From Mangrovimonas spongiae (GTDB lineage Bacteria > Bacteroidota > Bacteroidia > Flavobacteriales > Flavobacteriaceae): DNA of 64,000 nt. Positions 1 through 64,000 of this stretch are shown here, piece by piece. Both the position numbers and the translations under genes were made by a program. The first letter of the stretch is position 1, and the number at the start of each line of letters is the position of its first letter. Below the pieces are notes generated by a model. It was not told the origin of the DNA and did no database searches. It worked only from the letters and a program-made list of their open reading frames with translations. The stretch covers positions 186,001-250,000 of the forward strand of contig NZ_RWBG01000005.1 of the NCBI RefSeq assembly GCF_003944795.1, given 5' to 3'.

Positions 1-514
1 GACCCAAATGTTTTTTGTTAACTACGACATTCATACCAAATTCGCTTGGATGTGAGATAATAATATCAACTTCATCAAATTTTTCTACAGTTAAATTTGT
101 GTTATCTAAAAAATGGTTTGTTTTACTAGAGGCTGCTAATCTATTGGTTTCTTCATCTAAATAACAATATACAAAATACCATAAACCAGGCGTCATTTTA
201 AAGGCTTGTTCCTTAAACGGACAAAACAATTCTTTAACCATTCCCCAGTCTAAAAAAGCACCATATTTATTGACTTCGTTACAACGTAATAATGCAAAAT
301 CGCCTTTTTTTATATAGGGTTTATCGGTTGTAGCAACAGGACGTTCTTCATTATCTAAATACACGAAAACTTCTATGTGATCTCCTATATTAAACTCTTT
401 AGGAACATATCTGTTTGGTAACAGAATTTCATTATCGTCTTGATCGCCAAGAAATAATCCTGGCTCTCTTTCTCTTAGTATTTCTAATGTATTGTATTCT
501 CCTAAATTTATCAT
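1..514 (-). CDS. S1-type RNA-binding protein, CvfB/YitL family (3' end outside window)
   Basis: The reading frame starts at 514 and runs off the left edge, so about 171 residues are visible. It begins MINLGEYNTLEIL and contains the tandem OB-fold/S1-like segments of the CvfB family: an N-terminal domain (about 1-65) and a second S1 domain around residues 70-130 with the motif GAFLDWGMVKELFCPF. Family members bind RNA; CvfB of Firmicutes affects virulence regulation, but no role is established in Bacteroidota. A TACCTTTG -7-like element ends only four bases upstream of the ATG, so the mRNA may have almost no leader. The C-terminal winged-helix part cannot be seen. Confidence 0.85.
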   Translation of the reverse strand, partial: MINLGEYNTLEILREREPGLFLGDQDDNEILLPNRYVPKEFNIGDHIEVFVYLDNEERPVATTDKPYIKKGDFALLRCNEVNKYGAFLDWGMVKELFCPFKEQAFKMTPGLWYFVYCYLDEETNRLAASSKTNHFLDNTNLTVEKFDEVDIIISHPSEFGMNVVVNKKHLG

Positions 515-518
515 GATG

Positions 519-526
519 CAAAGGTA
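519..526 (-). promoter_or_regulatory. -7 promoter element TACCTTTG of the S1 protein gene
   Basis: On the minus strand TACCTTTG matches the Bacteroidota -7 consensus TAnnTTTG exactly and is followed by CATC and then the ATG at 514. No clear -33 TTG was found. The spacing would place transcription start at or next to the start codon. Confidence 0.45.
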
Positions 527-576
527 ATCTTATTTCCTGAATTTAATACTAGTAGAAAGCTTTACAATACTACATT

Positions 577-1368
577 TTATTTAAAGTCTAATTTATTTAA
601 AATTAAACCAGAGGCTGGAGCAATGTAGTAGTAAGGTGTTTCGCTGGGGGTTTTAAGAGACTTTTTAATATAGTCCAAAGTTATATCGCCTTTGCCTAAT
701 CTTATTAAGGCTCCCATCATAAGTCTTATTTGATTTCGCCCAAACCCTTCGCCTTGTACTCGCAACATATAGGTTTTTTTTGGAAAAAAATTGGCGGTGT
801 ATGCTGTATTTTCAACTATCTCGCAAGTAAAAATAGTTCGTTCGTACTTACCCTCTCCTGTAGCTTTATAACAATAGTCTTTAAAGTTATGAGAGCCTTC
901 AAACAACTTGGCGCCTTTCACCATAATGTCTATATCAAGCTTATCTAAGATAGTCGTTAAAATTGACGCACAAAATGGGTGACATTTTTCACCATGAGCA
1001 AAAAGATAAATATATTCTTTAACCTTAGGGTGCTGTATAATATTAAACTTGTTATCTACTTCTGTTATAGATAATGCTCTTATGTCTTGTGGTAAATTAT
1101 AGTTAAACCACTCCAAGAACTCCGTATGGTTTTCTATTTCATGCTCTAAAAACAACTCAAACGCTGTTTCGTTAGCCGATACCATTGCGTCTGTCCTTCC
1201 TGAGGTTAGTGTTTTAAATGGTTTTCCTTCTAGAACATATTTAAATGTTCTATCTATCATTAAATGCAACGTTTTTAAATTAGGTTGTTTTTGCCAACCA
1301 TGAAAACGATACCCTAAATACTGGATTTTGAAAACGTAATAATATTTTTTAGGTGCGAATGCTGACAT
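577..1368 (-). CDS. TruA-like tRNA pseudouridine synthase, divergent active-site motif
   Basis: A 263-residue protein of the TruA family, which isomerises uridines in the tRNA anticodon stem-loop. The N-terminal strand IQYLGYRFHGWQKQPN and the catalytic motif SGRTDAMVSA (residues 56-65, Asp60) are present. The usual motif is GRTDAGVHA, so the catalytic Arg-Thr-Asp is kept but the Gly and His after it are replaced by Met and Ser. The later motif GEGFGRNQIRLMMGAL also matches the family. Flavobacteria commonly carry a second, canonical TruA, so this may be a paralogue with a different target; that is inference. Monocistronic, with a TACTTTCG element 17 bases upstream of the start. Confidence 0.82.
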   Translation of the reverse strand: MSAFAPKKYYYVFKIQYLGYRFHGWQKQPNLKTLHLMIDRTFKYVLEGKPFKTLTSGRTDAMVSANETAFELFLEHEIENHTEFLEWFNYNLPQDIRALSITEVDNKFNIIQHPKVKEYIYLFAHGEKCHPFCASILTTILDKLDIDIMVKGAKLFEGSHNFKDYCYKATGEGKYERTIFTCEIVENTAYTANFFPKKTYMLRVQGEGFGRNQIRLMMGALIRLGKGDITLDYIKKSLKTPSETPYYYIAPASGLILNKLDFK

Positions 1369-1384
1369 GATAATTTCTAATGGC

Positions 1385-1392
1385 CGAAAGTA
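1385..1392 (-). promoter_or_regulatory. -7-like promoter element TACTTTCG for the truA-like gene
   Basis: The minus strand reads TACTTTCG, one mismatch from TAnnTTTG, with the start codon 17 bases downstream at 1368. No -33 element was identified. Confidence 0.3.
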
Positions 1393-1459
1393 GCTTTTTT
1401 TAATTATATGGCAAATTTTTCCTAACTTGTACTGTAACTAACCAATTAAAATTAATTTT

Positions 1460-1882
1460 ATGACAACAGAATCAACTACAAAAAAGCCCCCCATTTGGTA
1501 TTGGGTTATAGCCGTTATTGCTCTTATATGGAATGCTATGGGGGTTATGCAATATTTAGGACAAGCTTATAATACCGAAGCTTGGAGAAGCGGTTATACT
1601 GAAGAACAACTTAATATAATTAACAGCATGCCTGCTTGGTACACAGCAGTATTTGCTATTGCTGTTTTTAGTGGTGTTTTAGGATGTTTAGCACTTTTTA
1701 TAAGAAAAATGATTGCTAAATTATTATTCTGGGTATCCTTGTTGGCTGTACTTATCCAAATGGGATATTCGTTTGCCGAAGGCCATTTAGACAATATGGG
1801 AATGACCACAGCTATTGTAGTTTTTGCTGTTTTCTTGGTTTGGTTTTCTCAATACGCTTCAAAAAAACAATGGATTTCCTAA
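1460..1882 (+). CDS. small four-helix membrane protein, function unknown
   Basis: This 140-residue protein has four predicted transmembrane helices (about residues 13-33, 61-82, 86-106 and 114-131) and a short basic C-terminus. I recognise it as a small bacterial integral membrane family (pattern PIWYWVIAVIALIWNAMGV followed by YLGQAY); homologues are sometimes labelled 'sugar transporter' without evidence. There is no enzymatic motif. It is transcribed alone, divergent from the truA-like gene and convergent with hisIE, and is followed by a strong intrinsic terminator. Confidence 0.75.
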   Translation: MTTESTTKKPPIWYWVIAVIALIWNAMGVMQYLGQAYNTEAWRSGYTEEQLNIINSMPAWYTAVFAIAVFSGVLGCLALFIRKMIAKLLFWVSLLAVLIQMGYSFAEGHLDNMGMTTAIVVFAVFLVWFSQYASKKQWIS

Positions 1883-1905
1883 GGAATATTTATACAATGT
1901 AACTG

Positions 1906-1938
1906 AAGGCATTAGACAAGCTCTAATGCCTTTTTTTT
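1906..1938 (+). terminator. intrinsic terminator after the small membrane protein gene
   Basis: An 11-bp perfect stem AAGGCATTAGA/TCTAATGCCTT (1906-1916 and 1922-1932) with a 5-base loop is followed by eight T residues (1931-1938). The right arm overlaps the last codons and stop codon (1923-1925) of the convergent hisIE gene. There is no A-run on the left, so it acts for the plus strand only. Confidence 0.9.
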
Positions 1939-2519
1939 AGTATATTAACAACATCGTTGATACTAAATCCTTTGGCTTGTAATAGTATTAAGTAATGAAA
2001 TAATAGATCGGCTGTTTCGTTTAAAAACAGATTATCATTACTATCTTTAGCTTCAATAATAACTTCAACAGCTTCTTCCCCTACTTTTTGAGCTATTTTA
2101 TTTATTCCTTTTGAAAATAGTGAAGCCACATAAGATTGATTTGAATCGCTGTTTTCTATTCTGTTTGTTATAATTGTTTCTAATTTAGAGATAAACCCAT
2201 AAGATGATATGTTACTTTCTCCCCAACATGTATCACTACCTTTATGGCAAACTGTGCCTGTTGGTTTTACCTGAATTAATAATGTGTCATTATCGCAATC
2301 ACTTTTAATATTTACAAGCTTTAAATAGTGTCCACTTTCTTCACCTTTAGTCCATAAACGCTGTTTCGATCTACTATAGAAGGTAACCACTTTAGTTTTT
2401 ATGGTTTTTTTATAAGCTTCCTCATTCATATAGCCCAGCATTAGAACTGTTTTGGTTTCAGAGTCTTGAATAATTACTGGAACAAGGCCATCTATATTTT
2501 TTTTAAAATTTATTTTCAT
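1923..2519 (-). CDS. hisIE: bifunctional phosphoribosyl-AMP cyclohydrolase / phosphoribosyl-ATP pyrophosphatase
   Basis: A 198-residue fusion catalysing steps 2 and 3 of histidine synthesis. HisI occupies about residues 1-105, with MLGYMNEEAY, the WTKGEESGH segment and the Zn/Mg ligands CDNDTLL and CHKGSDTCW. HisE follows (about 112-198) with the MazG-like helices VGEEAVEVIIEAKD and ETADLLFHYLILL. It is the last gene of the operon; its ATG overlaps the hisF stop by one base at 2519, implying translational coupling. Length matches other fused HisIE proteins. Confidence 0.97.
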   Translation of the reverse strand: MKINFKKNIDGLVPVIIQDSETKTVLMLGYMNEEAYKKTIKTKVVTFYSRSKQRLWTKGEESGHYLKLVNIKSDCDNDTLLIQVKPTGTVCHKGSDTCWGESNISSYGFISKLETIITNRIENSDSNQSYVASLFSKGINKIAQKVGEEAVEVIIEAKDSNDNLFLNETADLLFHYLILLQAKGFSINDVVNILKKRH

Positions 2520-3274
2520 TAGAGTCGTACTTCTATTTGTTGTTGTTTTAATGTTTTCTTTAAATCGACAATGTTTATTTCACCAAAATGAAACACGCTA
2601 GCAGCTAAAGCCGCATCGGCTTTTCCTTGTTTAAACACATCTATGAAATGTTGTTGTTTTCCTGCCCCACCTGATGCAATAACTGGAATATTTAATTCTG
2701 AAGACAATTTAGCAAGGACGTCATTTGCAAAACCATTTTTAGTGCCATCATGATTCATTGAAGTAAATAATATTTCTCCTGCTCCTCGAGACTCAACCTC
2801 TTTGGCCCAATCAAATACATCTATTTTTGTTGGGATACTGCCACCAGCTAAATGTACGTTCCAAGAGCTATTAATCTTCTTAGCATCAATGGCAACAACT
2901 ACACACTGACTTCCATACTTATTAGCTAAATTATTAATCAACTCTGGACGCTTAACTGCAGATGAGTTAATTGATATTTTGTCTGCACCATTATTTAAAA
3001 GAATATATACATCTTCTACAGAGGAAATTCCCCCACCAACAGTAAAGGGAATATTTACTTGTTCTGCAACTTTTAAAACCATTTCTCTAGTGGTTTTTCT
3101 GGCTTCTTTAGTTGCCGAAATATCTAAAAAAACAAGTTCGTCTGCACCTTTTTTAGCGTATTGTTTTGCTAATTCAACGGGATCACCAGCATCTCTAAGA
3201 TTCACAAAATTAATACCTTTTACAGTCCGTCCATCTTTAATATCTAAACAAGGAATTATACGTTTTGTCAGCAT
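2519..3274 (-). CDS. hisF: imidazole glycerol phosphate synthase, cyclase subunit HisF
   Basis: A 251-residue (beta/alpha)8 barrel that works with HisH to make imidazole glycerol phosphate and AICAR. It starts [20 protein letters not shown], with the catalytic Asp of CLDIKDG and a second catalytic Asp in VVVAIDAKK; phosphate-binding loops VGGGI and ASGGAG are present. It lies one base from hisA and overlaps hisIE by one base. Length and residues are normal for the family. Confidence 0.98.
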
Positions 3275-3275
3275 C

Positions 3276-3998
3276 TTAAATAAATTTTTCTAATTCTTTT
3301 AATGTGATTTTATTTTCATACAAAGCCTTTCCTATAATAACACCTTCACAACCTATGTTTTTTAGTATATGTAATTCATTAATATTAGACACCCCGCCTG
3401 ACGCTATTAGTTTTATAGGATTATCATTACATTTTGAAATAATGTTTCTATATAAGTCTAACGATGGTCCTTCCAGCATACCGTCTTTAGAAATATCTGT
3501 ACAAATCACATATTGAATTCCTTTTTTCTGATAATTTTTTATAAATGGAATAAGAGCTAAATTACTTTGTTCTTGCCAACCATTAGTGGCAATTTTTTCA
3601 TCTTTACAATCGGCACCAAGAATAATTTTATTTTGACCATATTTACGAATCCAGTTATCAAAAACGTTAGGACTTTTAACTGCTATACTCCCACCTGTAA
3701 CTTGTTTTGCACCAGAACTAAAAGCTATATACAAATCCTCATCAGATTTTAAGCCGCCACCAAAATCTATACTTAAATTTGTTTCAGTTGCAATTTGTTC
3801 TAATATGTTATAATTAATAATTCGGTTGGATTTAGCACCATCTAAATCGACTAAATGAATGTGTTTAACACCAACACTTTCAAAGTGTTTAGCAACTTCT
3901 AAAGGGTTTTCATTATATATTTTTTTAGTATTGTAATTGCCTTTTGTTAATCTTACACATTTACCATTTATAATATCTATTGCAGGTATGATACGCAT
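3276..3998 (-). CDS. hisA: ProFAR isomerase HisA
   Basis: A 240-residue barrel enzyme, 1-(5-phosphoribosyl)-5-[(5-phosphoribosylamino)methylideneamino]imidazole-4-carboxamide isomerase. The start [20 protein letters not shown] gives the catalytic Asp of AIDI and the KCVRL motif; the second catalytic Asp is in [22 protein letters not shown] and ASGGVSN are the phosphate loops. The gene sits between hisH (10-base gap) and hisF (1-base gap). Confidence 0.98.
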
Positions 3999-4008
3999 AT
4001 CTTTCTTT

Positions 4009-4590
4009 TTAAATTTCTATAAAGTTTTTTAAAATCTGTTCGCCTAAATCACCACTTTTTTCTGGATGAAATTGAACTCCATAAAAATTTTTTTTTTGCA
4101 AAGCCGACGTATATTCTAGTCCATAATCTGTCTTTGAAATGGTTTCATCACAGATTTCAGCATAATAGCTATGTACCAAATACATGTATGATTTTTCAGG
4201 AATTCCAACAAATACGTCAGATTTCAAATCTTTAATAACATTCCATCCTACTTGCGGAACTTTTACACGAGTATCAAATTTTTTCACTTTTACATCAAAA
4301 ATACCTAGTCCATGAGTACTTCCTTCCTCTGTGTATTTACACAGCAACTGCATTCCTAAGCAGATGCCTAAAACAGGTTGTTGTAGGTTTGGTATTAATC
4401 TGTCCAAACTAGAGTGTTGTAACATGTTCATTGCGCTACTAGCCTCTCCTACACCAGGAAAAATAACTTTATCGGCTTTTAGAATGGTGGATTTGCTACT
4501 TGTTAATTCTGTGTTTATGCCTAAACGCTGAAATGCAAATTGTATACTTTTAATATTTCCTGCTCCGTAATCTATAATAACAACTTTCAT
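4009..4590 (-). CDS. hisH: imidazole glycerol phosphate synthase, glutaminase subunit HisH
   Basis: A 193-residue class I glutamine amidotransferase that supplies ammonia to HisF. The triad is visible: Cys77 in [10 protein letters not shown], His175 and Glu177 in QFHPEKSG. The oxyanion strand PGVGEA is present near residue 45. The start ATG overlaps the hisB stop by one base at 4590. Length is typical. Confidence 0.98.
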
Positions 4591-5726
4591 TATAAAACCC
4601 CTTTTGTTGATGGTAACATCATATTTTCGGCATCTCGTTTTATAGCCATTTTAATAGCTTTAGCAAAAGCTTTAAAAATGGCTTCAATTTTATGGTGCTC
4701 GTTAATTCCTTCTGCTTTAATATTCAAATTACATTTAGCACCATCAGTAAACGATTTAAAAAAATGATAAAACATTTCTGTAGGCATTTTTCCTATCATT
4801 TCACGTTTAAAATTGGCATTCCATACTAACCAATTTCTGCCACCAAAATCGATAGCTACTTGAGCTAAACAGTCATCCATTGGTAAACAAAACCCATAAC
4901 GTTCAATACCTAATTTATACCCCAAAGCCTTATTAAAAGCGTTTCCTAAAGCAATCGCTGTATCCTCAATAGTGTGATGTTCATCAACCTCTAAATCGCC
5001 ATTAACTTTAATGTCTAAATCTACTTGACTATGACGTGAAATTTGATCTAACATATGATTAAAAAAAGCTATTCCTGTATTTATGTTACTCTTTGCTGTT
5101 CCATCAAGATTTAATTGAATTGCTACTTGTGTTTCGTTAGTATTTCTTACTATAGTAGCTGTTCTATCGGTTAGTTTTAAAAACTCGTAAATTTCTTGCC
5201 AGTTTTTGGTTTCTAATGCTATATAAGGATTTAACTCCTCTCGTTTTACCGTAATTTCCTCACTTCCTAAATATGATTGGTTATTAATAAAAATACCTTT
5301 TGCGTTTAAGTTTTTGGCTAGTTGAATATCGGTTAAGCGATCTCCTATTACAAATGAGTTTTTTAAATCATACTTCTCGGAAAAATACGTGGTTAATAAG
5401 CCTGTATTTGGCTTTCTTGTTGGGGCATTATCTTTTGCAAAAGTTCGGTCAATAATCTCCTCTTTAAAAACGATTCCTTCGGCTTTAAAGGTTTTCATTA
5501 TAAAATTATGCACTGGCCAAAATGTATTTTCTGGAAAAGCTACTGTGCCTAACCCATCTTGATTAGTTATCATAACCAATTCATAATCTAACTCGTTTGT
5601 TATTTTGCTTAAATACTGAAATACTTTTGGATAAAATTCTAGCTTTTCAAAAGCATCTATTTGTTCATCTTTAGGCTCTTTTATTAATGTGCCATCTCTA
5701 TCTATAAATAATACTTTCTGCGCCAT
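4590..5726 (-). CDS. hisB: bifunctional histidinol-phosphatase / imidazoleglycerol-phosphate dehydratase
   Basis: A 378-residue fusion. The N-terminal HAD phosphatase domain (about 1-170) has the nucleophile motif FIDRDGTLI (Asp9, Asp11) and the later [13 protein letters not shown]. The C-terminal dehydratase domain (about 187-378) has the two Mn-binding repeats [12 protein letters not shown] and [15 protein letters not shown]. The bifunctional form occurs in enterobacteria and many Bacteroidota. It overlaps hisH and hisC by one base each. Confidence 0.98.
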
Positions 5727-6772
5727 TATAGTGTTTTTAAGGTGTTGATTAATACGGTATTTTCACGGCTAGTTCCTATAGTGAAACGCAAGCAGTTCTT
5801 ACAGCCAAATTGAGATGTTCGGTTTCGTACAACAATTCCTTTATTAATTAGTTGCTGGTATCTTTTTGTAGCATTGTCCACCTTAACTAAAATAAAGTTT
5901 GTTTCTGTTGGAAAAACTTGCTTTACAAATGAGATCTCTTTTAAAGCTGTTTTTAAAAGTTCTCTTTGTTTTATTATAATTTGAATTCTGCTTTTTATCT
6001 TCTCTGTTTTTTGTAGTTGCTGCAAAGCATATTGTTGAGTTAGCGTATTAACATTATATGGCAATTTTATCTTATTTAAGATATTAACAATTGTTTTTGA
6101 TGCATAGCATACTCCCAGCCTAATTCCAGCCATACCAAAAGCTTTTGATAATGTTTGCGTAATTACTAGATTAGGGAAATGATCTAATCTATTTAACCAG
6201 CTTTCCTGAGTTGAAAAATCGATATATGCTTCATCAAGAACAACAATCCCATTAAAACTGTTAAGTAATAATTCAATGTCCTTTGATTTAAAATGATTTC
6301 CAGATGGATTATTAGGCGAACAGAGAAATAATATTTTTGTATTGTTTGTTGTAGCGTTTAAAATATTTTCTACTTGTAATTGAAACTTATCATCAAGTGG
6401 TACTAAAGTACTTGACACATTATTTATGTTTGCCAACACTTGGTACATACCGTATGTTGGTGGTAAAATTATGATTTGGTCTTTCTTAGGTTCGCAAAAG
6501 GAACGAATTAATAAATCCAACACTTCGTCACTACCATTTCCTAAAAAGATATTATCAATATCAATATTTTTTAATTCTGAAAGGCATTCTTTTACTTTTA
6601 TTTGTTGTGGATCTGGGTAACGGTTTAATCCATTATTATAAGGGTTTTCGTTGGCATCTAAAAAAATCATATTGTTATTAAAACTCTTATATTCCTCTCT
6701 TGCAGAAGAATATGGTGTGACTAATTTTACCGATGGTCTTATTAAGTTTTCTATATTAAATGAGCGATTCAT
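5726..6772 (-). CDS. hisC: histidinol-phosphate aminotransferase
   Basis: A 348-residue fold type I PLP enzyme converting imidazole acetol phosphate and glutamate to histidinol phosphate. The Schiff-base lysine is Lys210 in [30 protein letters not shown] and LDEAYIDF are the substrate and PLP contacts, and RNRTSQFG and LRFTIGT close the active site. It starts two bases after hisD ends and shares one base with hisB. Confidence 0.97.
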
Positions 6773-6774
6773 TG

Positions 6775-8073
6775 TTATTTTTTGCTTGATTTTATTATAT
6801 CATTAAGTCTAATGGAAACAGCTTTTTTATGAGCTTGTAACCCTTCGGCATCTGCCATAATTTCTATGGTTTCACCTATATTTTTCAATCCTTTTTTAGT
6901 GATTTTTTGAAAGGTGATACTTTTTGTAAAACTATTTAAGTTTACTCCAGAGTACATTTTGCTAAACCCATTTGTTGGTAAAGTGTGGTTAGTGCCAGAA
7001 CCGTAATCACCAGCACTTTCAGGGGTGAAATTTCCTATAAAAATAGATCCTGCATTATTAATTTTATTAATAAATAACGCTTCATTTTTAGCACAAATTA
7101 TAAAGTGTTCTGGAGCATATTCATTAATCATTTTTAAAGCTATATCATCACTTTCTACTAAAATTAATTTTGAATTTTGTATCGCTTGTTCTGCAATAGA
7201 TTTCCTAGGCAACTCTTTAATTTGAATAGAAATTTCAGTTTTTACGCTTTCAATAAGAGATTCTGAAGTCGATATTAAAATTACCTGACTATCTACACCA
7301 TGTTCGGCTTGGCTAAGCAGGTCTGATGCCACATAAGAAGCCTTTGCAGAATCGTCGGCATATACCAACAACTCGCTTGGCCCAGCAGGCATGTCTATAG
7401 CTACACCATGTTTAATTGCCAATTGTTTCGCTATAGTAACAAATTGATTTCCCGGACCAAATATTTTATAAACCTGAGGTATTGTTTTGGTGCCAAATGT
7501 CATTCCAGCTATAGCTTGAATACCTCCTACTTTTATAATTTTTTTTACCCCACAAAGTTGAGCAGTAAATAAAATTTCTTTTGCTATATCTCCTTCTTTA
7601 TTTGGTGGCGTACAAATTACAATATCTTTGCAACCTGCTATTTTTGCTGGAATTGCTAACATTAATACCGTAGAAAATAATGGCGCTGTTCCTCCTGGAA
7701 TGTATAATCCTATTTTTTCTATAGGACGTTTTTCTTGCCAGCATCGAACTCCAGGTGAAGTTTCAATCTCTATTTTGGATGTTTTTTGAGCAGCATGAAA
7801 AGCTTCAATATTATCTTTAGCCATATATATAGCTGCTTTTAAGTTTTCTGATATTTTTTTACATGCATCATCAACTTCTTTCTTTGAAACTTTATAGTTC
7901 TTAAGCTCAACACCATCAAATATTGTTGTGTATTTTATTATTGCTTTGTCTCCTTGACGTTCTACATCATTAAAAATTTCATTAACAGTTTGTTCAATGT
8001 TATTAATAGTTTGGGTTGGTCGTTTTAAAATCTCGGACCAATCAGATGATTTAGGATTTATAATTGTTTTCAT
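6775..8073 (-). CDS. hisD: histidinol dehydrogenase
   Basis: The NAD-dependent, Zn-binding enzyme that oxidises histidinol to histidine in two steps. I place the start at 8073, giving 432 residues beginning MKTIINPKSSDW, because this ATG shares one base with the hisG stop (TAATG), the same arrangement as four other junctions in this operon. A longer in-frame start at 8100 would overlap hisG by 28 bases and add nine residues without family support. Motifs: FGPGNQFVTIAKQ, PAGPSELLVYAD, LSQAEHGVDSQV (Zn-ligand region), and GDYGSGTNHTLPT with the catalytic His. Confidence 0.97.
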   Translation of the reverse strand: MKTIINPKSSDWSEILKRPTQTINNIEQTVNEIFNDVERQGDKAIIKYTTIFDGVELKNYKVSKKEVDDACKKISENLKAAIYMAKDNIEAFHAAQKTSKIEIETSPGVRCWQEKRPIEKIGLYIPGGTAPLFSTVLMLAIPAKIAGCKDIVICTPPNKEGDIAKEILFTAQLCGVKKIIKVGGIQAIAGMTFGTKTIPQVYKIFGPGNQFVTIAKQLAIKHGVAIDMPAGPSELLVYADDSAKASYVASDLLSQAEHGVDSQVILISTSESLIESVKTEISIQIKELPRKSIAEQAIQNSKLILVESDDIALKMINEYAPEHFIICAKNEALFINKINNAGSIFIGNFTPESAGDYGSGTNHTLPTNGFSKMYSGVNLNSFTKSITFQKITKKGLKNIGETIEIMADAEGLQAHKKAVSIRLNDIIKSSKK

Positions 8074-8930
8074 TACAGTATCATATTTTCTATTGGACAA
8101 ACTAATATTCCTTCTGCGCCGTTTGCTTTAAGCTCATCTATAACTTCCCAAAATGTGTTTTTATTAATTACGGAGTGTAAAGAGCTCCATCCGCTTCTAG
8201 CTAATGGTATAATAGTAGGACTATTCATACCTGGAAGTATATTTATAATGTCTTTGATTTTTTCATTTGGGATATTTAATAGTACATATTTGTTTTGACG
8301 ACTTTTTAAAACCGATTGTATTCTAAACTGTAGTTTGCTTAGTATACTTTTTTGTATATTATGTATTTTAGGAGATACTGCTAAAACAGCTTCAGATTTT
8401 AATAAAACATCTACCTCTTTAAGATTATTTTTAAATAATGTATTTCCACTTGATACAATATCTACAATAGCATGAGCCAAACCTATATTTGGTGCAATTT
8501 CTACCGAACCATTAATAATGTGCAAATTGGCTGAAACATTATTTTTATTTAAAAATTTGGTTACAGTATTAGGGTAAGATGTTGCAATACGCTTACCTTG
8601 TAAGTCTTTGATACTTGAATATTGCTTGGTTTTGGGTATTGCGATAGATACTTTACATTTTGAAAAACCTAACTTTTCTATTACGGTAATATTATCTGCT
8701 TTTTCAAAAAGCACATTTTCACCAATAATTGCAGCATCAACAATACCGTCCTTTAGGTACTGAGGGATGTCGCCGTTACGTAAATAAAAAATTTCTAAAG
8801 GAAAATTGGCGGCCGAGGTTTTTAACTGGTCTTTACCATTATCTACAAAAACACCAATATCTTTTAGTATTTTCATAGAATCGTCATGTAACCTACCTGA
8901 TTTTTGTACAGCAATTTTTAATTTACTCAT
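8073..8930 (-). CDS. hisG: ATP phosphoribosyltransferase, long form with regulatory domain
   Basis: The first, committed enzyme of histidine synthesis. At 285 residues it is the long HisG form: a periplasmic-binding-like catalytic domain (about 1-210) with KIAVQKSGRLHDDSM and the PRPP loop VEIAPNIGLAHAIVDIV, then the C-terminal ACT-like domain (about 212-285) that mediates histidine feedback inhibition in this form, so no HisZ is needed. Its first codons (8917-8929) can form a 13-bp hairpin with upstream element 8950-8962 that would hide the start codon. It is the first structural gene after the His leader and attenuator. Confidence 0.97.
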   Translation of the reverse strand: MSKLKIAVQKSGRLHDDSMKILKDIGVFVDNGKDQLKTSAANFPLEIFYLRNGDIPQYLKDGIVDAAIIGENVLFEKADNITVIEKLGFSKCKVSIAIPKTKQYSSIKDLQGKRIATSYPNTVTKFLNKNNVSANLHIINGSVEIAPNIGLAHAIVDIVSSGNTLFKNNLKEVDVLLKSEAVLAVSPKIHNIQKSILSKLQFRIQSVLKSRQNKYVLLNIPNEKIKDIINILPGMNSPTIIPLARSGWSSLHSVINKNTFWEVIDELKANGAEGILVCPIENMIL

Positions 8931-8962
8931 TCTTAATGTTTATTGTGTTTGAGTAAATCAAA
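8917..8962 (-). promoter_or_regulatory. candidate start-codon-sequestering hairpin of hisG
   Basis: On the minus strand TTTGATTTACTCA (8962 down to 8950) can pair with TGAGTAAATTAAA (8929 down to 8917): 13 pairs, including one G-U. The second arm contains the UG of the hisG AUG and codons 2 to 4. The 20-base loop holds the presumed ribosome-binding region. Pairing is seen in the sequence; a role in translation is inference. Confidence 0.5.
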
Positions 8963-9014
8963 TGAAGGTTTATGGTATTATAGAAAACAAAAAACCCGTT
9001 TGATTTACTCAAAC
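8947..9014. repeat. 16-bp perfect inverted repeat: terminator core versus hisG upstream region
   Basis: GTTTGAGTAAATCAAA at 8947-8962 is the exact reverse complement of TTTGATTTACTCAAAC at 8999-9014, with 36 bases between. The right copy is the core of the his leader terminator. Each copy is itself a small hairpin, and the two loops (GTAAA and TTTAC) are complementary, so a kissing-loop or full duplex is possible. Confidence 0.85.
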
Positions 9015-9020
9015 GGGTTT
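8989..9020 (-). terminator. leader (attenuator) terminator of the histidine operon
   Basis: Read on the minus strand, a 12-bp perfect stem AAACCCGTTTGA / TCAAACGGGTTT with loop GTAAA is followed by a run of six T (8994-8989). It lies between the leader peptide (stop at 9055) and hisG (start at 8930), so transcription must pass it to reach the operon. The 5' arm can instead pair with the leader peptide's 3' codons. Confidence 0.93.
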
Positions 9021-9069
9021 CAATATATTTTACTTCAATTTAGTCAATACATTTTCAGCTCGCTTGAGT
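9007..9069 (-). promoter_or_regulatory. antiterminator pairing of the his leader
   Basis: On the minus strand ACTCAAGCG (9069-9061), inside the last codons of the leader peptide, can pair with CGTTTGAGT (9015-9007), the 5' arm and loop of the terminator: nine pairs with one G-U. A ribosome stalled at the His codons would leave this segment free and favour readthrough; a ribosome at the UGA stop (9057-9055) would cover it and let the terminator form. Geometry is seen; the mechanism follows the classical attenuation model. Confidence 0.72.
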
Positions 9070-9111
9070 GCAAGTATGAAAATGATGATGGTGTAATTGA
9101 ATAAAAGTCAT
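9055..9111 (-). CDS. hisL: histidine operon leader peptide
   Basis: An 18-residue open frame, MTFIQLHHHHFHTCTQAS, with five His residues (7-10 and 12), too short for usual ORF calling. It lies 124 bases upstream of hisG on the same strand and just before an antiterminator/terminator pair, exactly as in attenuators of amino-acid operons (compare E. coli hisL, which has seven His in a row). The sequence is unrelated to hisL apart from the His run. The ATG follows the A-rich stretch AAAGAAAACAA. The function is inferred from composition and position; the symbol is used by analogy. Confidence 0.88.
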   Translation of the reverse strand: MTFIQLHHHHFHTCTQAS

Positions 9112-9129
9112 TTGTTTTCTTTAACCAAA

Positions 9130-9162
9130 CAAAGGTTTCAAAAAATAATTTAGAAATCCAAA
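9130..9162 (-). promoter_or_regulatory. candidate promoter of the histidine leader
   Basis: On the minus strand TTTG (9162-9159), 21 bases, then AACCTTTG (9137-9130), one mismatch from TAnnTTTG. Transcription would start near 9124, about 13 bases before the leader ATG at 9111. A nearby TATTTTTTG is an alternative but has poorer spacing. Confidence 0.35.
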
Positions 9163-9168
9163 TTTTAA

Positions 9169-9984
9169 TTATTGATTTCCTAAAATAATAGGCATACCAG
9201 ATTCTCCAGAACCTATTATAACCACTTTGCTATTAGGAGATTCCGATAGTTTGTTGGTAGCTTCAATACCTTTATCTTGTAAAATTTTATCGGTTAGCGA
9301 TGCACTTAATATTTTATTAGCATCGGCTTTTCCTTTTGCTTCAATACGTTGGCGTTCAGCTTCTTTTCGGGCTTTTTCTAACCTAAACTCATACTCTAAA
9401 GACTCTTGTTCTTGACGTAATTTACGTTCAATCGCATCTTTAATTGTTGGTGGTAAAGTAACATCTCTAACCAAAATCTCATCAATAACAATATGCTGAT
9501 CGTCTACAATTTTTTTAGTTTCTTCAAAAATTTCGGCTTGAATAGCATCACGTTTGCTAGAATATAATTGCTCTGGTGTGTAGCGTCCAACAACACTTCT
9601 TGCTGCAGAACGAATGGTTGGCAAAATAATTCTGTTTAAATAGTCCTCACCAATTTCTTGGTGTAACTTTCCTAAGTTATTAATTTCTGGTTTATACCAC
9701 GTTGAAGCATCTAGTTGAATGTCTAATCCGTTTGAAGAAAGCACTTTCATTTTTTCAAAAATCTCTTGACGGCGTACTTCATAAACATACACTTTATTCC
9801 AAGGGGCTACAATATGAAACCCTTCTCCTAAGGCTGGTTCATCTGTAACAACGCCACCTCCAAATCTTTTGTATAAAACGCCTGCTTCACCAGAATCTAT
9901 GGTGACAGCCGATTTTGAAATAAGAATAACAATAAAAATAAGTAATACCACGAATGGTAATGCAATTTTGGGTAATCTTTCCAT
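9169..9984 (-). CDS. prohibitin-like SPFH-domain membrane protein
   Basis: A 271-residue prohibitin/stomatin superfamily protein. One N-terminal transmembrane helix (about 8-24) is followed by the SPFH domain (about 25-200; IDSGEAGVLYKRFGG, GFHIVAPWNKVYVYEVRRQE) and a charged coiled coil with repeated Glu/Arg/Lys/Ala (about 205-245). Family members form ring oligomers in membranes and often regulate FtsH-type proteases. It starts 12 bases after the vWA gene ends and is probably co-transcribed with it and fabG. No terminator separates it from the his leader promoter region. Confidence 0.92.
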   Translation of the reverse strand: MERLPKIALPFVVLLIFIVILISKSAVTIDSGEAGVLYKRFGGGVVTDEPALGEGFHIVAPWNKVYVYEVRRQEIFEKMKVLSSNGLDIQLDASTWYKPEINNLGKLHQEIGEDYLNRIILPTIRSAARSVVGRYTPEQLYSSKRDAIQAEIFEETKKIVDDQHIVIDEILVRDVTLPPTIKDAIERKLRQEQESLEYEFRLEKARKEAERQRIEAKGKADANKILSASLTDKILQDKGIEATNKLSESPNSKVVIIGSGESGMPIILGNQ

Positions 9985-9996
9985 GTGTTAGTGTTT

Positions 9997-12021
9997 TTAA
10001 ATTAGTCCTTTATATTTTCTGATAAACCATTCTAACGATAAGCAAAAAACAATAAACGCCAAAAGGTATTTCCAATTTATTAAGGGCAATGTTGTTTTTG
10101 TTGTTTTTTGAATGGGTTTAAACCTTTCATCTTTAAGCAAGTTATTAAAAAGTAACTTGTAATTTGATGAGAAAAATAGGTTTCCTTTACTATTAGTTGC
10201 TATTTGGGATAGTTTTGTTACATCTGCATTTAAAAATTGTTGTTCTATGTTGTACGCTAATATTTTAAAACTAGCAGATTTTGATAAGTTTGAATTTGCT
10301 GTTTTAACGGTAAAGTCATAGTCGGCAGGTGGTAAGTTGCTTAAATTAACTTCAAAGTAATTATTTTTTAAAACTAATGGGTATTCAAAAGTTTCTTGCG
10401 TTTTTTTGTTTGTTAAACGGATATGTAACTTCTCTCTGGCATCAAACTCATAGTTTTTATTAAAGTATTGGGCTTTTAAAATAACCTGTGTACTTCCTTC
10501 GTAAAACGAATTATAATCTAATACCAATCTGTCTTTTCGTTTTTTCGAGGCCAAATATTGAATAAGTTTTCCTGTAAAATTGTCAAAAGTATTAAACGAT
10601 GAGGAGTTTAAATAACTTTGCGCTCGCCACTGCCATATATTTTCTCCTAACAATACGGCATTTCGAGCACCATTATTTTCGGTCGTCACTAAAAGTGGCG
10701 ACTCGGTAATTACATTCCCTATTTGCTTGTAAAGAAGGATACTATGATTTTTTTCAAAAGAAATATCGCCAAAAACACCTTTTAATGGTGGAAAGCTTGA
10801 AAAAGCTAAATCCTCTATAATAAAATTTGAATAGCTTGGGTTTAACTGTGCTTGAAATGCTTCGGTTTGATTATTTATATCGTGTTTAAATCCTAAATTT
10901 TCACTATTAAGCAACTGCCAATTGGTCTTAGTTCCTGCAATAATAAAGGTGTTTATAGGTGTTTGTTTTAAAGCATTAATTATGGGCTTAAATTTACTAT
11001 CAGGCTGATATAAAATAGCCAATTGATAGTCGTTAACACGCGCTATAAACTCTCCTGGAGATATTATATCGCATTGGCGTTGTTCGTTGGTTTCTATACT
11101 TTTTTTTATGGCACCAATATCTGGATGAGTTATACTACTTACAATGGCAACTTTGGTCTTTTCGTCTATAACTTCAACAGCGAAATTTTTGGTATTATTT
11201 AAGGTGTTTTTTTCTCCTGTTATGGCATTAACATGTACTTTGTAAGTTTGCACGCCTACTTTATTAGCTGGTAAATAAAATGTAACAACATCAGATGTGT
11301 TTTCTTTTGAAAATGATAAAGGCTTGGTAAAAATAACAGCATCTCCTTGTTTAACAGTTAATGTAGTACTTATGTTTTTTTGCCCGTGATATACTACAAT
11401 AGCTTCCACTGGGAATTTATTCTTTAAATACGCGTATTTATTTGTATTTAATTGTTGAATTTTTAAGTCGCTGTGTGCCGTGGTATCACCTACAACTACA
11501 GGATAAACTACCTGGTTATAGTTTTTAGAAACAAAAGAGTAATCGCTTCCAAAGGTTTGATTTCCATCTGTTACCAGAATTGTTGGCGCTGTTTGATTGG
11601 TATAAATTTGTTGAAGTTGTGTAAAAACATCGCTTATATTCGATTGTTTTTCAGAGAACGTCAGACTGTCACTTTTACTTAAGGTTTTGCCAAAGGTAAA
11701 ATAGTCAATATTAAATTTTCTCGATAAATCTGCTCGTGATTTTACTTCAGATAACAGTTGCTTAACTTCTGTTTCTTGTTTAAAGTAATTAATAGAATTA
11801 GAGTTATCTAAAACAATGGCCAAAGAAGGTTTTTGTATGTAGGTCTGTTTTGTTTCTATTTTTGGGTTTACTAATAAAATAAATATGGCAAACAGACTAA
11901 GAAACCGTAAAAACGTTAAAAAAATATTTTTAGTTTTAGATCTATATTTATACTGAAATAGCGCTAATAATAGCGCTATAACTCCAGATAATATAATATA
12001 TAGTAGGGTTTCTGTATTCAT
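9997..12021 (-). CDS. vWA-type membrane protein (BatA-like architecture)
   Basis: A 674-residue protein with two N-terminal transmembrane helices (about 5-25 and 33-54), a large extracytoplasmic region and one C-terminal helix in LINWKYLLAFIVFCLSLEWF. The first folded domain resembles von Willebrand factor A, with the MIDAS motif DNSNS (DxSxS) near residue 92 and the TILVTDGNQ strand. The middle part looks like Ig-like and ThuA/glutaminase-like folds common in Bacteroidota vWA proteins, but this is only a resemblance. It lies three bases after fabG and 12 before the SPFH gene. Precise function unknown. A second protein with this layout is at 54767-56686. Confidence 0.8.
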   Translation of the reverse strand: MNTETLLYIILSGVIALLLALFQYKYRSKTKNIFLTFLRFLSLFAIFILLVNPKIETKQTYIQKPSLAIVLDNSNSINYFKQETEVKQLLSEVKSRADLSRKFNIDYFTFGKTLSKSDSLTFSEKQSNISDVFTQLQQIYTNQTAPTILVTDGNQTFGSDYSFVSKNYNQVVYPVVVGDTTAHSDLKIQQLNTNKYAYLKNKFPVEAIVVYHGQKNISTTLTVKQGDAVIFTKPLSFSKENTSDVVTFYLPANKVGVQTYKVHVNAITGEKNTLNNTKNFAVEVIDEKTKVAIVSSITHPDIGAIKKSIETNEQRQCDIISPGEFIARVNDYQLAILYQPDSKFKPIINALKQTPINTFIIAGTKTNWQLLNSENLGFKHDINNQTEAFQAQLNPSYSNFIIEDLAFSSFPPLKGVFGDISFEKNHSILLYKQIGNVITESPLLVTTENNGARNAVLLGENIWQWRAQSYLNSSSFNTFDNFTGKLIQYLASKKRKDRLVLDYNSFYEGSTQVILKAQYFNKNYEFDAREKLHIRLTNKKTQETFEYPLVLKNNYFEVNLSNLPPADYDFTVKTANSNLSKSASFKILAYNIEQQFLNADVTKLSQIATNSKGNLFFSSNYKLLFNNLLKDERFKPIQKTTKTTLPLINWKYLLAFIVFCLSLEWFIRKYKGLI

Positions 12022-12024
12022 AAA

Positions 12025-12771
12025 TTATGTTAACATTCCACCATCTACATTTAAGGTTTGTCCTGTAATGTAGGCACTCATATCACTCGCTAAAAATACA
12101 CATGCATTGGCAATATCTTCTGGTGTTCCACCACGTTTTAAAGGAATAGCATCGCGCCAACCTTGAACGGTATCTTCATCTAACTTTGCTGTCATTTCGG
12201 TTTCAATAAAACCGGGTGCAACCACATTACTTCTTATGTTTCTAGACCCTAACTCCAATGCTACAGATTTAGAAAATCCTATTATTCCTGCTTTCGAAGC
12301 AGCATAGTTTGTTTGTCCTGCATTACCTTTAACGCCAACAACTGAGCTCATGTTTATAATAGATCCTTTTCGTTGTTTTAACATGGTGCGTTGTACGGCT
12401 TTTGTCATATTAAAAACCGATTTTAGGTTGACTTCTATTACTTTGTCAAAGTCTTCTTCACTAATACGCATTAACAAATTATCTTTAGTAATTCCTGCAT
12501 TATTAACCAGAATATCAATGCTTCCAAACTCCTTAACAACTTCTGCTGATAGGTCTTGCGATTGCTTAAAATCGGCAGCATTACTTTGGTAACCTTTGGC
12601 TTTAACTCCTAAAGCATTAAGTTCTTTTTCAAGTTCATTTGCAGCTTCAACTGAAGAGCTATAAGTGAAAGCCACATTAGCACCTTGTTGTGCAAAAACT
12701 TGTGCAATCCCTTTACCTATACCGCGACTACCACCAGTTATTATGGCTGTTTTTCCTTCTAATAATTTCAT
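12025..12771 (-). CDS. fabG: 3-oxoacyl-[ACP] reductase FabG
   Basis: A 248-residue short-chain dehydrogenase that reduces 3-oxoacyl-ACP in fatty acid elongation. NADPH-binding TGGSRGIG (residues 12-19), NNAG (90-93) and the catalytic Ser143, Tyr156 and Lys160 (NYAASKAG) are present, with the C-terminal AYITGQTLNVDGGM typical of FabG. It heads a probable three-gene unit with the vWA and SPFH genes; the functional link is unclear. A perfect TATATTTG element lies about 28 bases upstream. Confidence 0.95.
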   Translation of the reverse strand: MKLLEGKTAIITGGSRGIGKGIAQVFAQQGANVAFTYSSSVEAANELEKELNALGVKAKGYQSNAADFKQSQDLSAEVVKEFGSIDILVNNAGITKDNLLMRISEEDFDKVIEVNLKSVFNMTKAVQRTMLKQRKGSIINMSSVVGVKGNAGQTNYAASKAGIIGFSKSVALELGSRNIRSNVVAPGFIETEMTAKLDEDTVQGWRDAIPLKRGGTPEDIANACVFLASDMSAYITGQTLNVDGGMLT

Positions 12772-12798
12772 AGTTTAATTACAATATTAGTTGATGCT

Positions 12799-12806
12799 CA
12801 AATATA
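12799..12806 (-). promoter_or_regulatory. -7 promoter element TATATTTG of fabG
   Basis: The minus strand reads TATATTTG, an exact TAnnTTTG match, 27 bases before the fabG ATG at 12771 and just downstream of the sucD terminator. No good -33 TTG at the expected distance. Confidence 0.5.
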
Positions 12807-12828
12807 CTAATTACAAGTTGTATGAAAT

Positions 12829-12862
12829 AAAAAAAACCTCACAAATTCTTGTGAGGTTTTTT
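12829..12862 (-). terminator. intrinsic terminator after sucD
   Basis: CCTCACAA (12837-12844) pairs with TTGTGAGG (12849-12856) around a 4-base loop, extended by A-T pairs. On the minus strand the stem is followed by a run of about eight T (12836-12829). It separates sucD from fabG. Confidence 0.9.
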
Positions 12863-12881
12863 ATTGAATATTCTTATGTAT

Positions 12882-13754
12882 TTAGCCTAATACTTCGGCT
12901 ACTTTTTTTCCTATTTCGGCAGGAGAGTCTACAACGTGGATACCACATTCGCGCATAATTTTCTTTTTTGCTTGCGCAGTATCGTCACTACCACCTACAA
13001 TGGCACCAGCGTGTCCCATGGTACGTCCAGCAGGAGCCGTTTCACCAGCAATAAACCCTACAACAGGCTTTTTGCTACCACTTTCCTTATACCAGTTAGC
13101 GGCATCGGCTTCTAATTGTCCACCTATTTCACCAATCATAACAACAGCTTCCGTTTCTGGGTCGTTAATTAATAACTCAACCGCTTCTTTAGTTGTTGTT
13201 CCAATAATTGGATCTCCACCAATACCAATGGCAGTTGTAATTCCTAAACCTTGCTTTACAACTTGGTCGGCTGCTTCGTAAGTTAATGTTCCAGATTTAG
13301 ATACGATACCTACTTTTCCTTGTTTAAAAACAAACCCTGGCATGATACCAACTTTTGCTTCTCCTGGAGTGATAACTCCTGGGCAATTTGGGCCAATTAA
13401 TCTACAGTCTTTGTCTTTTATATAATCTGAAGCCTTAATCATATCGGCTACAGGTATTCCTTCGGTAATAGTTATAATAACTTTTATACCAGCATCGGCT
13501 GCTTCCATAATAGCATCACCAGCAAATGCAGGCGGTACAAAAATAATAGTTGTATCTGCTCCAACTTTATCTACAGCTTCTTTTACTGTATTAAAAACTG
13601 GCTTGTCTAGGTGTGTTTGCCCACCTTTTCCTGGTGTTACACCACCAACTACATTGGTTCCATAGTCAATCATTTGACCAGCGTGAAAAGTACCTTCACT
13701 ACCTGTAAATCCTTGAACTATTATTTTTGAATCTTTATTTACTAAAACACTCAT
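12882..13754 (-). CDS. sucD: succinyl-CoA ligase, alpha subunit
   Basis: A 290-residue alpha subunit of the TCA-cycle enzyme that converts succinyl-CoA to succinate with ATP or GTP formation. The CoA-binding Rossmann region ([19 protein letters not shown]), the [13 protein letters not shown] loop and the phosphohistidine His248 in [15 protein letters not shown] are intact. Its partner sucC is not in the window; in many Flavobacteriia the two genes are unlinked. It has its own -7 element and terminator, so it is probably monocistronic. Confidence 0.98.
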
Positions 13755-13787
13755 TTAAATCTGATTTTTATTGTTTTTATAACGAAA

Positions 13788-13795
13788 CAAAAGTA
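13788..13795 (-). promoter_or_regulatory. -7 promoter element TACTTTTG of sucD
   Basis: The minus strand reads TACTTTTG, an exact TAnnTTTG match, 33 bases upstream of the sucD start in the 92-base gap after the LpxD-like gene. No clear -33 element. Confidence 0.5.
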
Positions 13796-13846
13796 AGTTT
13801 TTGCTCTTTATTTATAAAGTATTTTCTTGTTTTATTTTAAAGTTAT

Positions 13847-14791
13847 TTAGGCTTTTTTATCTCTTTTAAGACGCTTAAGTATATTAGGAATTTCTTTTAT
13901 GTAAGCCATTTGTTTAAACATTTCACGGGCTTCAACTGCTGGTGAGCCAAAATAGGTTTTACCTTCATCTGTTGAGTGACCTAATCCAGATTGCGCATAT
14001 AGCACAGTTCCTTCGGCCAAGGTAATACCACTTTTAATGCCAACTTGCCCCCAAATGGTTACGTTATCTTTTACAACAACACAACCGGCTATTCCTGTTT
14101 GCGATGCGATTAAGCACTTTTTACCTATTACAGTATCATGACCTATTTGTATTTGATTATCTAGTTTTGAACCTTCTCCGATAGTTGTATCACCCGTTAC
14201 CCCTTTATCTATAGTACATGCGGCTCCAATATGTACGTCGTTTTCTATAATAACGCGACCTCCAGAAAGGAGTTGATCATAAGCTTCTGGTCTATTTTTA
14301 TAGTAAAAACCACTTGCTCCTAGAACTGTTCCTGCATGAATGATAACATTATCTCCAATAATCGTATCATCGTAAATACTTACATTGGAGTGTATGATAC
14401 AATTATCACCAATAACGACATTATTACCTATAAAGCAATTGGGTTGAATTATTGAATTCTTCCCTATTCTAGCTGTTTCAGAAATAGAAACGTGACTTGC
14501 TTGAAAGGGTTTAAAATGCTGTGTTAGTTTATTAAAATCACGAAAAGGATCGTCACTAATTAATAATGCTTTGCCTTCTGGGCAATCTACATCCTTATTA
14601 ATTAAAACAATTGTTGCTGCTGAATTTAAAGCTTTATCGTAGTATTTTGGATGATCTACAAAAACAATGTCGCCTTCTTCTACAACATGAATTTCGTTCA
14701 TGCCTAATACAGGAAACGTTTTATCTCCAACAAAATCGCAATCTATTAAAGTGGCGATTTCTTGAAGTGTATAGGGTTTAGGAAATTTCAA
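13847..14791 (-). CDS. LpxD-like acyltransferase, second paralogue
   Basis: A 314-residue left-handed beta-helix acyltransferase with hexapeptide repeats (about 100-265), an N-terminal uridine-binding-type domain and a C-terminal helical tail. It resembles LpxD: it keeps His218 in [14 protein letters not shown], equivalent to the general base, but the second conserved His of LpxD (His278 of the paralogue at 17551-18579) is replaced in GQVGIKSGI. Family knowledge suggests UDP-glucosamine-type N-acylation. Whether it acylates the same substrate with another chain or has a different substrate is not known. It lies six bases after efp in the lipid A operon. Confidence 0.82.
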
Positions 14792-14797
14792 AACTGA

Positions 14798-15364
14798 TTA
14801 TTCTTTAATACGTTCTTTGTATGTTCCCTTTTCAGTTTCAATTTTTATTTTGTCACCTTCATTAATAAATAGAGGGACATTAACTTCTGCTCCTGTTTCT
14901 ACTGTTGCCGGTTTTGTTGCATTGGTTGCTGTATTTCCTTTTACTCCAGGCTCGGTGTGGGTTACTTCTAGTATAACACTTGCTGGCATTTCAACAGAAA
15001 GCGGCATGTTGTCTTCGGTATTAATAATAACCGTTACAACTTCGCCTTCTTTTAACAAGTCTGGTCGGTCTAAAGCGGCTTCTAAAAGTCTAATTTGTGT
15101 ATAATCAGCCGTGTTCATAAAATGGAAAAACTCGCCATCGTTGTATAAAAACTGAAATTGATGTGTTTCTACACGTACATCATCTATTTTATGTCCAGCT
15201 GAAAAGGTATTCTCGATAACCTTTCCTGTAGTAACACTTTTAAGTTTTGTTCTTACAAAAGCAGGTCCTTTACCTGGTTTTACGTGTAAAAACTCTACAA
15301 TTTTATAAATATCATGATTGTAACGAATACAAAGTCCGTTTCTAATATCTGATGTATTTGCCAT
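14798..15364 (-). CDS. efp: translation elongation factor P
   Basis: A 188-residue EF-P that relieves ribosome stalling at polyproline. The N-terminal KOW-like domain carries the tip loop VKPGKGPAFVR with the Lys at the normally modified position; the two OB domains follow, ending with VPLFINEGDKIKIETEKGTY. It is embedded between lpxA (3-base gap) and the second lpxD-like gene (6-base gap), so it is co-transcribed with lipid A synthesis. Confidence 0.97.
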   Translation of the reverse strand: MANTSDIRNGLCIRYNHDIYKIVEFLHVKPGKGPAFVRTKLKSVTTGKVIENTFSAGHKIDDVRVETHQFQFLYNDGEFFHFMNTADYTQIRLLEAALDRPDLLKEGEVVTVIINTEDNMPLSVEMPASVILEVTHTEPGVKGNTATNATKPATVETGAEVNVPLFINEGDKIKIETEKGTYKERIKE

Positions 15365-15367
15365 AAA

Positions 15368-16153
15368 TTAATTTGATTTAAAGTATCCTTTCATAATACC
15401 GCGTTGTGAATCTTTGATAAACTGAAGAATTTCATCACGCTCAGGCGTGGCTTCCATTTCAGCTTCAATAATATCGGCTGCTTGGGTATTATTATAATTT
15501 TTTTGATAAAGTATTCTGTATATATCTTGAATTTCTCTAATTTTTTCGGTTGAAAAGCCTCGGCGCCTTAATCCTACAGAGTTAATCCCAACATAAGATA
15601 AGGGTTCACGTGCTGCTTTTACAAACGGTGGTACATCTTTTCTTACTAAAGATCCTCCTGTTACAAACGCATGATTTCCTATAGAGCAAAACTGGTGAAC
15701 TGCTGTCATACCTGCCAAAACAACATAATCGCCAACATTTATATGTCCGGCTAATGTTGAATTATTAGAGAAAATACAATTGTTTCCTACAATACAATCG
15801 TGAGCAATATGGCAATACGCCATGATTAAGCAATTATCGCCAACAACGGTTTTCATTTTATCTGTTGTGCCACGATTAATGGTAACGCATTCTCTTATTG
15901 TTACGTTATCGCCTATTTCTACCGTAGTGTCTTCATCGTTATATTTAAGATCTTGAGGAACAGCTGAAATAACGGCTCCAGGGAAAATATTACAGTTTTT
16001 TCCTATTCTAGCACCTTCCATAATGGTAACATTACTGCCTATCCAAGTTCCTTCACCTATAACAACGTTATTGTGAATTGTAGAAAAAGGTTCTATTACA
16101 ACATTTTTAGCAATCTTTGCTCCTGGGTGAACGTAAGCAAGTGGTTGATTCAT
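15368..16153 (-). CDS. lpxA: UDP-N-acetylglucosamine acyltransferase LpxA
   Basis: A 261-residue left-handed beta-helix enzyme that starts lipid A synthesis by 3-O-acylating UDP-GlcNAc. Hexapeptide repeats span about residues 10-190. The catalytic His is His118 in YCHIAHDCIVGNN (equivalent to E. coli His125), followed by GMTAVHQFCSIGNHA and the C-terminal helices. It starts four bases after the lpxC/fabZ stop. Confidence 0.97.
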   Translation of the reverse strand: MNQPLAYVHPGAKIAKNVVIEPFSTIHNNVVIGEGTWIGSNVTIMEGARIGKNCNIFPGAVISAVPQDLKYNDEDTTVEIGDNVTIRECVTINRGTTDKMKTVVGDNCLIMAYCHIAHDCIVGNNCIFSNNSTLAGHINVGDYVVLAGMTAVHQFCSIGNHAFVTGGSLVRKDVPPFVKAAREPLSYVGINSVGLRRRGFSTEKIREIQDIYRILYQKNYNNTQAADIIEAEMEATPERDEILQFIKDSQRGIMKGYFKSN

Positions 16154-16157
16154 AAGA

Positions 16158-17564
16158 TTATTTTACTTTAGAGATTTGTGCCATCAACTCTGCTTCTGCA
16201 CAAAGTTTACCATTTGCATAAGCATATCCTTGCATATGGCAAATTCCACGGCGTATTGGTGAAATTAAATCACATTTAAAAATTACGGTATCTCCCGGAA
16301 CAACTTTTTGTTTAAACTTAACATTATCTATTTTCATGAAGAATGTTAAGTAGTTTTCTGGGTCTGGCACAGTACTTAATACCAAAATACCACCTGTTTG
16401 AGCCATAGCTTCAACTAAAAGCACGCCTGGCATTACTGGAGCTCCGGGGAAATGTCCTGCAAAAAATGGCTCGTTCATGGTAACATTTTTCATACCAATT
16501 ACGGTAGAATCTGTTAACTCGAAAATTTTATCGATTAATAAAAATGGCTGTCTATGTGGTAACATAGCCATAATTTGCGTAACATCCATTAAAGGCTCTT
16601 TATTTAAATCTACCTTTGGTACATGGTTACGGCGTTCGTTTTTAATTATTTTAGACAGTTTTTTAGCAAATTGTGTATTTATATAGTGTCCTGGTTTATT
16701 TGCTATTACTTTACCTTTTATTCGTGTTCTTATTAACGCTAAATCTCCTAAAACATCAAGAAGTTTATGTCTTGCTGCTTCATTAGGGTGGTGAAGTGTT
16801 AAATTATCTAGAATACCATTAGGTTTAACTGATATAGTATCCTTATTAAATACTTTTTTAAGTTTTTCTATGGTTTCTGGAGAAATTTCTTTGTCTACAT
16901 AAACAATAGCATTATTAAGGTCGCCACCTTTTATTAATCCGTGCTCCAATAACATTTCTATTTCATGTAGAAAGCTAAATGTTCTAGAGTCTGAAATATC
17001 CTCTTTAAAATTTGAAACGTGCTTTAATGTGGCGTTTTGCGTACCTAAAACTTTAGTACCAAAATCTACCATTGTAGTTATTTGATATTCTTCGGCTGGC
17101 ATAACAAGCACTTCGCTACCAGATTCTTCATCGCTGTAAGAAACAACATCTGTAACCACATATTCTTCTCTAAATGCCTCTTGTTCTTCAATCCCTGCTT
17201 TTTCTAAAGCTTCAACAAAAAACTTAGATGAACCATCCATAATTGGAGGCTCGGAAGCGTCTAATTCAATAATAATATTATCGTAATCTAAACCTACTAA
17301 TGCGGCTAAAACATGCTCTGATGTTTGTATTACAACACCATTTTTTTCTAAACATGTGCCACGTTGTGTGTTTGTTACATAATTAGCATCGGCTTCTATT
17401 ATTGGCATGCCTTCCAAATCAACACGTTTAAAAGCAAACCCTGTATTTACTGGTGCTGGTGTGAATGTAAGTGTGACATTTTTACCAGTATGTAACCCAA
17501 CACCCGTTAGCGATACAGGCGTTTTTATAGTTTTTTGTTTTATTTCGGTACTAACTATTGCCAT
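16158..17564 (-). CDS. lpxC/fabZ: bifunctional LpxC deacetylase / FabZ dehydratase
   Basis: A 468-residue fusion found in Bacteroidota. LpxC (about 1-315) performs the committed deacetylation of UDP-3-O-acyl-GlcNAc; its Zn-site region is visible as SEHVLAAL (His84) and [18 protein letters not shown]. FabZ (about 325-468) dehydrates 3-hydroxyacyl-ACP, with [13 protein letters not shown] and the hot-dog helix motif [19 protein letters not shown]. The fusion joins two enzymes that compete for the same hydroxyacyl-ACP pool. Its start overlaps the lpxD stop by 14 bases. Confidence 0.98.
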
Positions 17565-18579
17565 TGACTTTCTTTTCTAAATCGTTTATATTTTTTACAA
17601 TTTGTGGTAATTTTTTAAAATATACATAGGACTTATTGTAGTCGCCATAAGTTAACGCAGGTGATCCTTGTAATACTTCGTTATCTTTAATATTTCTACC
17701 AATACCAGATTGGGCTTGAATTTTTACATTGTCACCTATTACAATATGCCCTACAATACCTACTTGTCCACCAATTTGACAGTTCTCGCCAATTTTTGTT
17801 GATCCTGCAATGCCTGTTTGAGCTGCTATTACGGTGTTTTTGCCAATTTCTACGTTGTGTGCTATTTGTATTTGATTGTCTAACTTAACACCACGACGTA
17901 TAACAGTTGATCCTAGGGTGGCACGATCTATTGTTGTTCCTGCTCCAATATCAACATAATCTTCCAGAATAACATTACCTGTTTGTGGTACTTTAGTATA
18001 TTCACCATTTTCATTTGGCGCATATCCAAAACCATCTGCACCAATAATAGCTCCAGAATTAACCACACAGTTGTTTCCTATAATACATTCGGAGTAAATT
18101 TTTGCCCCAGAAAACACTATGGTATGGTCTCCAATAACAGCATTATCTCCTATGTAGCTATTTGGAAATATTTTTACATTATTACCAATTGTTACATTTT
18201 CTCCTATATAAGAAAATGCGCCTATATATATATTGTCTCCTTTTTTTGCTGATTCTGCTATAAAAGAAGGTTGCTCGATACCTTCTTTATTAAGCTTTAC
18301 CATATTGTAATACTCTAATAATTTGGAGAACGCTTTATAAGCATCGTCTACTTTTATTAGTGTGGTATCAATATTGCTTTCTGGTTGAAAAGTTTTGTTA
18401 ACTATGGCTACCGAAGCTTTGGTAGAATATATATATTGTTGGTACTTAGGATTGGCTAAAAAGGTTAAAGAGCCTTTAGTGCCTTCTTCTATTTTAGAAA
18501 GTTTGGAAACTTCAACATCTGGGTTTCCTACAATATCACCTTCTAAAATTCCTGCTATCTGTTGTGCTGTAAATTTCAT
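17551..18579 (-). CDS. lpxD: UDP-3-O-acylglucosamine N-acyltransferase LpxD
   Basis: A 342-residue canonical LpxD, the third step of lipid A synthesis. The N-terminal domain (about 1-100) includes LTFLANPKY; the beta-helix (about 105-300) has His241 in [14 protein letters not shown], the expected general base, and a second conserved His278 in [13 protein letters not shown]. The C-terminal helix is [18 protein letters not shown]. It overlaps lpxC/fabZ by 14 bases and follows the HD hydrolase gene by 24 bases. Confidence 0.97.
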
Positions 18580-18603
18580 TCTTGCAAAAATATGAAAAAA
18601 CTG

Positions 18604-19833
18604 TTAAATTTTCTGCTTAGGATAGCAGATATAAAATTTGGTTACTGGTTTTGCTAACGATTTTAAATTAAAGTGATCTGAAGCATTAATAATATCGCCT
18701 ATTTTGCCGTTTTTATGCAGAATGTTAATGTTTTGGTTTTCTGACTTATATGCTTGATTGGTTATTTCTCCTGAAAACACAAAGTAGTTAGCCTCATGAT
18801 TAGTTATGTTATACCTATTCATTAATTTGTCTATTTGCTTGTCAAGTTTTTCAAGCTTAATAGCTTTCTTCTTTATTTTGATTTTTAACAAATCTCTGTT
18901 AACAATCATATCGCATAAATTACTTAACACAAAATCATCATGAAATTGCCATTCTTTCATTGCAGATACAATATCATAATCATCTAACTGTGAAAACGTA
19001 TCTAAAGTTTTGGTATCGAAATTTTCTATTGAAATATTATGATCTAAAAAATAGTTTAATGCTGAGCTTGCTGTAAGGTTAACACCTTGACTTTTTAATT
19101 CTTTAGCTCGTTTTAAAACCCTAATAAGAAGCTGTTCGGCTACCAAACTTGTTTTGTGTAAATATACTTGCCAGTACATTAAGCGTCTTGCTAAAAGAAA
19201 TTTTTCTACGCTGTAAATCCCTTTTTCTTCAACAACCAATTTATCATTTACCACATTAAGCATGGTAATTAAACGCTCACTATTTACATTGCCTTCTGCT
19301 ACACCAGTATAAAAACTATCGCGCTTTAAATAATCGGCACGGTCCATATCTAATTGTCCAGAAATTAACTGACAAAGAAATTTACGGTGATATTCTCCTT
19401 TAAAAATATTGATGGCTAGCGTTAAACTTGAGTTAAATTCTTTGTTTAAGCGCTCCATAAAAAGCATAGAAATTTGTTCATGAGAGACACCGTTTACTAT
19501 ACTGTGTTCCATGGCATGAGAAAATGGCCCATGACCAATATCGTGCAATAAAATAGCAATATAAAGTGCGTTTTCTTCATCTTCAGAAATAGTAACTCCC
19601 TTAAAACGAAGCACATTTACTGCTTTTTTCATTAAATGCATGCACCCTATGGCATGATGAAATCTTGTGTGGTGAGCTCCAGGATACACCAAATAAGATA
19701 AGCCCATTTGTGTAATTCTGCGAAGTCTTTGGAAATACTTATGCTCAATCAAATCGAAAATAAGCGTATTAGGAATGGTAATAAATCCGTAAATTGGATC
19801 GTTAAATATTTTAAGTTTGTTTTGTGCTTTCAA
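18604..19833 (-). CDS. HD-domain phosphohydrolase (SAMHD1/dGTPase-like)
   Basis: A 409-residue HD protein. The metal-binding residues are visible: His in TRFHHAIGCMH, His-Asp in LLHDIGHGPFSHAMEH, and the distal Asp in LDMDRADYLKRDS. These are typical of the COG1078 family related to SAMHD1 and bacterial dNTP triphosphohydrolases; the substrate is unknown. The start is TTG at 19833, because an in-frame TAA lies two codons upstream and the next Met is inside the conserved domain. It appears to head the lpx operon, and its -7 element abuts the divergent porX start codon. Confidence 0.9.
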   Translation of the reverse strand: MKAQNKLKIFNDPIYGFITIPNTLIFDLIEHKYFQRLRRITQMGLSYLVYPGAHHTRFHHAIGCMHLMKKAVNVLRFKGVTISEDEENALYIAILLHDIGHGPFSHAMEHSIVNGVSHEQISMLFMERLNKEFNSSLTLAINIFKGEYHRKFLCQLISGQLDMDRADYLKRDSFYTGVAEGNVNSERLITMLNVVNDKLVVEEKGIYSVEKFLLARRLMYWQVYLHKTSLVAEQLLIRVLKRAKELKSQGVNLTASSALNYFLDHNISIENFDTKTLDTFSQLDDYDIVSAMKEWQFHDDFVLSNLCDMIVNRDLLKIKIKKKAIKLEKLDKQIDKLMNRYNITNHEANYFVFSGEITNQAYKSENQNINILHKNGKIGDIINASDHFNLKSLAKPVTKFYICYPKQKI

Positions 19834-19860
19834 ACTTTATCTATTACATTTTAATTTAAA

Positions 19861-19868
19861 CAAATATA
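19861..19868 (-). promoter_or_regulatory. -7 promoter element TATATTTG of the HD-lpx operon
   Basis: The minus strand reads TATATTTG, an exact TAnnTTTG match, 27 bases upstream of the HD start and one base from the porX ATG at 19870. Any -33 contact would fall inside the porX coding sequence, so expression of the two directions may interfere. Confidence 0.5.
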
Positions 19869-19869
19869 C

Positions 19870-21423
19870 ATGAACAATATAAATATTCTTTGGGTTGACG
19901 ATGAAATTGATTTATTAAAACCTCATATCTTATTTTTAGAAAAGAAAAACTACAACGTAACTACCTGTAAAAGTGGTACCGAAGCCATCGAAGCCTTAGA
20001 GAGCTCTACTTTTGATATTGTTTTTTTAGATGAGAATATGCCAGGCTTAACTGGCTTAGAAACACTTAATGAAATTAAAGCCATAAATAATGCGCTTCCT
20101 GTTGTTATGATCACCAAAAGTGAGGAGGAATATATTATGGAAGAAGCTATTGGTAATAAAATTGCCGATTATTTAATTAAACCCGTAAACCCAAATCAAA
20201 TATTACTTAGTTTAAAGAAAAACCTCGATCATTCAAGATTAGTATCAGAAAAAACGACTTCTAACTATCAACAAGAGTTTAGAAAAATTGCGATGGATTT
20301 AACCATGGTGAATTCTTACGAGGAATGGGCAAACTTATACCAAAAACTTATTTATTGGGAACTGCAGCTTGAAGATATTGAAGATATTGGTATGTTTGAG
20401 ATTTTAGAATCTCAAAAAAATGAAGCGAATATTCAGTTTGGAAAGTTTATTGACAAAAACTACCCTAATTGGTTTGATGGTAATGTAGATTCACCTGTAA
20501 TGTCTCATACCCTATTTAGAGAAAAAATAGTTCCCGAAATAAGTAAAGAACAACCAACCCTTTTAATTGTAGTAGATAATTTACGCTACGACCAGTGGAA
20601 AGCTTTTGAGCCTGTTTTAAATAATTATTATAAAAAAGAACAAGAGTCCCCTTATTACAGTATTCTACCATCGGCAACACAATATGCAAGAAATGCTATT
20701 TTTTCTGGACTAATGCCCGCCGATATGGAAAAATTACATCCAGATCTTTGGAAAAACGACACCGATGAAGGCGGAAAAAACCTTCATGAAAACGATTTTT
20801 TAAAAGCACAATTAAAACGTTTAGGGCTTACTAATATAAAACACGAGTATCATAAGATAACAAGTTTAAAATCTGGAAAAAAGTTGGCCGATAATTTCAA
20901 ATCTCAAAAAGATAACGACCTAACAGTTGTGGTATACAATTTTGTAGATATGCTATCTCACTCAAAAACCGAAATGGATGTGGTTAAAGAATTAGCAGCA
21001 AATGATAAAGCTTACCGCTCTTTAACCCTTAGCTGGTTTAAAAACTCACCTTTGTTAGAAATTATTCAACAAGCGCAACAATTAGGTTTTAAACTTATTA
21101 TAACTACAGATCATGGTACCATAAATGTTAAAAACCCATCAAAAGTTATTGGTGATAAAGACACGAGTTTAAACTTAAGATATAAAACCGGTAGAAGTTT
21201 AACTTATGAAGACAAAGATGTTTTAGTAGCTAAAAACCCTAAAACAATTCACTTACCTTCAATTACTATGAGTAGTTCCTTTATTTTTGCTAAAAGTGAT
21301 TTATTTTTTGCCTACCCCAATAATTACAATCACTATGTTAGTTATTACCGAAATACCTATCAACATGGGGGTGTTTCTTTAGAAGAAATGATTATTCCAT
21401 TTATCACAATGTCACCTAAATAA
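19870..21423 (+). CDS. porX: PorX, response regulator with PglZ phosphatase domain
   Basis: A 517-residue protein. The receiver domain (about 1-120) has acidic Asp10/Asp11, the phospho-acceptor Asp54 in VFLDENMPG and the conserved Lys in LIKPVNP. A helical linker follows, then an alkaline-phosphatase-superfamily PglZ domain (about 200-517) with metal-site motifs LLIVVDNLRYDQW and LIITTDHGTINV and the terminal HGGVSLEEMIIPF. In Porphyromonas gingivalis PorX works with PorY and SigP to control type IX secretion. PorY is not in the window. Divergent from the HD-lpx operon with only a 36-base gap. Confidence 0.95.
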   Translation: MNNINILWVDDEIDLLKPHILFLEKKNYNVTTCKSGTEAIEALESSTFDIVFLDENMPGLTGLETLNEIKAINNALPVVMITKSEEEYIMEEAIGNKIADYLIKPVNPNQILLSLKKNLDHSRLVSEKTTSNYQQEFRKIAMDLTMVNSYEEWANLYQKLIYWELQLEDIEDIGMFEILESQKNEANIQFGKFIDKNYPNWFDGNVDSPVMSHTLFREKIVPEISKEQPTLLIVVDNLRYDQWKAFEPVLNNYYKKEQESPYYSILPSATQYARNAIFSGLMPADMEKLHPDLWKNDTDEGGKNLHENDFLKAQLKRLGLTNIKHEYHKITSLKSGKKLADNFKSQKDNDLTVVVYNFVDMLSHSKTEMDVVKELAANDKAYRSLTLSWFKNSPLLEIIQQAQQLGFKLIITTDHGTINVKNPSKVIGDKDTSLNLRYKTGRSLTYEDKDVLVAKNPKTIHLPSITMSSSFIFAKSDLFFAYPNNYNHYVSYYRNTYQHGGVSLEEMIIPFITMSPK

Positions 21424-21436
21424 CTCTATGTAATGC

Positions 21437-21475
21437 AAAAAAAACCGATGAAATACATTCTTTGTTGGTTTTTTT
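21437..21475 (+). terminator. probable terminator after porX
   Basis: AAAAAAAACC (21437-21446) pairs with GGTTTTTTT (21467-21475), and weaker G-U containing pairs extend inward around CGATGAA and TTTGTT. The run of seven T supports termination, but the stem is AT-rich. Confidence 0.55.
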
Positions 21476-21514
21476 CATTTATTCTTATTACATTGCAAAG
21501 TAATTTTTGATAGA

Positions 21515-21922
21515 TTGGATATAATATATACAATTAGCGATGTAGAAGATATTGCAAGTCAAGTTCTTACTCATCTTAAAACAAGAACCATATTAATTTA
21601 TGGAGAAATGGGAGCTGGAAAAACCACTTTCATTAAAGCTTTGGTAAAACGTATAGGTAGTCAAGATGAAGTTAGTAGTCCGACCTATTCAATAGTAAAT
21701 GAGTACAAATGTAATGGTGAAAAAATTTTTCATTTTGATTTGTATCGCATTAATAATATAGACGAAGCTTACGATTTTGGAATTGAAGATTACATCTATT
21801 CAGATCATTGGAAAATTATTGAATGGCCTGAATTAATCGAGCAACTAGTGTCTGATTATGATACAGTTGCCATAAAGTTTAATAATATAAATAGTAGAAT
21901 TTTAAGTGTAAACAGTATATAA
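21515..21922 (+). CDS. tsaE: tRNA t6A synthesis ATPase TsaE
   Basis: A 135-residue P-loop protein needed with TsaB and TsaD for N6-threonylcarbamoyladenosine at tRNA position 37. The Walker A motif GEMGAGKTT (30-38), SSPTYSIVNEY and FHFDLYRI are diagnostic, and IIEWPELI follows. No in-frame ATG exists upstream, so the start is TTG at 21515. Length is typical. Confidence 0.95.
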   Translation: MDIIYTISDVEDIASQVLTHLKTRTILIYGEMGAGKTTFIKALVKRIGSQDEVSSPTYSIVNEYKCNGEKIFHFDLYRINNIDEAYDFGIEDYIYSDHWKIIEWPELIEQLVSDYDTVAIKFNNINSRILSVNSI

Positions 21923-21954
21923 CTAAGCACCTTTTCTACCGGAAACAAGTTCTT

Positions 21955-21999
21955 TTACGGAAAAACCGTAACTAAAAACCACCTAAACCATGGTTTTTA
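21955..21999 (+). other. two inverted repeats between tsaE and the small peptide gene
   Basis: TTACGG/CCGTAA (21955-21960 and 21966-21971, loop AAAAA) is followed at once by TAAAAACCA/TGGTTTTTA (21973-21981 and 21991-21999, 9-base loop). The second could be a weak tsaE terminator, with only a TTTTTA tail. The first is unexplained; CCGTAA occurs again at 22020. The rest of 21923-22044 shows nothing else recognisable. Confidence 0.4.
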
Positions 22000-22044
22000 A
22001 CATAATTTTAACATTTTAACCGTAAAAGATACTACTTGTAAACA

Positions 22045-22052
22045 TACTTTTG
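22045..22052 (+). promoter_or_regulatory. -7 promoter element TACTTTTG of the small secreted peptide gene
   Basis: TACTTTTG is an exact TAnnTTTG match 32 bases before the ATG at 22085, giving a leader of roughly 25 bases. No -33 TTG at the usual distance. Confidence 0.45.
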
Positions 22053-22084
22053 GATTGTAATTAATTAATTAAATCCCTTAAATT

Positions 22085-22228
22085 ATGAAAACTAAAAAGT
22101 ATGTTATTGCAATTGCAATTTTCGGTGGAATGTTGTTTACAGCTCAAGCGACAAATTTAATTGACCTAGATGGACAACAAACTACAGAAATCGAAAAGAG
22201 AAGAATCAAAGCGCCAAGACAGCTCTAA
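22085..22228 (+). CDS. predicted secreted 47-residue peptide
   Basis: A short frame not captured by length-filtered ORF calling. It begins MKTKKYVIAIAIFGGMLFTA, a basic n-region and hydrophobic core, with a plausible signal peptidase site after AQA (residues 20-22). The remaining 25 residues (starting TNLIDLDGQQ and ending EIEKRRIKAPRQL) would be a basic secreted peptide without Cys. Support: a convincing signal peptide, a -7 element 32 bases upstream, and a position in the gap between tsaE and ald. I have an impression of similar peptides in other flavobacteria but cannot verify it. Its end overlaps the next called frame, whose start is uncertain. Confidence 0.7.
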   Translation: MKTKKYVIAIAIFGGMLFTAQATNLIDLDGQQTTEIEKRRIKAPRQL

Positions 22229-22721
22229 GAATAATAGAAAAGAGTTGTTATTTGGTAGTTTAATAGCTACTTTTATAGCTTTAACACCTTTTTTATTTAC
22301 ATTACATGAAAGTGTTCCAGACCAAAAAGTTTGGAACACTTTTCTATTTACTTATGATAGTAAATATTATGAAAGTGCATATGTACTTGCATGGACTCTT
22401 ATAGGCAAAATAATCCCTCTCTTCCTAATCCTAATTTGGTTTTTTACTTGTCGCCATTGGTGGTATCACACATTGATAGTGCCAATAGCAATGTTTATTT
22501 ATCAAATAATAGAAATTTTAAATAGTGATTTGTATTGGGTTGATGAAAATTTAATAATTTATTTACTACCTGTAATGGCTATTGTTATCCCGTCAATATA
22601 TTTAATCAGAGCCCAAATGTTTAATAAACTTACAAGTGTTAATAAATCCATGGAAGAACTTGAAGAAGAGTTTAAAATTAAACCAACAACACTTTGGGGA
22701 AAAATCAAACAGTATTTTTAA
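22170..22721 (+). CDS. membrane protein of unknown function
   Basis: Up to 183 residues with four probable transmembrane helices (about 27-46, 69-90, 95-115 and 127-146), then an amphipathic acidic C-terminus with MEELEEEFKIKP. No recognised domain. The ATG at 22170 lies inside the small peptide gene (59-base overlap in another frame) and would add a very polar Lys/Ser/Arg-rich N-terminus. A TTG at 22245, preceded by AGAAAAGAG and 16 bases after the peptide's stop, would give a 158-residue protein starting at the first helix and may be the true start. It is followed by ald. Confidence 0.6.
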   Translation: MDNKLQKSKREESKRQDSSKNNRKELLFGSLIATFIALTPFLFTLHESVPDQKVWNTFLFTYDSKYYESAYVLAWTLIGKIIPLFLILIWFFTCRHWWYHTLIVPIAMFIYQIIEILNSDLYWVDENLIIYLLPVMAIVIPSIYLIRAQMFNKLTSVNKSMEELEEEFKIKPTTLWGKIKQYF

Positions 22722-22779
22722 AATATTTCGTTACAGATAAAAATTAATTTGTAATTTGAGTTTTTAAACAGGACTCAAC

Positions 22780-23979
22780 ATGTCAAAATCCTTATCACCT
22801 TTTACTAAGCAGCAATTAATTCCTCAAGAAGAACGCTTAGAGATTTTAAAAAGTAAAAGCTCCCTATTTATTGGTATTCCTAAAGAAACAGCTTTTCAAG
22901 AAAAGCGTGTTTGCCTAACACCCGATGCTGTTTCTGCTATTGTTAATAATGGGCATCGTGTTTTAATTGAGTCTGGCGCTGGAAAAGGTGCCAACTTTAG
23001 TGATAAAGATTATTCTGAAGCTGGTGCCGAAATAACAAAAGACACGGCTAAAGTATTTGCTTGCCCCATGATTTTAAAGATTGAGCCTCCTACTCTAGAT
23101 CAAATTAAATTAATAAATCCACAATCCATTTTAATTTCTGCGTTACAGCTCAAAACACAAACTAAAAAATATTTTGAAACATTAGCTGCAAAACGTGTTA
23201 CTGCATTAGCTTTTGAATTTATTAAAGATGATGATGGAACTTATCCGGCTGTAAAATCATTGAGTGAAATTGCAGGCACTTCTTCAGTTTTAATTGCTGC
23301 CGAATTATTAAGCAATGTTAACGAAGGAAACGGTTTAATGTTTGGTAATGTTAGTGGTGTTCCTCCTGTAGAAGTTGTTATTTTAGGTGCAGGAACTGTA
23401 GGAGAATTTGCAGCAAGAAGTTCTTTAGGTTTAGGAGCTAATGTGAAAATTTTTGATAATTCTATTACCAGATTACGTGAAATACAAAAAAACTTAGGAC
23501 AACCTTTATTTACGTCCACCATACAACCCAAAAACCTTTTAAAAGCATTAAAACGTTGCGATATTGTTATTGGAGCTGTACGAGGTAAAAATCGCTCGCC
23601 TATTATAGTTACAGAGACTATGGTTGAAAACATGAAATCTGGTGCTGTTATTATAGATGTAAGTATAGATATGGGAGGTTGTGTTGAAACCAGTGAAGTT
23701 ACTACCCATAAGGCACCTACATTTAAAAAACATGGTGTTATTCATTATTGCGTACCTAACATACCAGCGCGATTTTCCAGAACGGCATCCATATCAATAA
23801 GTAATATGTTTACCCCTTATATCTTAAAAATAGCAGATGACGGTGGTTTAGAAAATTCTTTACGATTTGATAGAGGTTTAAAAAATGGTTTGTACTTTTA
23901 CCACGGCATTCTTACCAACAAATCGGTTGGCGAATGGTTTGATTTAAAACACAGCGATATTAATTTATTGATTTTTTAA
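22780..23979 (+). CDS. ald: alanine dehydrogenase
   Basis: A 399-residue NAD-dependent enzyme interconverting L-alanine and pyruvate plus ammonia. The N-terminal substrate domain has GIPKETAFQEKRVCLTPDAV; the Rossmann fold has VVILGAGTVGEFAARSSLGL near residue 200; the C-terminal part has NIPARFSRTASISISN. A roughly 30-residue N-terminal extension before the conserved IGIPKE makes it longer than the usual 370, as seen in Bacteroidota homologues. Transhydrogenase alpha subunits share the fold, but the single-protein layout favours ald. Confidence 0.9.
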   Translation: MSKSLSPFTKQQLIPQEERLEILKSKSSLFIGIPKETAFQEKRVCLTPDAVSAIVNNGHRVLIESGAGKGANFSDKDYSEAGAEITKDTAKVFACPMILKIEPPTLDQIKLINPQSILISALQLKTQTKKYFETLAAKRVTALAFEFIKDDDGTYPAVKSLSEIAGTSSVLIAAELLSNVNEGNGLMFGNVSGVPPVEVVILGAGTVGEFAARSSLGLGANVKIFDNSITRLREIQKNLGQPLFTSTIQPKNLLKALKRCDIVIGAVRGKNRSPIIVTETMVENMKSGAVIIDVSIDMGGCVETSEVTTHKAPTFKKHGVIHYCVPNIPARFSRTASISISNMFTPYILKIADDGGLENSLRFDRGLKNGLYFYHGILTNKSVGEWFDLKHSDINLLIF

Positions 23980-24009
23980 TCGCTATCAATTCTCAATTGA
24001 AAAAATAAC

Positions 24010-24381
24010 ATGAAATTTATTCATAGACTAGGCTTTTATCTTGGTGGATTTTCTATCGGTCTTGTTTTTTTATTTTTTTTCCTAAATGGAAAAAAGGTAT
24101 CCTGCGACTATGGTCCTGAAGCTAGAGTTAAAAAGAATATTAACAACAAGCCTTTACAATATAATGCTAACATTGAATCTAAAGTCCTCTCAGGTGAATT
24201 AGATTCTCTTTTAATTGACAAAATTCTTAAAGAAGGTGACGTAATTTTCTCTAAAAGCACGCCACGAAGCACACCATGCGGCATCTACTTTATAGAAGGT
24301 GAAATTGATAGTAAAGCAGCATCACTTCAAGTTGAAAACTGCGACAGTATTGCTACCGTAAAAGCGTTTACTTGGGAATGA
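24010..24381 (+). CDS. small membrane-anchored protein, DUF4258-like
   Basis: A 123-residue protein with one N-terminal transmembrane segment (about 8-27) and a small extracytoplasmic domain with three Cys (CDYGPEARVKK, TPCGIYFIEGEI, VENCDSIATVKAF). It resembles flavobacterial proteins assigned to DUF4258, which have a pattern of ILKEGDVIFSKS followed by a Cys-containing strand. Function unknown. It lies 30 bases after ald and may belong to the same transcript. Confidence 0.65.
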   Translation: MKFIHRLGFYLGGFSIGLVFLFFFLNGKKVSCDYGPEARVKKNINNKPLQYNANIESKVLSGELDSLLIDKILKEGDVIFSKSTPRSTPCGIYFIEGEIDSKAASLQVENCDSIATVKAFTWE

Positions 24382-24426
24382 TAAATCTTTTAATATGAGT
24401 TTCCCATTGTATTATCTATTTTTTAA

Positions 24427-25020
24427 ATGATTAAACGTATTTTCGATATCGTTTTCTCTTTTACAGGTATTATTATTTTACTGCCTTTATTTTTATTACT
24501 ATCCATTTTAATAAAACTAAACTCTAAAGGCCCCATATTCTTTACTCAAACTCGGGTAGGTAAAAACAATAATGATTTTAAAATTTATAAATTTAGAACC
24601 ATGTTCATTGGGGCAGACAAAGATGGCCTATTAACTATAGGAAATAATGATGCTAGAGTAACAAAAATAGGTTATTATCTTAGAAAATATAAACTCGACG
24701 AACTACCACAATTAATTAATGTGTTAAATGGTACAATGAGTTTTGTAGGCCCTAGACCAGAAGTAAGAGAATATGTAAATTATTACTCTAAAGAAGATTT
24801 AGAGGTTTTTAATGTAAAACCAGGTATTACCGATTATGCCTCAATTGTTTTTAGAAATGAAGCAGAGCTTCTTAAAAAAGCAAAAGACCCTGAAAAAATG
24901 TACTTAAATGAGATTTTAAAGAAAAAAATAGCTCTCAATAAAAAATACATTAACAATTCTACAATAATAACTGATATTAAACTTATTTTTAAAACATTAC
25001 AACGGATTATAAAAGAATAA
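24427..25020 (+). CDS. initiating sugar phosphate transferase (PglC/WcaJ-type)
   Basis: A 197-residue bacterial sugar transferase that moves a phosphosugar from a UDP-sugar to undecaprenyl phosphate, starting a glycan. It is the short, PglC-like form with one re-entrant N-terminal membrane helix (about 7-28), then FFTQTRVGKNNNDFKIYKFRTM, KLDELPQLINVLNGTMSFVG and PRPE, the family's catalytic region. First of three consecutive plus-strand genes (with an aminotransferase and a dehydratase) resembling PglC-E-F. Confidence 0.92.
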   Translation: MIKRIFDIVFSFTGIIILLPLFLLLSILIKLNSKGPIFFTQTRVGKNNNDFKIYKFRTMFIGADKDGLLTIGNNDARVTKIGYYLRKYKLDELPQLINVLNGTMSFVGPRPEVREYVNYYSKEDLEVFNVKPGITDYASIVFRNEAELLKKAKDPEKMYLNEILKKKIALNKKYINNSTIITDIKLIFKTLQRIIKE

Positions 25021-25040
25021 CAGTTATCATTATTACTTAA

Positions 25041-26189
25041 ATGACGAATAATAAATCCAAATTACATTCAAAAATTTTGTTATCGCCACCTCATATGAGT
25101 GGTCATGAACAAAAGTTTATTGAAGACGCCTTTGAGCAAAATTGGATTTCACCATTGGGACCAAATGTAGATAGTTTTGAAAATGATATAGAGTTATACC
25201 TCAATCAAAATAGACATGTAGCTGTTTTAAATTCGGGAACTGCGGCTATTCATCTTGCTTTAAAAATGATTGGAGTTAAAGCTAATGATGAAGTTTTATG
25301 CCAAACAAAAACATTTGTAGCTTCTGTAAACCCAGTTAAATATTTAGGCGCCACACCTGTTTTAATTGATAGTGAAAAAGAGACTTGGAATATATGTCCT
25401 AAATTGCTAGAAGAAGCTATAGTAGATAGAATGAGCAAAGGCAAAAAACCAAAAGCTATTATTGCAGTAAGCTTATATGGTATGCCGTATAATGCAACAC
25501 AAATTGAAACCATTTCTAAAAAATATGATATTCCAGTAATTGAAGATTGTGCCGAAGCATTTGGAAGTGACCTTAATGGAAAAAAATGTGGCACATTTGG
25601 AGATTTTTCTATCCTTTCATTTAACGGTAATAAAATTATAACCACCTCAGGCGGCGGCGCATTAATATCAAAATCTAAAGGTTTTAAAAACAAGGCTATT
25701 TTTCTTGCTTCTCAAGCAAAAGAACCAGGAGAACACTACTTACACCAAACTATTGGTTACAACTACCGCATGTCTAATATTATTGCTGGTATAGGCCGAG
25801 GTCAAATAAAAGTACTCGATGAGTATGTTTCGTTAAGACGAAGAAACTTTAAATATTATCAACAAAGTCTGAATCATATAAAAGGAATTACATTTTTAAA
25901 AGAACCTAATGGATATCGTTCAAACAGATGGTTAACCTGTATGCTTTTGGATAATGAAACCACCAGAAACAATGTAATGGAATGGTTAAATAATCATGAT
26001 ATAGAATCTAGGCCTTCATGGAAACCTATGCATTTACAACCAGTATACAAAAATACTCCAGCATACCTAAATGGTGTCTCAAGCGAATTGCATAGAAGAG
26101 GCTTATGCTTACCTAGCGGTTCAAACCTTAGCGAAAAAGATTTACAACGCATTGTTAATATAATTAAGTCATATTTTGGAGAAACTTAA
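25041..26189 (+). CDS. DegT/DnrJ/EryC1/StrS aminotransferase (PglE-like)
   Basis: A 382-residue PLP-dependent sugar aminotransferase. The internal aldimine lysine is Lys198 in SFNGNKIITTSGGG; VLNSGTAAIHLAL and VIEDCAEAFGSD are the PLP contacts. Members amino-transfer to 4-keto-6-deoxy sugars. In this context the substrate is probably UDP-4-keto-6-deoxy-GlcNAc made by the next gene, the reaction of PglE; the exact product is inferred. It overlaps the next gene by 14 bases. Confidence 0.92.
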   Translation: MTNNKSKLHSKILLSPPHMSGHEQKFIEDAFEQNWISPLGPNVDSFENDIELYLNQNRHVAVLNSGTAAIHLALKMIGVKANDEVLCQTKTFVASVNPVKYLGATPVLIDSEKETWNICPKLLEEAIVDRMSKGKKPKAIIAVSLYGMPYNATQIETISKKYDIPVIEDCAEAFGSDLNGKKCGTFGDFSILSFNGNKIITTSGGGALISKSKGFKNKAIFLASQAKEPGEHYLHQTIGYNYRMSNIIAGIGRGQIKVLDEYVSLRRRNFKYYQQSLNHIKGITFLKEPNGYRSNRWLTCMLLDNETTRNNVMEWLNNHDIESRPSWKPMHLQPVYKNTPAYLNGVSSELHRRGLCLPSGSNLSEKDLQRIVNIIKSYFGET

Positions 26190-27624
26190 AAACAATAATT
26201 TAGGACCAAGCAAAAATCATAAAACAATATTAATTTATGGCGTTGACACTTTAGCAAAAGAGACCTATAATTTATTAGCACAATCAAAAAGTACTAATTA
26301 TAATGTTTTAGGCTTTATTGGTGAAGATAAAAATGAAACAAAAATTGAAGCTCTAAATATTTATCATTTAGAAAACCTCACAAAAGACTTCATAGATAAA
26401 TATAAAATAGATGATATTATTATTGCTAAATCACATATCGATTCTAATAAGTTACTTCAGTTAATTAATCATTTTTATTCTATTAATCTAAATGTTAAAA
26501 TAGTTTCGCAGGTGAATAACCATAAAACAAGTCATCTAATTAAAAATATTACTATAAAAGATCTATTAGAAGTATCGCCCATAAATCAATCACCTGAAAG
26601 ACTAAATAAAGTATATCAAAATATGACCATTTTAATAACAGGTGCTGCTGGCTCTGTTGGTCGCGAATTGGTTAAACAATTAATCCCTTTTAAGTTTAAA
26701 CAACTTATTCTTATCGATAATGTAGAATCTGCACTATATAATTTACAGCAAGAACTTTTTTTAGACCACAGGAATGATATAACATTTATTATTTCAGATA
26801 TAAGGGATAATCTTAAACTTAAAACAGTATTCAATACTTATAAACCTAATATTGTATTTCATGCTGCTGCTTATAAGCATGTGCCACTTATGGAGCAAAA
26901 CCCTTACGAAGCTGTTAAAGTAAATGTTCTTGGCACTAAAAATCTTATTAATAATGCTGTAGAATTTAACGCTGACAAGTTTATTTTAATATCAACAGAT
27001 AAAGCTGTAAATCCTACCAGTATTATGGGGGCTACAAAACGTATTGCTGAAATGCTTTTGGGATATCAAAAAAGAAATAGAAAAACAACATTTATAACGA
27101 CTCGTTTTGGCAACCTTTTAGGTTCAAATGGCTCTATAATTCCATTATTTAAAAAACAAATTGAAAATGGCGGTCCATTAACAATTACTCACAAAAATAT
27201 GAGCCGCTATTTTATGTCTATTCCTGAAGCTTGTCAATTAATAATAGAAGCCTCCACAATGGGAAATAATCATGACACATTTCTTTTTAATATGGGTAAA
27301 CCTGTAAAAATATTTGACCTAGCTCTTAGTATGATTAAGCTTTCTGAATTAAAATATCCAGAAGACATTAATATAAAAATAATAGGATTAAGGCCAGGTG
27401 AAAAAATTCATGAAGAGCTTCTTACAGATAACGAAGACACAAAACCTACAGAGAATAAAAAAATAATTAAAGTCGTGGGCAAATTCACTCAAATTAATAA
27501 AACATATCATGCTATTGAAGAGCTATGTGAAATTTCTCCAGAAACACAAGACATAGAAATTGTTTCAAAAATTAAAAGTATAGTACCCGAGTATAACCCA
27601 AATAACCCTAAATTCCGTTCTTAA
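26176..27624 (+). CDS. nucleoside-diphosphate-sugar 4,6-dehydratase (PglF/CapD type) lacking membrane helices
   Basis: A 482-residue protein with a CoA-binding-like Rossmann domain (about 16-130) and an SDR domain (about 145-440) with TGAAGSVGREL, HAAAYKHVPLMEQNP and STDKAVNPTSIMGATKR. As in FlaA1/PglF, Met replaces the usual catalytic Tyr. Typical PglF/WbpM proteins have four N-terminal transmembrane helices; none is present here, and an in-frame stop just upstream (26161) excludes a longer product. The start is TTG, overlapping the aminotransferase gene by 14 bases. Probable reaction: UDP-GlcNAc to UDP-4-keto-6-deoxy sugar. Confidence 0.9.
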   Translation: MEKLKNNNLGPSKNHKTILIYGVDTLAKETYNLLAQSKSTNYNVLGFIGEDKNETKIEALNIYHLENLTKDFIDKYKIDDIIIAKSHIDSNKLLQLINHFYSINLNVKIVSQVNNHKTSHLIKNITIKDLLEVSPINQSPERLNKVYQNMTILITGAAGSVGRELVKQLIPFKFKQLILIDNVESALYNLQQELFLDHRNDITFIISDIRDNLKLKTVFNTYKPNIVFHAAAYKHVPLMEQNPYEAVKVNVLGTKNLINNAVEFNADKFILISTDKAVNPTSIMGATKRIAEMLLGYQKRNRKTTFITTRFGNLLGSNGSIIPLFKKQIENGGPLTITHKNMSRYFMSIPEACQLIIEASTMGNNHDTFLFNMGKPVKIFDLALSMIKLSELKYPEDINIKIIGLRPGEKIHEELLTDNEDTKPTENKKIIKVVGKFTQINKTYHAIEELCEISPETQDIEIVSKIKSIVPEYNPNNPKFRS

Positions 27625-27630
27625 GCCCTA

Positions 27631-28806
27631 CTATACTAGCATTTTTCTACGTTTCTTTTCTATAGAAAGTAATGTTAATTCGCGTCCAGTTTGCCCAGAA
27701 ACCGACGTATTCTCCTCTGCTCTACGTATTAAATATGGCAACACATCTTTTACAGGACCAAAAGGAACATACTTAGCCACATTGTAACCTAGCTCAGACA
27801 AGTTAAAACTTATATGATCGCTCATACCATACAATTGACCAAACCACACACGATTATCGTCTTTAGAGATGCCTTTCTCAGCCATTAAATCCATTACAAG
27901 GTAACAGCTTTCTTCGTTATGAGTACCTACAAAAACAGAAATTAAATCGATATAATCTAAGATATATTTTGCGCTTGTATTAAAATTAACATCGGTTGCT
28001 AATTTACTATCACAAATTGGCGAATGATAACCAAGCTCTAAAGCACGCTCATTTTCTTTTTCCATGTAAGCACCTCTTACTATTTTATACCCTAAAAAAT
28101 AACCTTCCTTTTTGGCCATTTCATGCTCGTTTTTTAAAAAGGCCATTCGGTCATGGCGATACATTTGCAAGGTATTATAAACAATAGGCTTTTCGGTGTT
28201 ATAACGCTTCATCATTAAAGTTACAAGATTATCAGCAGCATCTTGCATCCAAGTTTCTTCGGCATCAATTAAAATTTCTACATCCTTTTCTTTACTTAAG
28301 CGACAAACGGTATCGTAACGTTCTACAACACGATTCCATTCGGCTTCTTCATCTTTTGTAAATGCTTTTCCTTCGCCTTTTTTCTGATAAAGATAAAATC
28401 GCCCAAACCCAGTTGGTTTAAAAACAACAATAGGCATAGCCTGTTTATTTGCTGAAAATTTTATGATTTCAACAATCTTTTGCATGGCATCATCAAAATG
28501 TGCCTCATTGGCTTTGCCTTCAACCGAATAATCCAAAACCGAACACACGCCTTTGGAATACATAGCATCAATTACGGGCAAACAATCTTTCTCGTTTACT
28601 CCGCCACAAAAATGATCGAAAACGGTAGCTCTTATTAAGCCATCTACAGGAAGTTTTGCCTTAATAGCAAAATGTGTTAACCACTTACCTAGTTTTACAA
28701 GTGGTTCATAAGCAATCATTTTAAACAGGTAATAAGCCCTGTTTAATTCGGAGTTACTTTTAAGCGCAAAAGCAACTTCGGTATTATCGAAAATACGTTT
28801 ACTCAA
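27631..28806 (-). CDS. proline dehydrogenase
   Basis: An FAD-dependent (beta/alpha)8 enzyme oxidising proline to pyrroline-5-carboxylate, about 391 residues. Visible motifs: RATVFDHFCGGVNE, LIDAEETWMQDAAD, YKIVRGAYMEKENERA, GTHNEES and the terminal YLIRRAEENTSVSGQ. I place the start at TTG 28806 (SKRIFDNTEVAFAL). The longer frame opens with TTG at 28830, but that codon lies inside a perfect TATATTTG promoter element (28828-28835) and cannot be in the message. It converges on the dehydratase gene with a 6-base gap; the P5C dehydrogenase partner is not in the window. Confidence 0.9.
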   Translation of the reverse strand: MSKRIFDNTEVAFALKSNSELNRAYYLFKMIAYEPLVKLGKWLTHFAIKAKLPVDGLIRATVFDHFCGGVNEKDCLPVIDAMYSKGVCSVLDYSVEGKANEAHFDDAMQKIVEIIKFSANKQAMPIVVFKPTGFGRFYLYQKKGEGKAFTKDEEAEWNRVVERYDTVCRLSKEKDVEILIDAEETWMQDAADNLVTLMMKRYNTEKPIVYNTLQMYRHDRMAFLKNEHEMAKKEGYFLGYKIVRGAYMEKENERALELGYHSPICDSKLATDVNFNTSAKYILDYIDLISVFVGTHNEESCYLVMDLMAEKGISKDDNRVWFGQLYGMSDHISFNLSELGYNVAKYVPFGPVKDVLPYLIRRAEENTSVSGQTGRELTLLSIEKKRRKMLV

Positions 28807-28827
28807 TTCCTCAAAAAATTTACTGTG

Positions 28828-28835
28828 CAAATATA
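28828..28835 (-). promoter_or_regulatory. -7 promoter element TATATTTG of the proline dehydrogenase gene
   Basis: An exact TAnnTTTG match on the minus strand followed by CACAG. Expected transcription start is near 28822, about 16 bases before the TTG start at 28806. It lies in the 94-base divergent gap with aroB. Confidence 0.5.
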
Positions 28836-28900
28836 ATTAGGAGTTACTGTTTTATTATAAAAAAATACATCTTATTTTCACATCATATTTTACAATAAGC

Positions 28901-29968
28901 ATGATTTCTATAAAAACTAATAATTGCGATATACATTTTAACAAATCTTGTTATACACATTTAAACAAGTATTTACATAACAATAACATCTCTAAAATTT
29001 TTCTTTTGGTTGATGATCATACTCATAATGCATGTTTACCTTATTTTTTAGGACATGTAGAAACAAACTTACCTATAGAAATTATAGAGATTGAATCTGG
29101 TGAAGAACATAAAAATATTGAAACGTGTTTAGGTGTTTGGAAAGCGTTAACCGAACTTAATGCCGACAGAAAAAGCCTTATGATAAATCTTGGCGGTGGT
29201 GTTATAACCGATATTGGTGGATTTATTGCCTCAACCTATAAACGTGGTCTGGCTTATATAAATGTTCCAACGTCTTTATTAGCCATGGTAGATGCCTCTA
29301 TTGGTGGAAAAACAGGGGTTGACCTTGGCGGACTAAAAAACCTAATAGGTGTTATTAATTCTGGTGATATGGTTTTAATAGACACAGCTTTTTTAAGTAG
29401 TCTTCCAGAAAACCAAATGCGATCTGGCATTGCCGAAATGCTAAAACATGGATTAATTCAAGATGAAAAACACTGGAATGCTTTTAAGACATTGGAAAGC
29501 ATGACACAAGAAAAGTTTGATACATTAATTTACGAATCTATCCTTATAAAAAAAGCCGTTGTTGAAGAAGATCCTAACGAATTAGGTTTAAGAAAAATAC
29601 TAAATTTTGGCCATACACTTGGCCACGCTATCGAAACTTACTTTTTAAACAACACCGAAAAAGAAGCCTTATTGCATGGTGAAGCTATTGCCATTGGCAT
29701 GATTATGGAAAGTTATATTGCTTCAAAACAAGAAGGACTTCCTAAAACAACTGTTTTAGACATAAAAGAAACCATTCTTAAAATATTTGGCCGTGTTAAT
29801 ATTGGTAACAATGATATAACGCCTATAATCGACCTTTTAAAATACGATAAAAAGAACGAACATGGGAATATTAATTTTGTGCTATTAGAAAATATTAGTC
29901 AGCCAAAAATAGATTGCCAAGTAGAAACATCTTTATTACACGAAGCGTTTCAGTTTTACAACTCATAA
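28901..29968 (+). CDS. aroB: 3-dehydroquinate synthase
   Basis: A 355-residue NAD- and Zn-dependent shikimate pathway enzyme. NAD-binding GGGVITDIGGFIASTYKRG, the substrate region PTSLLAMVDASIGGKTGVD, and the metal ligands in the FGHTLGHAIE and HGEAIAIGM motifs are present. Length is normal. Divergent from proline dehydrogenase; no other shikimate genes nearby. Confidence 0.97.
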   Translation: MISIKTNNCDIHFNKSCYTHLNKYLHNNNISKIFLLVDDHTHNACLPYFLGHVETNLPIEIIEIESGEEHKNIETCLGVWKALTELNADRKSLMINLGGGVITDIGGFIASTYKRGLAYINVPTSLLAMVDASIGGKTGVDLGGLKNLIGVINSGDMVLIDTAFLSSLPENQMRSGIAEMLKHGLIQDEKHWNAFKTLESMTQEKFDTLIYESILIKKAVVEEDPNELGLRKILNFGHTLGHAIETYFLNNTEKEALLHGEAIAIGMIMESYIASKQEGLPKTTVLDIKETILKIFGRVNIGNNDITPIIDLLKYDKKNEHGNINFVLLENISQPKIDCQVETSLLHEAFQFYNS

Positions 29969-30026
29969 TAAAAACAAATTACACTTAAATACTGATAATC
30001 AAGTAAAAACGAATCATTTTTTTTCG

Positions 30027-30034
30027 TAACTTTA
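30027..30034 (+). promoter_or_regulatory. -7-like promoter element TAACTTTA
   Basis: TAACTTTA has one mismatch to TAnnTTTG and follows a T-rich stretch; the next gene starts at 30085, about 50 bases downstream. Confidence 0.3.
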
Positions 30035-30084
30035 TAAAAATTGCTAAAGAAGATAGAGACGAATATTAATTTAAATCTTTAGTA

Positions 30085-30381
30085 ATGAAAAGAGTAATCG
30101 TAGACTACAAAAAGATCACTCCGGAAATTCTTGAGTTACTAAACCAAAAATTTCCTGACGGCTATAATGATGGCGATGTTATAACATTTGATGACCATCA
30201 TAATCACACTATTGAAGCAGTTGAACTTAAAACTGACGCATGTATTTATCTTGTAAAAATTAACAGTAAGCTACATTATACCTTAACAAATTTCTCTGCA
30301 GATGAGTTAGAAGTTAACGATGATGGACACGTTATTTTAAATTACGATTTACAAGAAGATGCTTATGGTGAGGAAGAATAA
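30085..30381 (+). CDS. small conserved acidic protein, function unknown
   Basis: A 98-residue soluble protein with an acidic C-terminus (DLQEDAYGEEE). The motif FPDGYNDGDVITFDDHHNHT is distinctive, and I recognise the type as a conserved flavobacterial hypothetical with no assigned function. No signal peptide or membrane segment. Transcribed alone, followed by a terminator shared with the convergent lipoprotein gene. Confidence 0.7.
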   Translation: MKRVIVDYKKITPEILELLNQKFPDGYNDGDVITFDDHHNHTIEAVELKTDACIYLVKINSKLHYTLTNFSADELEVNDDGHVILNYDLQEDAYGEEE

Positions 30382-30413
30382 AAAAAACAGGTTGAAAAAT
30401 AGCAACCTGTTTT
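30381..30413. terminator. bidirectional terminator between convergent genes
   Basis: AAAACAGGTTG (30384-30394) pairs perfectly with CAACCTGTTTT (30403-30413) around an 8-base loop. On the minus strand the stem is followed by a run of seven T (30387-30381), so it is stronger for the lipoprotein gene than for the plus-strand gene. Confidence 0.85.
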
Positions 30414-30439
30414 AAATTATATTAAACTATTTTATTAAG

Positions 30440-32224
30440 TTATTCTCTATAAATTTGAATAGCACTCGTGCCATCATAATCAGTAGTAGACTCACATGGA
30501 ATTACTTCTCCTGTGCTATAATCTATAATTTCATTTACAGTTCCAGTAAACATTTCGGTATCAAAATTATATTGGGTTTCTACAGTAAAAATAAATGTAA
30601 AATCACGTGAATAATCTTCCCATTCTTCTGTATCTGAATTATAGCAACTAGGTGTTATTGCACTATCTCCAGAAAAATCCATACTTAATTGAGTGCCTTC
30701 AAGCGTATAAGCATTATTACTAAACGCAGAATTTAATTCGTTTCCTCCTTCTTGGTATCCATCACTTAATATCGTGACTTGATTAAATGTTATGGAACTA
30801 GCATTAAATTCAAAACGGTATAATGCCGCTTCATCATCATAGGTTCCAAATAGATAGCCGCCACTAATTTCCATAATCCAATTACCTGATAAATCTATAT
30901 TTATCTCCTCAGGATAAACTCTAATAGGAAAACTACCGTTAAAGCTATTTAATTCATCATTATAAGAGTAGTTTAAAGTAGACTCTATAAATTCATCTTC
31001 GCCAACATTGGCATCTTCACTAACATCAATAGCCATAACTAATTGGTTATTTTCAAAACTGATAGAGTTTATTGATAAATCATTATGGGAAACGGAAAAT
31101 GAGAATCCATTAAAAGTATTTGATGTTACTGACTCAAAAGTTGGGGTAGAGTTATTTGGTCCAACATGTTCTTTCTCTGATAGTGTAAACCAAGTATTCT
31201 CATTAATCCATAAAATAGTTTCATTAATTTTATCAATTAACTCATTAAGATCGTCAAAAGCCGTAAAAAATCCAGAAATAATGCTTGAAGAATCATTTCT
31301 ATCGTCAGAATTTAATGTTCTTGCTGCAATATTTAAATCCATCATTTTCTGTTCACCAGAGTTAAATGATAACATAGTAGATCCTCTTCCCGTATCAGAA
31401 ATAATACCATCAATAGCGGCATCTACTCGTTTTAGTTTTCGAGACTCAATCTCTGTCATAAGTTTGCCTGTAGTTACATAAGCTGTTAAAGCTACTGTGG
31501 CAAAACCAGCTGCTGCCCATGGTTGACCAAGTGTAATACAACCATATGCTAACCAAACACTTTCGCCAAATGTAAAAATAGCCCCGCCCATGGCAACGTA
31601 TAATTGGTTTTCATTCATACCATTTATAAGGTCATCAATATAATTATCTCGTCCAAACCTAGCATTCTCTAATGGTGCTAAATAATCTGTATTTAATAAA
31701 TCGTTTATTAAATCTTCATTGGCAACATAAAATTTAGCCAATTGCGCTTTTTCTAATTCATTTAATTGAGAAATAGTAGTGTTATAATCATTCAATGCTG
31801 CAATTGCTTCTTGGTCATATACACTATTGCCGTAAGGAAAGTTTTCTCCAAAAGTAGTTAAATTGGTCGTATATTCTGTTAATACCTCATCTACTGTTTG
31901 GGTTAGTACAGTATCTTCTATAGTATATTTTACCTTTGTATTAAAATTAGGTATATTTAAAGTACTTTCGCCAAAAGGAAAGTCTTCACCTACAATAAAT
32001 CCTATTGAGTTTTCGCTAAGTTTCACTAAAGAAATTGACATATCATCAAGTGTTCCAGTATAGGTGTCTTGAGTAATGTTTTGCTGTAAATTAATCTTAA
32101 CAAATTGAGAGGTACGTATAACGCCTCCATTTATAATAGTTGTTTCTGGGGGATTATCTGAACTATCGTCTGAGCTACAACCTAATAGAGTAATTAATGT
32201 AAAAAGTAAGATAAATCGTTTCAT
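30440..32224 (-). CDS. large lipoprotein of unknown function
   Basis: A 594-residue protein with a type II signal peptide: MKRFILLFTLITLLGC, lipid on Cys16, followed by SSDDSSDN, an Asp/Ser-rich stretch of the kind linked to surface export in Bacteroidota. A hydrophobic, Gly/Ala-rich segment near residues 208-250 is unusual for a lipoprotein and may be an amphipathic or pore-like helix. The C-terminal half is beta-rich. I do not recognise a family. It has its own promoter with an adjacent 17-bp palindrome and stands alone between two terminators. Confidence 0.75.
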   Translation of the reverse strand: MKRFILLFTLITLLGCSSDDSSDNPPETTIINGGVIRTSQFVKINLQQNITQDTYTGTLDDMSISLVKLSENSIGFIVGEDFPFGESTLNIPNFNTKVKYTIEDTVLTQTVDEVLTEYTTNLTTFGENFPYGNSVYDQEAIAALNDYNTTISQLNELEKAQLAKFYVANEDLINDLLNTDYLAPLENARFGRDNYIDDLINGMNENQLYVAMGGAIFTFGESVWLAYGCITLGQPWAAAGFATVALTAYVTTGKLMTEIESRKLKRVDAAIDGIISDTGRGSTMLSFNSGEQKMMDLNIAARTLNSDDRNDSSSIISGFFTAFDDLNELIDKINETILWINENTWFTLSEKEHVGPNNSTPTFESVTSNTFNGFSFSVSHNDLSINSISFENNQLVMAIDVSEDANVGEDEFIESTLNYSYNDELNSFNGSFPIRVYPEEINIDLSGNWIMEISGGYLFGTYDDEAALYRFEFNASSITFNQVTILSDGYQEGGNELNSAFSNNAYTLEGTQLSMDFSGDSAITPSCYNSDTEEWEDYSRDFTFIFTVETQYNFDTEMFTGTVNEIIDYSTGEVIPCESTTDYDGTSAIQIYRE

Positions 32225-32243
32225 AAAATATAGACTTTTCCTA

Positions 32244-32274
32244 CAAATCTATTGAATACAGAGTGTTTAGGCAA
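32244..32274 (-). promoter_or_regulatory. promoter of the lipoprotein gene
   Basis: On the minus strand TTG (32274-32272), 20 bases, then TAGATTTG (32251-32244): both Bacteroidota elements with consensus spacing. Transcription should start near 32238, about 14 bases before the ATG at 32224. Confidence 0.65.
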
Positions 32275-32290
32275 TACTCAATTTGAGTAT
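32274..32290. promoter_or_regulatory. operator-like 17-bp palindrome
   Basis: ATACTCAATTTGAGTAT has perfect 8-bp arms around a single central base. It abuts the -33 TTG of the lipoprotein promoter by one shared base and is followed by neither a T-run nor a gene end, so it looks like a binding site for a dimeric regulator rather than a terminator. No candidate regulator is adjacent. Confidence 0.5.
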
Positions 32291-32297
32291 ATTTCAT

Positions 32298-32326
32298 AAA
32301 AAACCCACTTACATAAGTAAATGGGG
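32298..32326 (-). terminator. terminator after ychF
   Basis: CCCACTTAC (32304-32312) pairs with GTAAATGGG (32317-32325) with one mismatch and a 4-base loop. On the minus strand it is followed by six T (32303-32298). Confidence 0.8.
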
Positions 32327-32353
32327 ACTTTATTATTTAGTATAAAAAAATGT

Positions 32354-33448
32354 TTACACATTAAATAAGAAATGCATAATATCGCCATCTTTTACAATGT
32401 AATTCTTTCCTTCTACACGCATTTTTCCAGCTTCTTTAACTTTAGTTTCGCTACCGTAGCTTACATAATCGTTATAAGCAATAACTTCGGCACGAATAAA
32501 ACCTTTTTCAAAATCGGTATGAATTACACCTGCTGCTTGTGGTGCAGAAGCACCAACGTTTACCGTCCAAGCTCTCACTTCTTTAACACCTGCAGTAAAG
32601 TAAGTTTGTTGATTTAAAAGTTTGTATGCCGAACGAATTAACTTTGATGATCCTGGTTCTTCTAGTCCTATATCTTGTAAAAACATTTGACGCTCTTCGT
32701 AGTCGTCTAGCTCATTAATATCGGCTTCTGTTCCTACGGCTAATACTAAAATTTCAGCATTTTCATCTTTTACGGTATCTCGTACTTTGTCAACATAAGC
32801 ATTACCAGACACTGCAGAACCTTCATCTACATTACAAACATACATCACAGGTTTGTCTGTAATAAATTGTAGTGGTTTAACGTATTCCTCATAATCTTCG
32901 TCACTAAACTCTAAAGCTCTAACAGAAATACCAGATTCTAAACCGTCTTTAACTTTTAACAATACTGTTTCTTCGGCTTGAGCTTCTTTATTGCCTGTTC
33001 TGGCTGCTCGTTTTACTTTATCTAGTTTCTTTTCTGCCGTTTCTAAGTCTTTAAGTTGAAGCTCGATATCGATAGTTTCTTTATCACGAATTGGATCAAC
33101 ACTACCATCAACATGCACTACATTATCGTTATCGAAACAACGTAATACGTGTAAAATAGCATCGGTTTCACGAATATTAGCTAAAAACTGATTCCCTAAA
33201 CCTTCACCTTTACTAGCACCTTTTACTAAACCAGCAATATCGACTATTTCTACTGTAGCAGGAATAACGCGCTCTGGATTTACGAGTTCTTCTAATTTAG
33301 ATAATCTAGGATCTGGTACATTTACAACCCCAACATTAGGTTCTATCGTACAAAAAGGAAAGTTGGCACTTTGTGCCTTGGCATTAGACAAACAATTAAA
33401 TAACGTTGATTTTCCTACATTAGGTAATCCTACAATTCCTGCTTTCAT
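32354..33448 (-). CDS. ychF: redox-regulated ATPase YchF (Obg-related)
   Basis: A 364-residue P-loop protein of the Obg/YchF class. G1 GLPNVGKST (7-15), G3 DIAGLVKGA and the altered G4 NVDE, which explains ATP rather than GTP preference, are visible. A helical domain follows, then a C-terminal TGS domain ending [12 protein letters not shown]. Universally conserved, associated with ribosomes and stress responses. It has its own -7 element and terminator. Confidence 0.97.
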
Positions 33449-33471
33449 TGTATTAGTATTTTTTAAGGCTG

Positions 33472-33479
33472 CAAATGTA
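33472..33479 (-). promoter_or_regulatory. -7 promoter element TACATTTG of ychF
   Basis: Exact TAnnTTTG match on the minus strand, followed by CAGCC, 23 bases upstream of the ychF ATG at 33448. Confidence 0.5.
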
Positions 33480-33549
33480 ATTAATTCCTTGCTTAGTATT
33501 TTAATGAAATGAAATTGTTTTTTTAAGACAACTCGATAATACGTTTAAA

Positions 33550-34065
33550 TTATTCTATACGCTTACCTTCTGTCGAAAATGATAAGCCTTGTTGTCCCAT
33601 AGTGGAAATCATTACTGCTTCAAATAAAGGATCGTGAGTTGTTTTAGGAACATGCCAATTAAAAATAAAATTCCCTCCTGTGCCTCCACTTTTATCCGAT
33701 TCTTTAATAACTATTTCTAAAGTTTCAAGTGGTTTTAGGTATACTGGAAATTCTATGTATGAATTAACTAAATCGCCATGAGTGTCGTAAAAATCGGCTT
33801 TATCTATATAAACTGTATCTGTTGGACTCACATTTCGCATACTTACAGTTGCTGTTAAGTTGTGAGTCCTGTGCTCGGTAAGACTATATATTTGAGAATA
33901 CACCGAAAGATATGTAGCTCCTGTAACAAATGTAGAATCTGCAAATACTGTTGTTTTTCTGGCTTTCCAATTAATTGATGGCAAAGGATCCTCGGTTTGC
34001 TTAGTAGTTTCGTTACATGAAAGCAAACAACATGCACAAACAAGAACGATTAAATAATATTTCAT
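33550..34065 (-). CDS. DUF3124-type lipoprotein
   Basis: About 171 residues from the ATG at 34065, which begins MKYYLIVLVCACCLLSC, a type II signal peptide with the lipid Cys at residue 17. The longer frame from 34107 puts 14 residues ahead of this and is unlikely. The mature part matches DUF3124: YLSVYSQIYS, LTATVSMRNVSPTD, ADFYDTHGDLV and GGTGGNFIFNW. Function unknown; the domain looks like an immunoglobulin-type beta sandwich. Confidence 0.82.
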   Translation of the reverse strand: MKYYLIVLVCACCLLSCNETTKQTEDPLPSINWKARKTTVFADSTFVTGATYLSVYSQIYSLTEHRTHNLTATVSMRNVSPTDTVYIDKADFYDTHGDLVNSYIEFPVYLKPLETLEIVIKESDKSGGTGGNFIFNWHVPKTTHDPLFEAVMISTMGQQGLSFSTEGKRIE

Positions 34066-34105
34066 ACAAATAAGTTTACCCAAGCTAAAATAACACTTTT
34101 TAAAC

Positions 34106-34138
34106 AAAAAAAACCTTAAGTCTATGCTTAAGGTTTTT
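34106..34138 (-). terminator. terminator after the ferredoxin gene
   Basis: AAAAACCTTAAG (34109-34120) pairs perfectly with CTTAAGGTTTTT (34127-34138), loop 6 bases. On the minus strand it ends in eight T (34113-34106), about 30 bases beyond the ferredoxin stop. Confidence 0.88.
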
Positions 34139-34168
34139 ATAATGTTAATTTATAATGCTAGTCCATTT

Positions 34169-34522
34169 TTAGTCATCTGGGTGCATAAAAGCCTGCTTAC
34201 CAAGCAATACTTCTTCGGTTTCTACATGATCCTCGTCTGGAACACAACAATCTACAGGGCATACAGCCGCACATTGTGGTTCTTCATGAAATCCTTGACA
34301 TTCGGTACATTTATCAGGAACAATGTAATAAATTTCGTCACTTATTGGTTCTTGAGCATTGTCTGCATTAACAGCATTACCATTAGGTAACACTACATCA
34401 CCTTCTAGACTTGTACCGTCTGAGTAACGCCAATCATCTGCTCCTTCATAAATTGCAGTATTAGGACATTCGGGCTCGCAAGCACCACAATTTATACATT
34501 CATCAGTTATTATTATTGCCAT
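34169..34522 (-). CDS. 2[4Fe-4S] ferredoxin (Alvin type)
   Basis: A 117-residue ferredoxin. Cluster-ligand Cys: Cys9, Cys12, Cys15 and Cys19 ([12 protein letters not shown]), and Cys72, Cys75, Cys84 and Cys88 ([18 protein letters not shown]); Cys92 and Cys93 follow in VDCC. The eight-residue insertion between the second and third Cys of the second set is the mark of Allochromatium-type ferredoxins. A 50-residue acidic insertion separates the motifs. Electron partner unknown; divergent from the LuxC-like gene. Confidence 0.92.
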
Positions 34523-34591
34523 AATAAGGTTTTCTTTTTTTATGAGCTTTATATTCCATTAAAATAAAACTCGTGTTCACGTTCATTTTTC

Positions 34592-34599
34592 TAACTTTG
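34592..34599 (+). promoter_or_regulatory. -7 promoter element TAACTTTG of the acyl-CoA reductase gene
   Basis: TAACTTTG followed by CACAAC is an exact TAnnTTTG match. The expected transcript starts near 34605, with the ATG at 34643. Confidence 0.55.
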
Positions 34600-34642
34600 C
34601 ACAACAAAAATAAAGCCAAAACTATTCATAACCAAACACAGA

Positions 34643-35701
34643 ATGGATTTACAGCAAAGAATTAGTGCTTTCTCCAAATTAGGCGACTTTTTAAGTCAGT
34701 TTTCTAATAATAACTTTAAAAAGAATGATGATATTCCTTTTAATGATTTATTTTTTGATGGATTTAAACACCAAATTCAATTAGCTGAAGAACACAACGG
34801 GTGGTTTACAAAAGCTAACATTCAATTTGCGCTAAGAGGTTGGAGTGATCTACTTACAGAAGAGAACCTATCTAATTGGTTAAACCACTATAAGTTAGAC
34901 GATATTCACCCCAAAACAGTGGCAGTTGTTATGGCTGGAAACATTCCGTTAGTTGGATTTCACGATTTTTTATGTGTTTTAATTAGTGGTCATAATGTAT
35001 TAGTAAAACCCTCTAGTAACGATAAGCAACTACTTCCCTTTTTAGCAAAATATTTAGAACACGTTCAACCAACTTTTAAAGGTAAAATTACGTTTACTAA
35101 TGATAAGCTAGAAAATTTTGACGCCGTTATTGCTACAGGAAGCGACAATACAGCCAGATACTTTGAATATTATTTTAAAGATAAACCGGCCATTATTAGA
35201 AAAAACAGAAATTCGGTTGCCGTATTGACAGGAAATGAATCTGAAGCAGATTTAAAAGCGTTATCACAAGATATTTTTACTTATTATGGATTAGGCTGTA
35301 GAAGTGTTTCCAAGTTATTTGTGCCTAAAGGATATGATTTCGATAACTTTTTTAAAGGCATTTACCACTGGCATCCTATTATTAATCAAGCAAAATATGC
35401 TAACAATTACGATTACAACAAAGCTGTTTATTTAATGAGCGAGTTTGAGATGCTAGAAAATGGATTCCTTATGATTAAAGAAGATCGTAGCTATGCGTCA
35501 CCTATTGCTACTGTATTTTATGAATATTATGATGATTTAGACGCGTTAAAAACCAAGTTAGCATCCGATAAAGAGAAAATACAGTGTGTAGTGGCTAAAA
35601 ACTTTTTAAATTCAGAAATAGAATTTGGTAATACACAACAACCAGAACTGCATGATTACGCAGACGATATCGATATCATTGATTTTTTGTTAACAATTTA
35701 G
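34643..35701 (+). CDS. acyl-CoA reductase, LuxC-like
   Basis: A 352-residue member of the aldehyde dehydrogenase superfamily related to LuxC, which reduces fatty acyl thioesters to aldehydes. The probable catalytic Cys is Cys219 in YYGLGCRSVSKLFVP; VVMAGNIPLVGFHDFL and VLVKPSSNDK are nucleotide-binding segments. In Bacteroidota this gene often sits next to serC and a ferredoxin, as here, but no link has been shown to me. It is upstream of serC with a 141-base gap. Confidence 0.88.
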   Translation: MDLQQRISAFSKLGDFLSQFSNNNFKKNDDIPFNDLFFDGFKHQIQLAEEHNGWFTKANIQFALRGWSDLLTEENLSNWLNHYKLDDIHPKTVAVVMAGNIPLVGFHDFLCVLISGHNVLVKPSSNDKQLLPFLAKYLEHVQPTFKGKITFTNDKLENFDAVIATGSDNTARYFEYYFKDKPAIIRKNRNSVAVLTGNESEADLKALSQDIFTYYGLGCRSVSKLFVPKGYDFDNFFKGIYHWHPIINQAKYANNYDYNKAVYLMSEFEMLENGFLMIKEDRSYASPIATVFYEYYDDLDALKTKLASDKEKIQCVVAKNFLNSEIEFGNTQQPELHDYADDIDIIDFLLTI

Positions 35702-35842
35702 GTGATAAATTATCAAATAATTAACGGCTATCTAAGGAGAATTTTTAAAATTTGTTACAGGATAAAAAACTAATTTTAGACTATTAGTATCATCAATCAT
35801 AAAAAATACTCTTAGGGCTAAATCAAACAACATATTTAACTA

Positions 35843-36904
35843 ATGAAAAGACATAATTTTAGCGCTGGACCATGTGTTTTGCCTAGAGAAGTCATGGAGA
35901 AATCTGCGCAAGCAGTACTAGATTACGACAACGGATTATCTTTAATAGAAATATCGCATCGCAGTAAAGCTTTTGTCGATATTATGGAACAAGCAAGATC
36001 TTTAGCTTTAGAACTTCTAGGTTTAGAAGGAAAAGGTTACAAAGCCTTATTTTTACAAGGTGGTGCTAGTACACAGTTTTTAATGGTAGCTTTAAATATG
36101 CTTGAAAAAAGAGCCGGTTACTTAAATACAGGAACCTGGAGTAGCAAAGCCATAAAAGAAGCCAAAATTTTTGATGACATCTATGAAGTTGCCTCATCAG
36201 AAAACGCGGGGTTTAATTACATTCCCAAAGGTTACGACATCCCAGAAAATTACGATTATTTTCATTGCACGTCTAATAACACCATTTTCGGGACCCAAAT
36301 GAAAGCCTTTCCAAACTCGCCTATCCCAATGGTGTGCGATATGAGTAGCGATATTTTTTCACGCACTCTAGATTTTACAAAATTTGATATCATCTATGCA
36401 GGAGCCCAAAAAAATATGGGGCCTGCAGGAACAACATTAGTTATTGTAAAAGAAGATGTTTTAGGTAAAGTGTCGCGTAAAATTCCATCTATGATGGATT
36501 ATAAAATACACATAGGCAAAGGTAGTATGTTTAATACACCGCCTGTTTTTGCTGTTTACACTTCTATGCTTACCCTACAATGGCTAAAAAATAAAGGAGG
36601 TATTGCTGCTATTGAGAAAGAAAATGAAAAGAAAGCACAATTAATGTATTCAGAAATTGATTTGAATCCTTTATTTAAAGGCTACGCTACAAAAGAAGAC
36701 CGTTCTTTTATGAATGCAACATTCACACTAGAAAACGAAAACCTAAAAGACACCTTCGACACCATGTGGAAAGAAGCCGGAATAAATGGTCTTAATGGCC
36801 ACAGAAGTGTTGGTGGTTATCGAGCCTCTATGTACAATGCACTTTCATTAGATAGTGTAAAAGTACTTGTTGAAATTATGAGCGAATTAGAAAGAAAAGC
36901 ATAA
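35843..36904 (+). CDS. serC: phosphoserine aminotransferase
   Basis: A 353-residue PLP enzyme making phosphoserine from 3-phosphohydroxypyruvate. It starts MKRHNFSAGPCVLP; Lys190 in IIYAGAQKNMGPAGTT forms the aldimine; ISHRSKAF and GHRSVGGYRASMYNA bind substrate phosphate. It forms a two-gene unit with serA (14-base gap). The 141 bases upstream contain no obvious riboswitch or leader peptide. Confidence 0.97.
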   Translation: MKRHNFSAGPCVLPREVMEKSAQAVLDYDNGLSLIEISHRSKAFVDIMEQARSLALELLGLEGKGYKALFLQGGASTQFLMVALNMLEKRAGYLNTGTWSSKAIKEAKIFDDIYEVASSENAGFNYIPKGYDIPENYDYFHCTSNNTIFGTQMKAFPNSPIPMVCDMSSDIFSRTLDFTKFDIIYAGAQKNMGPAGTTLVIVKEDVLGKVSRKIPSMMDYKIHIGKGSMFNTPPVFAVYTSMLTLQWLKNKGGIAAIEKENEKKAQLMYSEIDLNPLFKGYATKEDRSFMNATFTLENENLKDTFDTMWKEAGINGLNGHRSVGGYRASMYNALSLDSVKVLVEIMSELERKA

Positions 36905-36918
36905 AACAAAACCAAAAA

Positions 36919-37869
36919 ATGAAAGTACTAGCAAACGATGGTGTGTCGCAAAGTGGAATTGATGCACTTGAAAAAGCAGGATTTGAAGTTATCACAACAA
37001 AAGTTGCCCAAGAGCAACTAATCAATTATATAAACGACAATAATATTGATGTTCTTTTAGTACGTAGTGCTACAAAAGTTAAAAAAGATGTCATAGATGG
37101 TTGCCCTAACCTTAAACTAATTGGTCGTGGCGGTGTTGGCATGGATAACATAGATGTAGCCTATGCCAAAGAAAAAGGCATACATGTTATTAATACACCT
37201 GCTGCATCTTCACACTCGGTAGCAGAACTTGTTTTTGCTCACCTATTAGGAGTTTCCAGGTTTTTACACAATGCCAATCGTGATATGCCTTTAGAAGGTG
37301 ACTCAAAATTTAAAGATTTAAAAAAGAGTTATGCTAAAGGCACAGAGCTTAAAGGAAAAACCATTGGTGTTATTGGCTTTGGTAGAATTGGACAAGCCGC
37401 TGCTAAAGTTGCCATTGGTTTAGGCATGAAAGTAGTTGCTTTCGATCCTTACATTGAAACAGCAGATTTAGAACTAGAATTTTTCGATGGCCAAAAACTA
37501 GTCTTCAACATAAAAACGGTAGCTAAAGATGACGTTTTAAAACAATCTGACTTTATTACACTTCACGTTCCAGCACAAAAAGAGTACATTATTGGTGCTG
37601 AAGAGTTTAATACTATGAAAGAAGGTGTTATAATCGCTAACGCTGCTCGTGGTGGTGTAATTGATGAAGTTGCTTTAGTTAATGCTATAGAATCTGGCAA
37701 AGTAGCTCGTGCTGCCTTAGATGTTTTTGAAAAAGAACCATCGCCAGAAGTACAACTATTAATGAACCCTTCTTTATCCTTAACACCACATACAGGTGCA
37801 GCTACCAATGAAGCTCAAGATAGAATAGGTACAGAACTAGCGTCACAAATAATAGAATTACTAAAATAA
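36919..37869 (+). CDS. serA: D-3-phosphoglycerate dehydrogenase (short form)
   Basis: A 316-residue D-2-hydroxyacid dehydrogenase. NAD-binding VIGFGRIGQAAAK, catalytic Arg in AARGGVIDE, Glu in FEKEPSP and His in TPHTGAAT are present. It lacks the C-terminal ACT domain, so serine feedback through that domain is not expected. Placement directly after serC supports the phosphoglycerate assignment over other hydroxyacids. Confidence 0.93.
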   Translation: MKVLANDGVSQSGIDALEKAGFEVITTKVAQEQLINYINDNNIDVLLVRSATKVKKDVIDGCPNLKLIGRGGVGMDNIDVAYAKEKGIHVINTPAASSHSVAELVFAHLLGVSRFLHNANRDMPLEGDSKFKDLKKSYAKGTELKGKTIGVIGFGRIGQAAAKVAIGLGMKVVAFDPYIETADLELEFFDGQKLVFNIKTVAKDDVLKQSDFITLHVPAQKEYIIGAEEFNTMKEGVIIANAARGGVIDEVALVNAIESGKVARAALDVFEKEPSPEVQLLMNPSLSLTPHTGAATNEAQDRIGTELASQIIELLK

Positions 37870-37893
37870 CATGTGACCAAATCATTAAAAACG

Positions 37894-37924
37894 AGTCCTA
37901 ATAATTACCATTAGGACTTTTTTT
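37894..37924 (+). terminator. terminator after serA
   Basis: AGTCCTAAT/ATTAGGACT (37894-37902 and 37910-37918), a perfect 9-bp stem with a 7-base loop, followed by a run of seven T. Confidence 0.9.
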
Positions 37925-37966
37925 GTACCTTGTTATTTATTCATTTAATCAATAAAAAATAAACTT

Positions 37967-38605
37967 ATGTCAGGAATATTAGACTTATTAAACAGCGATG
38001 TTGGAAAAACCATTATTAGCGGTGTTTCAGGTTCTACAGGAACCGATCAAAGTAAAACGAATAGCGTTTTAACTATGGCTTTGCCCGTACTCATGAAAGC
38101 CATGGAGCGAAACGCCTCTACAGATGAAGGCGCACAAAACCTTATGGGAGCCATAAATAGCAGTAAACACGATGGTAGTATATTAAATAACCTAGGTGGT
38201 TTATTTGGCGGTGGCGTTGATGATGAAGTTAAAAATGATGGCGATAAAATTTTAGGACACATACTAGGAAGCAAAAAAGAAGGCGTTGAGCAAGTTATAG
38301 GACAAAAAGCCGGATTAGATACGAGTTCGGTTGCCAATATACTTAAAGTTGCTGCGCCAATTTTAATGGGCGTTTTAGGTAAACAAGCCCGTCAAAACAA
38401 TGTAAGTTCGCAAAACGATTTAGGCGGTATGCTTAGTGGGTTACTTGGTGGTAATGATACTAAAAACGAACAAAGCTTTTTAGAGTCTATCTTAGATGCT
38501 GATGGCGATGGCAGTGTTGTTGATGATGTTGCAGGTATGGTTCTTGGAGCCAGTAAAAAGAAAAGCGGTTTAGGTGGTTTACTTGGCGGATTATTTGGAA
38601 AGTAA
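37967..38605 (+). CDS. DUF937 protein
   Basis: A 212-residue Gly-rich protein of the DUF937 family, function unknown. It begins MSGILDLLNSDVGKTIISGV, the usual family start, and has Gly/Leu-rich helices (GGLFGGGVDDE, GLLGGLFGK at the C-terminus). An EF-hand-like loop DADGDGSVVDDV at about residue 174 is conserved in the family and could bind calcium. No signal peptide. Monocistronic between two terminators. Confidence 0.88.
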   Translation: MSGILDLLNSDVGKTIISGVSGSTGTDQSKTNSVLTMALPVLMKAMERNASTDEGAQNLMGAINSSKHDGSILNNLGGLFGGGVDDEVKNDGDKILGHILGSKKEGVEQVIGQKAGLDTSSVANILKVAAPILMGVLGKQARQNNVSSQNDLGGMLSGLLGGNDTKNEQSFLESILDADGDGSVVDDVAGMVLGASKKKSGLGGLLGGLFGK

Positions 38606-38637
38606 CATAGATATTTAGACTAGTAAAACAAGTATTA

Positions 38638-38665
38638 AAGCCAAACAGATTTGTTTGGCTTTTTT
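38638..38665 (+). terminator. terminator after the DUF937 gene
   Basis: AAGCCAAACA/TGTTTGGCTT (38638-38647 and 38652-38661), a perfect 10-bp stem with loop GATT, followed by T to 38665. Confidence 0.92.
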
Positions 38666-38721
38666 AATTCATCTATTAAAAACATCATTTATTTTTTGTA
38701 TTTTTATAAGAAAGTAATCCC

Positions 38722-39153
38722 ATGAAAACATGGCATTTAGCAATAATAGTTTGTGTGTTACTTATTGGGTGTAAAACATCAAAAACAGTAACCTCTAATC
38801 ATGAAACTAAACAAACGGTAGAAAACGACACCGTAAGAATATCCAGTGATGAAATTGAATACGAAATTATTATTATTGAACCAGGATTTAATACATGGTT
38901 AGTATCTACTGCAAAACCAGAAGGGTTCTACTCGCAATCTTTTTTGGAAAATAGGAATTGGATTTATGTCACCGAATGGAATCAACGTGTGTTACAACCA
39001 CAACGTTACAATCCTAACCTATACGAAATGCAGATAAACTATCAAAAAAACATCGATTACGGTTACGAGCTTAACTATAAGCTCTATAATTACTTCATTT
39101 ACTTTCAACTAAAGTATAAGCAACAATTAGCAGGATTTGTTCCAAGGATTTAA
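38722..39153 (+). CDS. small lipoprotein, DUF6146-like
   Basis: A 143-residue protein with a type II signal peptide, MKTWHLAIIVCVLLIGC (Cys17). The mature domain has IEYEIIIIEPGFNTWL and YVTEWNQRVLQPQRYNP, matching what I know as DUF6146 in Bacteroidota; the label is from memory of the pattern. Function unknown. The next gene's promoter lies at its 3' end. Confidence 0.75.
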   Translation: MKTWHLAIIVCVLLIGCKTSKTVTSNHETKQTVENDTVRISSDEIEYEIIIIEPGFNTWLVSTAKPEGFYSQSFLENRNWIYVTEWNQRVLQPQRYNPNLYEMQINYQKNIDYGYELNYKLYNYFIYFQLKYKQQLAGFVPRI

Positions 39154-39163
39154 TGTATATTTG
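39136..39163 (+). promoter_or_regulatory. promoter within the 3' end of the preceding gene
   Basis: TTTG (39136-39139), 16 bases, then TATATTTG (39156-39163), an exact -7 match. Transcription would start near 39169, which supports the ATG at 39180 rather than 39153 for the next gene. Confidence 0.6.
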
Positions 39164-39179
39164 CATAGCTAAAAAAGCT

Positions 39180-39668
39180 ATGGATAAATTTAAAAAACGT
39201 TGGGAAATTCAAAAGAATTGGCAACTCCTATTTCCTGCCCTTGGCATAGTAGGTATAGGTTATAGTGCCTTTAAATTAACATCCCTTTTAATAGATAAGG
39301 TGTACTTAATTCCCTTTGGTACAATAGCAATAAGCTTTACTTTAATTAAGCTAACACTTTGGATTTTTGAAAAATTAAAACACAAATGGATTCTCGATTA
39401 CCGTTGGGAGATGATTCGCGTGTTTATTGTATTTGCCATTACAGGGTCTACATCAGCATATATAGGAAGACCTATTTTAAAATTGTTAGGAATTACTAAA
39501 GAAAACTTAAACCCTATCATTTATTGGGTGCTTTTTATTATCATTGGCCTTATTTTTTACCAAATTCTCTTAGTCAGCTTTGGGTGGCTATTTGGACAAT
39601 TTAAGTTTTTTTGGGAATTTGAAAAGAAAATGTTACGCCGTTTTGGCCTAAAACGTTTTATAGACTAA
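39180..39668 (+). CDS. membrane protein, DUF6787-like
   Basis: About 162 residues from the ATG at 39180 (MDKFKKRWEIQKNWQLLF), chosen because the alternative start at 39153 lies upstream of and across a strong -7 element. Three to four transmembrane segments (about 15-35, 43-62, 80-100 and 116-140) and a basic C-terminus. The KFKKRWEIQKNWQLLFP start is typical of flavobacterial proteins I associate with DUF6787. Function unknown. The next gene begins at the base after its stop codon. Confidence 0.75.
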   Translation: MDKFKKRWEIQKNWQLLFPALGIVGIGYSAFKLTSLLIDKVYLIPFGTIAISFTLIKLTLWIFEKLKHKWILDYRWEMIRVFIVFAITGSTSAYIGRPILKLLGITKENLNPIIYWVLFIIIGLIFYQILLVSFGWLFGQFKFFWEFEKKMLRRFGLKRFID

Positions 39669-40001
39669 ATGCACAAAACAAAACAACACATAGGTTATAA
39701 AATAACTACAATACTTCTTGTAGTTACATTACTAGTGCCTACTGTGCAAAAGTTTGCTCACATCTTTAGTCATCACAAACACGAAGTATGTTTAGGTACT
39801 GATGGTGCACATATTCATAACTTCGATATGGAATGTGAGTTTTATAAATTTAAAGTAAACTCTAGTTTTACATTTACAGCACATTCATACCAAATACTCG
39901 AGTTTAAGGACAATCACAGTCCAATTTTATCGCAATATCATTTTGTAAGCGATTATCAAAAACTCCCCTTTTCACTCCGTGGGCCTCCACAAAATGGTTA
40001 A
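39669..40001 (+). CDS. small His/Cys-rich secreted or membrane-anchored protein
   Basis: A 110-residue protein with one N-terminal hydrophobic segment (about 12-27) and a short exported domain rich in potential metal ligands: FAHIFSHHKHEVC, GAHIHNFDMEC and later His residues. It lies directly upstream of the TonB receptor with a His-rich loop, 46 bases away. The layout resembles small Cys/His proteins next to metal receptors in other phyla, so metal binding is a reasonable inference. No named family recognised. Confidence 0.65.
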   Translation: MHKTKQHIGYKITTILLVVTLLVPTVQKFAHIFSHHKHEVCLGTDGAHIHNFDMECEFYKFKVNSSFTFTAHSYQILEFKDNHSPILSQYHFVSDYQKLPFSLRGPPQNG

Positions 40002-40047
40002 TATTTAGAACATTTTTTAAACAAAAAACCATTTAAAATTTTATTAC

Positions 40048-42315
40048 ATGAAAAGTATTTTAAGTGTAATACTACTATTAGTATTACCCGCTTTATATGC
40101 CCAAAACACAATAAAAGGGCAAGTGTTTGATGCATCAACATCGCAACCTATAATATATGCATCGGTATATTTACCAGAATTAGAAAAAGGCACAACAACC
40201 AACGAAAATGGAGATTTCTCTCTAGAAAATATTCCCACCGGAGACTATAAAATAATTATATCTTCTATGGGATACGAAACCTATTCCTCTACAATAACAT
40301 TTCCTACTGAAAAGACGTTTAGTTTTTCATTAACACCTTCAGCTATCGAAATGGAAGAAGTCATTATCTCTACACCTTTTCACAAATTGCAAAGTGAAAA
40401 TGTGATGAAAGTTGAACGTAAAAGTATTCAAGAACTAAAAACCAAAGGAGCAGTTACGCTATCCGATGGTATTACAACCATAGCTGGAGTTGAAAGTGTT
40501 ACTACTGGAACAGGTATTGGAAAACCTGTTATTCGTGGTTTAAGCTCTAATCGGGTATTAGTTTATACACAAGGCGTTAGGTTAGAAAACCAACAATTTG
40601 GTAGCGAACATGGACTGGGAATTAACGATGCCGGTATAGAAAGTGTCGAGGTTATTAAAGGCCCTTCTTCTCTACTTTACGGTAGCGATGCCTTAGGAGG
40701 TGTTTTATATTTAAATCCTGAAAGGTTTGCAAATTCAAACGAATCTCAAGCTAATATATCAGGTCGATATTTTTCTAACACACAAGGGTTTAACACATCT
40801 GCAGGGTATAAAGCGTCAGGTGAAAAATTTAAAGTCCTATTTAGAGGAAGTATGGCAGAACACGCCGATTATGATACTAAAGATTATCGTATTACTAATA
40901 CTAGATTTACAGAAAAAGACTTTAAAGCAGGATTAGGATTTCAAGATACCAATTTTAAAACAGAGCTTCGTTATAATATTAATGCCTCTAAAATTGGAAT
41001 TCCAGAAGAAATAGGCGACCAATCGACAAATGTAACACCACTTCTGCCTAATCAAGAATTAACAAATCATATTTTTAGTTCTAAATCTACTGTGTTTTTT
41101 AACAATTCGAGCTTAGATATTAATTTAGGATATACCTATAACGACCGAAAGGAGTTTGAAGATGAACACCATCATGAACACGACGCGCATGATGACCATG
41201 CCGATGAGGATCATCACGAAGATGAAGACGAGCATGATTCTCATGAAGAGGAAAATCATGAAGAAGAACATCCATCGCTTCACATGAAATTAAAAACATT
41301 TAATTACGATGTCAAGTACAACTTACCCAAAATGGGAAGGTTTGAAACTATAGTTGGTATACAAGGTATGCATCAAACCAATACAAATTATGGCGAAGAA
41401 GAATTAATACCAAATGCTACAACTAATGACATAGGTATACTTGCAACTACACACATTCACTTTACTAATCTCGATGTACAACTTGGGGCAAGATACGATA
41501 ACCGTAAAATCACCTTAGATTACAATACTTTAAACAGAAACTTTAACAGTTTTAATGGAGCTATTGGTTTTAAAACAAACCTAACAAAAAGTATTAGCGC
41601 ACGTTTAAATGTAGCATCTGGATTTAGAGCACCTAATTTAGCCGAACTAACATCAAATGGTATACATCATGGTTCTAATCGTTACGAAATTGGAAATATC
41701 AACTTGGATAATGAACAAAATATACAGCTAGATGTAAACTTAGAATACAAAAATAAGCATGTAGAGTTATTTGTTAACGGTTTCTATAACCATATTAACA
41801 ATTATATTTTCTTATCACCCGATGGTACCGAAATAGAAGAAAATCCTGTATACAACTATATTCAAGATAATGCTAAATTATATGGTGGTGAAATAGGATT
41901 TCATTTGCATCCACATCCTGTACATTGGCTACATTTAGAAAGTAGTTTTGAAACAGTGACGGGTAAGCAAGATAATAGCAACTATTTACCGCTTATACCA
42001 GCTAATTCTATTAACAACACATTACGTGTAGAGTACAATACGAATTGGTTGAATAACGGATTTGCTTTTGTAAGATTAAAGTCAACTTTTCAACAAAATA
42101 ATGTCAGCACTTTTGAAACCAAAACCAATGGTTACAATTTATTAAGTGCTGGATTTGGAGGTATGGTTAAGGTTTTTAATAATCCGTTAGAAATTACCAT
42201 TTCAGGAACCAACCTTACTAACAAATCTTATGTTAATCATTTATCTCGTTTAAAATATGATGGCTTAAATAATATGGGACGAAATATTACAATAGGATTA
42301 CATTATAGCATATAA
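40048..42315 (+). CDS. TonB-dependent receptor with His/Asp/Glu-rich loop (ZnuD-like metal receptor)
   Basis: A 755-residue outer-membrane receptor: signal peptide (1-19), a carboxypeptidase-regulatory-like domain (about 22-105; IKGQVFDASTSQPIIYASVY), plug (about 110-225; KPVIRGLSSNRVLVY, KGPSSLLYGSDALGG) and a 22-strand-type barrel to the C-terminus. Residues about 371-413 are an extracellular loop made almost entirely of His, Asp and Glu, as in ZnuD zinc receptors. Zinc or another divalent metal is the likely substrate, but nickel, cobalt or copper cannot be excluded. It is preceded by the small His/Cys protein. Confidence 0.88.
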   Translation: MKSILSVILLLVLPALYAQNTIKGQVFDASTSQPIIYASVYLPELEKGTTTNENGDFSLENIPTGDYKIIISSMGYETYSSTITFPTEKTFSFSLTPSAIEMEEVIISTPFHKLQSENVMKVERKSIQELKTKGAVTLSDGITTIAGVESVTTGTGIGKPVIRGLSSNRVLVYTQGVRLENQQFGSEHGLGINDAGIESVEVIKGPSSLLYGSDALGGVLYLNPERFANSNESQANISGRYFSNTQGFNTSAGYKASGEKFKVLFRGSMAEHADYDTKDYRITNTRFTEKDFKAGLGFQDTNFKTELRYNINASKIGIPEEIGDQSTNVTPLLPNQELTNHIFSSKSTVFFNNSSLDINLGYTYNDRKEFEDEHHHEHDAHDDHADEDHHEDEDEHDSHEEENHEEEHPSLHMKLKTFNYDVKYNLPKMGRFETIVGIQGMHQTNTNYGEEELIPNATTNDIGILATTHIHFTNLDVQLGARYDNRKITLDYNTLNRNFNSFNGAIGFKTNLTKSISARLNVASGFRAPNLAELTSNGIHHGSNRYEIGNINLDNEQNIQLDVNLEYKNKHVELFVNGFYNHINNYIFLSPDGTEIEENPVYNYIQDNAKLYGGEIGFHLHPHPVHWLHLESSFETVTGKQDNSNYLPLIPANSINNTLRVEYNTNWLNNGFAFVRLKSTFQQNNVSTFETKTNGYNLLSAGFGGMVKVFNNPLEITISGTNLTNKSYVNHLSRLKYDGLNNMGRNITIGLHYSI

Positions 42316-42320
42316 AAATT

Positions 42321-42353
42321 AAAAAAGGCAGTTTATTAATAACTGCCTTTTTT
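42321..42353. terminator. bidirectional terminator between convergent genes
   Basis: AAAAAAGGCAGTT (42321-42333) pairs perfectly with AACTGCCTTTTTT (42341-42353), loop 7 bases, giving a U-run on both strands. It serves the TonB receptor gene and the convergent small membrane protein gene. Confidence 0.93.
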
Positions 42354-42357
42354 ATAT

Positions 42358-42627
42358 TTAATCTTGCTCTTTAACTAGTTGTTCTTGTTTAAATACATAA
42401 GTGTATAACCACATTAAAGTAAAAGTTGGTATAACATCTAACCACGGTAAAGCTTCTTCAATAAAAGAGATTACTGCAGCTACTTTTCCTTGTTTGCCTT
42501 TGTATAATTTGGTCATAATCCATGCGGAAAGTGGTGCCCACACAAAATCAAACGGAGGAAACACGAAAGAAATATAACCACAAGCATCTAAAAGTAAGCT
42601 TAAACCTAGTTTTTTATATTTTGTCAT
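42358..42627 (-). CDS. small membrane protein, function unknown
   Basis: An 89-residue protein with two to three hydrophobic segments (LGLSLLLDACGYISFVFPPF, VWAPLSAWIMTKLY, VIPTFTLMWLYTYVF) and a charged tail. A conserved type in Bacteroidota without known function. It follows folE by 51 bases on the same strand and may be co-transcribed with it. Confidence 0.75.
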   Translation of the reverse strand: MTKYKKLGLSLLLDACGYISFVFPPFDFVWAPLSAWIMTKLYKGKQGKVAAVISFIEEALPWLDVIPTFTLMWLYTYVFKQEQLVKEQD

Positions 42628-42678
42628 TCATTATAATATTTTGGTTTTATTAATATTAAGACAAAAATCGCACCAAAC

Positions 42679-43275
42679 TTAAGACAGCTTTTCACTAATA
42701 AGTTTTAAAAACTCGTTACGAGTTTCAATCTTTTCAAATTGCCCTCTAAACCCTGAAGTAGTTGTCACAGAATTTTGTTTTTGTACACCACGCATCATCA
42801 TACACATATGCGAAGCTTCTATAACTACGGCAACACCTTGAGGTTTTAAGGTATCGTTTATACAATCTAAAATTTGCTCGGTAAGGCGTTCTTGTACTTG
42901 TAAACGTCTTGCAAAAACATCAACGATTCTAGGTATTTTACTTAGGCCTACTATTTTTCCATTTGGTATATAAGCAATATGAGCTTTTCCAAAAAAGGGC
43001 AACATATGATGTTCGCACAACGAGTATAACTCAATATCTTTTACAATTACCATCTCATTATACGATTCATCAAACATGGCGCTACGTAAAATTTCTGCAG
43101 CATCTTGATGATAGCCTTGCGTTAAAAACTGCATGGCTTTCGAGGCACGTTCTGGTGTTTTTAATAATCCTTGTCTAGAAGTATCCTCTCCTAAATCTTC
43201 TATAATATGCTTATAACGATCTTTAACATCGTCGGTTACTTGCATATTATACTCTTCAAAATGTTTATATAGCAT
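42679..43275 (-). CDS. folE: GTP cyclohydrolase I
   Basis: A 198-residue enzyme opening folate/pterin synthesis (GTP to dihydroneopterin triphosphate). The Zn ligands are in [10 protein letters not shown] and [33 protein letters not shown] is the signature. A Met ten codons in (MQVTDDV) is an alternative start, but family length fits either. Confidence 0.97.
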
Positions 43276-43391
43276 ATTAAGTCTTATAAAGTATAAAAAT
43301 AGACAAAAAAATAATAGTACAAATAAGGTGTGTTTTATACTGCAAACAATGTTTTAACGTTTACTTAGCACCTAAAACCAAAAAACAACCC

Positions 43392-43399
43392 TAGTTTTG
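43392..43399 (+). promoter_or_regulatory. -7 promoter element TAGTTTTG
   Basis: Exact TAnnTTTG match in the 197-base divergent gap between folE and the DUF5916-type gene, 73 bases before the ATG at 43473. No -33 TTG at the usual distance. The rest of this gap shows nothing recognisable. Confidence 0.35.
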
Positions 43400-43472
43400 C
43401 GATTAACCTTGTAACATTTGCACACTACCGTAGTCTTTATGGTATTTAACAACTAAACAATCCCAACTAACA

Positions 43473-45899
43473 ATGAGACTGGTAACCGTCTTCATATACT
43501 TTTTTATTATATGTATTAGCATACAAGCTCAAGAAAAAAAACATCTTAATATAAAACGTACTACTACACCACCTAAAATAGATGGTGTTATTGATGATAA
43601 GGCTTGGAAAGACGCCCAAGAAGCTACTAATTTTATTCAATTTAAACCAGATGTTGGTAACACGTTGCCATCACACCAAAAAACAAGTGTAAAAGCTACT
43701 TACGATGATGATGCCATATATTTTGCGGCATTTTTGCATGATAAGCCTAAGGATATTATGAAACAATTTAACCAAAGAGACAATTTTGGACAACAGGATT
43801 TCTTTGGTATTATACTCAATCCTAATAATGATGCACAAAACGACACCGAATTCTTCGTATTTCCTTCTGGAAACCAAGCCGATGCTTTAGCATCGCCAAG
43901 CATAGGAGAAGATTTTGGCTGGAATGCTGTTTGGGAAAGTGCTGTTAAAATAGTAAGTAATGGTTGGGTTATTGAAGTGAAAATACCATATCGTTGTTTG
44001 CGTTTTTCAAATAAAGAAGTGCAAACTTGGGGCATACAATTTCATAGACATTTTCGTACCGATAGATCACAATATACCTGGAATCCTATCGACCCTACAA
44101 AAGGTAATATTGGTCTTTATCATGGCGAACTTACAGGAATAAAAAACATCCAACCTCCTACCCGATTAAGCTTTTATCCTTTTGCATCTGGCTTATATAC
44201 TACACAAGATGGCAACTCTGAAGACAAGTTTACGCTTGGCTTAGATTTAAAATACGGGATTAGCGAAAACTTCACGCTTGATGCCACTTTAATCCCGGAT
44301 TTTAGTCAAGCAGGTTTTGATGATGTGCAACTTAATTTAGGGCCTTTTGAGCAGACTTTTGCCGAACAACGTCAGTTTTTTACCGAAGGAGTCGACCTTT
44401 TTAATAAAGGAGGCTTATTTTATTCCAGACGCGTGGGAAGTGCGCCAGTAGGAAGACCTAACTTATCTAGCGATGAAGAAATTACCGATTATCCTTCAAA
44501 AGTAAAAGTTCTTAATGCTATTAAAGTGTCTGGACGTACAAAAAATGGTTTAGGTATTGGTTTTTTTAATGCTATTACCGAAAAAACAAACGCAAAAATT
44601 AAAAATACAGTAACAGGAGAAACCAGAAACGAAGTGGTAGAACCACTAACTAACTATAACATTTTTGTAGTCGACCAGCAATTTAACGGAAATTCCTCTG
44701 TGAGTTTAATTAATACTAACGTGACTAGAAACGGTCACTTTAGAGATGCTAATGTTACAGGAGTACTTGCAGACATTACTAATAAAAGCAATACTATTAA
44801 CGTAACTGGACAGCTTAAAACGAGTAACGTTAATACACCCAATGGTATGAGCACAGGATTTAGTTCGGAATTAGGTTTACGTAAAATTAACGGAAACTAT
44901 CGTTACGGTATTTACCACAACCTCGCTAATGATGATTACGATATTAATGACCTAGGCGTTATATTTAGAAATAACTACAATAACTTCTCTGCTGATGTTT
45001 CTTACCGTATTTTCGAACCAACAACAACATTTAATACATTCAACGCAAACTTGTGGATAGATTACAGCAGACTTTTAAAGCCGAGTACATACACAGGAAC
45101 TAATATAGGATCTAGTTTTAATGCCACCAATAAAAAGCTTCATTCTTTTGGTGCTAGTGCTTCTTTTGAACCTGGTAAACAATATGATTATTTTGAGCCT
45201 CGCACAGAAGGCTATCATTTTATTTACGAAAACAAGTACAATGTTAATACATGGATATCATCAAACTACAACAATACCTTTGCTTTAGACACAAGCCTAG
45301 GAGCAGCAGAAATTTTAGAAAACAATAGAGATGCTTTTAATTATTGGTATAGTATAAGTCCTAGAATTAAATTTAGCGAAAAATTTATTTTGGTGTATAG
45401 TTACGAATTCGATAACTATAATGGTGACCGCGGCTTTGTCACCAAGCAAGACAACCATATTATTTTTGGACAGCGAGACCGTAGAACTGTAGTAAACAGC
45501 CTGAGTGGGAACTACAATTTTAATGCTGTAAATGCCCTTACACTCACGTTTCGTAATTATTGGTCTACTGTTACTTATCACGACAATTTATATACCTTAC
45601 AAGAAAACGGAAGGCTTTCTCAAGAAGAAGCTTTTACAACAACAGATATATCTAACCCAGATGTAAATTTTAATACATGGAATTTAGATCTTTCTTACAC
45701 TTGGCAATTTGCTCCTGGTAGTTTATTGTCGGCTTTATATCGTAATCAGTTATTCGAAAATTCTAATGAAGCCTCGAAAGCCTATTTTGAAAGCTTAGAC
45801 ACCTTATTTCAGCAACCTATTCAACATACTTTCTCTTTAAGATTAGTCTATTTTATTGATTTTAACACTATAAAAAACAAGTTTAAAAAGAAAGCATAA
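43473..45899 (+). CDS. secreted/outer-membrane protein with CBM9-like domain (DUF5916 type)
   Basis: An 808-residue protein with a signal peptide (1-19), an N-terminal carbohydrate-binding family 9-like domain (about 25-215; PKIDGVIDDKAWKDA, TSVKATYDDDAIYFA) and a long beta-rich C-terminal region with many aromatic strands and a likely outer-membrane barrel (DUF5916 in flavobacterial annotation). FFTEGVDLFNKGGLFYSRRV is a strong family motif. Substrate unknown; the CBM9-like part suggests sugars or peptides, but this has not been shown for the family. Confidence 0.85.
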   Translation: MRLVTVFIYFFIICISIQAQEKKHLNIKRTTTPPKIDGVIDDKAWKDAQEATNFIQFKPDVGNTLPSHQKTSVKATYDDDAIYFAAFLHDKPKDIMKQFNQRDNFGQQDFFGIILNPNNDAQNDTEFFVFPSGNQADALASPSIGEDFGWNAVWESAVKIVSNGWVIEVKIPYRCLRFSNKEVQTWGIQFHRHFRTDRSQYTWNPIDPTKGNIGLYHGELTGIKNIQPPTRLSFYPFASGLYTTQDGNSEDKFTLGLDLKYGISENFTLDATLIPDFSQAGFDDVQLNLGPFEQTFAEQRQFFTEGVDLFNKGGLFYSRRVGSAPVGRPNLSSDEEITDYPSKVKVLNAIKVSGRTKNGLGIGFFNAITEKTNAKIKNTVTGETRNEVVEPLTNYNIFVVDQQFNGNSSVSLINTNVTRNGHFRDANVTGVLADITNKSNTINVTGQLKTSNVNTPNGMSTGFSSELGLRKINGNYRYGIYHNLANDDYDINDLGVIFRNNYNNFSADVSYRIFEPTTTFNTFNANLWIDYSRLLKPSTYTGTNIGSSFNATNKKLHSFGASASFEPGKQYDYFEPRTEGYHFIYENKYNVNTWISSNYNNTFALDTSLGAAEILENNRDAFNYWYSISPRIKFSEKFILVYSYEFDNYNGDRGFVTKQDNHIIFGQRDRRTVVNSLSGNYNFNAVNALTLTFRNYWSTVTYHDNLYTLQENGRLSQEEAFTTTDISNPDVNFNTWNLDLSYTWQFAPGSLLSALYRNQLFENSNEASKAYFESLDTLFQQPIQHTFSLRLVYFIDFNTIKNKFKKKA

Positions 45900-45950
45900 T
45901 GTCGTGTTTTAAAATTAAAATGGTATTTTCACAGCAAAGTTACAACCAAC

Positions 45951-46619
45951 GTGATTACAGCAAAAAATATTCATAAATACTACGGCGATTTACATGTTTT
46001 AAATGGTGTAAACCTAAACATAAAAAAAGGAGAAGTTGTCTCTATTGTAGGAGCTTCTGGAGCAGGAAAAACAACCTTATTACATATTTTAGGCACTTTA
46101 GATATAGCCTCTAAAAAAGAAGCTAGTAGCCTTACTATTAATAATACAAATGTGTTTAACTTAAAAGATAAAGCTTTAGCTAAATTTAGAAACGAGCATA
46201 TTGGTTTTATTTTTCAATTTCACCAATTATTACCCGAATTTACGGCTTTAGAAAATGTGTGTTTACCAGCATTTATAAAAGGAACATCTAAAGTAAAAGC
46301 CGAAAAACGTGCTATGGAACTCTTAGAGTTTCTTGGGCTTAAGCACCGTTGTAATCACAAACCTAACGAGCTTTCGGGTGGCGAACAACAGCGTGTTGCC
46401 GTTGCTAGAGCTTTAATTAACAAGCCCGAAGTTGTTTTTGCCGACGAACCGTCTGGAAACCTTGATAGCGAAAGTGCCGAAAACTTACACAATCTATTCT
46501 TTAAACTTCGGGACGAGTTTGGGCAAACCATTATTATTGTTACTCATAATGAAGAACTTGCCAACATGGCCGATCGTAAATTAACTATGGTTGATGGTAA
46601 TATTGTTGATGAGTTGTAA
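45951..46619 (+). CDS. ABC transporter ATP-binding protein, LolD-like
   Basis: A 222-residue ATPase. Walker [10 protein letters not shown] (34-42), Q-loop [16 protein letters not shown], signature LSGGEQQR, Walker [10 protein letters not shown] and the switch His in VTHNEEL are intact. The sequence falls in the LolD/MacB/FtsE group, most like LolD, which releases lipoproteins from the inner membrane. No permease gene is adjacent, so its partner must be encoded elsewhere. The start is GTG at 45951; the nearby upstream ATG (45920) is out of frame. Confidence 0.9.
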
Positions 46620-46696
46620 TTTACAATTTCAATATATTTCAAAATAATTACACATTTACATAATAACATCATATAAAAAATAGTACATTTATTTAT

Positions 46697-47548
46697 ATGA
46701 AACTCGTTATTAGCTTTTGTGTCTTTTTTACTTTATCTTACTTTGCACTAGGGCAAAATACTATTCTTTGGAAAGTGTCTGATACCATTAATAAGAAAAC
46801 AAGTTATGTGGTAGGGACCTTTCATCAGTTTGGGAATTCTTTCGTTGATAATATACCAGAACTAAAAAAAGTATTATTACGTTCAGAACTTGCTATATTC
46901 GAATCGACTGCCAATCCACAAGATACGCGAAACATGATTGCGCAAAGAGATAGATCGTTAGATATTGAAAACTATCTTAAAAAAAGAGATTTAAAAAAAT
47001 TAAAACAAATAAGTGTTAATTGGAAAGTCGATTTATATAAACTTCACCCTATAGAATTGAGTTGGAAACTACAACAAGAATTTCAAAAAATAAAATGCAA
47101 AACCGTTAAGCCTACTGATAAATGGGATCATTTTGACAATTATCTCATTCATATTGCAAAACAGAATAAAATTGAGTGTTTAGGGCTTGAGACCGATAGT
47201 ATGCAACTAAATTTTATTGCAAAAGAACATAATTTTCCTAGTTGGAAAGATGAGAAAAAAACGATTCATCTTTTTATAAAAAAATTAAGTCGTAATAAAC
47301 TTGAAAAGGGTGATTGTTTTTTTACAGAAAAGTACCGGAACTTTAATTTAGACTATAAACTAACCGAAGACTGCCCAGATAACATTTTAATAAAACAACG
47401 TAACCAAAATTGGATGAAAGTTTTACCTAACTTTTTAAAAAATAAAAACTGTTTTGTCGCTTTAGGCTATCTTCATCTTACGCGTAATTGTGGGGTTTTA
47501 TCACGATTACAAGCATTAGGTTTTGTTGTTACCCCAGTTGAGTTATAA
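46697..47548 (+). CDS. TraB/GumN family protein
   Basis: A 283-residue protein with a signal peptide (about 1-19) and the TraB/GumN fold related to Tiki metalloproteases. N-terminal motif SYVVGTFHQFG (GTxH type) and C-terminal motif FVALGYLHLTRNCGVLSRL (GxxH type) supply the predicted metal ligands; AIFESTANP has the conserved Glu. Protease activity is known only for animal Tiki; the bacterial role is unknown. Confidence 0.85.
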   Translation: MKLVISFCVFFTLSYFALGQNTILWKVSDTINKKTSYVVGTFHQFGNSFVDNIPELKKVLLRSELAIFESTANPQDTRNMIAQRDRSLDIENYLKKRDLKKLKQISVNWKVDLYKLHPIELSWKLQQEFQKIKCKTVKPTDKWDHFDNYLIHIAKQNKIECLGLETDSMQLNFIAKEHNFPSWKDEKKTIHLFIKKLSRNKLEKGDCFFTEKYRNFNLDYKLTEDCPDNILIKQRNQNWMKVLPNFLKNKNCFVALGYLHLTRNCGVLSRLQALGFVVTPVEL

Positions 47549-47633
47549 GTTGATAAGAAATATGGTAATTTTAAACATTAAAAATATTACTTAAAATACC
47601 TACATTAGTACCTAACACTAACCTATAAAAAAT

Positions 47634-49322
47634 ATGCTACTTATACTTCTATCCTATTGTTACATTCTTGTAATTTTAGGCATTGTTGGTATAGGTATAA
47701 ACCATCTGTTTCGCATACATAACAATCATCCTGTACAAACAATTACACACGGTATTTTTGGTATTATCGTACTAGGACTACTTTGGGCTATGGTGGCACC
47801 TTTAAGTATAGGAATACATATTGTATTAGTTATTATTACAATATTACTTGCTATAAAATATAAGCAAGAGGTTATCACATTATATCAAAATGCTTTTACT
47901 AGTTTTTTTCAGCTGAACACTATTTTTAAAGTCTTTTTTTTAATAACTACAATCCTTGTAATATTAAAGTGTGCAGGACCACCAACACTTCCGGATAACG
48001 AATCTTACTACGTGCAATCCATAAAATGGTTTACACAATATGGTATGGTAACTGGCTTAATTAATTTGCATCCGTTTTTAGGACAAGCGTCGGGTTGGCA
48101 TGTCCTACAAAGTATTTTTGGATTTGGTTTTGTAACTAATAACCTTAACGATTTAAACGGATTAATACTTATTTTAATAAATCTCTTTGCATTTGAAAAG
48201 CTTAACAAGTATATCAACAATCAAAATAAAAACTATTACGATCTTATTATAGGTTTATGGCCAATTACCAATGTAGTAGGTTTTATGCTTATTGCTTCGC
48301 CATCTACCGATTTACCTGTTTATTCCTTAGGAATTTTAATCATATATCTTGCTCTATCATACGAAAATTCACCAAATACGAACAACTTAAAATCACTTTG
48401 GATACTTACAGCAACCTTATGGCTTATAAAAGCTACCACATTCTGGTATATTTTAATACCAATGATGCTTACATTTAAGTGTAAAATACATACTAAAAAA
48501 GTAATGAAATTTGCGTTGGTATTACTTATCATAACTAGTAGTATTTTAATTGTCAAGAATATAATCATCACTGGAAATCCTATTTACCCATTAACTACAA
48601 TTAAAACACTAAAAACCTCTTGGGCATTACCAACATCGGTTGAAGGCTATTTGTTTCAATATTTAAAATCCTATGGTTATGGGCTTACGCCAAACACATA
48701 CAATACTTCAAATAGTCTACAACACATAATACATTGGCTTACCAATAATGGTATAGATAGTATATTAAATCTTATGGCATTAACTATATTCCTTTTAACA
48801 CCACTAGTTTATAGGAAATTAAAACAAAAACAAGCATTAAGCCTGATTTATATTGTAGCGGTAGTACAATTATTTACACTCTTAATAACATCGCCGCAAC
48901 TTAGGTTTTATCTCGGGTTTGTATTATTTTTTACATGTTTATTAGCGGCAAAACTATTCAAACATAAAAAAGCTATTATAACACTTTTAGTTGTTAGTAT
49001 TATCTTTACAAGTCTTAGCATGTTACCAGTAACAAAGCAACTACCAATACCTAATAGTTTAAAAAACATTTCATGGAGAACCATCATAATTCCTCATGAA
49101 AACACGAATGAAAACCAAATAACTTACAAGAAAATAAAGGAAGGAAATACTGTTTTTTATTCTCCTGCAACTAGTGATTTTTTCTGGGGAACACATAATG
49201 CGCCATTACCTGCATTAAATAAACAACAGTTAGATTATTTTAAAAAATACTTCAAAACTATTCCACAACAGCGAACAAACAATTTAAAAGACGGTTTTAT
49301 CTCTAAAAAAATCGTTCCTTAA
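47634..49322 (+). CDS. polytopic membrane protein, possibly GT-C-like
   Basis: A 562-residue protein with about 12 transmembrane segments, a short polar stretch near residues 115-140 (LPDNESYYVQSIKWFTQYGM) and a small C-terminal soluble tail. The pattern, with an acidic residue and aromatic motif after the first few helices (Asp-Asn-Glu), is reminiscent of GT-C glycosyltransferases or polymerase-like proteins, and similar proteins are annotated only as a membrane family in Bacteroidota and spirochaetes. I do not assign a function. Confidence 0.65.
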   Translation: MLLILLSYCYILVILGIVGIGINHLFRIHNNHPVQTITHGIFGIIVLGLLWAMVAPLSIGIHIVLVIITILLAIKYKQEVITLYQNAFTSFFQLNTIFKVFFLITTILVILKCAGPPTLPDNESYYVQSIKWFTQYGMVTGLINLHPFLGQASGWHVLQSIFGFGFVTNNLNDLNGLILILINLFAFEKLNKYINNQNKNYYDLIIGLWPITNVVGFMLIASPSTDLPVYSLGILIIYLALSYENSPNTNNLKSLWILTATLWLIKATTFWYILIPMMLTFKCKIHTKKVMKFALVLLIITSSILIVKNIIITGNPIYPLTTIKTLKTSWALPTSVEGYLFQYLKSYGYGLTPNTYNTSNSLQHIIHWLTNNGIDSILNLMALTIFLLTPLVYRKLKQKQALSLIYIVAVVQLFTLLITSPQLRFYLGFVLFFTCLLAAKLFKHKKAIITLLVVSIIFTSLSMLPVTKQLPIPNSLKNISWRTIIIPHENTNENQITYKKIKEGNTVFYSPATSDFFWGTHNAPLPALNKQQLDYFKKYFKTIPQQRTNNLKDGFISKKIVP

Positions 49323-49354
49323 TATCTCGTCTAAAAAAAGTATTTTAGTGCGTT

Positions 49355-50119
49355 ATGAATAAAGACGATTTAAAAACCTTCCTCAATCAAAAAGTTGATC
49401 AATACAATAACCCAAGGTTTATTACAACCGATCCTATTCAAGTCCCGCATCAATTCAGTAAAAAAGAAGATATTGAAATAGCCGCATTTCTATCGGCCAC
49501 TATTGCATGGGGCAATCGAAAAAGCATTATAAAAAATGCCAAAAGAATGATGGATTTTATGGGGAATTCACCATACGATTTTGTATTAAACCATTCAGAA
49601 ACTGATTTAGAACAGCTTCAACCTTTTGTACATCGCACATTTAATGGGCTAGATTTTCAAACATTTATAAAAGGATTACAGCATATTTACACCAATCATG
49701 AAGGGCTCGAACATGTTTTTAAAACATATGCACAAGTAGATTCGTTACAATTTGCTATTCATAAATTTAAACAAACATTCTTTCAAATAGAGCACCAACC
49801 ACGAACTCAAAAACACATTAGCGATCCTTTAAAAAAGTCTGCAGCCAAACGCCTTAATATGTTTTTAAGATGGATGGTAAGAAACGATAACTCTGGTGTA
49901 GATTTTGGCTTATGGAAAAGTCTATCGCCTTCTCAATTATCCTGTCCACTAGATGTTCATTCAGGAAATGTTGCCAGAAAATTAGGACTTCTTAAAAGAA
50001 AACAAAACGATGCTAAAGCCTTACAAGAATTAGATAATAGCTTAAGAAAACTAGATCCTAAAGACCCCGTAAAATATGATTTTGCTTTATTTGGCTTAGG
50101 CGTTTTCGAAGGATTTTAA
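49355..50119 (+). CDS. TIGR02757 family protein (DUF2400)
   Basis: A 254-residue soluble protein of unknown function. Family signatures: FITTDPIQVPHQFSKKEDIE, AAFLSATIAWGNRKSI, LRWMVRNDNSGVDFGLWK, CPLDVHSGNVARKLGLLKR and PVKYDFALFGLGVFE. The all-helical pattern recalls HhH/endonuclease III-like folds, but no catalytic residues are certain. Conserved in Bacteroidota and some Proteobacteria. Confidence 0.92.
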   Translation: MNKDDLKTFLNQKVDQYNNPRFITTDPIQVPHQFSKKEDIEIAAFLSATIAWGNRKSIIKNAKRMMDFMGNSPYDFVLNHSETDLEQLQPFVHRTFNGLDFQTFIKGLQHIYTNHEGLEHVFKTYAQVDSLQFAIHKFKQTFFQIEHQPRTQKHISDPLKKSAAKRLNMFLRWMVRNDNSGVDFGLWKSLSPSQLSCPLDVHSGNVARKLGLLKRKQNDAKALQELDNSLRKLDPKDPVKYDFALFGLGVFEGF

Positions 50120-50152
50120 AAACTTCGCTTATCTTTACAAAAACTCATTATT

Positions 50153-51643
50153 ATGATACGTTATTCGTTATTGCTTTTAATTACACTCATAGGTGTAATA
50201 TCTCATGCACAATCAAGATTAGTACCAGTTGATACTGTAGTAACAACATCAAATAGTATTACTGTAAACGGAAAACAAATTAATTATACAGCTAAAACAG
50301 GCACCCAACCCGTTTGGGACAACAACGGAGATCCTATTGCTACACTATTCTACACTTACTACAAAAGAGATAATGTGAATAAAGCCTCGCAACGTCCATT
50401 AATATTTTCATTTAATGGCGGACCAGGCTCTGCTTCTGTTTGGATGCATATAGCTTATACAGGACCAAAAGTGTTAAATATTGATGATGAAGGCTATCCT
50501 ATTCAACCTTATGGAGTTAAAGATAACCCAAATTCCATTTTAGATGTGGCCGATATTGTTTTTATAAACCCTGTAAATACAGGGTATTCACGTATGATAA
50601 AAAATAAAGAAGGAAAATATCCAGACCGCGACAAATTCTTTGGAATTAATGCCGATATCAAGTATTTAGCCGAATGGATGAATACCTTTGTAAGTCGTTA
50701 TAATCGTTGGGAATCGCCTAAATATATCATTGGTGAAAGTTATGGAGGCACTAGAGTTATGGGACTTTCTGAAGAATTACAAAATAGTCAATGGATGTAC
50801 TTAAATGGTGTTATCATGGTATCTCCTGCCGATTATAAAGTTATTTATCGTGGTAATCCAACAGCATCTGCATTAAACTTACCATATTATACTGCTGCAG
50901 CATGGTACCACAAAGCATTACCTAGCGAATTACAACAAAAAGACTTACTTGATATTTTACCAGAAGTTGAAAATTATAGTATTAGTACTTTATTACCAGC
51001 GTTATCAAAAGGTGGGTTTATTGCTCAAGAAGAAAAACAAACCATTGCCAATAAAATGGCCTACTATTCAGGGTTATCAACAAATGATATTCTACAACAT
51101 AATTTAGATGTTCCAACATCATTTTTCTGGAAAGCTTTATTACGTGATAAAAGTGGACATACCATAGGTAGATTAGACTCTAGATATTTAGGTTTAGACA
51201 AAACCGATGCAGGTACATCACCCGATTATAATGCCGAATTATCGTCGTGGTTACACTCGTTTACGCCAGCTATTAATTATTACATTAAAGAGCAATTAAA
51301 TTTTAAAACCGATGCTAAATACAATATGTTTGGCAATGTGCATCCATGGGATAGACAAAACGATAACACTAGAGAGCGTTTAAGACAAGCTATGGCAGCT
51401 AACCCTTACTTAAATGTGCTTATACAATCTGGTTATTACGATGGGGCAACCACCTATTTTAATGCCAAATATACTATGTGGCAAGTAGATCCTAGTGGTA
51501 AAATGAAAGATCGTTTTATGTTTAAAGGCTACAGAAGCGGCCACATGATGTATTTAAGACATGACGACCTTATTAAAGCAAACGACGATTTAAGGGCGTT
51601 TATTACCAAAACATCATCTACAGGAAAAGCTGCTAAATATTAA
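50153..51643 (+). CDS. secreted S10 serine carboxypeptidase
   Basis: A 496-residue alpha/beta hydrolase-fold peptidase of family S10. Signal peptide 1-20; FSFNGGPGSASVW is the oxyanion region; catalytic Ser196 in GESYGGTR, Asp in SGYYDGATTY and His in YRSGHMMYLRHDD. It probably removes C-terminal residues from peptides in the periplasm or outside the cell. A one-mismatch -7-like TATCTTTA lies at 50130. Followed by a strong shared terminator. Confidence 0.93.
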   Translation: MIRYSLLLLITLIGVISHAQSRLVPVDTVVTTSNSITVNGKQINYTAKTGTQPVWDNNGDPIATLFYTYYKRDNVNKASQRPLIFSFNGGPGSASVWMHIAYTGPKVLNIDDEGYPIQPYGVKDNPNSILDVADIVFINPVNTGYSRMIKNKEGKYPDRDKFFGINADIKYLAEWMNTFVSRYNRWESPKYIIGESYGGTRVMGLSEELQNSQWMYLNGVIMVSPADYKVIYRGNPTASALNLPYYTAAAWYHKALPSELQQKDLLDILPEVENYSISTLLPALSKGGFIAQEEKQTIANKMAYYSGLSTNDILQHNLDVPTSFFWKALLRDKSGHTIGRLDSRYLGLDKTDAGTSPDYNAELSSWLHSFTPAINYYIKEQLNFKTDAKYNMFGNVHPWDRQNDNTRERLRQAMAANPYLNVLIQSGYYDGATTYFNAKYTMWQVDPSGKMKDRFMFKGYRSGHMMYLRHDDLIKANDDLRAFITKTSSTGKAAKY

Positions 51644-51647
51644 GAAT

Positions 51648-51676
51648 AAAAAACCACGCCTTAAGCGTGGTTTTTT
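51648..51676. terminator. bidirectional terminator between S10 and M61 peptidase genes
   Basis: AAAAAACCACGC (51648-51659) pairs perfectly with GCGTGGTTTTTT (51665-51676) around a CTTAA loop, giving six U on either strand. The two peptidase genes converge on it. Confidence 0.94.
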
Positions 51677-51698
51677 ATTTAATTTATTGAGAAAAAGA

Positions 51699-53588
51699 TT
51701 AGCCTTTTAACCATGCTTTACGTAACGCAATTTGTGCGTCGGTAGCATTTTCTTTTTCTTTAAGGGTTCTTCCAGTTGTGTAAGATTGCTCTAAAGTTTC
51801 TTTTATAGTCACTTCTTTTCCATCTCTTAAAAGAGTCATCTCCATATCGGTTCCTGGTTGCCACATAAATACCTTTTGGAAGATAGTTTGGGCGTTTTGC
51901 AAGGTTACTTCTTCACCATCTATAGCTTTAATAACATCGTTTGGTTGTACGCCATGCTCGTTCCAAAAGCTATTTTCTTTTACAGCTTCTGTAAAGAAAA
52001 TAGTACCTGCTTGTGCATTAGCACTAACAATTAAGGTTCCTGCATTTTGAATATAGTTTGTTTTTACTCTGCTCTCTCCCATTTCTAATCCTACTTTTTC
52101 GAAAAACTCGTTGTAATTAATTGGCGTATCTCCTACAACATGAGTGTTTAAAAAGTGTCCTACTGAAGGATAAGTCATAGCAATAATTTCTTCTAAAATT
52201 TTATCGTCTTCAAATGGTTTGTTTTTACCGTATTTCATAGAAAGTTCTTTCATTAACGATAAAATACCACGATTACCATTACTTTCTTCACGCATTAAAA
52301 TATCGATACACATACCAATTAAAGCTCCTTTTTGGTAAACATTGTAATAGTTACTTGCGTATGGTTCATCTAAAATATTTTCACTCATTATAGTGAAGCT
52401 CATGGTATCATCTAAACCTCTTGAGGTTTTAATTTTATCCATGATTTTAGTGTAAAAATCATCATTGCTAACAAGTCCTTGATCTACCTGAAAAAGTGTT
52501 GCAAAATATTCGGTAACCCCTTCATACATCCATAAATGCTTTGAAAATGTTGGGTTGTTATAATCGAAATAATGTACATCTTCAGAATGTACACTTAATG
52601 GTGTTACAATATGAAAGAATTCATGAGAAACCACATCTGTCATACTTGCAGAAAGTGCGTTAAATGGCATCGCTTCTGGCATAACTACCACTGTTGATGT
52701 ATGATGTTCTAAGGCACCAAATCCTTTAGGTGATTTTTCATCGCCACGAGATAAGTATAAATAAATATCGTAACGTGGTGTACTGTTAATATCGCCTAAA
52801 TAAGTTTTCTGTGCTTGCATCATTTTATAGATAGTCTCTTTTATCTGAGCAGCCGTATGTGTTTTGTTAGGAGAATATACGCTTAATACAATTTTAATAT
52901 CACCGACTTGAAATTCTTCAACATCTAGTTTTCCGTACATCATTGGGTTATCTGTAATATCGAAATAACGCGGTGCAAAATAACTTGTAGTAACTGTGTT
53001 ACCATCGGCAGAAGTTGTTTCAGCTACATTTTGTAATGCTGAAGTTCTAACAAAATCGGCTGGTGATACAACATCTAATTTATACTGATTGTTTTTAAGC
53101 GAATCGAAATACCCTACAAAACCATGTAAGTTCAATACATAATTATCTGGTTCTATATTTGTACCTGCTGGCGAAAAAGGCACGTCACCTCCTATACCAC
53201 CTGTTACTTCCTGATCGAAAGTATCATTTGCCCAATAGGTAATATAATCTAGACTCTTTGCGTTAGCAATAGTCCATGTATTGGTGTCGTTTTTTTCAAC
53301 AGTAAGCTCATTTCCATCATAGTCAAAAGCTTTTAAGTTTTCTATATATTTTCCAAAATCACTTACCGAATATGTTCCTTGAACTACTTTTGGTAAACGA
53401 TATGTTACTGTTTCGGTAGTAAATCGTCCTGGATTAATAGTTACTGGAACTTGATCGTTCTCAACCTTTGTTAAATCAATTTTTGAAGCAATTGGCGTGC
53501 TTACAGCTAGATCATCGGCAACTTTATTAGAAGAGCCGCAAGCGACTAAAAGTGTACTAATGCCTAAAATAGCAAATGTTTTTTTCAT
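51699..53588 (-). CDS. M61 family metallopeptidase lipoprotein with PDZ domain
   Basis: A 629-residue protein with a type II signal peptide (LLVAC, Cys17), an N-terminal beta domain, a gluzincin catalytic domain with HEFFH (His322, Glu323, His326) and the downstream Glu355 in WMYEGVTEYFA, then a C-terminal PDZ domain (about 500-600) with GTIFFTEAV and VIKAIDGEEV. M61 enzymes are glycyl or acidic aminopeptidases. Located on the outer or inner membrane by lipid anchor. Divergent from the GT2 gene. Confidence 0.94.
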   Translation of the reverse strand: MKKTFAILGISTLLVACGSSNKVADDLAVSTPIASKIDLTKVENDQVPVTINPGRFTTETVTYRLPKVVQGTYSVSDFGKYIENLKAFDYDGNELTVEKNDTNTWTIANAKSLDYITYWANDTFDQEVTGGIGGDVPFSPAGTNIEPDNYVLNLHGFVGYFDSLKNNQYKLDVVSPADFVRTSALQNVAETTSADGNTVTTSYFAPRYFDITDNPMMYGKLDVEEFQVGDIKIVLSVYSPNKTHTAAQIKETIYKMMQAQKTYLGDINSTPRYDIYLYLSRGDEKSPKGFGALEHHTSTVVVMPEAMPFNALSASMTDVVSHEFFHIVTPLSVHSEDVHYFDYNNPTFSKHLWMYEGVTEYFATLFQVDQGLVSNDDFYTKIMDKIKTSRGLDDTMSFTIMSENILDEPYASNYYNVYQKGALIGMCIDILMREESNGNRGILSLMKELSMKYGKNKPFEDDKILEEIIAMTYPSVGHFLNTHVVGDTPINYNEFFEKVGLEMGESRVKTNYIQNAGTLIVSANAQAGTIFFTEAVKENSFWNEHGVQPNDVIKAIDGEEVTLQNAQTIFQKVFMWQPGTDMEMTLLRDGKEVTIKETLEQSYTTGRTLKEKENATDAQIALRKAWLKG

Positions 53589-53620
53589 GTTTTGTGTTTT
53601 AAATGTGCTTAGTTGACGCT

Positions 53621-53628
53621 CAAAAATA
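53621..53628 (-). promoter_or_regulatory. -7 promoter element TATTTTTG of the M61 peptidase gene
   Basis: Exact TAnnTTTG match on the minus strand, followed by AGCG, 32 bases before the ATG at 53588. Confidence 0.5.
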
Positions 53629-53657
53629 TTATGTGTTACATTTATTATCCTTAAGAT

Positions 53658-53686
53658 TTTGTTAAAAGCGTAAATTATTATCTTCG
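53658..53686 (+). promoter_or_regulatory. candidate promoter of the GT2 gene, possibly leaderless
   Basis: TTTG (53658-53661), 17 bases, then TATCTTCG (53679-53686), one mismatch from TAnnTTTG. The ATG at 53691 follows after only four bases (TGAC), so transcription would begin at or beside the start codon. Confidence 0.4.
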
Positions 53687-53690
53687 TGAC

Positions 53691-54698
53691 ATGCAGAACG
53701 ATCTTATTAGTATTCTTACGCCTTTTAAAAACACCGCTAATTATATTCCAGAATGTATAGAATCTATTCTAAAGCAAACGTATACAAACTGGGAACTTAT
53801 TATTGTTGATGATGGTTCTACAGATAACAGTTATGAAGTTGTACAGGCTTATGCTAAACTTGACAATAGGATAAAACTATTTAAATCGGATGGTATTGGT
53901 ATTATTGAAGCCTTGCGTTTTGCCTTGTCTAAAGCCAATGGAGAGTTTATTACACGTATGGATAGTGATGATATTATGCCTAATTATAAGCTTGAAAAGC
54001 TTAGAGAAAATCTAGTAAAATACGGTAAACATCATGTAGCCATAGGACTTGTTAGGTATTTTAATAAAACAGGTATTAGCAATGGTTATTTAAAGTATGA
54101 AAAATGGCTTAATAAACTTAGTATGAAAGGCAATAACTTTTCTGAAATTTATAAAGAATGTGTTATTCCTTCCCCTTGTTGGATGGTTTATAAAACCGAT
54201 TTGTTACACTGTGAAGCATTTAACCCAAACCGCTATCCAGAAGACTATGATTTAACCTTCAGGTTTTATAAGTATGGTTTAACATGTATTCCTTGTGATA
54301 CTATTTTGCACCATTGGCGTGATTATGGTTCACGTACGTCAAGAACACATAAACATTATGCGCAAAATTACTTTTTAGATATTAAGCTGAACTATTTTTT
54401 AGAAATAGATTACGATAACAAGAGACCTTTAGCTATTTGGGGCGCAGGATTTAAAGGAAAACATATTGCTAAAAGTTTAATTAATAAAAACATGCCTTTT
54501 TTCTGGATATGTAACAATCCTAATAAAATCAACAAAAAAGTGTATCAGCAACCTATGTTACCTTTTGAGTATCTTAAACAATTAGATAATCCGCAAAGTA
54601 TTATTACTGTTGCCAATACAAAACAACAAACCATCATAAAAAACTATTTTAATGACTTAAAAATGACAGCAATGCACGATTACTTTTTTTTCTGCTAA
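53691..54698 (+). CDS. family 2 glycosyltransferase with C-terminal Rossmann-like domain
   Basis: A 335-residue protein. The GT-A domain (about 1-225) has ISILTPFKNTANYI, LIIVDDGSTDNS and the DxD-type metal site ITRMDSDDIMP. Residues about 235-335 form a separate domain with AIWGAGFKGKHIAKSL, resembling a nucleotide-binding Rossmann fold like that at the N-terminus of PglF-type dehydratases. It has no linked Wzx/Wzy or other transferase, so the acceptor is unknown. Confidence 0.85.
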   Translation: MQNDLISILTPFKNTANYIPECIESILKQTYTNWELIIVDDGSTDNSYEVVQAYAKLDNRIKLFKSDGIGIIEALRFALSKANGEFITRMDSDDIMPNYKLEKLRENLVKYGKHHVAIGLVRYFNKTGISNGYLKYEKWLNKLSMKGNNFSEIYKECVIPSPCWMVYKTDLLHCEAFNPNRYPEDYDLTFRFYKYGLTCIPCDTILHHWRDYGSRTSRTHKHYAQNYFLDIKLNYFLEIDYDNKRPLAIWGAGFKGKHIAKSLINKNMPFFWICNNPNKINKKVYQQPMLPFEYLKQLDNPQSIITVANTKQQTIIKNYFNDLKMTAMHDYFFFC

Positions 54699-54721
54699 AA
54701 CTAATTTGTTGTTAAAAGGTT

Positions 54722-54749
54722 TTTGTTTTAAGTGTAAACGTTATTTTTG
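54722..54749 (+). promoter_or_regulatory. promoter of the BatA-like gene
   Basis: TTTG (54722-54725), 16 bases, then TATTTTTG (54742-54749), an exact -7 match. The start codon is at 54767, leaving a leader of about 12 bases. Confidence 0.6.
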
Positions 54750-54766
54750 TATTAAACCTAACTGGA

Positions 54767-56686
54767 ATGCAATTTAAACACCCCGAAATTTTATATGCGC
54801 TTTTCGCACTTATTATTCCTGTTATTGTTCATTTATTTCAATTACGTAAGTTTAAAAAGCAAGCGTTTACCAATGTTGCTTTTCTAAAAAAAGTTACACT
54901 ACAAACCAGAAAAAGTTCCCAGTTAAAAAAGTGGTTGGTATTACTATGTAGACTTTGCTTATTAACGGCATTAATTATTGCTTTTGCGCAACCGTACACG
55001 TCCAAATCTAATGCCTTAAATAAACCTTTAGAAACAGTTATATACCTAGATAATTCTTTTAGTATGCAAGCTAAAGGAAAACAAGGCGAATTGTTTAAAC
55101 GTGCTGTACAAGATTTAATTTCGCAATATTCTAGTACAAGTCAAGTGTCTGTTTTTACAAATAATACAACTTTTAAAAACACAACTATAAATGGCATAAA
55201 AAATGAATTACTACAATTAAACTATACTAATAAACAACTAAGTTATGATGCAGCTTACTTAAAAGGAGAAAAACTATTTAGTACCAAAAACAGTATTAAA
55301 AACTTTATTTTTATTTCAGATTTTCAACAAAAAGATATTCCTTTTAAGCCTAAACAAAACAGTAATATTGTACTTAAACCAGTGCAATTAATTCCAGAGT
55401 CGGTTAATAATTTAACTATAGATTCGCTTTATATTTCTAAGGAAACAGCTTCGTTATTTGAGTTAACTGCAAGTATAAAAAGTAGTCAAAATTTTACCAA
55501 CAACATTCCTGTATCATTATTTAATAACAACAAATTAATTGCAAAAACAGCGGTCGATTTAAACAATAGCAACAAAGCCATTTTTACAATTAATAAACAA
55601 GATAGCATACAAGGTAAAATATCTATTACCGATAACAGTTTGCAGTTTGATAACGATTTGTATTTTAATATTAATTCGGCTAAAAAAATTAAAGTGCTTG
55701 TAATTGAAGAGGAAAATAGCAATTACCTAAAACGTATTTTTTCTGATAATGAGTTTGACCTAACCATAAACAACACTAACAACCTTAATTACAGCAATAT
55801 AGAATCCAAAAATCTTATTATACTTAATGAAATTAAAGATTTGCCAACGCCTTTAATAAATTCGGTAAATGCTTTTACCAAAAATGGTGGACACATTATA
55901 TTTATTCCAAGTAAAACTGGAACATTATCAACATATAATAATTTATTAGCAGCCTATGGATTAAAGTTTACTCAGCTTTTAAATACTGAGAAAAATATTA
56001 CTTCTATAAATTATGACCATCCTACATTTCAAAATGTATTTAATAATAAGGTAGACAATTTTCAGTATCCAAAAGTTAACAGTTTTTATAACTTGACAGG
56101 TAGCCGTTATTCTAATATTTTAAAATATGAAGATGGAAGTCCATTTTTGGCACAAAATGGTACCTTGTATGTATTTACATCGCCTATAAACCTTGAGAAT
56201 GCAACATTTCAAAACTCCCCTTTAATAGTTCCTACACTATATAATATAGGTGCGCAAAGCTTAAAAACACCAAGTTTATATAATAATTTAGGTACTACAA
56301 CATCGTTTGATGTTCCAATATCGCTTAACCAAGACGACATTTTAACTCTAGAATTAAACAGCGAAAAGTATATCCCGCAGCAACAATCGTTTGCAAATAA
56401 AGTTACCCTTACAACCAACAATTATTTAACTACAGCTGGCATTTATAATATTATCCACAACAATAAAATTATACAACAAGTTAGCTATAATTACCTTCGA
56501 GAAGAAAGCCAGTTAGCTTATCAAGATTTATCTATTTTTGAAGGATTAAAAACCTATAATTCGGTTCCAAAAGTTTTAAGCGACATAAAAAGTGAGACCA
56601 ATATTAACGAGCTATGGAAATGGTTTGTTATTTTTGCCATGGTTTTCGTATTAATAGAAATGCTCTTACTAAAATATCTTAAATGA
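54767..56686 (+). CDS. BatA-domain vWA membrane protein
   Basis: A 639-residue protein with the BatA N-terminal signature (HPEILYALFALIIPVIVHLF, QLRKFKKQAFTNVAFL), two N-terminal transmembrane helices, a vWA-like domain with the MIDAS motif DNSFS near residue 96 and IFISDFQQKD, a long beta-rich extracytoplasmic region and a C-terminal helix (WKWFVIFAMVFVLIEMLLL). Bat proteins are linked to stress tolerance in Bacteroides. Its stop overlaps the start of the next gene by four bases (ATGA), so the two are translationally coupled. Architecture mirrors the protein at 9997-12021. Confidence 0.88.
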   Translation: MQFKHPEILYALFALIIPVIVHLFQLRKFKKQAFTNVAFLKKVTLQTRKSSQLKKWLVLLCRLCLLTALIIAFAQPYTSKSNALNKPLETVIYLDNSFSMQAKGKQGELFKRAVQDLISQYSSTSQVSVFTNNTTFKNTTINGIKNELLQLNYTNKQLSYDAAYLKGEKLFSTKNSIKNFIFISDFQQKDIPFKPKQNSNIVLKPVQLIPESVNNLTIDSLYISKETASLFELTASIKSSQNFTNNIPVSLFNNNKLIAKTAVDLNNSNKAIFTINKQDSIQGKISITDNSLQFDNDLYFNINSAKKIKVLVIEEENSNYLKRIFSDNEFDLTINNTNNLNYSNIESKNLIILNEIKDLPTPLINSVNAFTKNGGHIIFIPSKTGTLSTYNNLLAAYGLKFTQLLNTEKNITSINYDHPTFQNVFNNKVDNFQYPKVNSFYNLTGSRYSNILKYEDGSPFLAQNGTLYVFTSPINLENATFQNSPLIVPTLYNIGAQSLKTPSLYNNLGTTTSFDVPISLNQDDILTLELNSEKYIPQQQSFANKVTLTTNNYLTTAGIYNIIHNNKIIQQVSYNYLREESQLAYQDLSIFEGLKTYNSVPKVLSDIKSETNINELWKWFVIFAMVFVLIEMLLLKYLK

Positions 56687-57939
56687 ACGCATTAATTAAA
56701 TCTGCCACTATAATTGACACTAAAAGTGATTTTCACAATGAAACTGTCGATATTCTTATTGAAAATGGCACTATAAAAAATATTGCCAAATCCATAAAAA
56801 ACACGAATAATTACAAAGAAATCGCTTTACACAATTTACATGTTTCTCAAGGCTGGTTTGATAGTAGCGTTTCTTTTGGAGAACCTGGTTTTGAAGAACG
56901 AGAAACCATCGAGAATGGCCTTAAAACAGCAGCTTACTCAGGCTTTACACATATCGCATTAAATTCCAACACAAACCCAGTTATCGATACGGCATCTAAT
57001 GTTACATTTTTAAGAGATAAATCTAATAATAATGCTGTAACCATGCTACCTATTGGCGCTTTAACAAAACAAAGTCATGGGAAAGATTTAGCCGAATTGT
57101 TTGATATGAAAAACGCTGGAGCTATTGCTTTTGGCGATTATAAAAGCCCAATTACAAACCCTAATCTTTTAAAAATAGCGCTACAATATGCACAAGGCTT
57201 TAATGGGCTAGTGCTTTCGTTTCCATTTGAAAAAAACATTGCTGGATTAGGTGTTATGAATGAGAATTTCATGAGCACATCTATTGGTTTAAAAGGAATT
57301 CCCAACTTAGCCGAAGATTTACATATTGCCAGAGATTTATTTATTCTTGAATACACCGAAGGAAAGCTTCATATTCCTACTATTTCAACAAAAAAGTCGG
57401 TTGATTTAATACGTGAGGCTAAAAAGAAAAAATTAAACGTGACTTGTAGTGTTGCTATTCATAATCTATTCTTGTCGGATAACACGTTAAAGGATTTTAA
57501 TACCAACCATAAAGTCATGCCACCGTTAAGAACTCAAAACGATATTGATGCCTTAATTGAAGGGGTTAAAGATGGTACTATAGACATGGTTACCTCAGAC
57601 CACACGCCTATTGATATTGAACATAAAAAAGTAGAATTTGATCACGCTTTATATGGAACTATAGGTTTAGAATCGGCATTTGGTGCATTAAACACCCTAT
57701 TTACAACTAAAAAGACTATTGATGTACTTACAAAAGGAAAACAACGATTTAATATTAAAAATAACAGTATTAATTTAGGGAATAAAGCTTGTATCACACT
57801 ATTTAACCCTAATAAAAAATACATTTTTGATAAAGATGCTATAGTATCAACATCAAAAAACAGCATTTTTGATGGTCAATCTTTAAAAGGACAGGTTTAT
57901 GGTATTATTTCAAATAATAAAATCGCATTAAAATCGTAA
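56683..57939 (+). CDS. dihydroorotase-like protein lacking the metal-binding HxH motif
   Basis: A 418-residue amidohydrolase-superfamily protein clearly related to dihydroorotase (SDHTPIDIEHK near residue 306; LESAFGALNTLF). At the first metal motif, where active enzymes read DMHVHLREPG, this protein reads DSSVSFGEPG (residues 60-69): both His are Ser and the substrate-binding Arg is Gly66. It is therefore probably not a normal zinc dihydroorotase. Non-catalytic homologues (PyrC' of Pseudomonas) are structural partners of aspartate carbamoyltransferase; a similar role here is only a guess. Coupled to the BatA gene by a four-base overlap. Confidence 0.88.
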   Translation: MNALIKSATIIDTKSDFHNETVDILIENGTIKNIAKSIKNTNNYKEIALHNLHVSQGWFDSSVSFGEPGFEERETIENGLKTAAYSGFTHIALNSNTNPVIDTASNVTFLRDKSNNNAVTMLPIGALTKQSHGKDLAELFDMKNAGAIAFGDYKSPITNPNLLKIALQYAQGFNGLVLSFPFEKNIAGLGVMNENFMSTSIGLKGIPNLAEDLHIARDLFILEYTEGKLHIPTISTKKSVDLIREAKKKKLNVTCSVAIHNLFLSDNTLKDFNTNHKVMPPLRTQNDIDALIEGVKDGTIDMVTSDHTPIDIEHKKVEFDHALYGTIGLESAFGALNTLFTTKKTIDVLTKGKQRFNIKNNSINLGNKACITLFNPNKKYIFDKDAIVSTSKNSIFDGQSLKGQVYGIISNNKIALKS

Positions 57940-57946
57940 TTCACTT

Positions 57947-58273
57947 ATGAACCAATCAACCATAGAAGAAGGAAAAACATTAGCCATAGTAAGTTATTTT
58001 ACCTTTGTTGGTCTTATTGTTGCTTTTGTTATGAATATGGAAAAGAAAAACCCTTTTACGTCTTATCATATGAGACAAATGTTAGGGTTAGTTATCATGT
58101 TAATTTGCTCTAATGTTATTGAAAAATATGTTAATAGCTGGTTAGGAACAGCCTGTTGGACTATTACTTTTGTATGCTGGTTGTTTGGAATATATCATGC
58201 TTTTAAAGGAGAAACAAAACCTATTCCTGTACTTGGAGAAATGTTTCAAGATTGGTTTAGAAACGTACAATAA
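57947..58273 (+). CDS. small membrane protein, DUF4870-like
   Basis: A 108-residue protein with three transmembrane helices (about 11-30, 46-62 and 66-86) around the motif NPFTSYHMRQMLGL. This resembles DUF4870-type small membrane proteins, in which a conserved polar motif follows the first helix. Function unknown. It begins seven bases after the dihydroorotase-like gene and precedes the esterase gene. Confidence 0.75.
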   Translation: MNQSTIEEGKTLAIVSYFTFVGLIVAFVMNMEKKNPFTSYHMRQMLGLVIMLICSNVIEKYVNSWLGTACWTITFVCWLFGIYHAFKGETKPIPVLGEMFQDWFRNVQ

Positions 58274-58289
58274 CAAAATACCTTAACTT

Positions 58290-58943
58290 TTGAGTTTACA
58301 TCATATTACAAGACCTTCAGCATTAAAAGAAAATGCGCCATTACTAATTATGTTTCATGGTTATGGTAGCGATGAAAATGATTTATTTTCTTTTGCTTCA
58401 GAATTACCAGAAGAGCTTTTTATCATTTCGGTAAGAGCACCTTATCCGTTACAACCTTATGGTAACGCTTGGTATGCTATAAATTTTGATGCCGAAAAGG
58501 GCAAATGGAGTGATGATGAACAAGCCAAAGAATCGAGAGATTTAATAGCAACTTTTATTGATGAAGCTTGTAATAAATACCCCGTTAATAAAAACAATAT
58601 CACCTTACTTGGATTTAGCCAAGGTACTATTTTAAGTTATGCTGTTGCCCTAACCTATCCAGAAAAAGTGAAGCAAGTGATAGCGTTAAGTGGCTACATA
58701 AATACTAATATTATACCAGAGAGTATAACCGATAAAGATTATAGTCATTTAAATTTTTACTGTTCTCATGGTAGTGTAGATCAAGTAATCCCTGTTGAAT
58801 GGGCTAGACAATCACCAAAAATATTAGACAGTTTACACATTAAATACCAATATTCTGAATTTCCTGTTGGCCACGGTGTTGCCCCAACTAACTTTTATGA
58901 GTTTAAAGAATGGTTAAGTGATAAATTAACTTTTTTACGATGA
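58290..58943 (+). CDS. alpha/beta-hydrolase esterase (carboxylesterase/phospholipase family)
   Basis: A 217-residue serine hydrolase of the carboxylesterase/phospholipase family. Oxyanion HGYGSDEND (23-31), nucleophile Ser110 in LLGFSQGTIL, Asp164 in HGSVDQVIP and His195 in PVGHGVAPT. The substrate is probably a short-chain ester or lysophospholipid. The start is TTG at 58290; no better in-frame start exists upstream, and the SLHHITRP beginning fits homologues. Last gene of a five-gene plus-strand run that starts near 53691. Confidence 0.9.
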   Translation: MSLHHITRPSALKENAPLLIMFHGYGSDENDLFSFASELPEELFIISVRAPYPLQPYGNAWYAINFDAEKGKWSDDEQAKESRDLIATFIDEACNKYPVNKNNITLLGFSQGTILSYAVALTYPEKVKQVIALSGYINTNIIPESITDKDYSHLNFYCSHGSVDQVIPVEWARQSPKILDSLHIKYQYSEFPVGHGVAPTNFYEFKEWLSDKLTFLR

Positions 58944-58996
58944 TTATCATTAAATAATTCATTATGTTAGCTAAAATTTCTTGTTTAATTTCCTAA

Positions 58997-59746
58997 ATGA
59001 CTAAAACCCTAAAATACACCTGTTCAATTCTACTTTTTTTTCTTCTACAGAATCTAAAATCCCAAACAGAATTAAACAATAAGCAATATTATGTTGCTTA
59101 CGACTCTATAGCTAAAATTCAAAACTCTGGACTTTATAATGGCTCTAAGTTTATAAATGAATATAGAACCTCAAAAAGTAATTTCAGATTTTTTAAGTAT
59201 TATCATTTTGAAATTGGAGATTTAATTTTTGACAACCAACCTTTTTATAACATAAATTTAAAATATGATTTATATAAAGACCTTCTTGTAGTTAAATTAA
59301 ACAATAACAAAAGCTTTTTTGACTTACAGTTAGATTCCAAAAAAGTAAGCTTTTTTAGACTAAAAAATCATTCATTTTATAATTTTATTGAAAATACTAG
59401 CCTAAAGTCTATTGGTGTTGAAGGTTATATTGAATTAATTTATAAAGGGGATACTATATCTTACTATATTAAACACTTAAAAAAGAAAAAAGATAAAATA
59501 AAAAATAATCGAGTAGAACATTTATTCATTAAAGATAGTATTCATCTTGTAGAGGTCTCAAATAAATTCTATGAGATAAAATCTCAAAAAGATTTAAAAA
59601 AATTAAACTTGATAAACGAAAATGTTTTTAACAAAACTTATGAAGGATTAAAAAATTTATCTGTGATTAATTATGGTGATTTTATAAAAAAATTAATTGT
59701 CAGTATAGACAAACTATCCGCCACCTATTCATCTAAAAGCTACTAA
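58997..59746 (+). CDS. predicted secreted protein, function unknown
   Basis: A 249-residue protein with a signal peptide (about 1-23) and a Lys/Asn-rich mature part with alternating beta-type segments (NSGLYNGSKFINEYRTSK, DLLVVKLNNNKSFFDLQLD) and the basic stretch IKHLKKKKDKIKNN. I do not recognise a family. It precedes the TonB receptor gene by nine bases and is probably its co-transcribed partner. Confidence 0.7.
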   Translation: MTKTLKYTCSILLFFLLQNLKSQTELNNKQYYVAYDSIAKIQNSGLYNGSKFINEYRTSKSNFRFFKYYHFEIGDLIFDNQPFYNINLKYDLYKDLLVVKLNNNKSFFDLQLDSKKVSFFRLKNHSFYNFIENTSLKSIGVEGYIELIYKGDTISYYIKHLKKKKDKIKNNRVEHLFIKDSIHLVEVSNKFYEIKSQKDLKKLNLINENVFNKTYEGLKNLSVINYGDFIKKLIVSIDKLSATYSSKSY

Positions 59747-59755
59747 CTTATAAAC

Positions 59756-62494
59756 ATGTTTAAAAGAATATTTCTTTTTTTAGGTTTAATAACCTATTCT
59801 ACTCTAATTTTTGGGCAATCAAATCAAAAAATATCTATTAGCTTTAATAATACCTCTTTAAAACAAGCCATAATTAAACTTGAGATAAATACTAATTCAA
59901 TTTTTTTTTATCAGCATAATTGGTTTGAAGATAAAACAATAACTAAAGATTATAAAAATGCAAATCTAAGTGACATCCTTTCTGAAATCCTTTCTCAAAC
60001 ACCTCTTAACTTTATCATTCTTGAAGACAAAGTTATTTTAACAAAAAATAGTATTATTCATAAATCTTTGCCCATTGGTTTTTTTGATACTGAAGACAGA
60101 CATTTAGTAAACAAAACTACTGTCTTTTTAAATGAATATAATAAAAGCCCTGAAATAAACCTTACCACAATAGGTAAACAAAACCCAAATTCTAGTCAAG
60201 ATACTTATATGGTTTCTGGAATAGTTACAGACCCGAATACAGAGGAACCTATTTCGAACTTAGTAATTTTAATAAATGAAGGGGATAAGTATACTACCAC
60301 AAATGATAATGGATATTATAAAATTGAAGTACCAAGTGGACTAAACACTTTTAAAACAAATCTTTTAGGATATGATAGCGTCTCTAAAAACGTTGTTGTT
60401 TACAGCGATGGTAATTTAAATTTTAATATATCTGAAAGTGCTGAACAACTTTCTGAGGTACTTATAGAGGCTAGTAGAGATAAAAATATTAAATCGGCTG
60501 TAGTTGGTATAACAACAATAAATGTTGAAGAAATAAAAAACATACCATTAGTATTAGGAGAACGTGATATACTTAAAGTAGCAACCACTATGCCTGGTGT
60601 AAAAACAGCAGGAGAAGGAGCTTCTGGTTTTAATGTAAGAGGAGGAAGGACAGACCAGAATTTAATATTGCTAGACGATGCTTTAATTTATAATCCATCA
60701 CATTTTTTAGGCTTCTTTTCTGCTCTTAATCCATTTACCACTGGTAGTTTTGATATTTATAAAGCAAGTATTCCTGCTGAATTTGGAGGCAGACTGTCCT
60801 CTGTTTTTGATATACAATCTATTAATGGTAATACTCAAAAGTTTTCTGGAGAGGGTTCTATTGGTCCTGTAACAGCGAATTTAGCTTTAGAGGTTCCAAT
60901 TGTAAAAGAAAAATCTTCTTTAGTTACTGGTTTTAGAACTACGTATTCCGATTGGGTATTAAACCTACTTGAAGATGAATCACTAAAAAATAGTGAAGCC
61001 TCATTTCTAGATGCCATAATTAAATACAAACACGAATTAAATAAAAACAATAGTATTCAAGGTACATTTTACTACAGTAAAGATAAGTTTAGTATATCAA
61101 ATGACTCTACTTTCAAATACAATAATCAGTTAATGTCTTTAAAATGGAATCACTCCTTTAATGAAAAAAATAAATTAGAAACTATTCTTATTAATAGTCA
61201 GTTTAAATATGATATAGAATATGACGCTAACTCTAGTAGAAATTTTGATTTTGGATATAAAATTAACGAAACTCAATTAAAATTAAATTTTAAATATTTA
61301 CATAGTAAAAAACATAAATTTAGCTATGGTATAAATGGAAAAATTTACAACATCAATCCTGGTAATATTAAACCCAGAGGCAATGAATCTGAAATTATAG
61401 CTAGAAAAATTAATGATGAAAAGGCTTTGGAAGCTGCTTTATATCTTTCAGATGAATTTGAAATAAATGACAAACTTTTAATTGATGTAGGTTTACGTTA
61501 TTCTTTCTTTGGTGCACTTGGAAAAAGCACTGAAAATATTTATGAAGAAAATGCTATTAAATCACCATCAACCGTTACAGATACTAAAGAATTTAGAAAT
61601 AATGAGTTTTCAAAAACCTACGGTGGGCCAGAAGCAAGAATTTCTTTTAGATATTTTTTAAATCCAAACTTATCCCTAAAAGGAAGCTATAATAAAACTA
61701 TACAATATATTCATTTACTATCTAATAATACTACAGAATCTCCAACAGACACCTGGAAACTATCAGATTACAATATCGAGCCCCAAAAAGCAAATATTTT
61801 TAGTTTAGGCTTGTACAAAAACTTTCAAGCTAACAATTTAGAAATAAGCTTGGAAGGGTATTACAAAAGCATGAATAATATTCTAGATTATAAAGTAGGT
61901 GCAGATTTAAATCTAAACGAAAATATAGAACAAGAAGTATTACAAGGTGAAGGTAAAGCTTATGGCATAGAATTTCTAATAAAAAAAACAAAAGGAAAGC
62001 TTAATGGATGGTTAGGTTATAGTTATTCTAAATCATTAATTAAACTTGATAGCCCCTTTAAAGAAGAAATTGTAAATAATGGCGATTTTTTTCCTTCAAA
62101 TTTTGATAAACCCCATGATTTTACTGTTGTTGCTAATTATAAATTAACACATAGATATAGCATATCTGCAAACTTTACATACCAAACAGGCAGACCAATT
62201 ACCTACCCTACAGGCAAATATAATTTTGCTGGAGAGCAACAAGTTGTATATAGCGATAGGAATAAATTAAGGATTCCAGATTATTATCGTTTAGATTTAG
62301 GTATAAATATTGAGGGAAATCACAAAATTAAAAAATTAGCTCACAGCTTTTGGAACATTTCTGTATATAATGTATTGGGTAGAAGTAACCCCTACTCTGT
62401 TTATTTTGTAAATGAAGGTGGTAGCATTAAAGCCTACAAAACATCTGTATTTGCAATACCTATACCTACAATAACTTATAATTTTAAGTTTTAA
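59756..62494 (+). CDS. TonB-dependent receptor with STN domain
   Basis: A 912-residue outer-membrane receptor: signal peptide (about 1-21), an STN domain (about 25-95; SISFNNTSLKQAIIKLE), a carboxypeptidase-regulatory-like domain (about 152-235; VSGIVTDPNTEEPISNLV), plug (about 255-345; FNVRGGRTDQNLILLDDA, STFGG-type end) and a barrel ending YNFKF. STN domains usually signal to a FecR-type anti-sigma factor, but no fecR or sigma gene is in view. The following DUF4249 lipoprotein suggests an envelope pair like SusC/SusD, with unknown substrate. Confidence 0.9.
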   Translation: MFKRIFLFLGLITYSTLIFGQSNQKISISFNNTSLKQAIIKLEINTNSIFFYQHNWFEDKTITKDYKNANLSDILSEILSQTPLNFIILEDKVILTKNSIIHKSLPIGFFDTEDRHLVNKTTVFLNEYNKSPEINLTTIGKQNPNSSQDTYMVSGIVTDPNTEEPISNLVILINEGDKYTTTNDNGYYKIEVPSGLNTFKTNLLGYDSVSKNVVVYSDGNLNFNISESAEQLSEVLIEASRDKNIKSAVVGITTINVEEIKNIPLVLGERDILKVATTMPGVKTAGEGASGFNVRGGRTDQNLILLDDALIYNPSHFLGFFSALNPFTTGSFDIYKASIPAEFGGRLSSVFDIQSINGNTQKFSGEGSIGPVTANLALEVPIVKEKSSLVTGFRTTYSDWVLNLLEDESLKNSEASFLDAIIKYKHELNKNNSIQGTFYYSKDKFSISNDSTFKYNNQLMSLKWNHSFNEKNKLETILINSQFKYDIEYDANSSRNFDFGYKINETQLKLNFKYLHSKKHKFSYGINGKIYNINPGNIKPRGNESEIIARKINDEKALEAALYLSDEFEINDKLLIDVGLRYSFFGALGKSTENIYEENAIKSPSTVTDTKEFRNNEFSKTYGGPEARISFRYFLNPNLSLKGSYNKTIQYIHLLSNNTTESPTDTWKLSDYNIEPQKANIFSLGLYKNFQANNLEISLEGYYKSMNNILDYKVGADLNLNENIEQEVLQGEGKAYGIEFLIKKTKGKLNGWLGYSYSKSLIKLDSPFKEEIVNNGDFFPSNFDKPHDFTVVANYKLTHRYSISANFTYQTGRPITYPTGKYNFAGEQQVVYSDRNKLRIPDYYRLDLGINIEGNHKIKKLAHSFWNISVYNVLGRSNPYSVYFVNEGGSIKAYKTSVFAIPIPTITYNFKF

Positions 62495-62498
62495 AAAA

Positions 62499-63692
62499 AT
62501 GAAAAAAACAACATTTATACTACTAATTCTCACGATCATATTAATGAATTGCAGGGATCCGTACGAAATCGAATCAATATCCTTTGAAAGCATCTTAGTT
62601 GTTGAAAGCACAATTACAAATGAACCTAATCATCAAAAAGTAACACTATCAAAAACTTATTCGTTAGAAAATAATGAATCACCTTATGTAATAAATGCCA
62701 ATGTATGGGTGGAAAATAGCTCTGGAATAGTATATAATTTTGAGCATACAAATAATGGTGTCTATTTATCTAATGATATTTTTCAAGCTACTACAAATGA
62801 AACTTATCGATTATTTATAACAACATCTAATGGCAATCAATATCAATCAACAATAAAAACATTAACACCTTCCTCCGAAATAACTTCGGTTTATGCAGAA
62901 GAAATCGTTAATGATAATGGAAATTTAGGAATACAAGTATATATTAATAATACTAGTGTTTCAGGTGAAGCATCTTTATTTAGATACGAATACGAGGAAA
63001 CAGCAAAAATTATCACTCCAGAAACCATTGTATTTGATGCCTCTTTAATTGAGGATTTAAGTACAGGTGAGTATGAAATTGTTTTAACACCTAGAGAAGA
63101 AAGCCTTAGTACTTGTTATAAAACAAATAAATCAACAGGCATTCTACAAGCTTCTTTAAATGATATAGAAGAAAATGAACTTGAACATTTTCCTGTAAGA
63201 TTTTTACCTAACAATAGTCCTTTATTAAGAGAAAGATATAGCATACTAGTTAAACAATACGTACAAAGTCAGGAAGCCTATAATTTTTATGAAATAATTA
63301 ATGAGTTGGGTAGCTTAGACAACTTTTTATCCCAAAATCAACCAGGTTATGTATATGGTAATATTTCTTCTATAAACAATCCCAACGAAAAAGTTATTGG
63401 TTTTTTTGATGTTTCATCATACTCTTCCTTAAGAATCTATTTTAGTTATGATGACTTCTCTATAAATAGACCTGAATATTTTTATTCATGTGATTTAGAG
63501 ACTTACGATTATGAGGACGCTACTTCTTTGGATGGTGATCCAAATGAAAGAGGATTATTAAGGCAAAAAATCTTGGCTGAAAATTATAACTACATCTCTC
63601 ATGAAGGTAGTGTATATACAATTGTTAAACCGCAATGTGGTGATTGCTCAACATTTGCTTCAAATATTAGACCCGATTTTTGGGAAGATTAA
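62499..63692 (+). CDS. DUF4249 lipoprotein
   Basis: A 397-residue protein matching DUF4249 (start KKTTFILLILTIILMNCRDP, then SILVVESTITNEPNHQKVTL and the Ig-like NGNQYQSTIKTLTP). The signal peptide ends in LMNC, an unusual lipobox with Asn before Cys18. Late Cys residues (PQCGDCSTFAS) may form disulfides. DUF4249 proteins are regularly found after TonB receptors with carboxypeptidase-like domains in Bacteroidota; function unknown. Four-base gap after the receptor. Confidence 0.9.
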   Translation: MKKTTFILLILTIILMNCRDPYEIESISFESILVVESTITNEPNHQKVTLSKTYSLENNESPYVINANVWVENSSGIVYNFEHTNNGVYLSNDIFQATTNETYRLFITTSNGNQYQSTIKTLTPSSEITSVYAEEIVNDNGNLGIQVYINNTSVSGEASLFRYEYEETAKIITPETIVFDASLIEDLSTGEYEIVLTPREESLSTCYKTNKSTGILQASLNDIEENELEHFPVRFLPNNSPLLRERYSILVKQYVQSQEAYNFYEIINELGSLDNFLSQNQPGYVYGNISSINNPNEKVIGFFDVSSYSSLRIYFSYDDFSINRPEYFYSCDLETYDYEDATSLDGDPNERGLLRQKILAENYNYISHEGSVYTIVKPQCGDCSTFASNIRPDFWED

Positions 63693-63694
63693 TT

Positions 63695-64000
63695 ATGTAT
63701 AAAAAATATATGTTCATTTTATATTTAAGTTTTCACTTAAATATACAAAGTCAAATATCGTTAGAACAATTTAACTATTTAAAATCAAATATTCCTAGTG
63801 AGACTGTAGACTTAAAAATAAACTCACAATTATTATTAGCTGGAGAGTATCTTAATTATTATGCCTATTGTAAAAAAGCAACTAATAATGAAGCTTTAAG
63901 TGACATAAGCAAAATCATGTACGTTACATTAATAGGTAAAGACAATAACTCAATTTTTCAACATAAACTTAAAATTAAAAAGGGGGCTGCTTACGGAGAT
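63695..64000 (+). CDS. secreted protein, alpha-2-macroglobulin MG2-like start (3' end outside window)
   Basis: A frame opening at 63695, two bases after the DUF4249 stop, and running off the right edge (102 residues seen). MYKKYMFILYLSFHLNIQS is a signal peptide; the next region with TVDLKINSQLLLAGEYLNYY resembles the macroglobulin MG2-type domain that begins many large secreted Bacteroidota proteins. The class is a guess from this motif and from its usual position after TonB receptor plus DUF4249. Confidence 0.65.
   Translation, partial: MYKKYMFILYLSFHLNIQSQISLEQFNYLKSNIPSETVDLKINSQLLLAGEYLNYYAYCKKATNNEALSDISKIMYVTLIGKDNNSIFQHKLKIKKGAAYGD

Follow-up and report, generated by a model that had tools for sequence, protein, structure and literature searches.

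The textbook amino-acid attenuator has three alternative pairings and extends no further than the terminator. The leader of the histidine operon of Mangrovimonas spongiae raises the question of what a further strand, lying behind the terminator and complementary both to it and to the start of hisG, might be doing there. Within the window (the whole 64,000-nucleotide stretch of DNA analysed here), the his operon is complete and runs on the minus strand in the order hisG-D-C-B-H-A-F-IE (8930-1923), as assigned by NCBIfam families. The first gene of hisGDCBHAFIE, hisG, encodes ATP phosphoribosyltransferase (8073-8930; TIGR00070 and TIGR03455), and is followed by hisD, hisC, the bifunctional hisB, hisH, hisA, hisF, and hisIE (1923-8100), each with an NCBIfam match above its cut-off. 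Upstream of the leader, on the same strand, lies a gene for a 271-residue protein (9169-9984) that drew no NCBIfam match at 1e-10 and that presumably resembles a prohibitin/HflC-type membrane protein.

The enterobacterial his attenuator (hisL) combines a leader peptide containing His codons with protector, antiterminator, and terminator pairings ahead of hisG, and the window leader shares this architecture on the minus strand. A short ORF of 18 residues with a run of His codons, MTFIQLHHHHFHTCTQAS (9055-9111), resembles the His-rich ORFs found throughout the leaders of relatives. Between this ORF and hisG lies an intrinsic terminator (9021-8989), composed of a 5' arm (9021-9009), a loop (9008-9004), a 3' arm (9003-8991), and a T run (8994-8989). 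An alternative, antiterminator pairing is provided by the leader strand CTCAAGCG (9061-9068), which is complementary to 9015-9008 of the terminator 5' arm and sits in the loop of a protector hairpin, CTTGC/GCGAG (9059-9074), in the minimum free energy fold; visual inspection of relatives revealed the hairpin variants TTTGC/GCGAA and CTTGT/ACGAG. In 58 of 74 representatives sharing less than 85% HisG identity, the leader holds a strand that can pair with the 5' arm, including CCGTCTGAG with CTAAGACGG, and the antiterminator pairing shows compensatory variants among relatives. Unlike hisL, the window leader lacks an Rfam match at gathering score, and downstream of its terminator it has an additional conserved antisense strand. 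Across the whole window, the Rfam scan gave nothing at gathering score; at the leader it listed 27 matches below threshold (up to E = 10), His_leader not among them, and these matches (trpB, PyrR, and microRNAs) are weak and were read as chance.

The additional strand, designated element E (8947-8962, minus strand), is located behind the terminator, 16 nt ahead of the hisG ATG. A sequence-only reading of this locus had described it as a perfect 16-bp inverted copy of the terminator core; indeed, core 9014-8999 GTTTGAGTAAATCAAA and E 8962-8947 TTTGATTTACTCAAAC are exact reverse complements at 16 of 16 positions. The same reading had proposed an alternative pairing over 13 positions with the hisG start, and this was also borne out: hisG 8929-8917 TGAGTAAATTAAA and E 8962-8950 form 12 Watson-Crick pairs and one G-U pair, covering the U and G of AUG, codons 2 to 4, and two bases of codon 5. 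Neither pairing is attributable to chance, because the 58-nt spacer outperformed each of its 200 dinucleotide shuffles, both in pairing with the terminator core (-22.9 kcal/mol against a mean of -6.6) and in pairing with the hisG start (-13.6 against -5.8). Nineteen terminator-like hairpins of the window were scored, and the his terminator has by far the strongest downstream antisense match (-22.9, the next being -15.6). The second-best match belongs to a back-to-back terminator, AAACCACGCCTTAAGCGTGGTTT (51644-51680). When RNA from 9130 to 8880 is folded freely, the prediction contains the terminator together with a 13-bp E:hisG hairpin (z = -5.9). The loops GTAAA and TTTAC, for which kissing had been suggested, are complementary in the window; kissing as a conserved feature was ruled out, with only 23 of 244 elements having a self-stem of at least 5 bp.

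For comparison, his leaders were gathered through a HisG search. This gave 371 loci, of which 368 had a readable hisG start (L078, L177, and L320 were dropped). The terminator was found by script in 363 of these 368; the remaining five (L030, L041, L086, L125, and L199) were dropped, though L030 and L086 visibly carry E. After this step, 337 distinct leaders remained, 324 of which could be anchored on a GTTTGA-type terminator arm; the other 13 were not anchorable, the chosen hairpin lacking such an arm in some distant relatives. Shuffle tests required 20 nt or more after the terminator, which 328 leaders offered; nine others were too short. In 281 of these 328 Flavobacteriales leaders, pairing of the E region with the terminator core beats dinucleotide shuffles (p <= 0.01), and across relatives E precedes the ATG by a median of 17 nt.

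For covariation, the leaders scoring 7 or higher for E (259 in all) were assessed, using sister pairs on non-overlapping paths of the HisG tree to avoid counting ancestry. When partners were swapped within pairs, the own partner was better in 29 cases and the swapped partner in two, with 18 ties (p = 2e-7), and this terminator-E covariation includes the variable loop. Indeed, when E was located by the 5' arm alone in 40 representatives whose HisG identity is below 80%, 4.12 of 6 loop pairs were Watson-Crick, compared with 3.16 upon permutation (maximum 3.62). Compensatory pair types include UA and CG at t3 (50 and 12 of 74) and UA, CG, and AU at t8, in the loop; for example, other families within the order have GTCTGAG/CTCAGAC in place of GTTTGAG/CTCAAAC, a UA-to-CG change in the arm. 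The changes across families include G-U-compatible ones. On the strength of its sequence, its conservation, and its covariation with the terminator, E is a real, conserved, and covarying pairing partner of the terminator core across the order. The sequence-only reading was correct in naming the core as the target but had placed the match mainly in the loop and 3' arm; pair types, compensatory changes, and the sister-pair swap instead indicate that E targets the 5' arm and loop order-wide (13 nt, 9002-9014 in the window), and the match in the window extends beyond this target into the 3' arm. Nor is E likely to be captured by a part of the core that the antiterminator leaves single-stranded, as had been imagined, for its target is the segment that the antiterminator also uses. 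E and the leader strand, both complementary to the terminator 5' arm, would thus compete for one segment.

The absence of E from near relatives that still have the leader peptide had been named as an outcome that would speak against the switch. Instead, E is present in L002 and L003, the two congeners for which hisG was matched; in L003 (hisG ATGAAGAAA), its pairing with the start is gone. In several genomes, the surroundings of E have been remodelled: AAGTTTAATTAAAAAGATACCCGCTTTCTCGGGCA-type hairpins stand directly ahead of the hisG ATG in L006, L039, L047, L070, L112, L121, and L131, and ATTCCTGCNNNGGCAGGAATCTT-like hairpins lie between the terminator and E in L036, L085, and L131. Both resemble dispersed repeats that have inserted around a retained E. 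In five further leaders (L058, L063, L127, L135, and L175), the His leader peptide and terminator are retained and a CCCGTGAAAACGGGAAT-type hairpin apparently takes the place of E; these are apparently natural losses of E.

E was also sought at other amino-acid operons. The pheA and trpE genes of relatives have leader peptides (F-rich or WWW) and terminators of their own, and 60 such loci from 40 relatives were collected. The stretch following the hairpin exceeded 15 nt in 25 of these and was 15 nt or shorter in 24; in the remainder, the start codon or the terminator hairpin was not found by the script. No E-like strand was detected at p <= 0.01 in any of the 25 testable leaders (lowest p, 0.05), about six trpE leaders being weak tests in which the script had chosen an upstream hairpin. 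On this sample, E as a general feature of amino-acid leaders was rejected. In the window's own genome, pheA (L396) and trpE (L412) have F-rich MKTNSTFTYYNWFYFFFSKGNEA and WWW MNTILNNTWWWNFRNATFVK leader peptides, respectively, each with its terminator 8 nt ahead of the gene, and are ordinary attenuators without E.

The second pairing, between E and the hisG start, has a narrower distribution. The spacer matches the hisG start better than shuffles (p <= 0.01) in 127 of 328 leaders, including 77 of 107 in the window's class ATGAGTAA, 40 of 59 in class ATGAGTAC, and 4 of 11 in class ATGAGTAT. It is nearly absent from two large clades that keep E, namely leaders with GAC/GAT loops (1/62) and those with ATGACAAA starts (0/22), which rules it out as a universally conserved pairing. 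Permutation of hisG starts among 40 distant representatives gave a maximum match of 6.53 in 2000 permutations, compared with 6.67 for the own start. Single cases of matching letters include L265 (hisG ATGAACACC with E GGGTTGTTCA), L284, L351, and L366 (hisG ATGAGTATT with E TATACTCAT), and L157 (hisG ATGAACAAA with E ATTTAGTTCA). In independent sister pairs, covariation between E and hisG is not significant (21:16, 15:9, and 8:5). The check by covariation in homologous leaders that the sequence-only reading had called for thus came out in favour of the terminator pairing and not of the start pairing, and its claim of an alternative start pairing holds for the window's class, not for the two large clades or for L003. 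The complementarity as such is real and, in the window's class, likely selected, as far as sequence comparison can tell. In GAC/GAT-loop leaders, including L009, E runs on into ACTCAT, which is complementary to hisG ATGAGT; GAC loops occur in Algibacter and Flavivirga. Co-evolution of the terminator loop with the hisG start was considered as well: TAAA loops accompany TAAA at hisG codons 2-3 in 77 leaders, hisG TACN accompanies loop TACA in 47, and crossed TAAA/TACA combinations occur once each way, a table that is confounded with phylogeny and of which most may reflect a few ancestral events. Independent pairs do not support such co-evolution (likeness 7:7), and it was set aside.

Folding the whole leader in both states, another check that had been suggested, predicts nearly isoenergetic structures with opposite openness of the start, which is closed only when the terminator is folded. 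According to this equilibrium model, the terminator-opened structure lies a median of 3.8 kcal/mol above the ground state in the 259 leaders with E (interquartile range 1.3-6.2); the folded terminator would therefore usually win at equilibrium, and the captured state would need kinetic trapping. The modelled openness of the first three hisG codons rises from 0.25 when the terminator is folded to 0.49 when it is opened; the corresponding values for shuffled spacers are 0.46 and 0.44, and a foreign terminator gives 0.35 in the opened state. Among these leaders, which are not independent of one another, the start is predicted to be closed below 0.3 in 180 of 259 (37 when shuffled) and reopened by more than 0.2 in 149 of 259 (4 when shuffled); the opposite direction is predicted in 4 of 259. 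The GAC/GAT group shows a small computed switch (0.30 to 0.39), and leaders with ATGACAAAA starts are closed no more than their shuffles (0.58 against 0.57, n = 9). Hence, a structure over the initiation region, of the kind a translational gate would use, is predicted above chance in the window's class, albeit with non-significant covariation with hisG.

Taken together, the parts of this leader suggest a ribosome-mediated his attenuator with E as an added third strand that serves as a translational gate in readthrough mRNA, a reading to which we assign a probability of roughly one half and which we prefer because it is the simplest account using all parts. E would be transcribed only after the terminator. 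With plentiful histidine, the terminator hairpin would form; in a transcript that nevertheless leaked through, the terminator would stay folded, and E would be free to pair with the hisG start (in the window's class), leaving the mRNA untranslated. Upon histidine shortage, a ribosome stalled on the His codons would allow the leader strand to keep the terminator 5' arm open, and the emerging E could invade the exposed loop and 5' arm. E would then already be occupied when the hisG start appears, and hisG would be translated. We infer this order of events, its kinetics, and any effect on hisG translation from the pairings and the model. Shine-Dalgarno initiation is largely lacking in Bacteroidota.

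E may instead work through the terminator only, its complementarity to hisG being inherited or secondary. It would pair with the terminator 5' arm and loop in readthrough mRNA to prevent the hairpin from re-forming or, in variants of this explanation, to determine how stable the RNA is or how ribosomes gain access ahead of hisG. We regard this family of explanations as possible, if on balance doubtful. It accommodates the retention of the E-terminator pairing in the clades without the start pairing (57/62 GAC/GAT-loop and 15/22 ATGACAAA leaders) and the non-significant E-hisG covariation. It is also consistent with L009, whose predicted ground state has E paired with the terminator beside a start hairpin; as both form together there, the gate logic may differ in the GAC/GAT clade. 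The classes in which the terminator loop has changed point in two directions. In the ATGAGTAC class, E followed the changed loop in 6 of 9 leaders and stayed in 1, which counts against the gate, whereas in the ATGAGTAA class E kept its hisG-matching letters in 23 of 31 leaders with a drifted loop and followed the terminator in 4, which counts against a role through the terminator only (Fisher p 0.001 for the contrast, among leaders that are not phylogenetically independent). Likewise, start complementarity is far above chance in the two largest classes (117/166 at p <= 0.01), and base e11 is T in 11 of 259 leaders, which breaks the terminator pairing and in several extends the pairing to the A of AUG. 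Moreover, a terminator re-forming behind the polymerase would carry no obvious cost.

Two other explanations fare worse than a gate in cis. Abundant terminated leader RNA could pair in trans with E of full-length his mRNA and block translation in the manner of an antisense RNA; E is complementary to this terminated RNA, loop included, its median distance to the start codon is 17 nt, and the attenuator RNA rnTrpL of Sinorhizobium meliloti reportedly acts in trans. We consider this unlikely, however, as the same terminator is present in cis on every his mRNA, presumably at a much higher effective concentration, the terminator must open first, and E has no conserved kissing loop. Least probable of all, the inverted repeat would function at the DNA level as a protein site, or be a neutral inverted duplication, without any role for RNA. 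As the core is nearly palindromic, one protein could bind both copies, yet it is the non-palindromic loop that changes as a complement in both copies (the 29:2 sister pairs above), conservation spans families of the order with G-U-compatible changes, and the repeat was not found at the 25 pheA and trpE terminators.

Several described systems resemble parts of the proposed gate. In Bacillus subtilis tlrB (yxjB), according to the available portion of the report, stalling on a leader peptide governs both a terminator and a start-hiding hairpin in readthrough RNA; stalling there is drug-induced, an overlapping antiterminator was not identified, and the hairpin that sequesters the start joins upstream leader sequence with a Shine-Dalgarno sequence (PMC6851288). 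Both systems would thus share a leader peptide, a terminator, and a hairpin over the start region of readthrough RNA, but the his strand lies after the terminator and is complementary to the terminator itself, and its signal would be histidine. In the B. subtilis trp leader, TRAP and sequestration of the trpE Shine-Dalgarno sequence provide a second, translational control of readthrough transcripts (PMC12288461); such a second layer would be common to both, exerted there by the TRAP protein and here, as proposed, by RNA only. A strand antisense to the terminator is not described in the accessible parts of either source. The 5' UTR of Corynebacterium glutamicum hisDCB is reported to adopt alternative folds, one of which hides the Shine-Dalgarno sequence, and a T-box-like mechanism was proposed (PMC3896937); both are his leaders with alternative folds, C. 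glutamicum apparently lacking a His leader peptide.

Within Flavobacteriaceae, a 2021 transcriptome of Flavobacterium psychrophilum lists a structured hisG 5' element without an Rfam match, conserved in other genera of the family, and infers leader-peptide attenuation for amino-acid operons (PMC9723704). This element is very probably the same leader, and the leader as such would therefore already be known; E, its terminator pairing, and its start-codon pairing do not appear in the text available from that source. In the portions available, a study of his genes in Bacteroidota mentions attenuation for enterobacteria only (PMC8305728), and work on Bacteroides thetaiotaomicron mentions leader-peptide-like sORFs and not histidine or hisG (PMC7366714). 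In the open-access main texts covered, in part as excerpts, only the general mention in PMC9723704 was found and no description of E; as far as this literature extends, what appears new relative to known attenuators is the conserved antisense strand behind the terminator.

A conserved strand in this position, with compensatory changes, suggests that an attenuator may still work after the polymerase has passed, and a gate of the kind preferred here would link transcription attenuation with translation and need no protein to do so. Going one step further, and more tentatively, the his mRNA of Flavobacteriales may "remember" its making, with E captured only after antitermination and otherwise shutting the hisG start. 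If so, each readthrough transcript would be an RNA-only record of antitermination as opposed to leak, and a ribosome-mediated amino-acid attenuator would bear an order-wide proofreading layer. E offers simple mutants with which to ask whether the fold of an mRNA preserves its own transcription history.

Follow-up and report, generated by a model that had tools for sequence, protein, structure and literature searches.

The hisL attenuator of E. coli and Salmonella is situated before hisG of a hisGDC... operon, and consists of a leader peptide with a run of histidines and of mutually exclusive pause, antiterminator and terminator hairpins. In 2010, leader-peptide systems were known only in Proteobacteria, Actinobacteria and, newly, in Firmicutes (PMC2965389). 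Passages of a survey of the his genes in Bacteroidota describe attenuation for enterobacteria only (PMC8305728), and a passage in another paper (PMC4833913) cites a comparative study from 2010 by Lopatovskaya et al., which may include Bacteroidota. For F. psychrophilum, passages of a transcriptome study from 2021 report that hisG is preceded by a structured 5' region, which was expressed, conserved in other Flavobacteriaceae and without an Rfam match, and they mention hints that amino-acid operons are attenuated by leader peptides (PMC9723704).

Two other systems are relevant to what may follow a terminator. The vmlR leader of B. subtilis combines antitermination by a stalled upstream ORF with an additional structure located 3' of the terminator, which the authors propose to limit translation of the read-through mRNA (PMC9226507). 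The rnTrpL / peTrpL leader of the trp genes in S. meliloti is known as an attenuator leader whose products are active in trans, beyond termination in cis (PMC7298713).

Here, we analyzed the his locus in a stretch of DNA of 64 kb, referred to as the window, for which an earlier note had proposed a histidine leader peptide and a ribosome-mediated attenuator upstream of hisG. All of the pieces claimed in the note were found, although it did not give their strand, which was the minus strand in every case.

Results

The leader ORF and the his operon

The operon was complete and intact, with the gene order hisG-D-C-B-H-A-F-IE from 8930 to 1923. The leader ORF and the genes were located as follows.

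9055..9111, minus strand: his leader peptide ORF MTFIQLHHHHFHTCTQAS (ATG 9111, UGA 9055)
8073..8930, minus strand: hisG, the first operon gene, long-form ATP phosphoribosyltransferase (matches to TIGR00070 and TIGR03455 exceed the cut-off)
1923..8100, minus strand: the remaining operon genes (this and the following by NCBIfam)
6775-8100, minus strand: hisD
5726-6772, minus strand: hisC
4590-5726, minus strand: hisB (bifunctional)
4009-4590, minus strand: hisH
3276-3998, minus strand: hisA
2519-3274, minus strand: hisF
1923-2519, minus strand: hisIE

The leader ORF consisted of 18 codons, with histidines at codons 7-10 (9093-9082) and 12 (9078-9076), and its UGA was separated from the hisG ATG (8930) by 124 nt, precisely as the earlier note had described. 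Among the 808 ATG frames of 8 to 60 amino acids in the 64 kb window, the leader ORF alone contained 5 or more His within 8 codons, a density that was not reached in any of 3000 dinucleotide-shuffled versions of the hisG upstream region.

Upstream of the leader, a promoter-like pair was noted on the minus strand.

9130..9162, minus strand: TTTG at 9162-9159 and AACCTTTG at 9137-9130, separated by a 21-nt spacer

The motif TAnnTTTG is the known -7 element of Bacteroidota, from which AACCTTTG differed by one mismatch. Exact copies were present in the 45 nt that precede the leader ATG at 49 of the 141 loci in relatives, as compared with 0.7% in a control stretch, and the most frequent spacing between TTG and TAnnTTTG in the relatives was 21 nt. 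As judged from this predicted motif of the Bacteroidota type, located 5' of 9111, transcription probably starts just upstream of 9111. We also noted a co-directional gene at 9169-9984, with weak HflC/HflK-like matches, which ended 57 bp before the leader ATG. No clear terminator was noticed between this gene and the leader ATG, and some of its transcripts might therefore run into the his leader.

Three mutually exclusive helices

The RNA elements up to the end of the terminator are listed below; the numbers 1 to 4 refer to the pairing segments.

9050..9084, minus strand: hairpin 1:2 (pause or anti-antiterminator), pairing 9084-9077 with 9057-9050 and 9074-9070 with 9063-9059 (MFE fold, covariation)
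9061..9069, minus strand: antiterminator strand (segment 2), codons 15-17 ACT CAA GCG (conserved pairing with segment 3)
8992..9020, minus strand: intrinsic terminator hairpin 3:4, AAACCCGTTTGA-GTAAA-TCAAACGGGTTT (fold, covariation)
8984..8991, minus strand: U-rich tract TTTGTTTT located 3' of the hairpin (sequence reading)

The terminator stem paired 9020-9009 with 9003-8992 (-16.5 kcal/mol, z -5.9). The stem of 12 bp and the run of six U in the earlier note both exist, but 3 of the U in the run (8994-8989) are paired in the stem, so that the two share 3 bases. The antiterminator 2:3 consisted of nine pairs, 9069-9061 with the segment 3 stretch 9015-9007 (-12.4 kcal/mol, p 0.001); this helix had been thought to end at the UGA, but covers codons 15-17 and stops 3 bases short of it. 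Hairpin 1:2, which was missing from the earlier list of parts, was present in the MFE fold (9084-9070/9063-9050), where it included His codons 10 and 12 as well as the stop codon, and sequestered part of the antiterminator strand.

Helix statistics were obtained from an alignment of 62 Flavobacteriales leaders (A1). The terminator was paired in 98.5% of the cells, with 14 double-changed cells versus 1.4 in the shuffled data, and hairpin 1:2 in 89.8%, with 55 double-changed cells versus 19.1. The antiterminator was paired in 96.8% of the cells, and its sequence was nearly invariant in the order, as is expected for a segment 2 that encodes codons of the peptide and has two pairing partners, the other strand of hairpin 1:2 and segment 3; its covariation support therefore comes from outside the Flavobacteriales. 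RNAalifold on the whole alignment returned the terminator alone, as expected if the helices are mutually exclusive. We also considered an outer helix between codons 3-6 and the region after the stop codon, for which the support was weak, with 69.6% of the cells paired and slid versions scoring alike.

Conservation in Bacteroidota

Loci with hisG were collected by a genome search of relatives and from 80 named contigs, and the counts contain a few duplicates from the same genome. A leader with a His run was located 5' of hisG at 110 of the 111 loci in the first round, almost all of which contained a hairpin with the 5' arm CCCGTTTGAG after the leader. The usual peptide in the relatives followed the pattern M-x-F-I-Q-L-H-H-H-(H)-F-H-x-C-x-Q-A-x, and the His codons in the Flavobacteriales leaders were CAT in 573 cases versus CAC in 30. 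In a second sample of the phylum, most of the other Bacteroidota had a His-rich leader 5' of hisG, and some distant loci contained no leader or no terminator under the criteria used.

Beyond the Flavobacteriales, the antiterminator and terminator sequences were entirely different while the pairing was retained, as illustrated by a distant terminator, GGCTTACC...GGTAAGCC, in which the strand at the end of the peptide was altered as well (GGTAAGC). The 2:3 pairing was identified at p<=0.05 in 36 of the 45 distant loci with a detectable leader and terminator, usually at the last codons of the peptide or at the stop. Both conservation checks proposed for the attenuator thus came out in its favor: the His run recurs in most of the sampled Bacteroidota, compensatory changes were found in 1:2 and 3:4, and 2:3 has been swapped as a unit outside the Flavobacteriales.

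A covariance model of the leader (R1) gave one match per genome in 38 of 60 relatives, which was located directly 5' of hisG in all genomes but one. The exception (G030), which has no full hisG, has retained a regulatory fossil, namely the leader and terminator in front of a truncated remnant of the gene (L277, G030:C11:14349-14521). Neither positions 8000-10000 of the window nor six other loci had an Rfam match at the gathering score, hence no membership in the hisL-type family was detected in sequence or structure. Matches at relaxed E-values (miRNA families, PyrR) were dismissed as chance matches to the local palindrome. The T-box model had no match in the same set of sequences, which have a leader ORF with a His run instead.

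A fifth segment between the terminator and hisG

A further segment, absent from the earlier note, was identified downstream of the terminator.

8947..8962, minus strand: segment 5, TTTGATTTACTCAAAC (complementarity to 9014-8999, covariation)

Segment 5 was perfectly complementary to 9014-8999, which comprises the terminator 5' arm, the loop and the start of the 3' arm (duplex 3:5, -20.5 kcal/mol, p 0.001), and it ended 16 nt before the hisG ATG in the window. Positions 8947-9014 form an imperfect palindrome, first seen in a self-search of the whole genome, in which the self-match was local only. A duplex of this type was found at p<=0.05 in 106 of 128 loci, nearly all from the Flavobacteriales, to which segment 5 was essentially confined. 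It was present at approximately 80% of the loci in this order, with about a fifth lacking a clear segment 5, and its 3' end was mostly located 13-17 nt upstream of the hisG ATG. At five loci (L009, L042, L050, L052 and L073), segment 5 was separated from the hisG start by an additional small insert that resembles a hairpin (ACCCAC..GTGGG type) and shifts the segment to about 46 nt from the ATG. The idea that loci lacking segment 5 have their terminator closer to hisG was rejected, as the medians were alike (52 vs 54 nt), although the terminator was indeed near the gene at a few of them.

To avoid circularity, segment 5 was selected by its match to seven arm bases only, which left the loop bases for the test. 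The loop bases, which are free of the other proposed helices, paired at 2.33 of 3 positions, compared with 1.34 for permuted partners (0/20000), and at 2.47 versus 1.22 with one entry per distinct core. On A1, 87.6% of the 3:5 cells were paired, double changes were observed in 8 of the 13 pairs, and 49 cells were double-changed versus 16.7 in the shuffled data. The covariation score was 0.264, as compared with at most 0.067 for slid versions and 0.147 for the terminator itself. Because shuffles ignore relatedness, a hisG tree was added, in which the loop and partner triplets both changed on 18 branches. Of these, 11 ended in full Watson-Crick pairing, whereas the control gave a mean of 0.7 and a maximum of 4. 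In another family of the Flavobacteriales (L141), the terminator was unrelated (TGCCGAAGTGTTT), and a segment complementary to it at 12/13 positions, AAACACTTAGGCA, was located about 14 nt before hisG.

The mismatches in 3:5 were G.U in 71 cases and A.C in 12, a ratio of about six to one, and were asymmetric between the strands, with U opposite G in 42/265 versus A opposite C in 5/202 (p 6e-7). The excess of G.U over A.C indicates pairing between sense-strand RNA, which is strongly supported by these comparative data.

Leaders at other amino-acid operons

Upstream of trpE in the same genome, we noted a probable Trp leader peptide, MNTILNNTWWWNFRNATFVK (L243, G000:C4, 103053-103493), with a terminator that ended 14 nt before trpE; similar WWW leaders were seen in several relatives. 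A probable Phe leader peptide, MKTNSTFTYYNWFYFFFSKGNEA (L273, G000:C3, 321209-321745), was located upstream of pheA with a terminator that ended 13 nt before the gene, and Phe/Tyr-rich leaders were found in many relatives. In one relative, the region upstream of ilvD (L203) contained a possible branched-chain leader, MRVNNVILSIIILLCQL, and a terminator. The searches for ilvD and thrA leaders otherwise gave little, and most of the thrA genes extended past the locus ends. A general occurrence of segment 5 in amino-acid leaders was rejected, as none was seen at trpE or pheA, where the terminators were mostly near the gene.

Discussion

Evidence for an attenuator of the his operon

The locus combines a leader ORF with many codons for histidine, the amino acid that the operon makes, a terminator before the first gene, an exclusive antiterminator and an overlapping pause hairpin, with a geometry that places strand 2 under a ribosome at the stop codon. 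We consider it very likely that the his operon has a ribosome-mediated transcription attenuator, since the leader is beyond chance, the His run is phylum-wide, helices 1:2 and 3:4 covary, 2:3 is retained and the operon is intact. The earlier reading is thus supported at the level of sequence by the regulatory codons, the mutually exclusive helices and their conservation, but it was incomplete in that segment 5 was missed.

In the proposed mechanism, transcription would begin shortly 5' of 9111. With ample His-tRNA, the ribosome would reach the UGA and cover segment 2, 3:4 would form and the polymerase would stop at the U tract. If no ribosome is present, hairpin 1:2 would hide segment 2, again with formation of 3:4 and a stop at the U tract. 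Under a shortage of His-tRNA, the ribosome would stall at His codons 7-10 and block strand 1, so that segment 2 could capture segment 3, no terminator would form and the operon would be transcribed. The start site, termination, stalling and antitermination in this model are all deduced from the DNA.

Similar to hisL, the leader has a His run and exclusive helices before hisG; unlike hisL, the antiterminator strand is located in the last codons of the peptide, and in Flavobacteriales segment 5 is added after the terminator. We know of no E. coli counterpart of segment 5.

The structured region upstream of hisG in F. psychrophilum (PMC9723704) is very probably the same element, given its place before hisG, its conservation in other Flavobacteriaceae, its expression and its lack of an Rfam hit. 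Loci with closely related leaders (L123-L136) contained the leader and terminator and, mostly, segment 5. The statement in the earlier note that no tested example was known to its author in Flavobacteriia needs to be qualified, although the passages of PMC9723704 on F. psychrophilum do not include a helix model, covariation, the phylum-wide extent or segment 5.

Possible roles of segment 5

The decision to terminate is taken before segment 5 has been transcribed, and segment 5 must therefore act on the read-through mRNA, either in cis or together with the terminated leader in trans. The read-through mRNA in Flavobacteriales would include segment 5, able to pair with segment 3 and the terminator loop. 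At equilibrium, 3:4 beat 3:5 in most of the read-through leaders, with a median of 3.6 kcal/mol and 2.6 in the window, and 3:5 won or tied in some relatives. The 3:5 helix could nucleate at the terminator loop, and may be near enough in energy to matter kinetically once 2:3 has kept segment 3 off segment 4.

Burying of the hisG start was not supported, since formation of 3:5 did not reduce the predicted accessibility of -20..+10 (0.66 vs 0.58). As the AUG is not buried by 3:5 in the model, any effect on initiation would have to be exerted by a helix that borders the ribosome site on its upstream side. Ribosomes in Bacteroidota mostly initiate without Shine-Dalgarno pairing. We would put the case at about even that segment 5 tunes hisG translation or the refolding of the leader in the read-through mRNA, and control of hisG translation in cis appears to be the likeliest role, to which we assign roughly half of our confidence.

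The closest precedent for an additional layer that acts on the read-through mRNA is the vmlR leader (PMC9226507), but it differs in that it senses antibiotics with a tripeptide and has a separate SD-sequestering hairpin, whereas segment 5 pairs with the arm and loop of the terminator itself. A published precedent for segment 5 was not found in the searchable literature.

The next candidate, which we regard as rather unlikely, is that the terminated leader, with its loop exposed, pairs in trans with segment 5 in the full-length transcript of the operon and makes this transcript less stable or less well translated, with the product of attenuation feeding back on the remaining mRNA. The complementarity takes in the terminator loop, as in RNA-RNA pairing that begins at a loop, and covariation as sense RNA fits cis and trans equally. 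The S. meliloti leader (PMC7298713) provides a model, but with another operon and other targets, and for the his leader activity in trans is only proposed. Moreover, full pairing in trans requires that a hairpin of -16.5 kcal/mol be opened, whereas the partner in cis is always there at high local concentration.

It is still less probable that segment 5 has no regulatory role and is one half of an inverted repeat that persists because of template-directed correction at replication, or a half-site of a DNA operator. The terminator and segment 5 do constitute an inverted repeat about 40 bp apart, both with the near-palindromic GTTTGA...TCAAAC, and the whole-genome self-match was local only. However, mismatches that are asymmetric between the strands (p 6e-7) would not be expected from DNA repeat correction or a protein site, most loci have segment 5 at a distance of 13-17 nt from the hisG start, and the relation survives the unrelated terminator in L141 (12/13 pairs).

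Least tenable, and in our view very improbable, is that the ORF encodes an ordinary small or metal-binding peptide and that the hairpin terminates the upstream gene at 9169-9984. This gene does run in the same direction and stops 57 bp short of the leader, and we noticed no other terminator between the two. However, the element is found at hisG across a phylum, the C-terminus of the peptide and the terminator arm have been replaced jointly, and other amino-acid operons in the same genomes have matching leaders for Trp and Phe, accompanied by terminators. Covariation between segments 2 and 3 in distant Bacteroidota, which is incompatible with this explanation, was also observed.

Attenuation in Bacteroidota

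The attenuator is ordinary in kind, widespread and little described, and segment 5 is a new element. Regulation by leader-peptide attenuation has been little studied in Bacteroidota, and our data indicate that, for histidine synthesis, it comes close to being the rule throughout this phylum. The element has no Rfam family, for which the alignment A1 and the model R1 could serve as a seed. Segment 5 represents a co-evolving RNA element inside a regulator of the textbook type, and the attenuator and segment 5 may, on an evenly balanced view, constitute a two-layer switch, in which segment 3 and the loop would choose among the antiterminator, the terminator partner and segment 5 by the hisG start, and the His-tRNA signal would also set the translation of the read-through mRNA, in cis or via the terminated leader.
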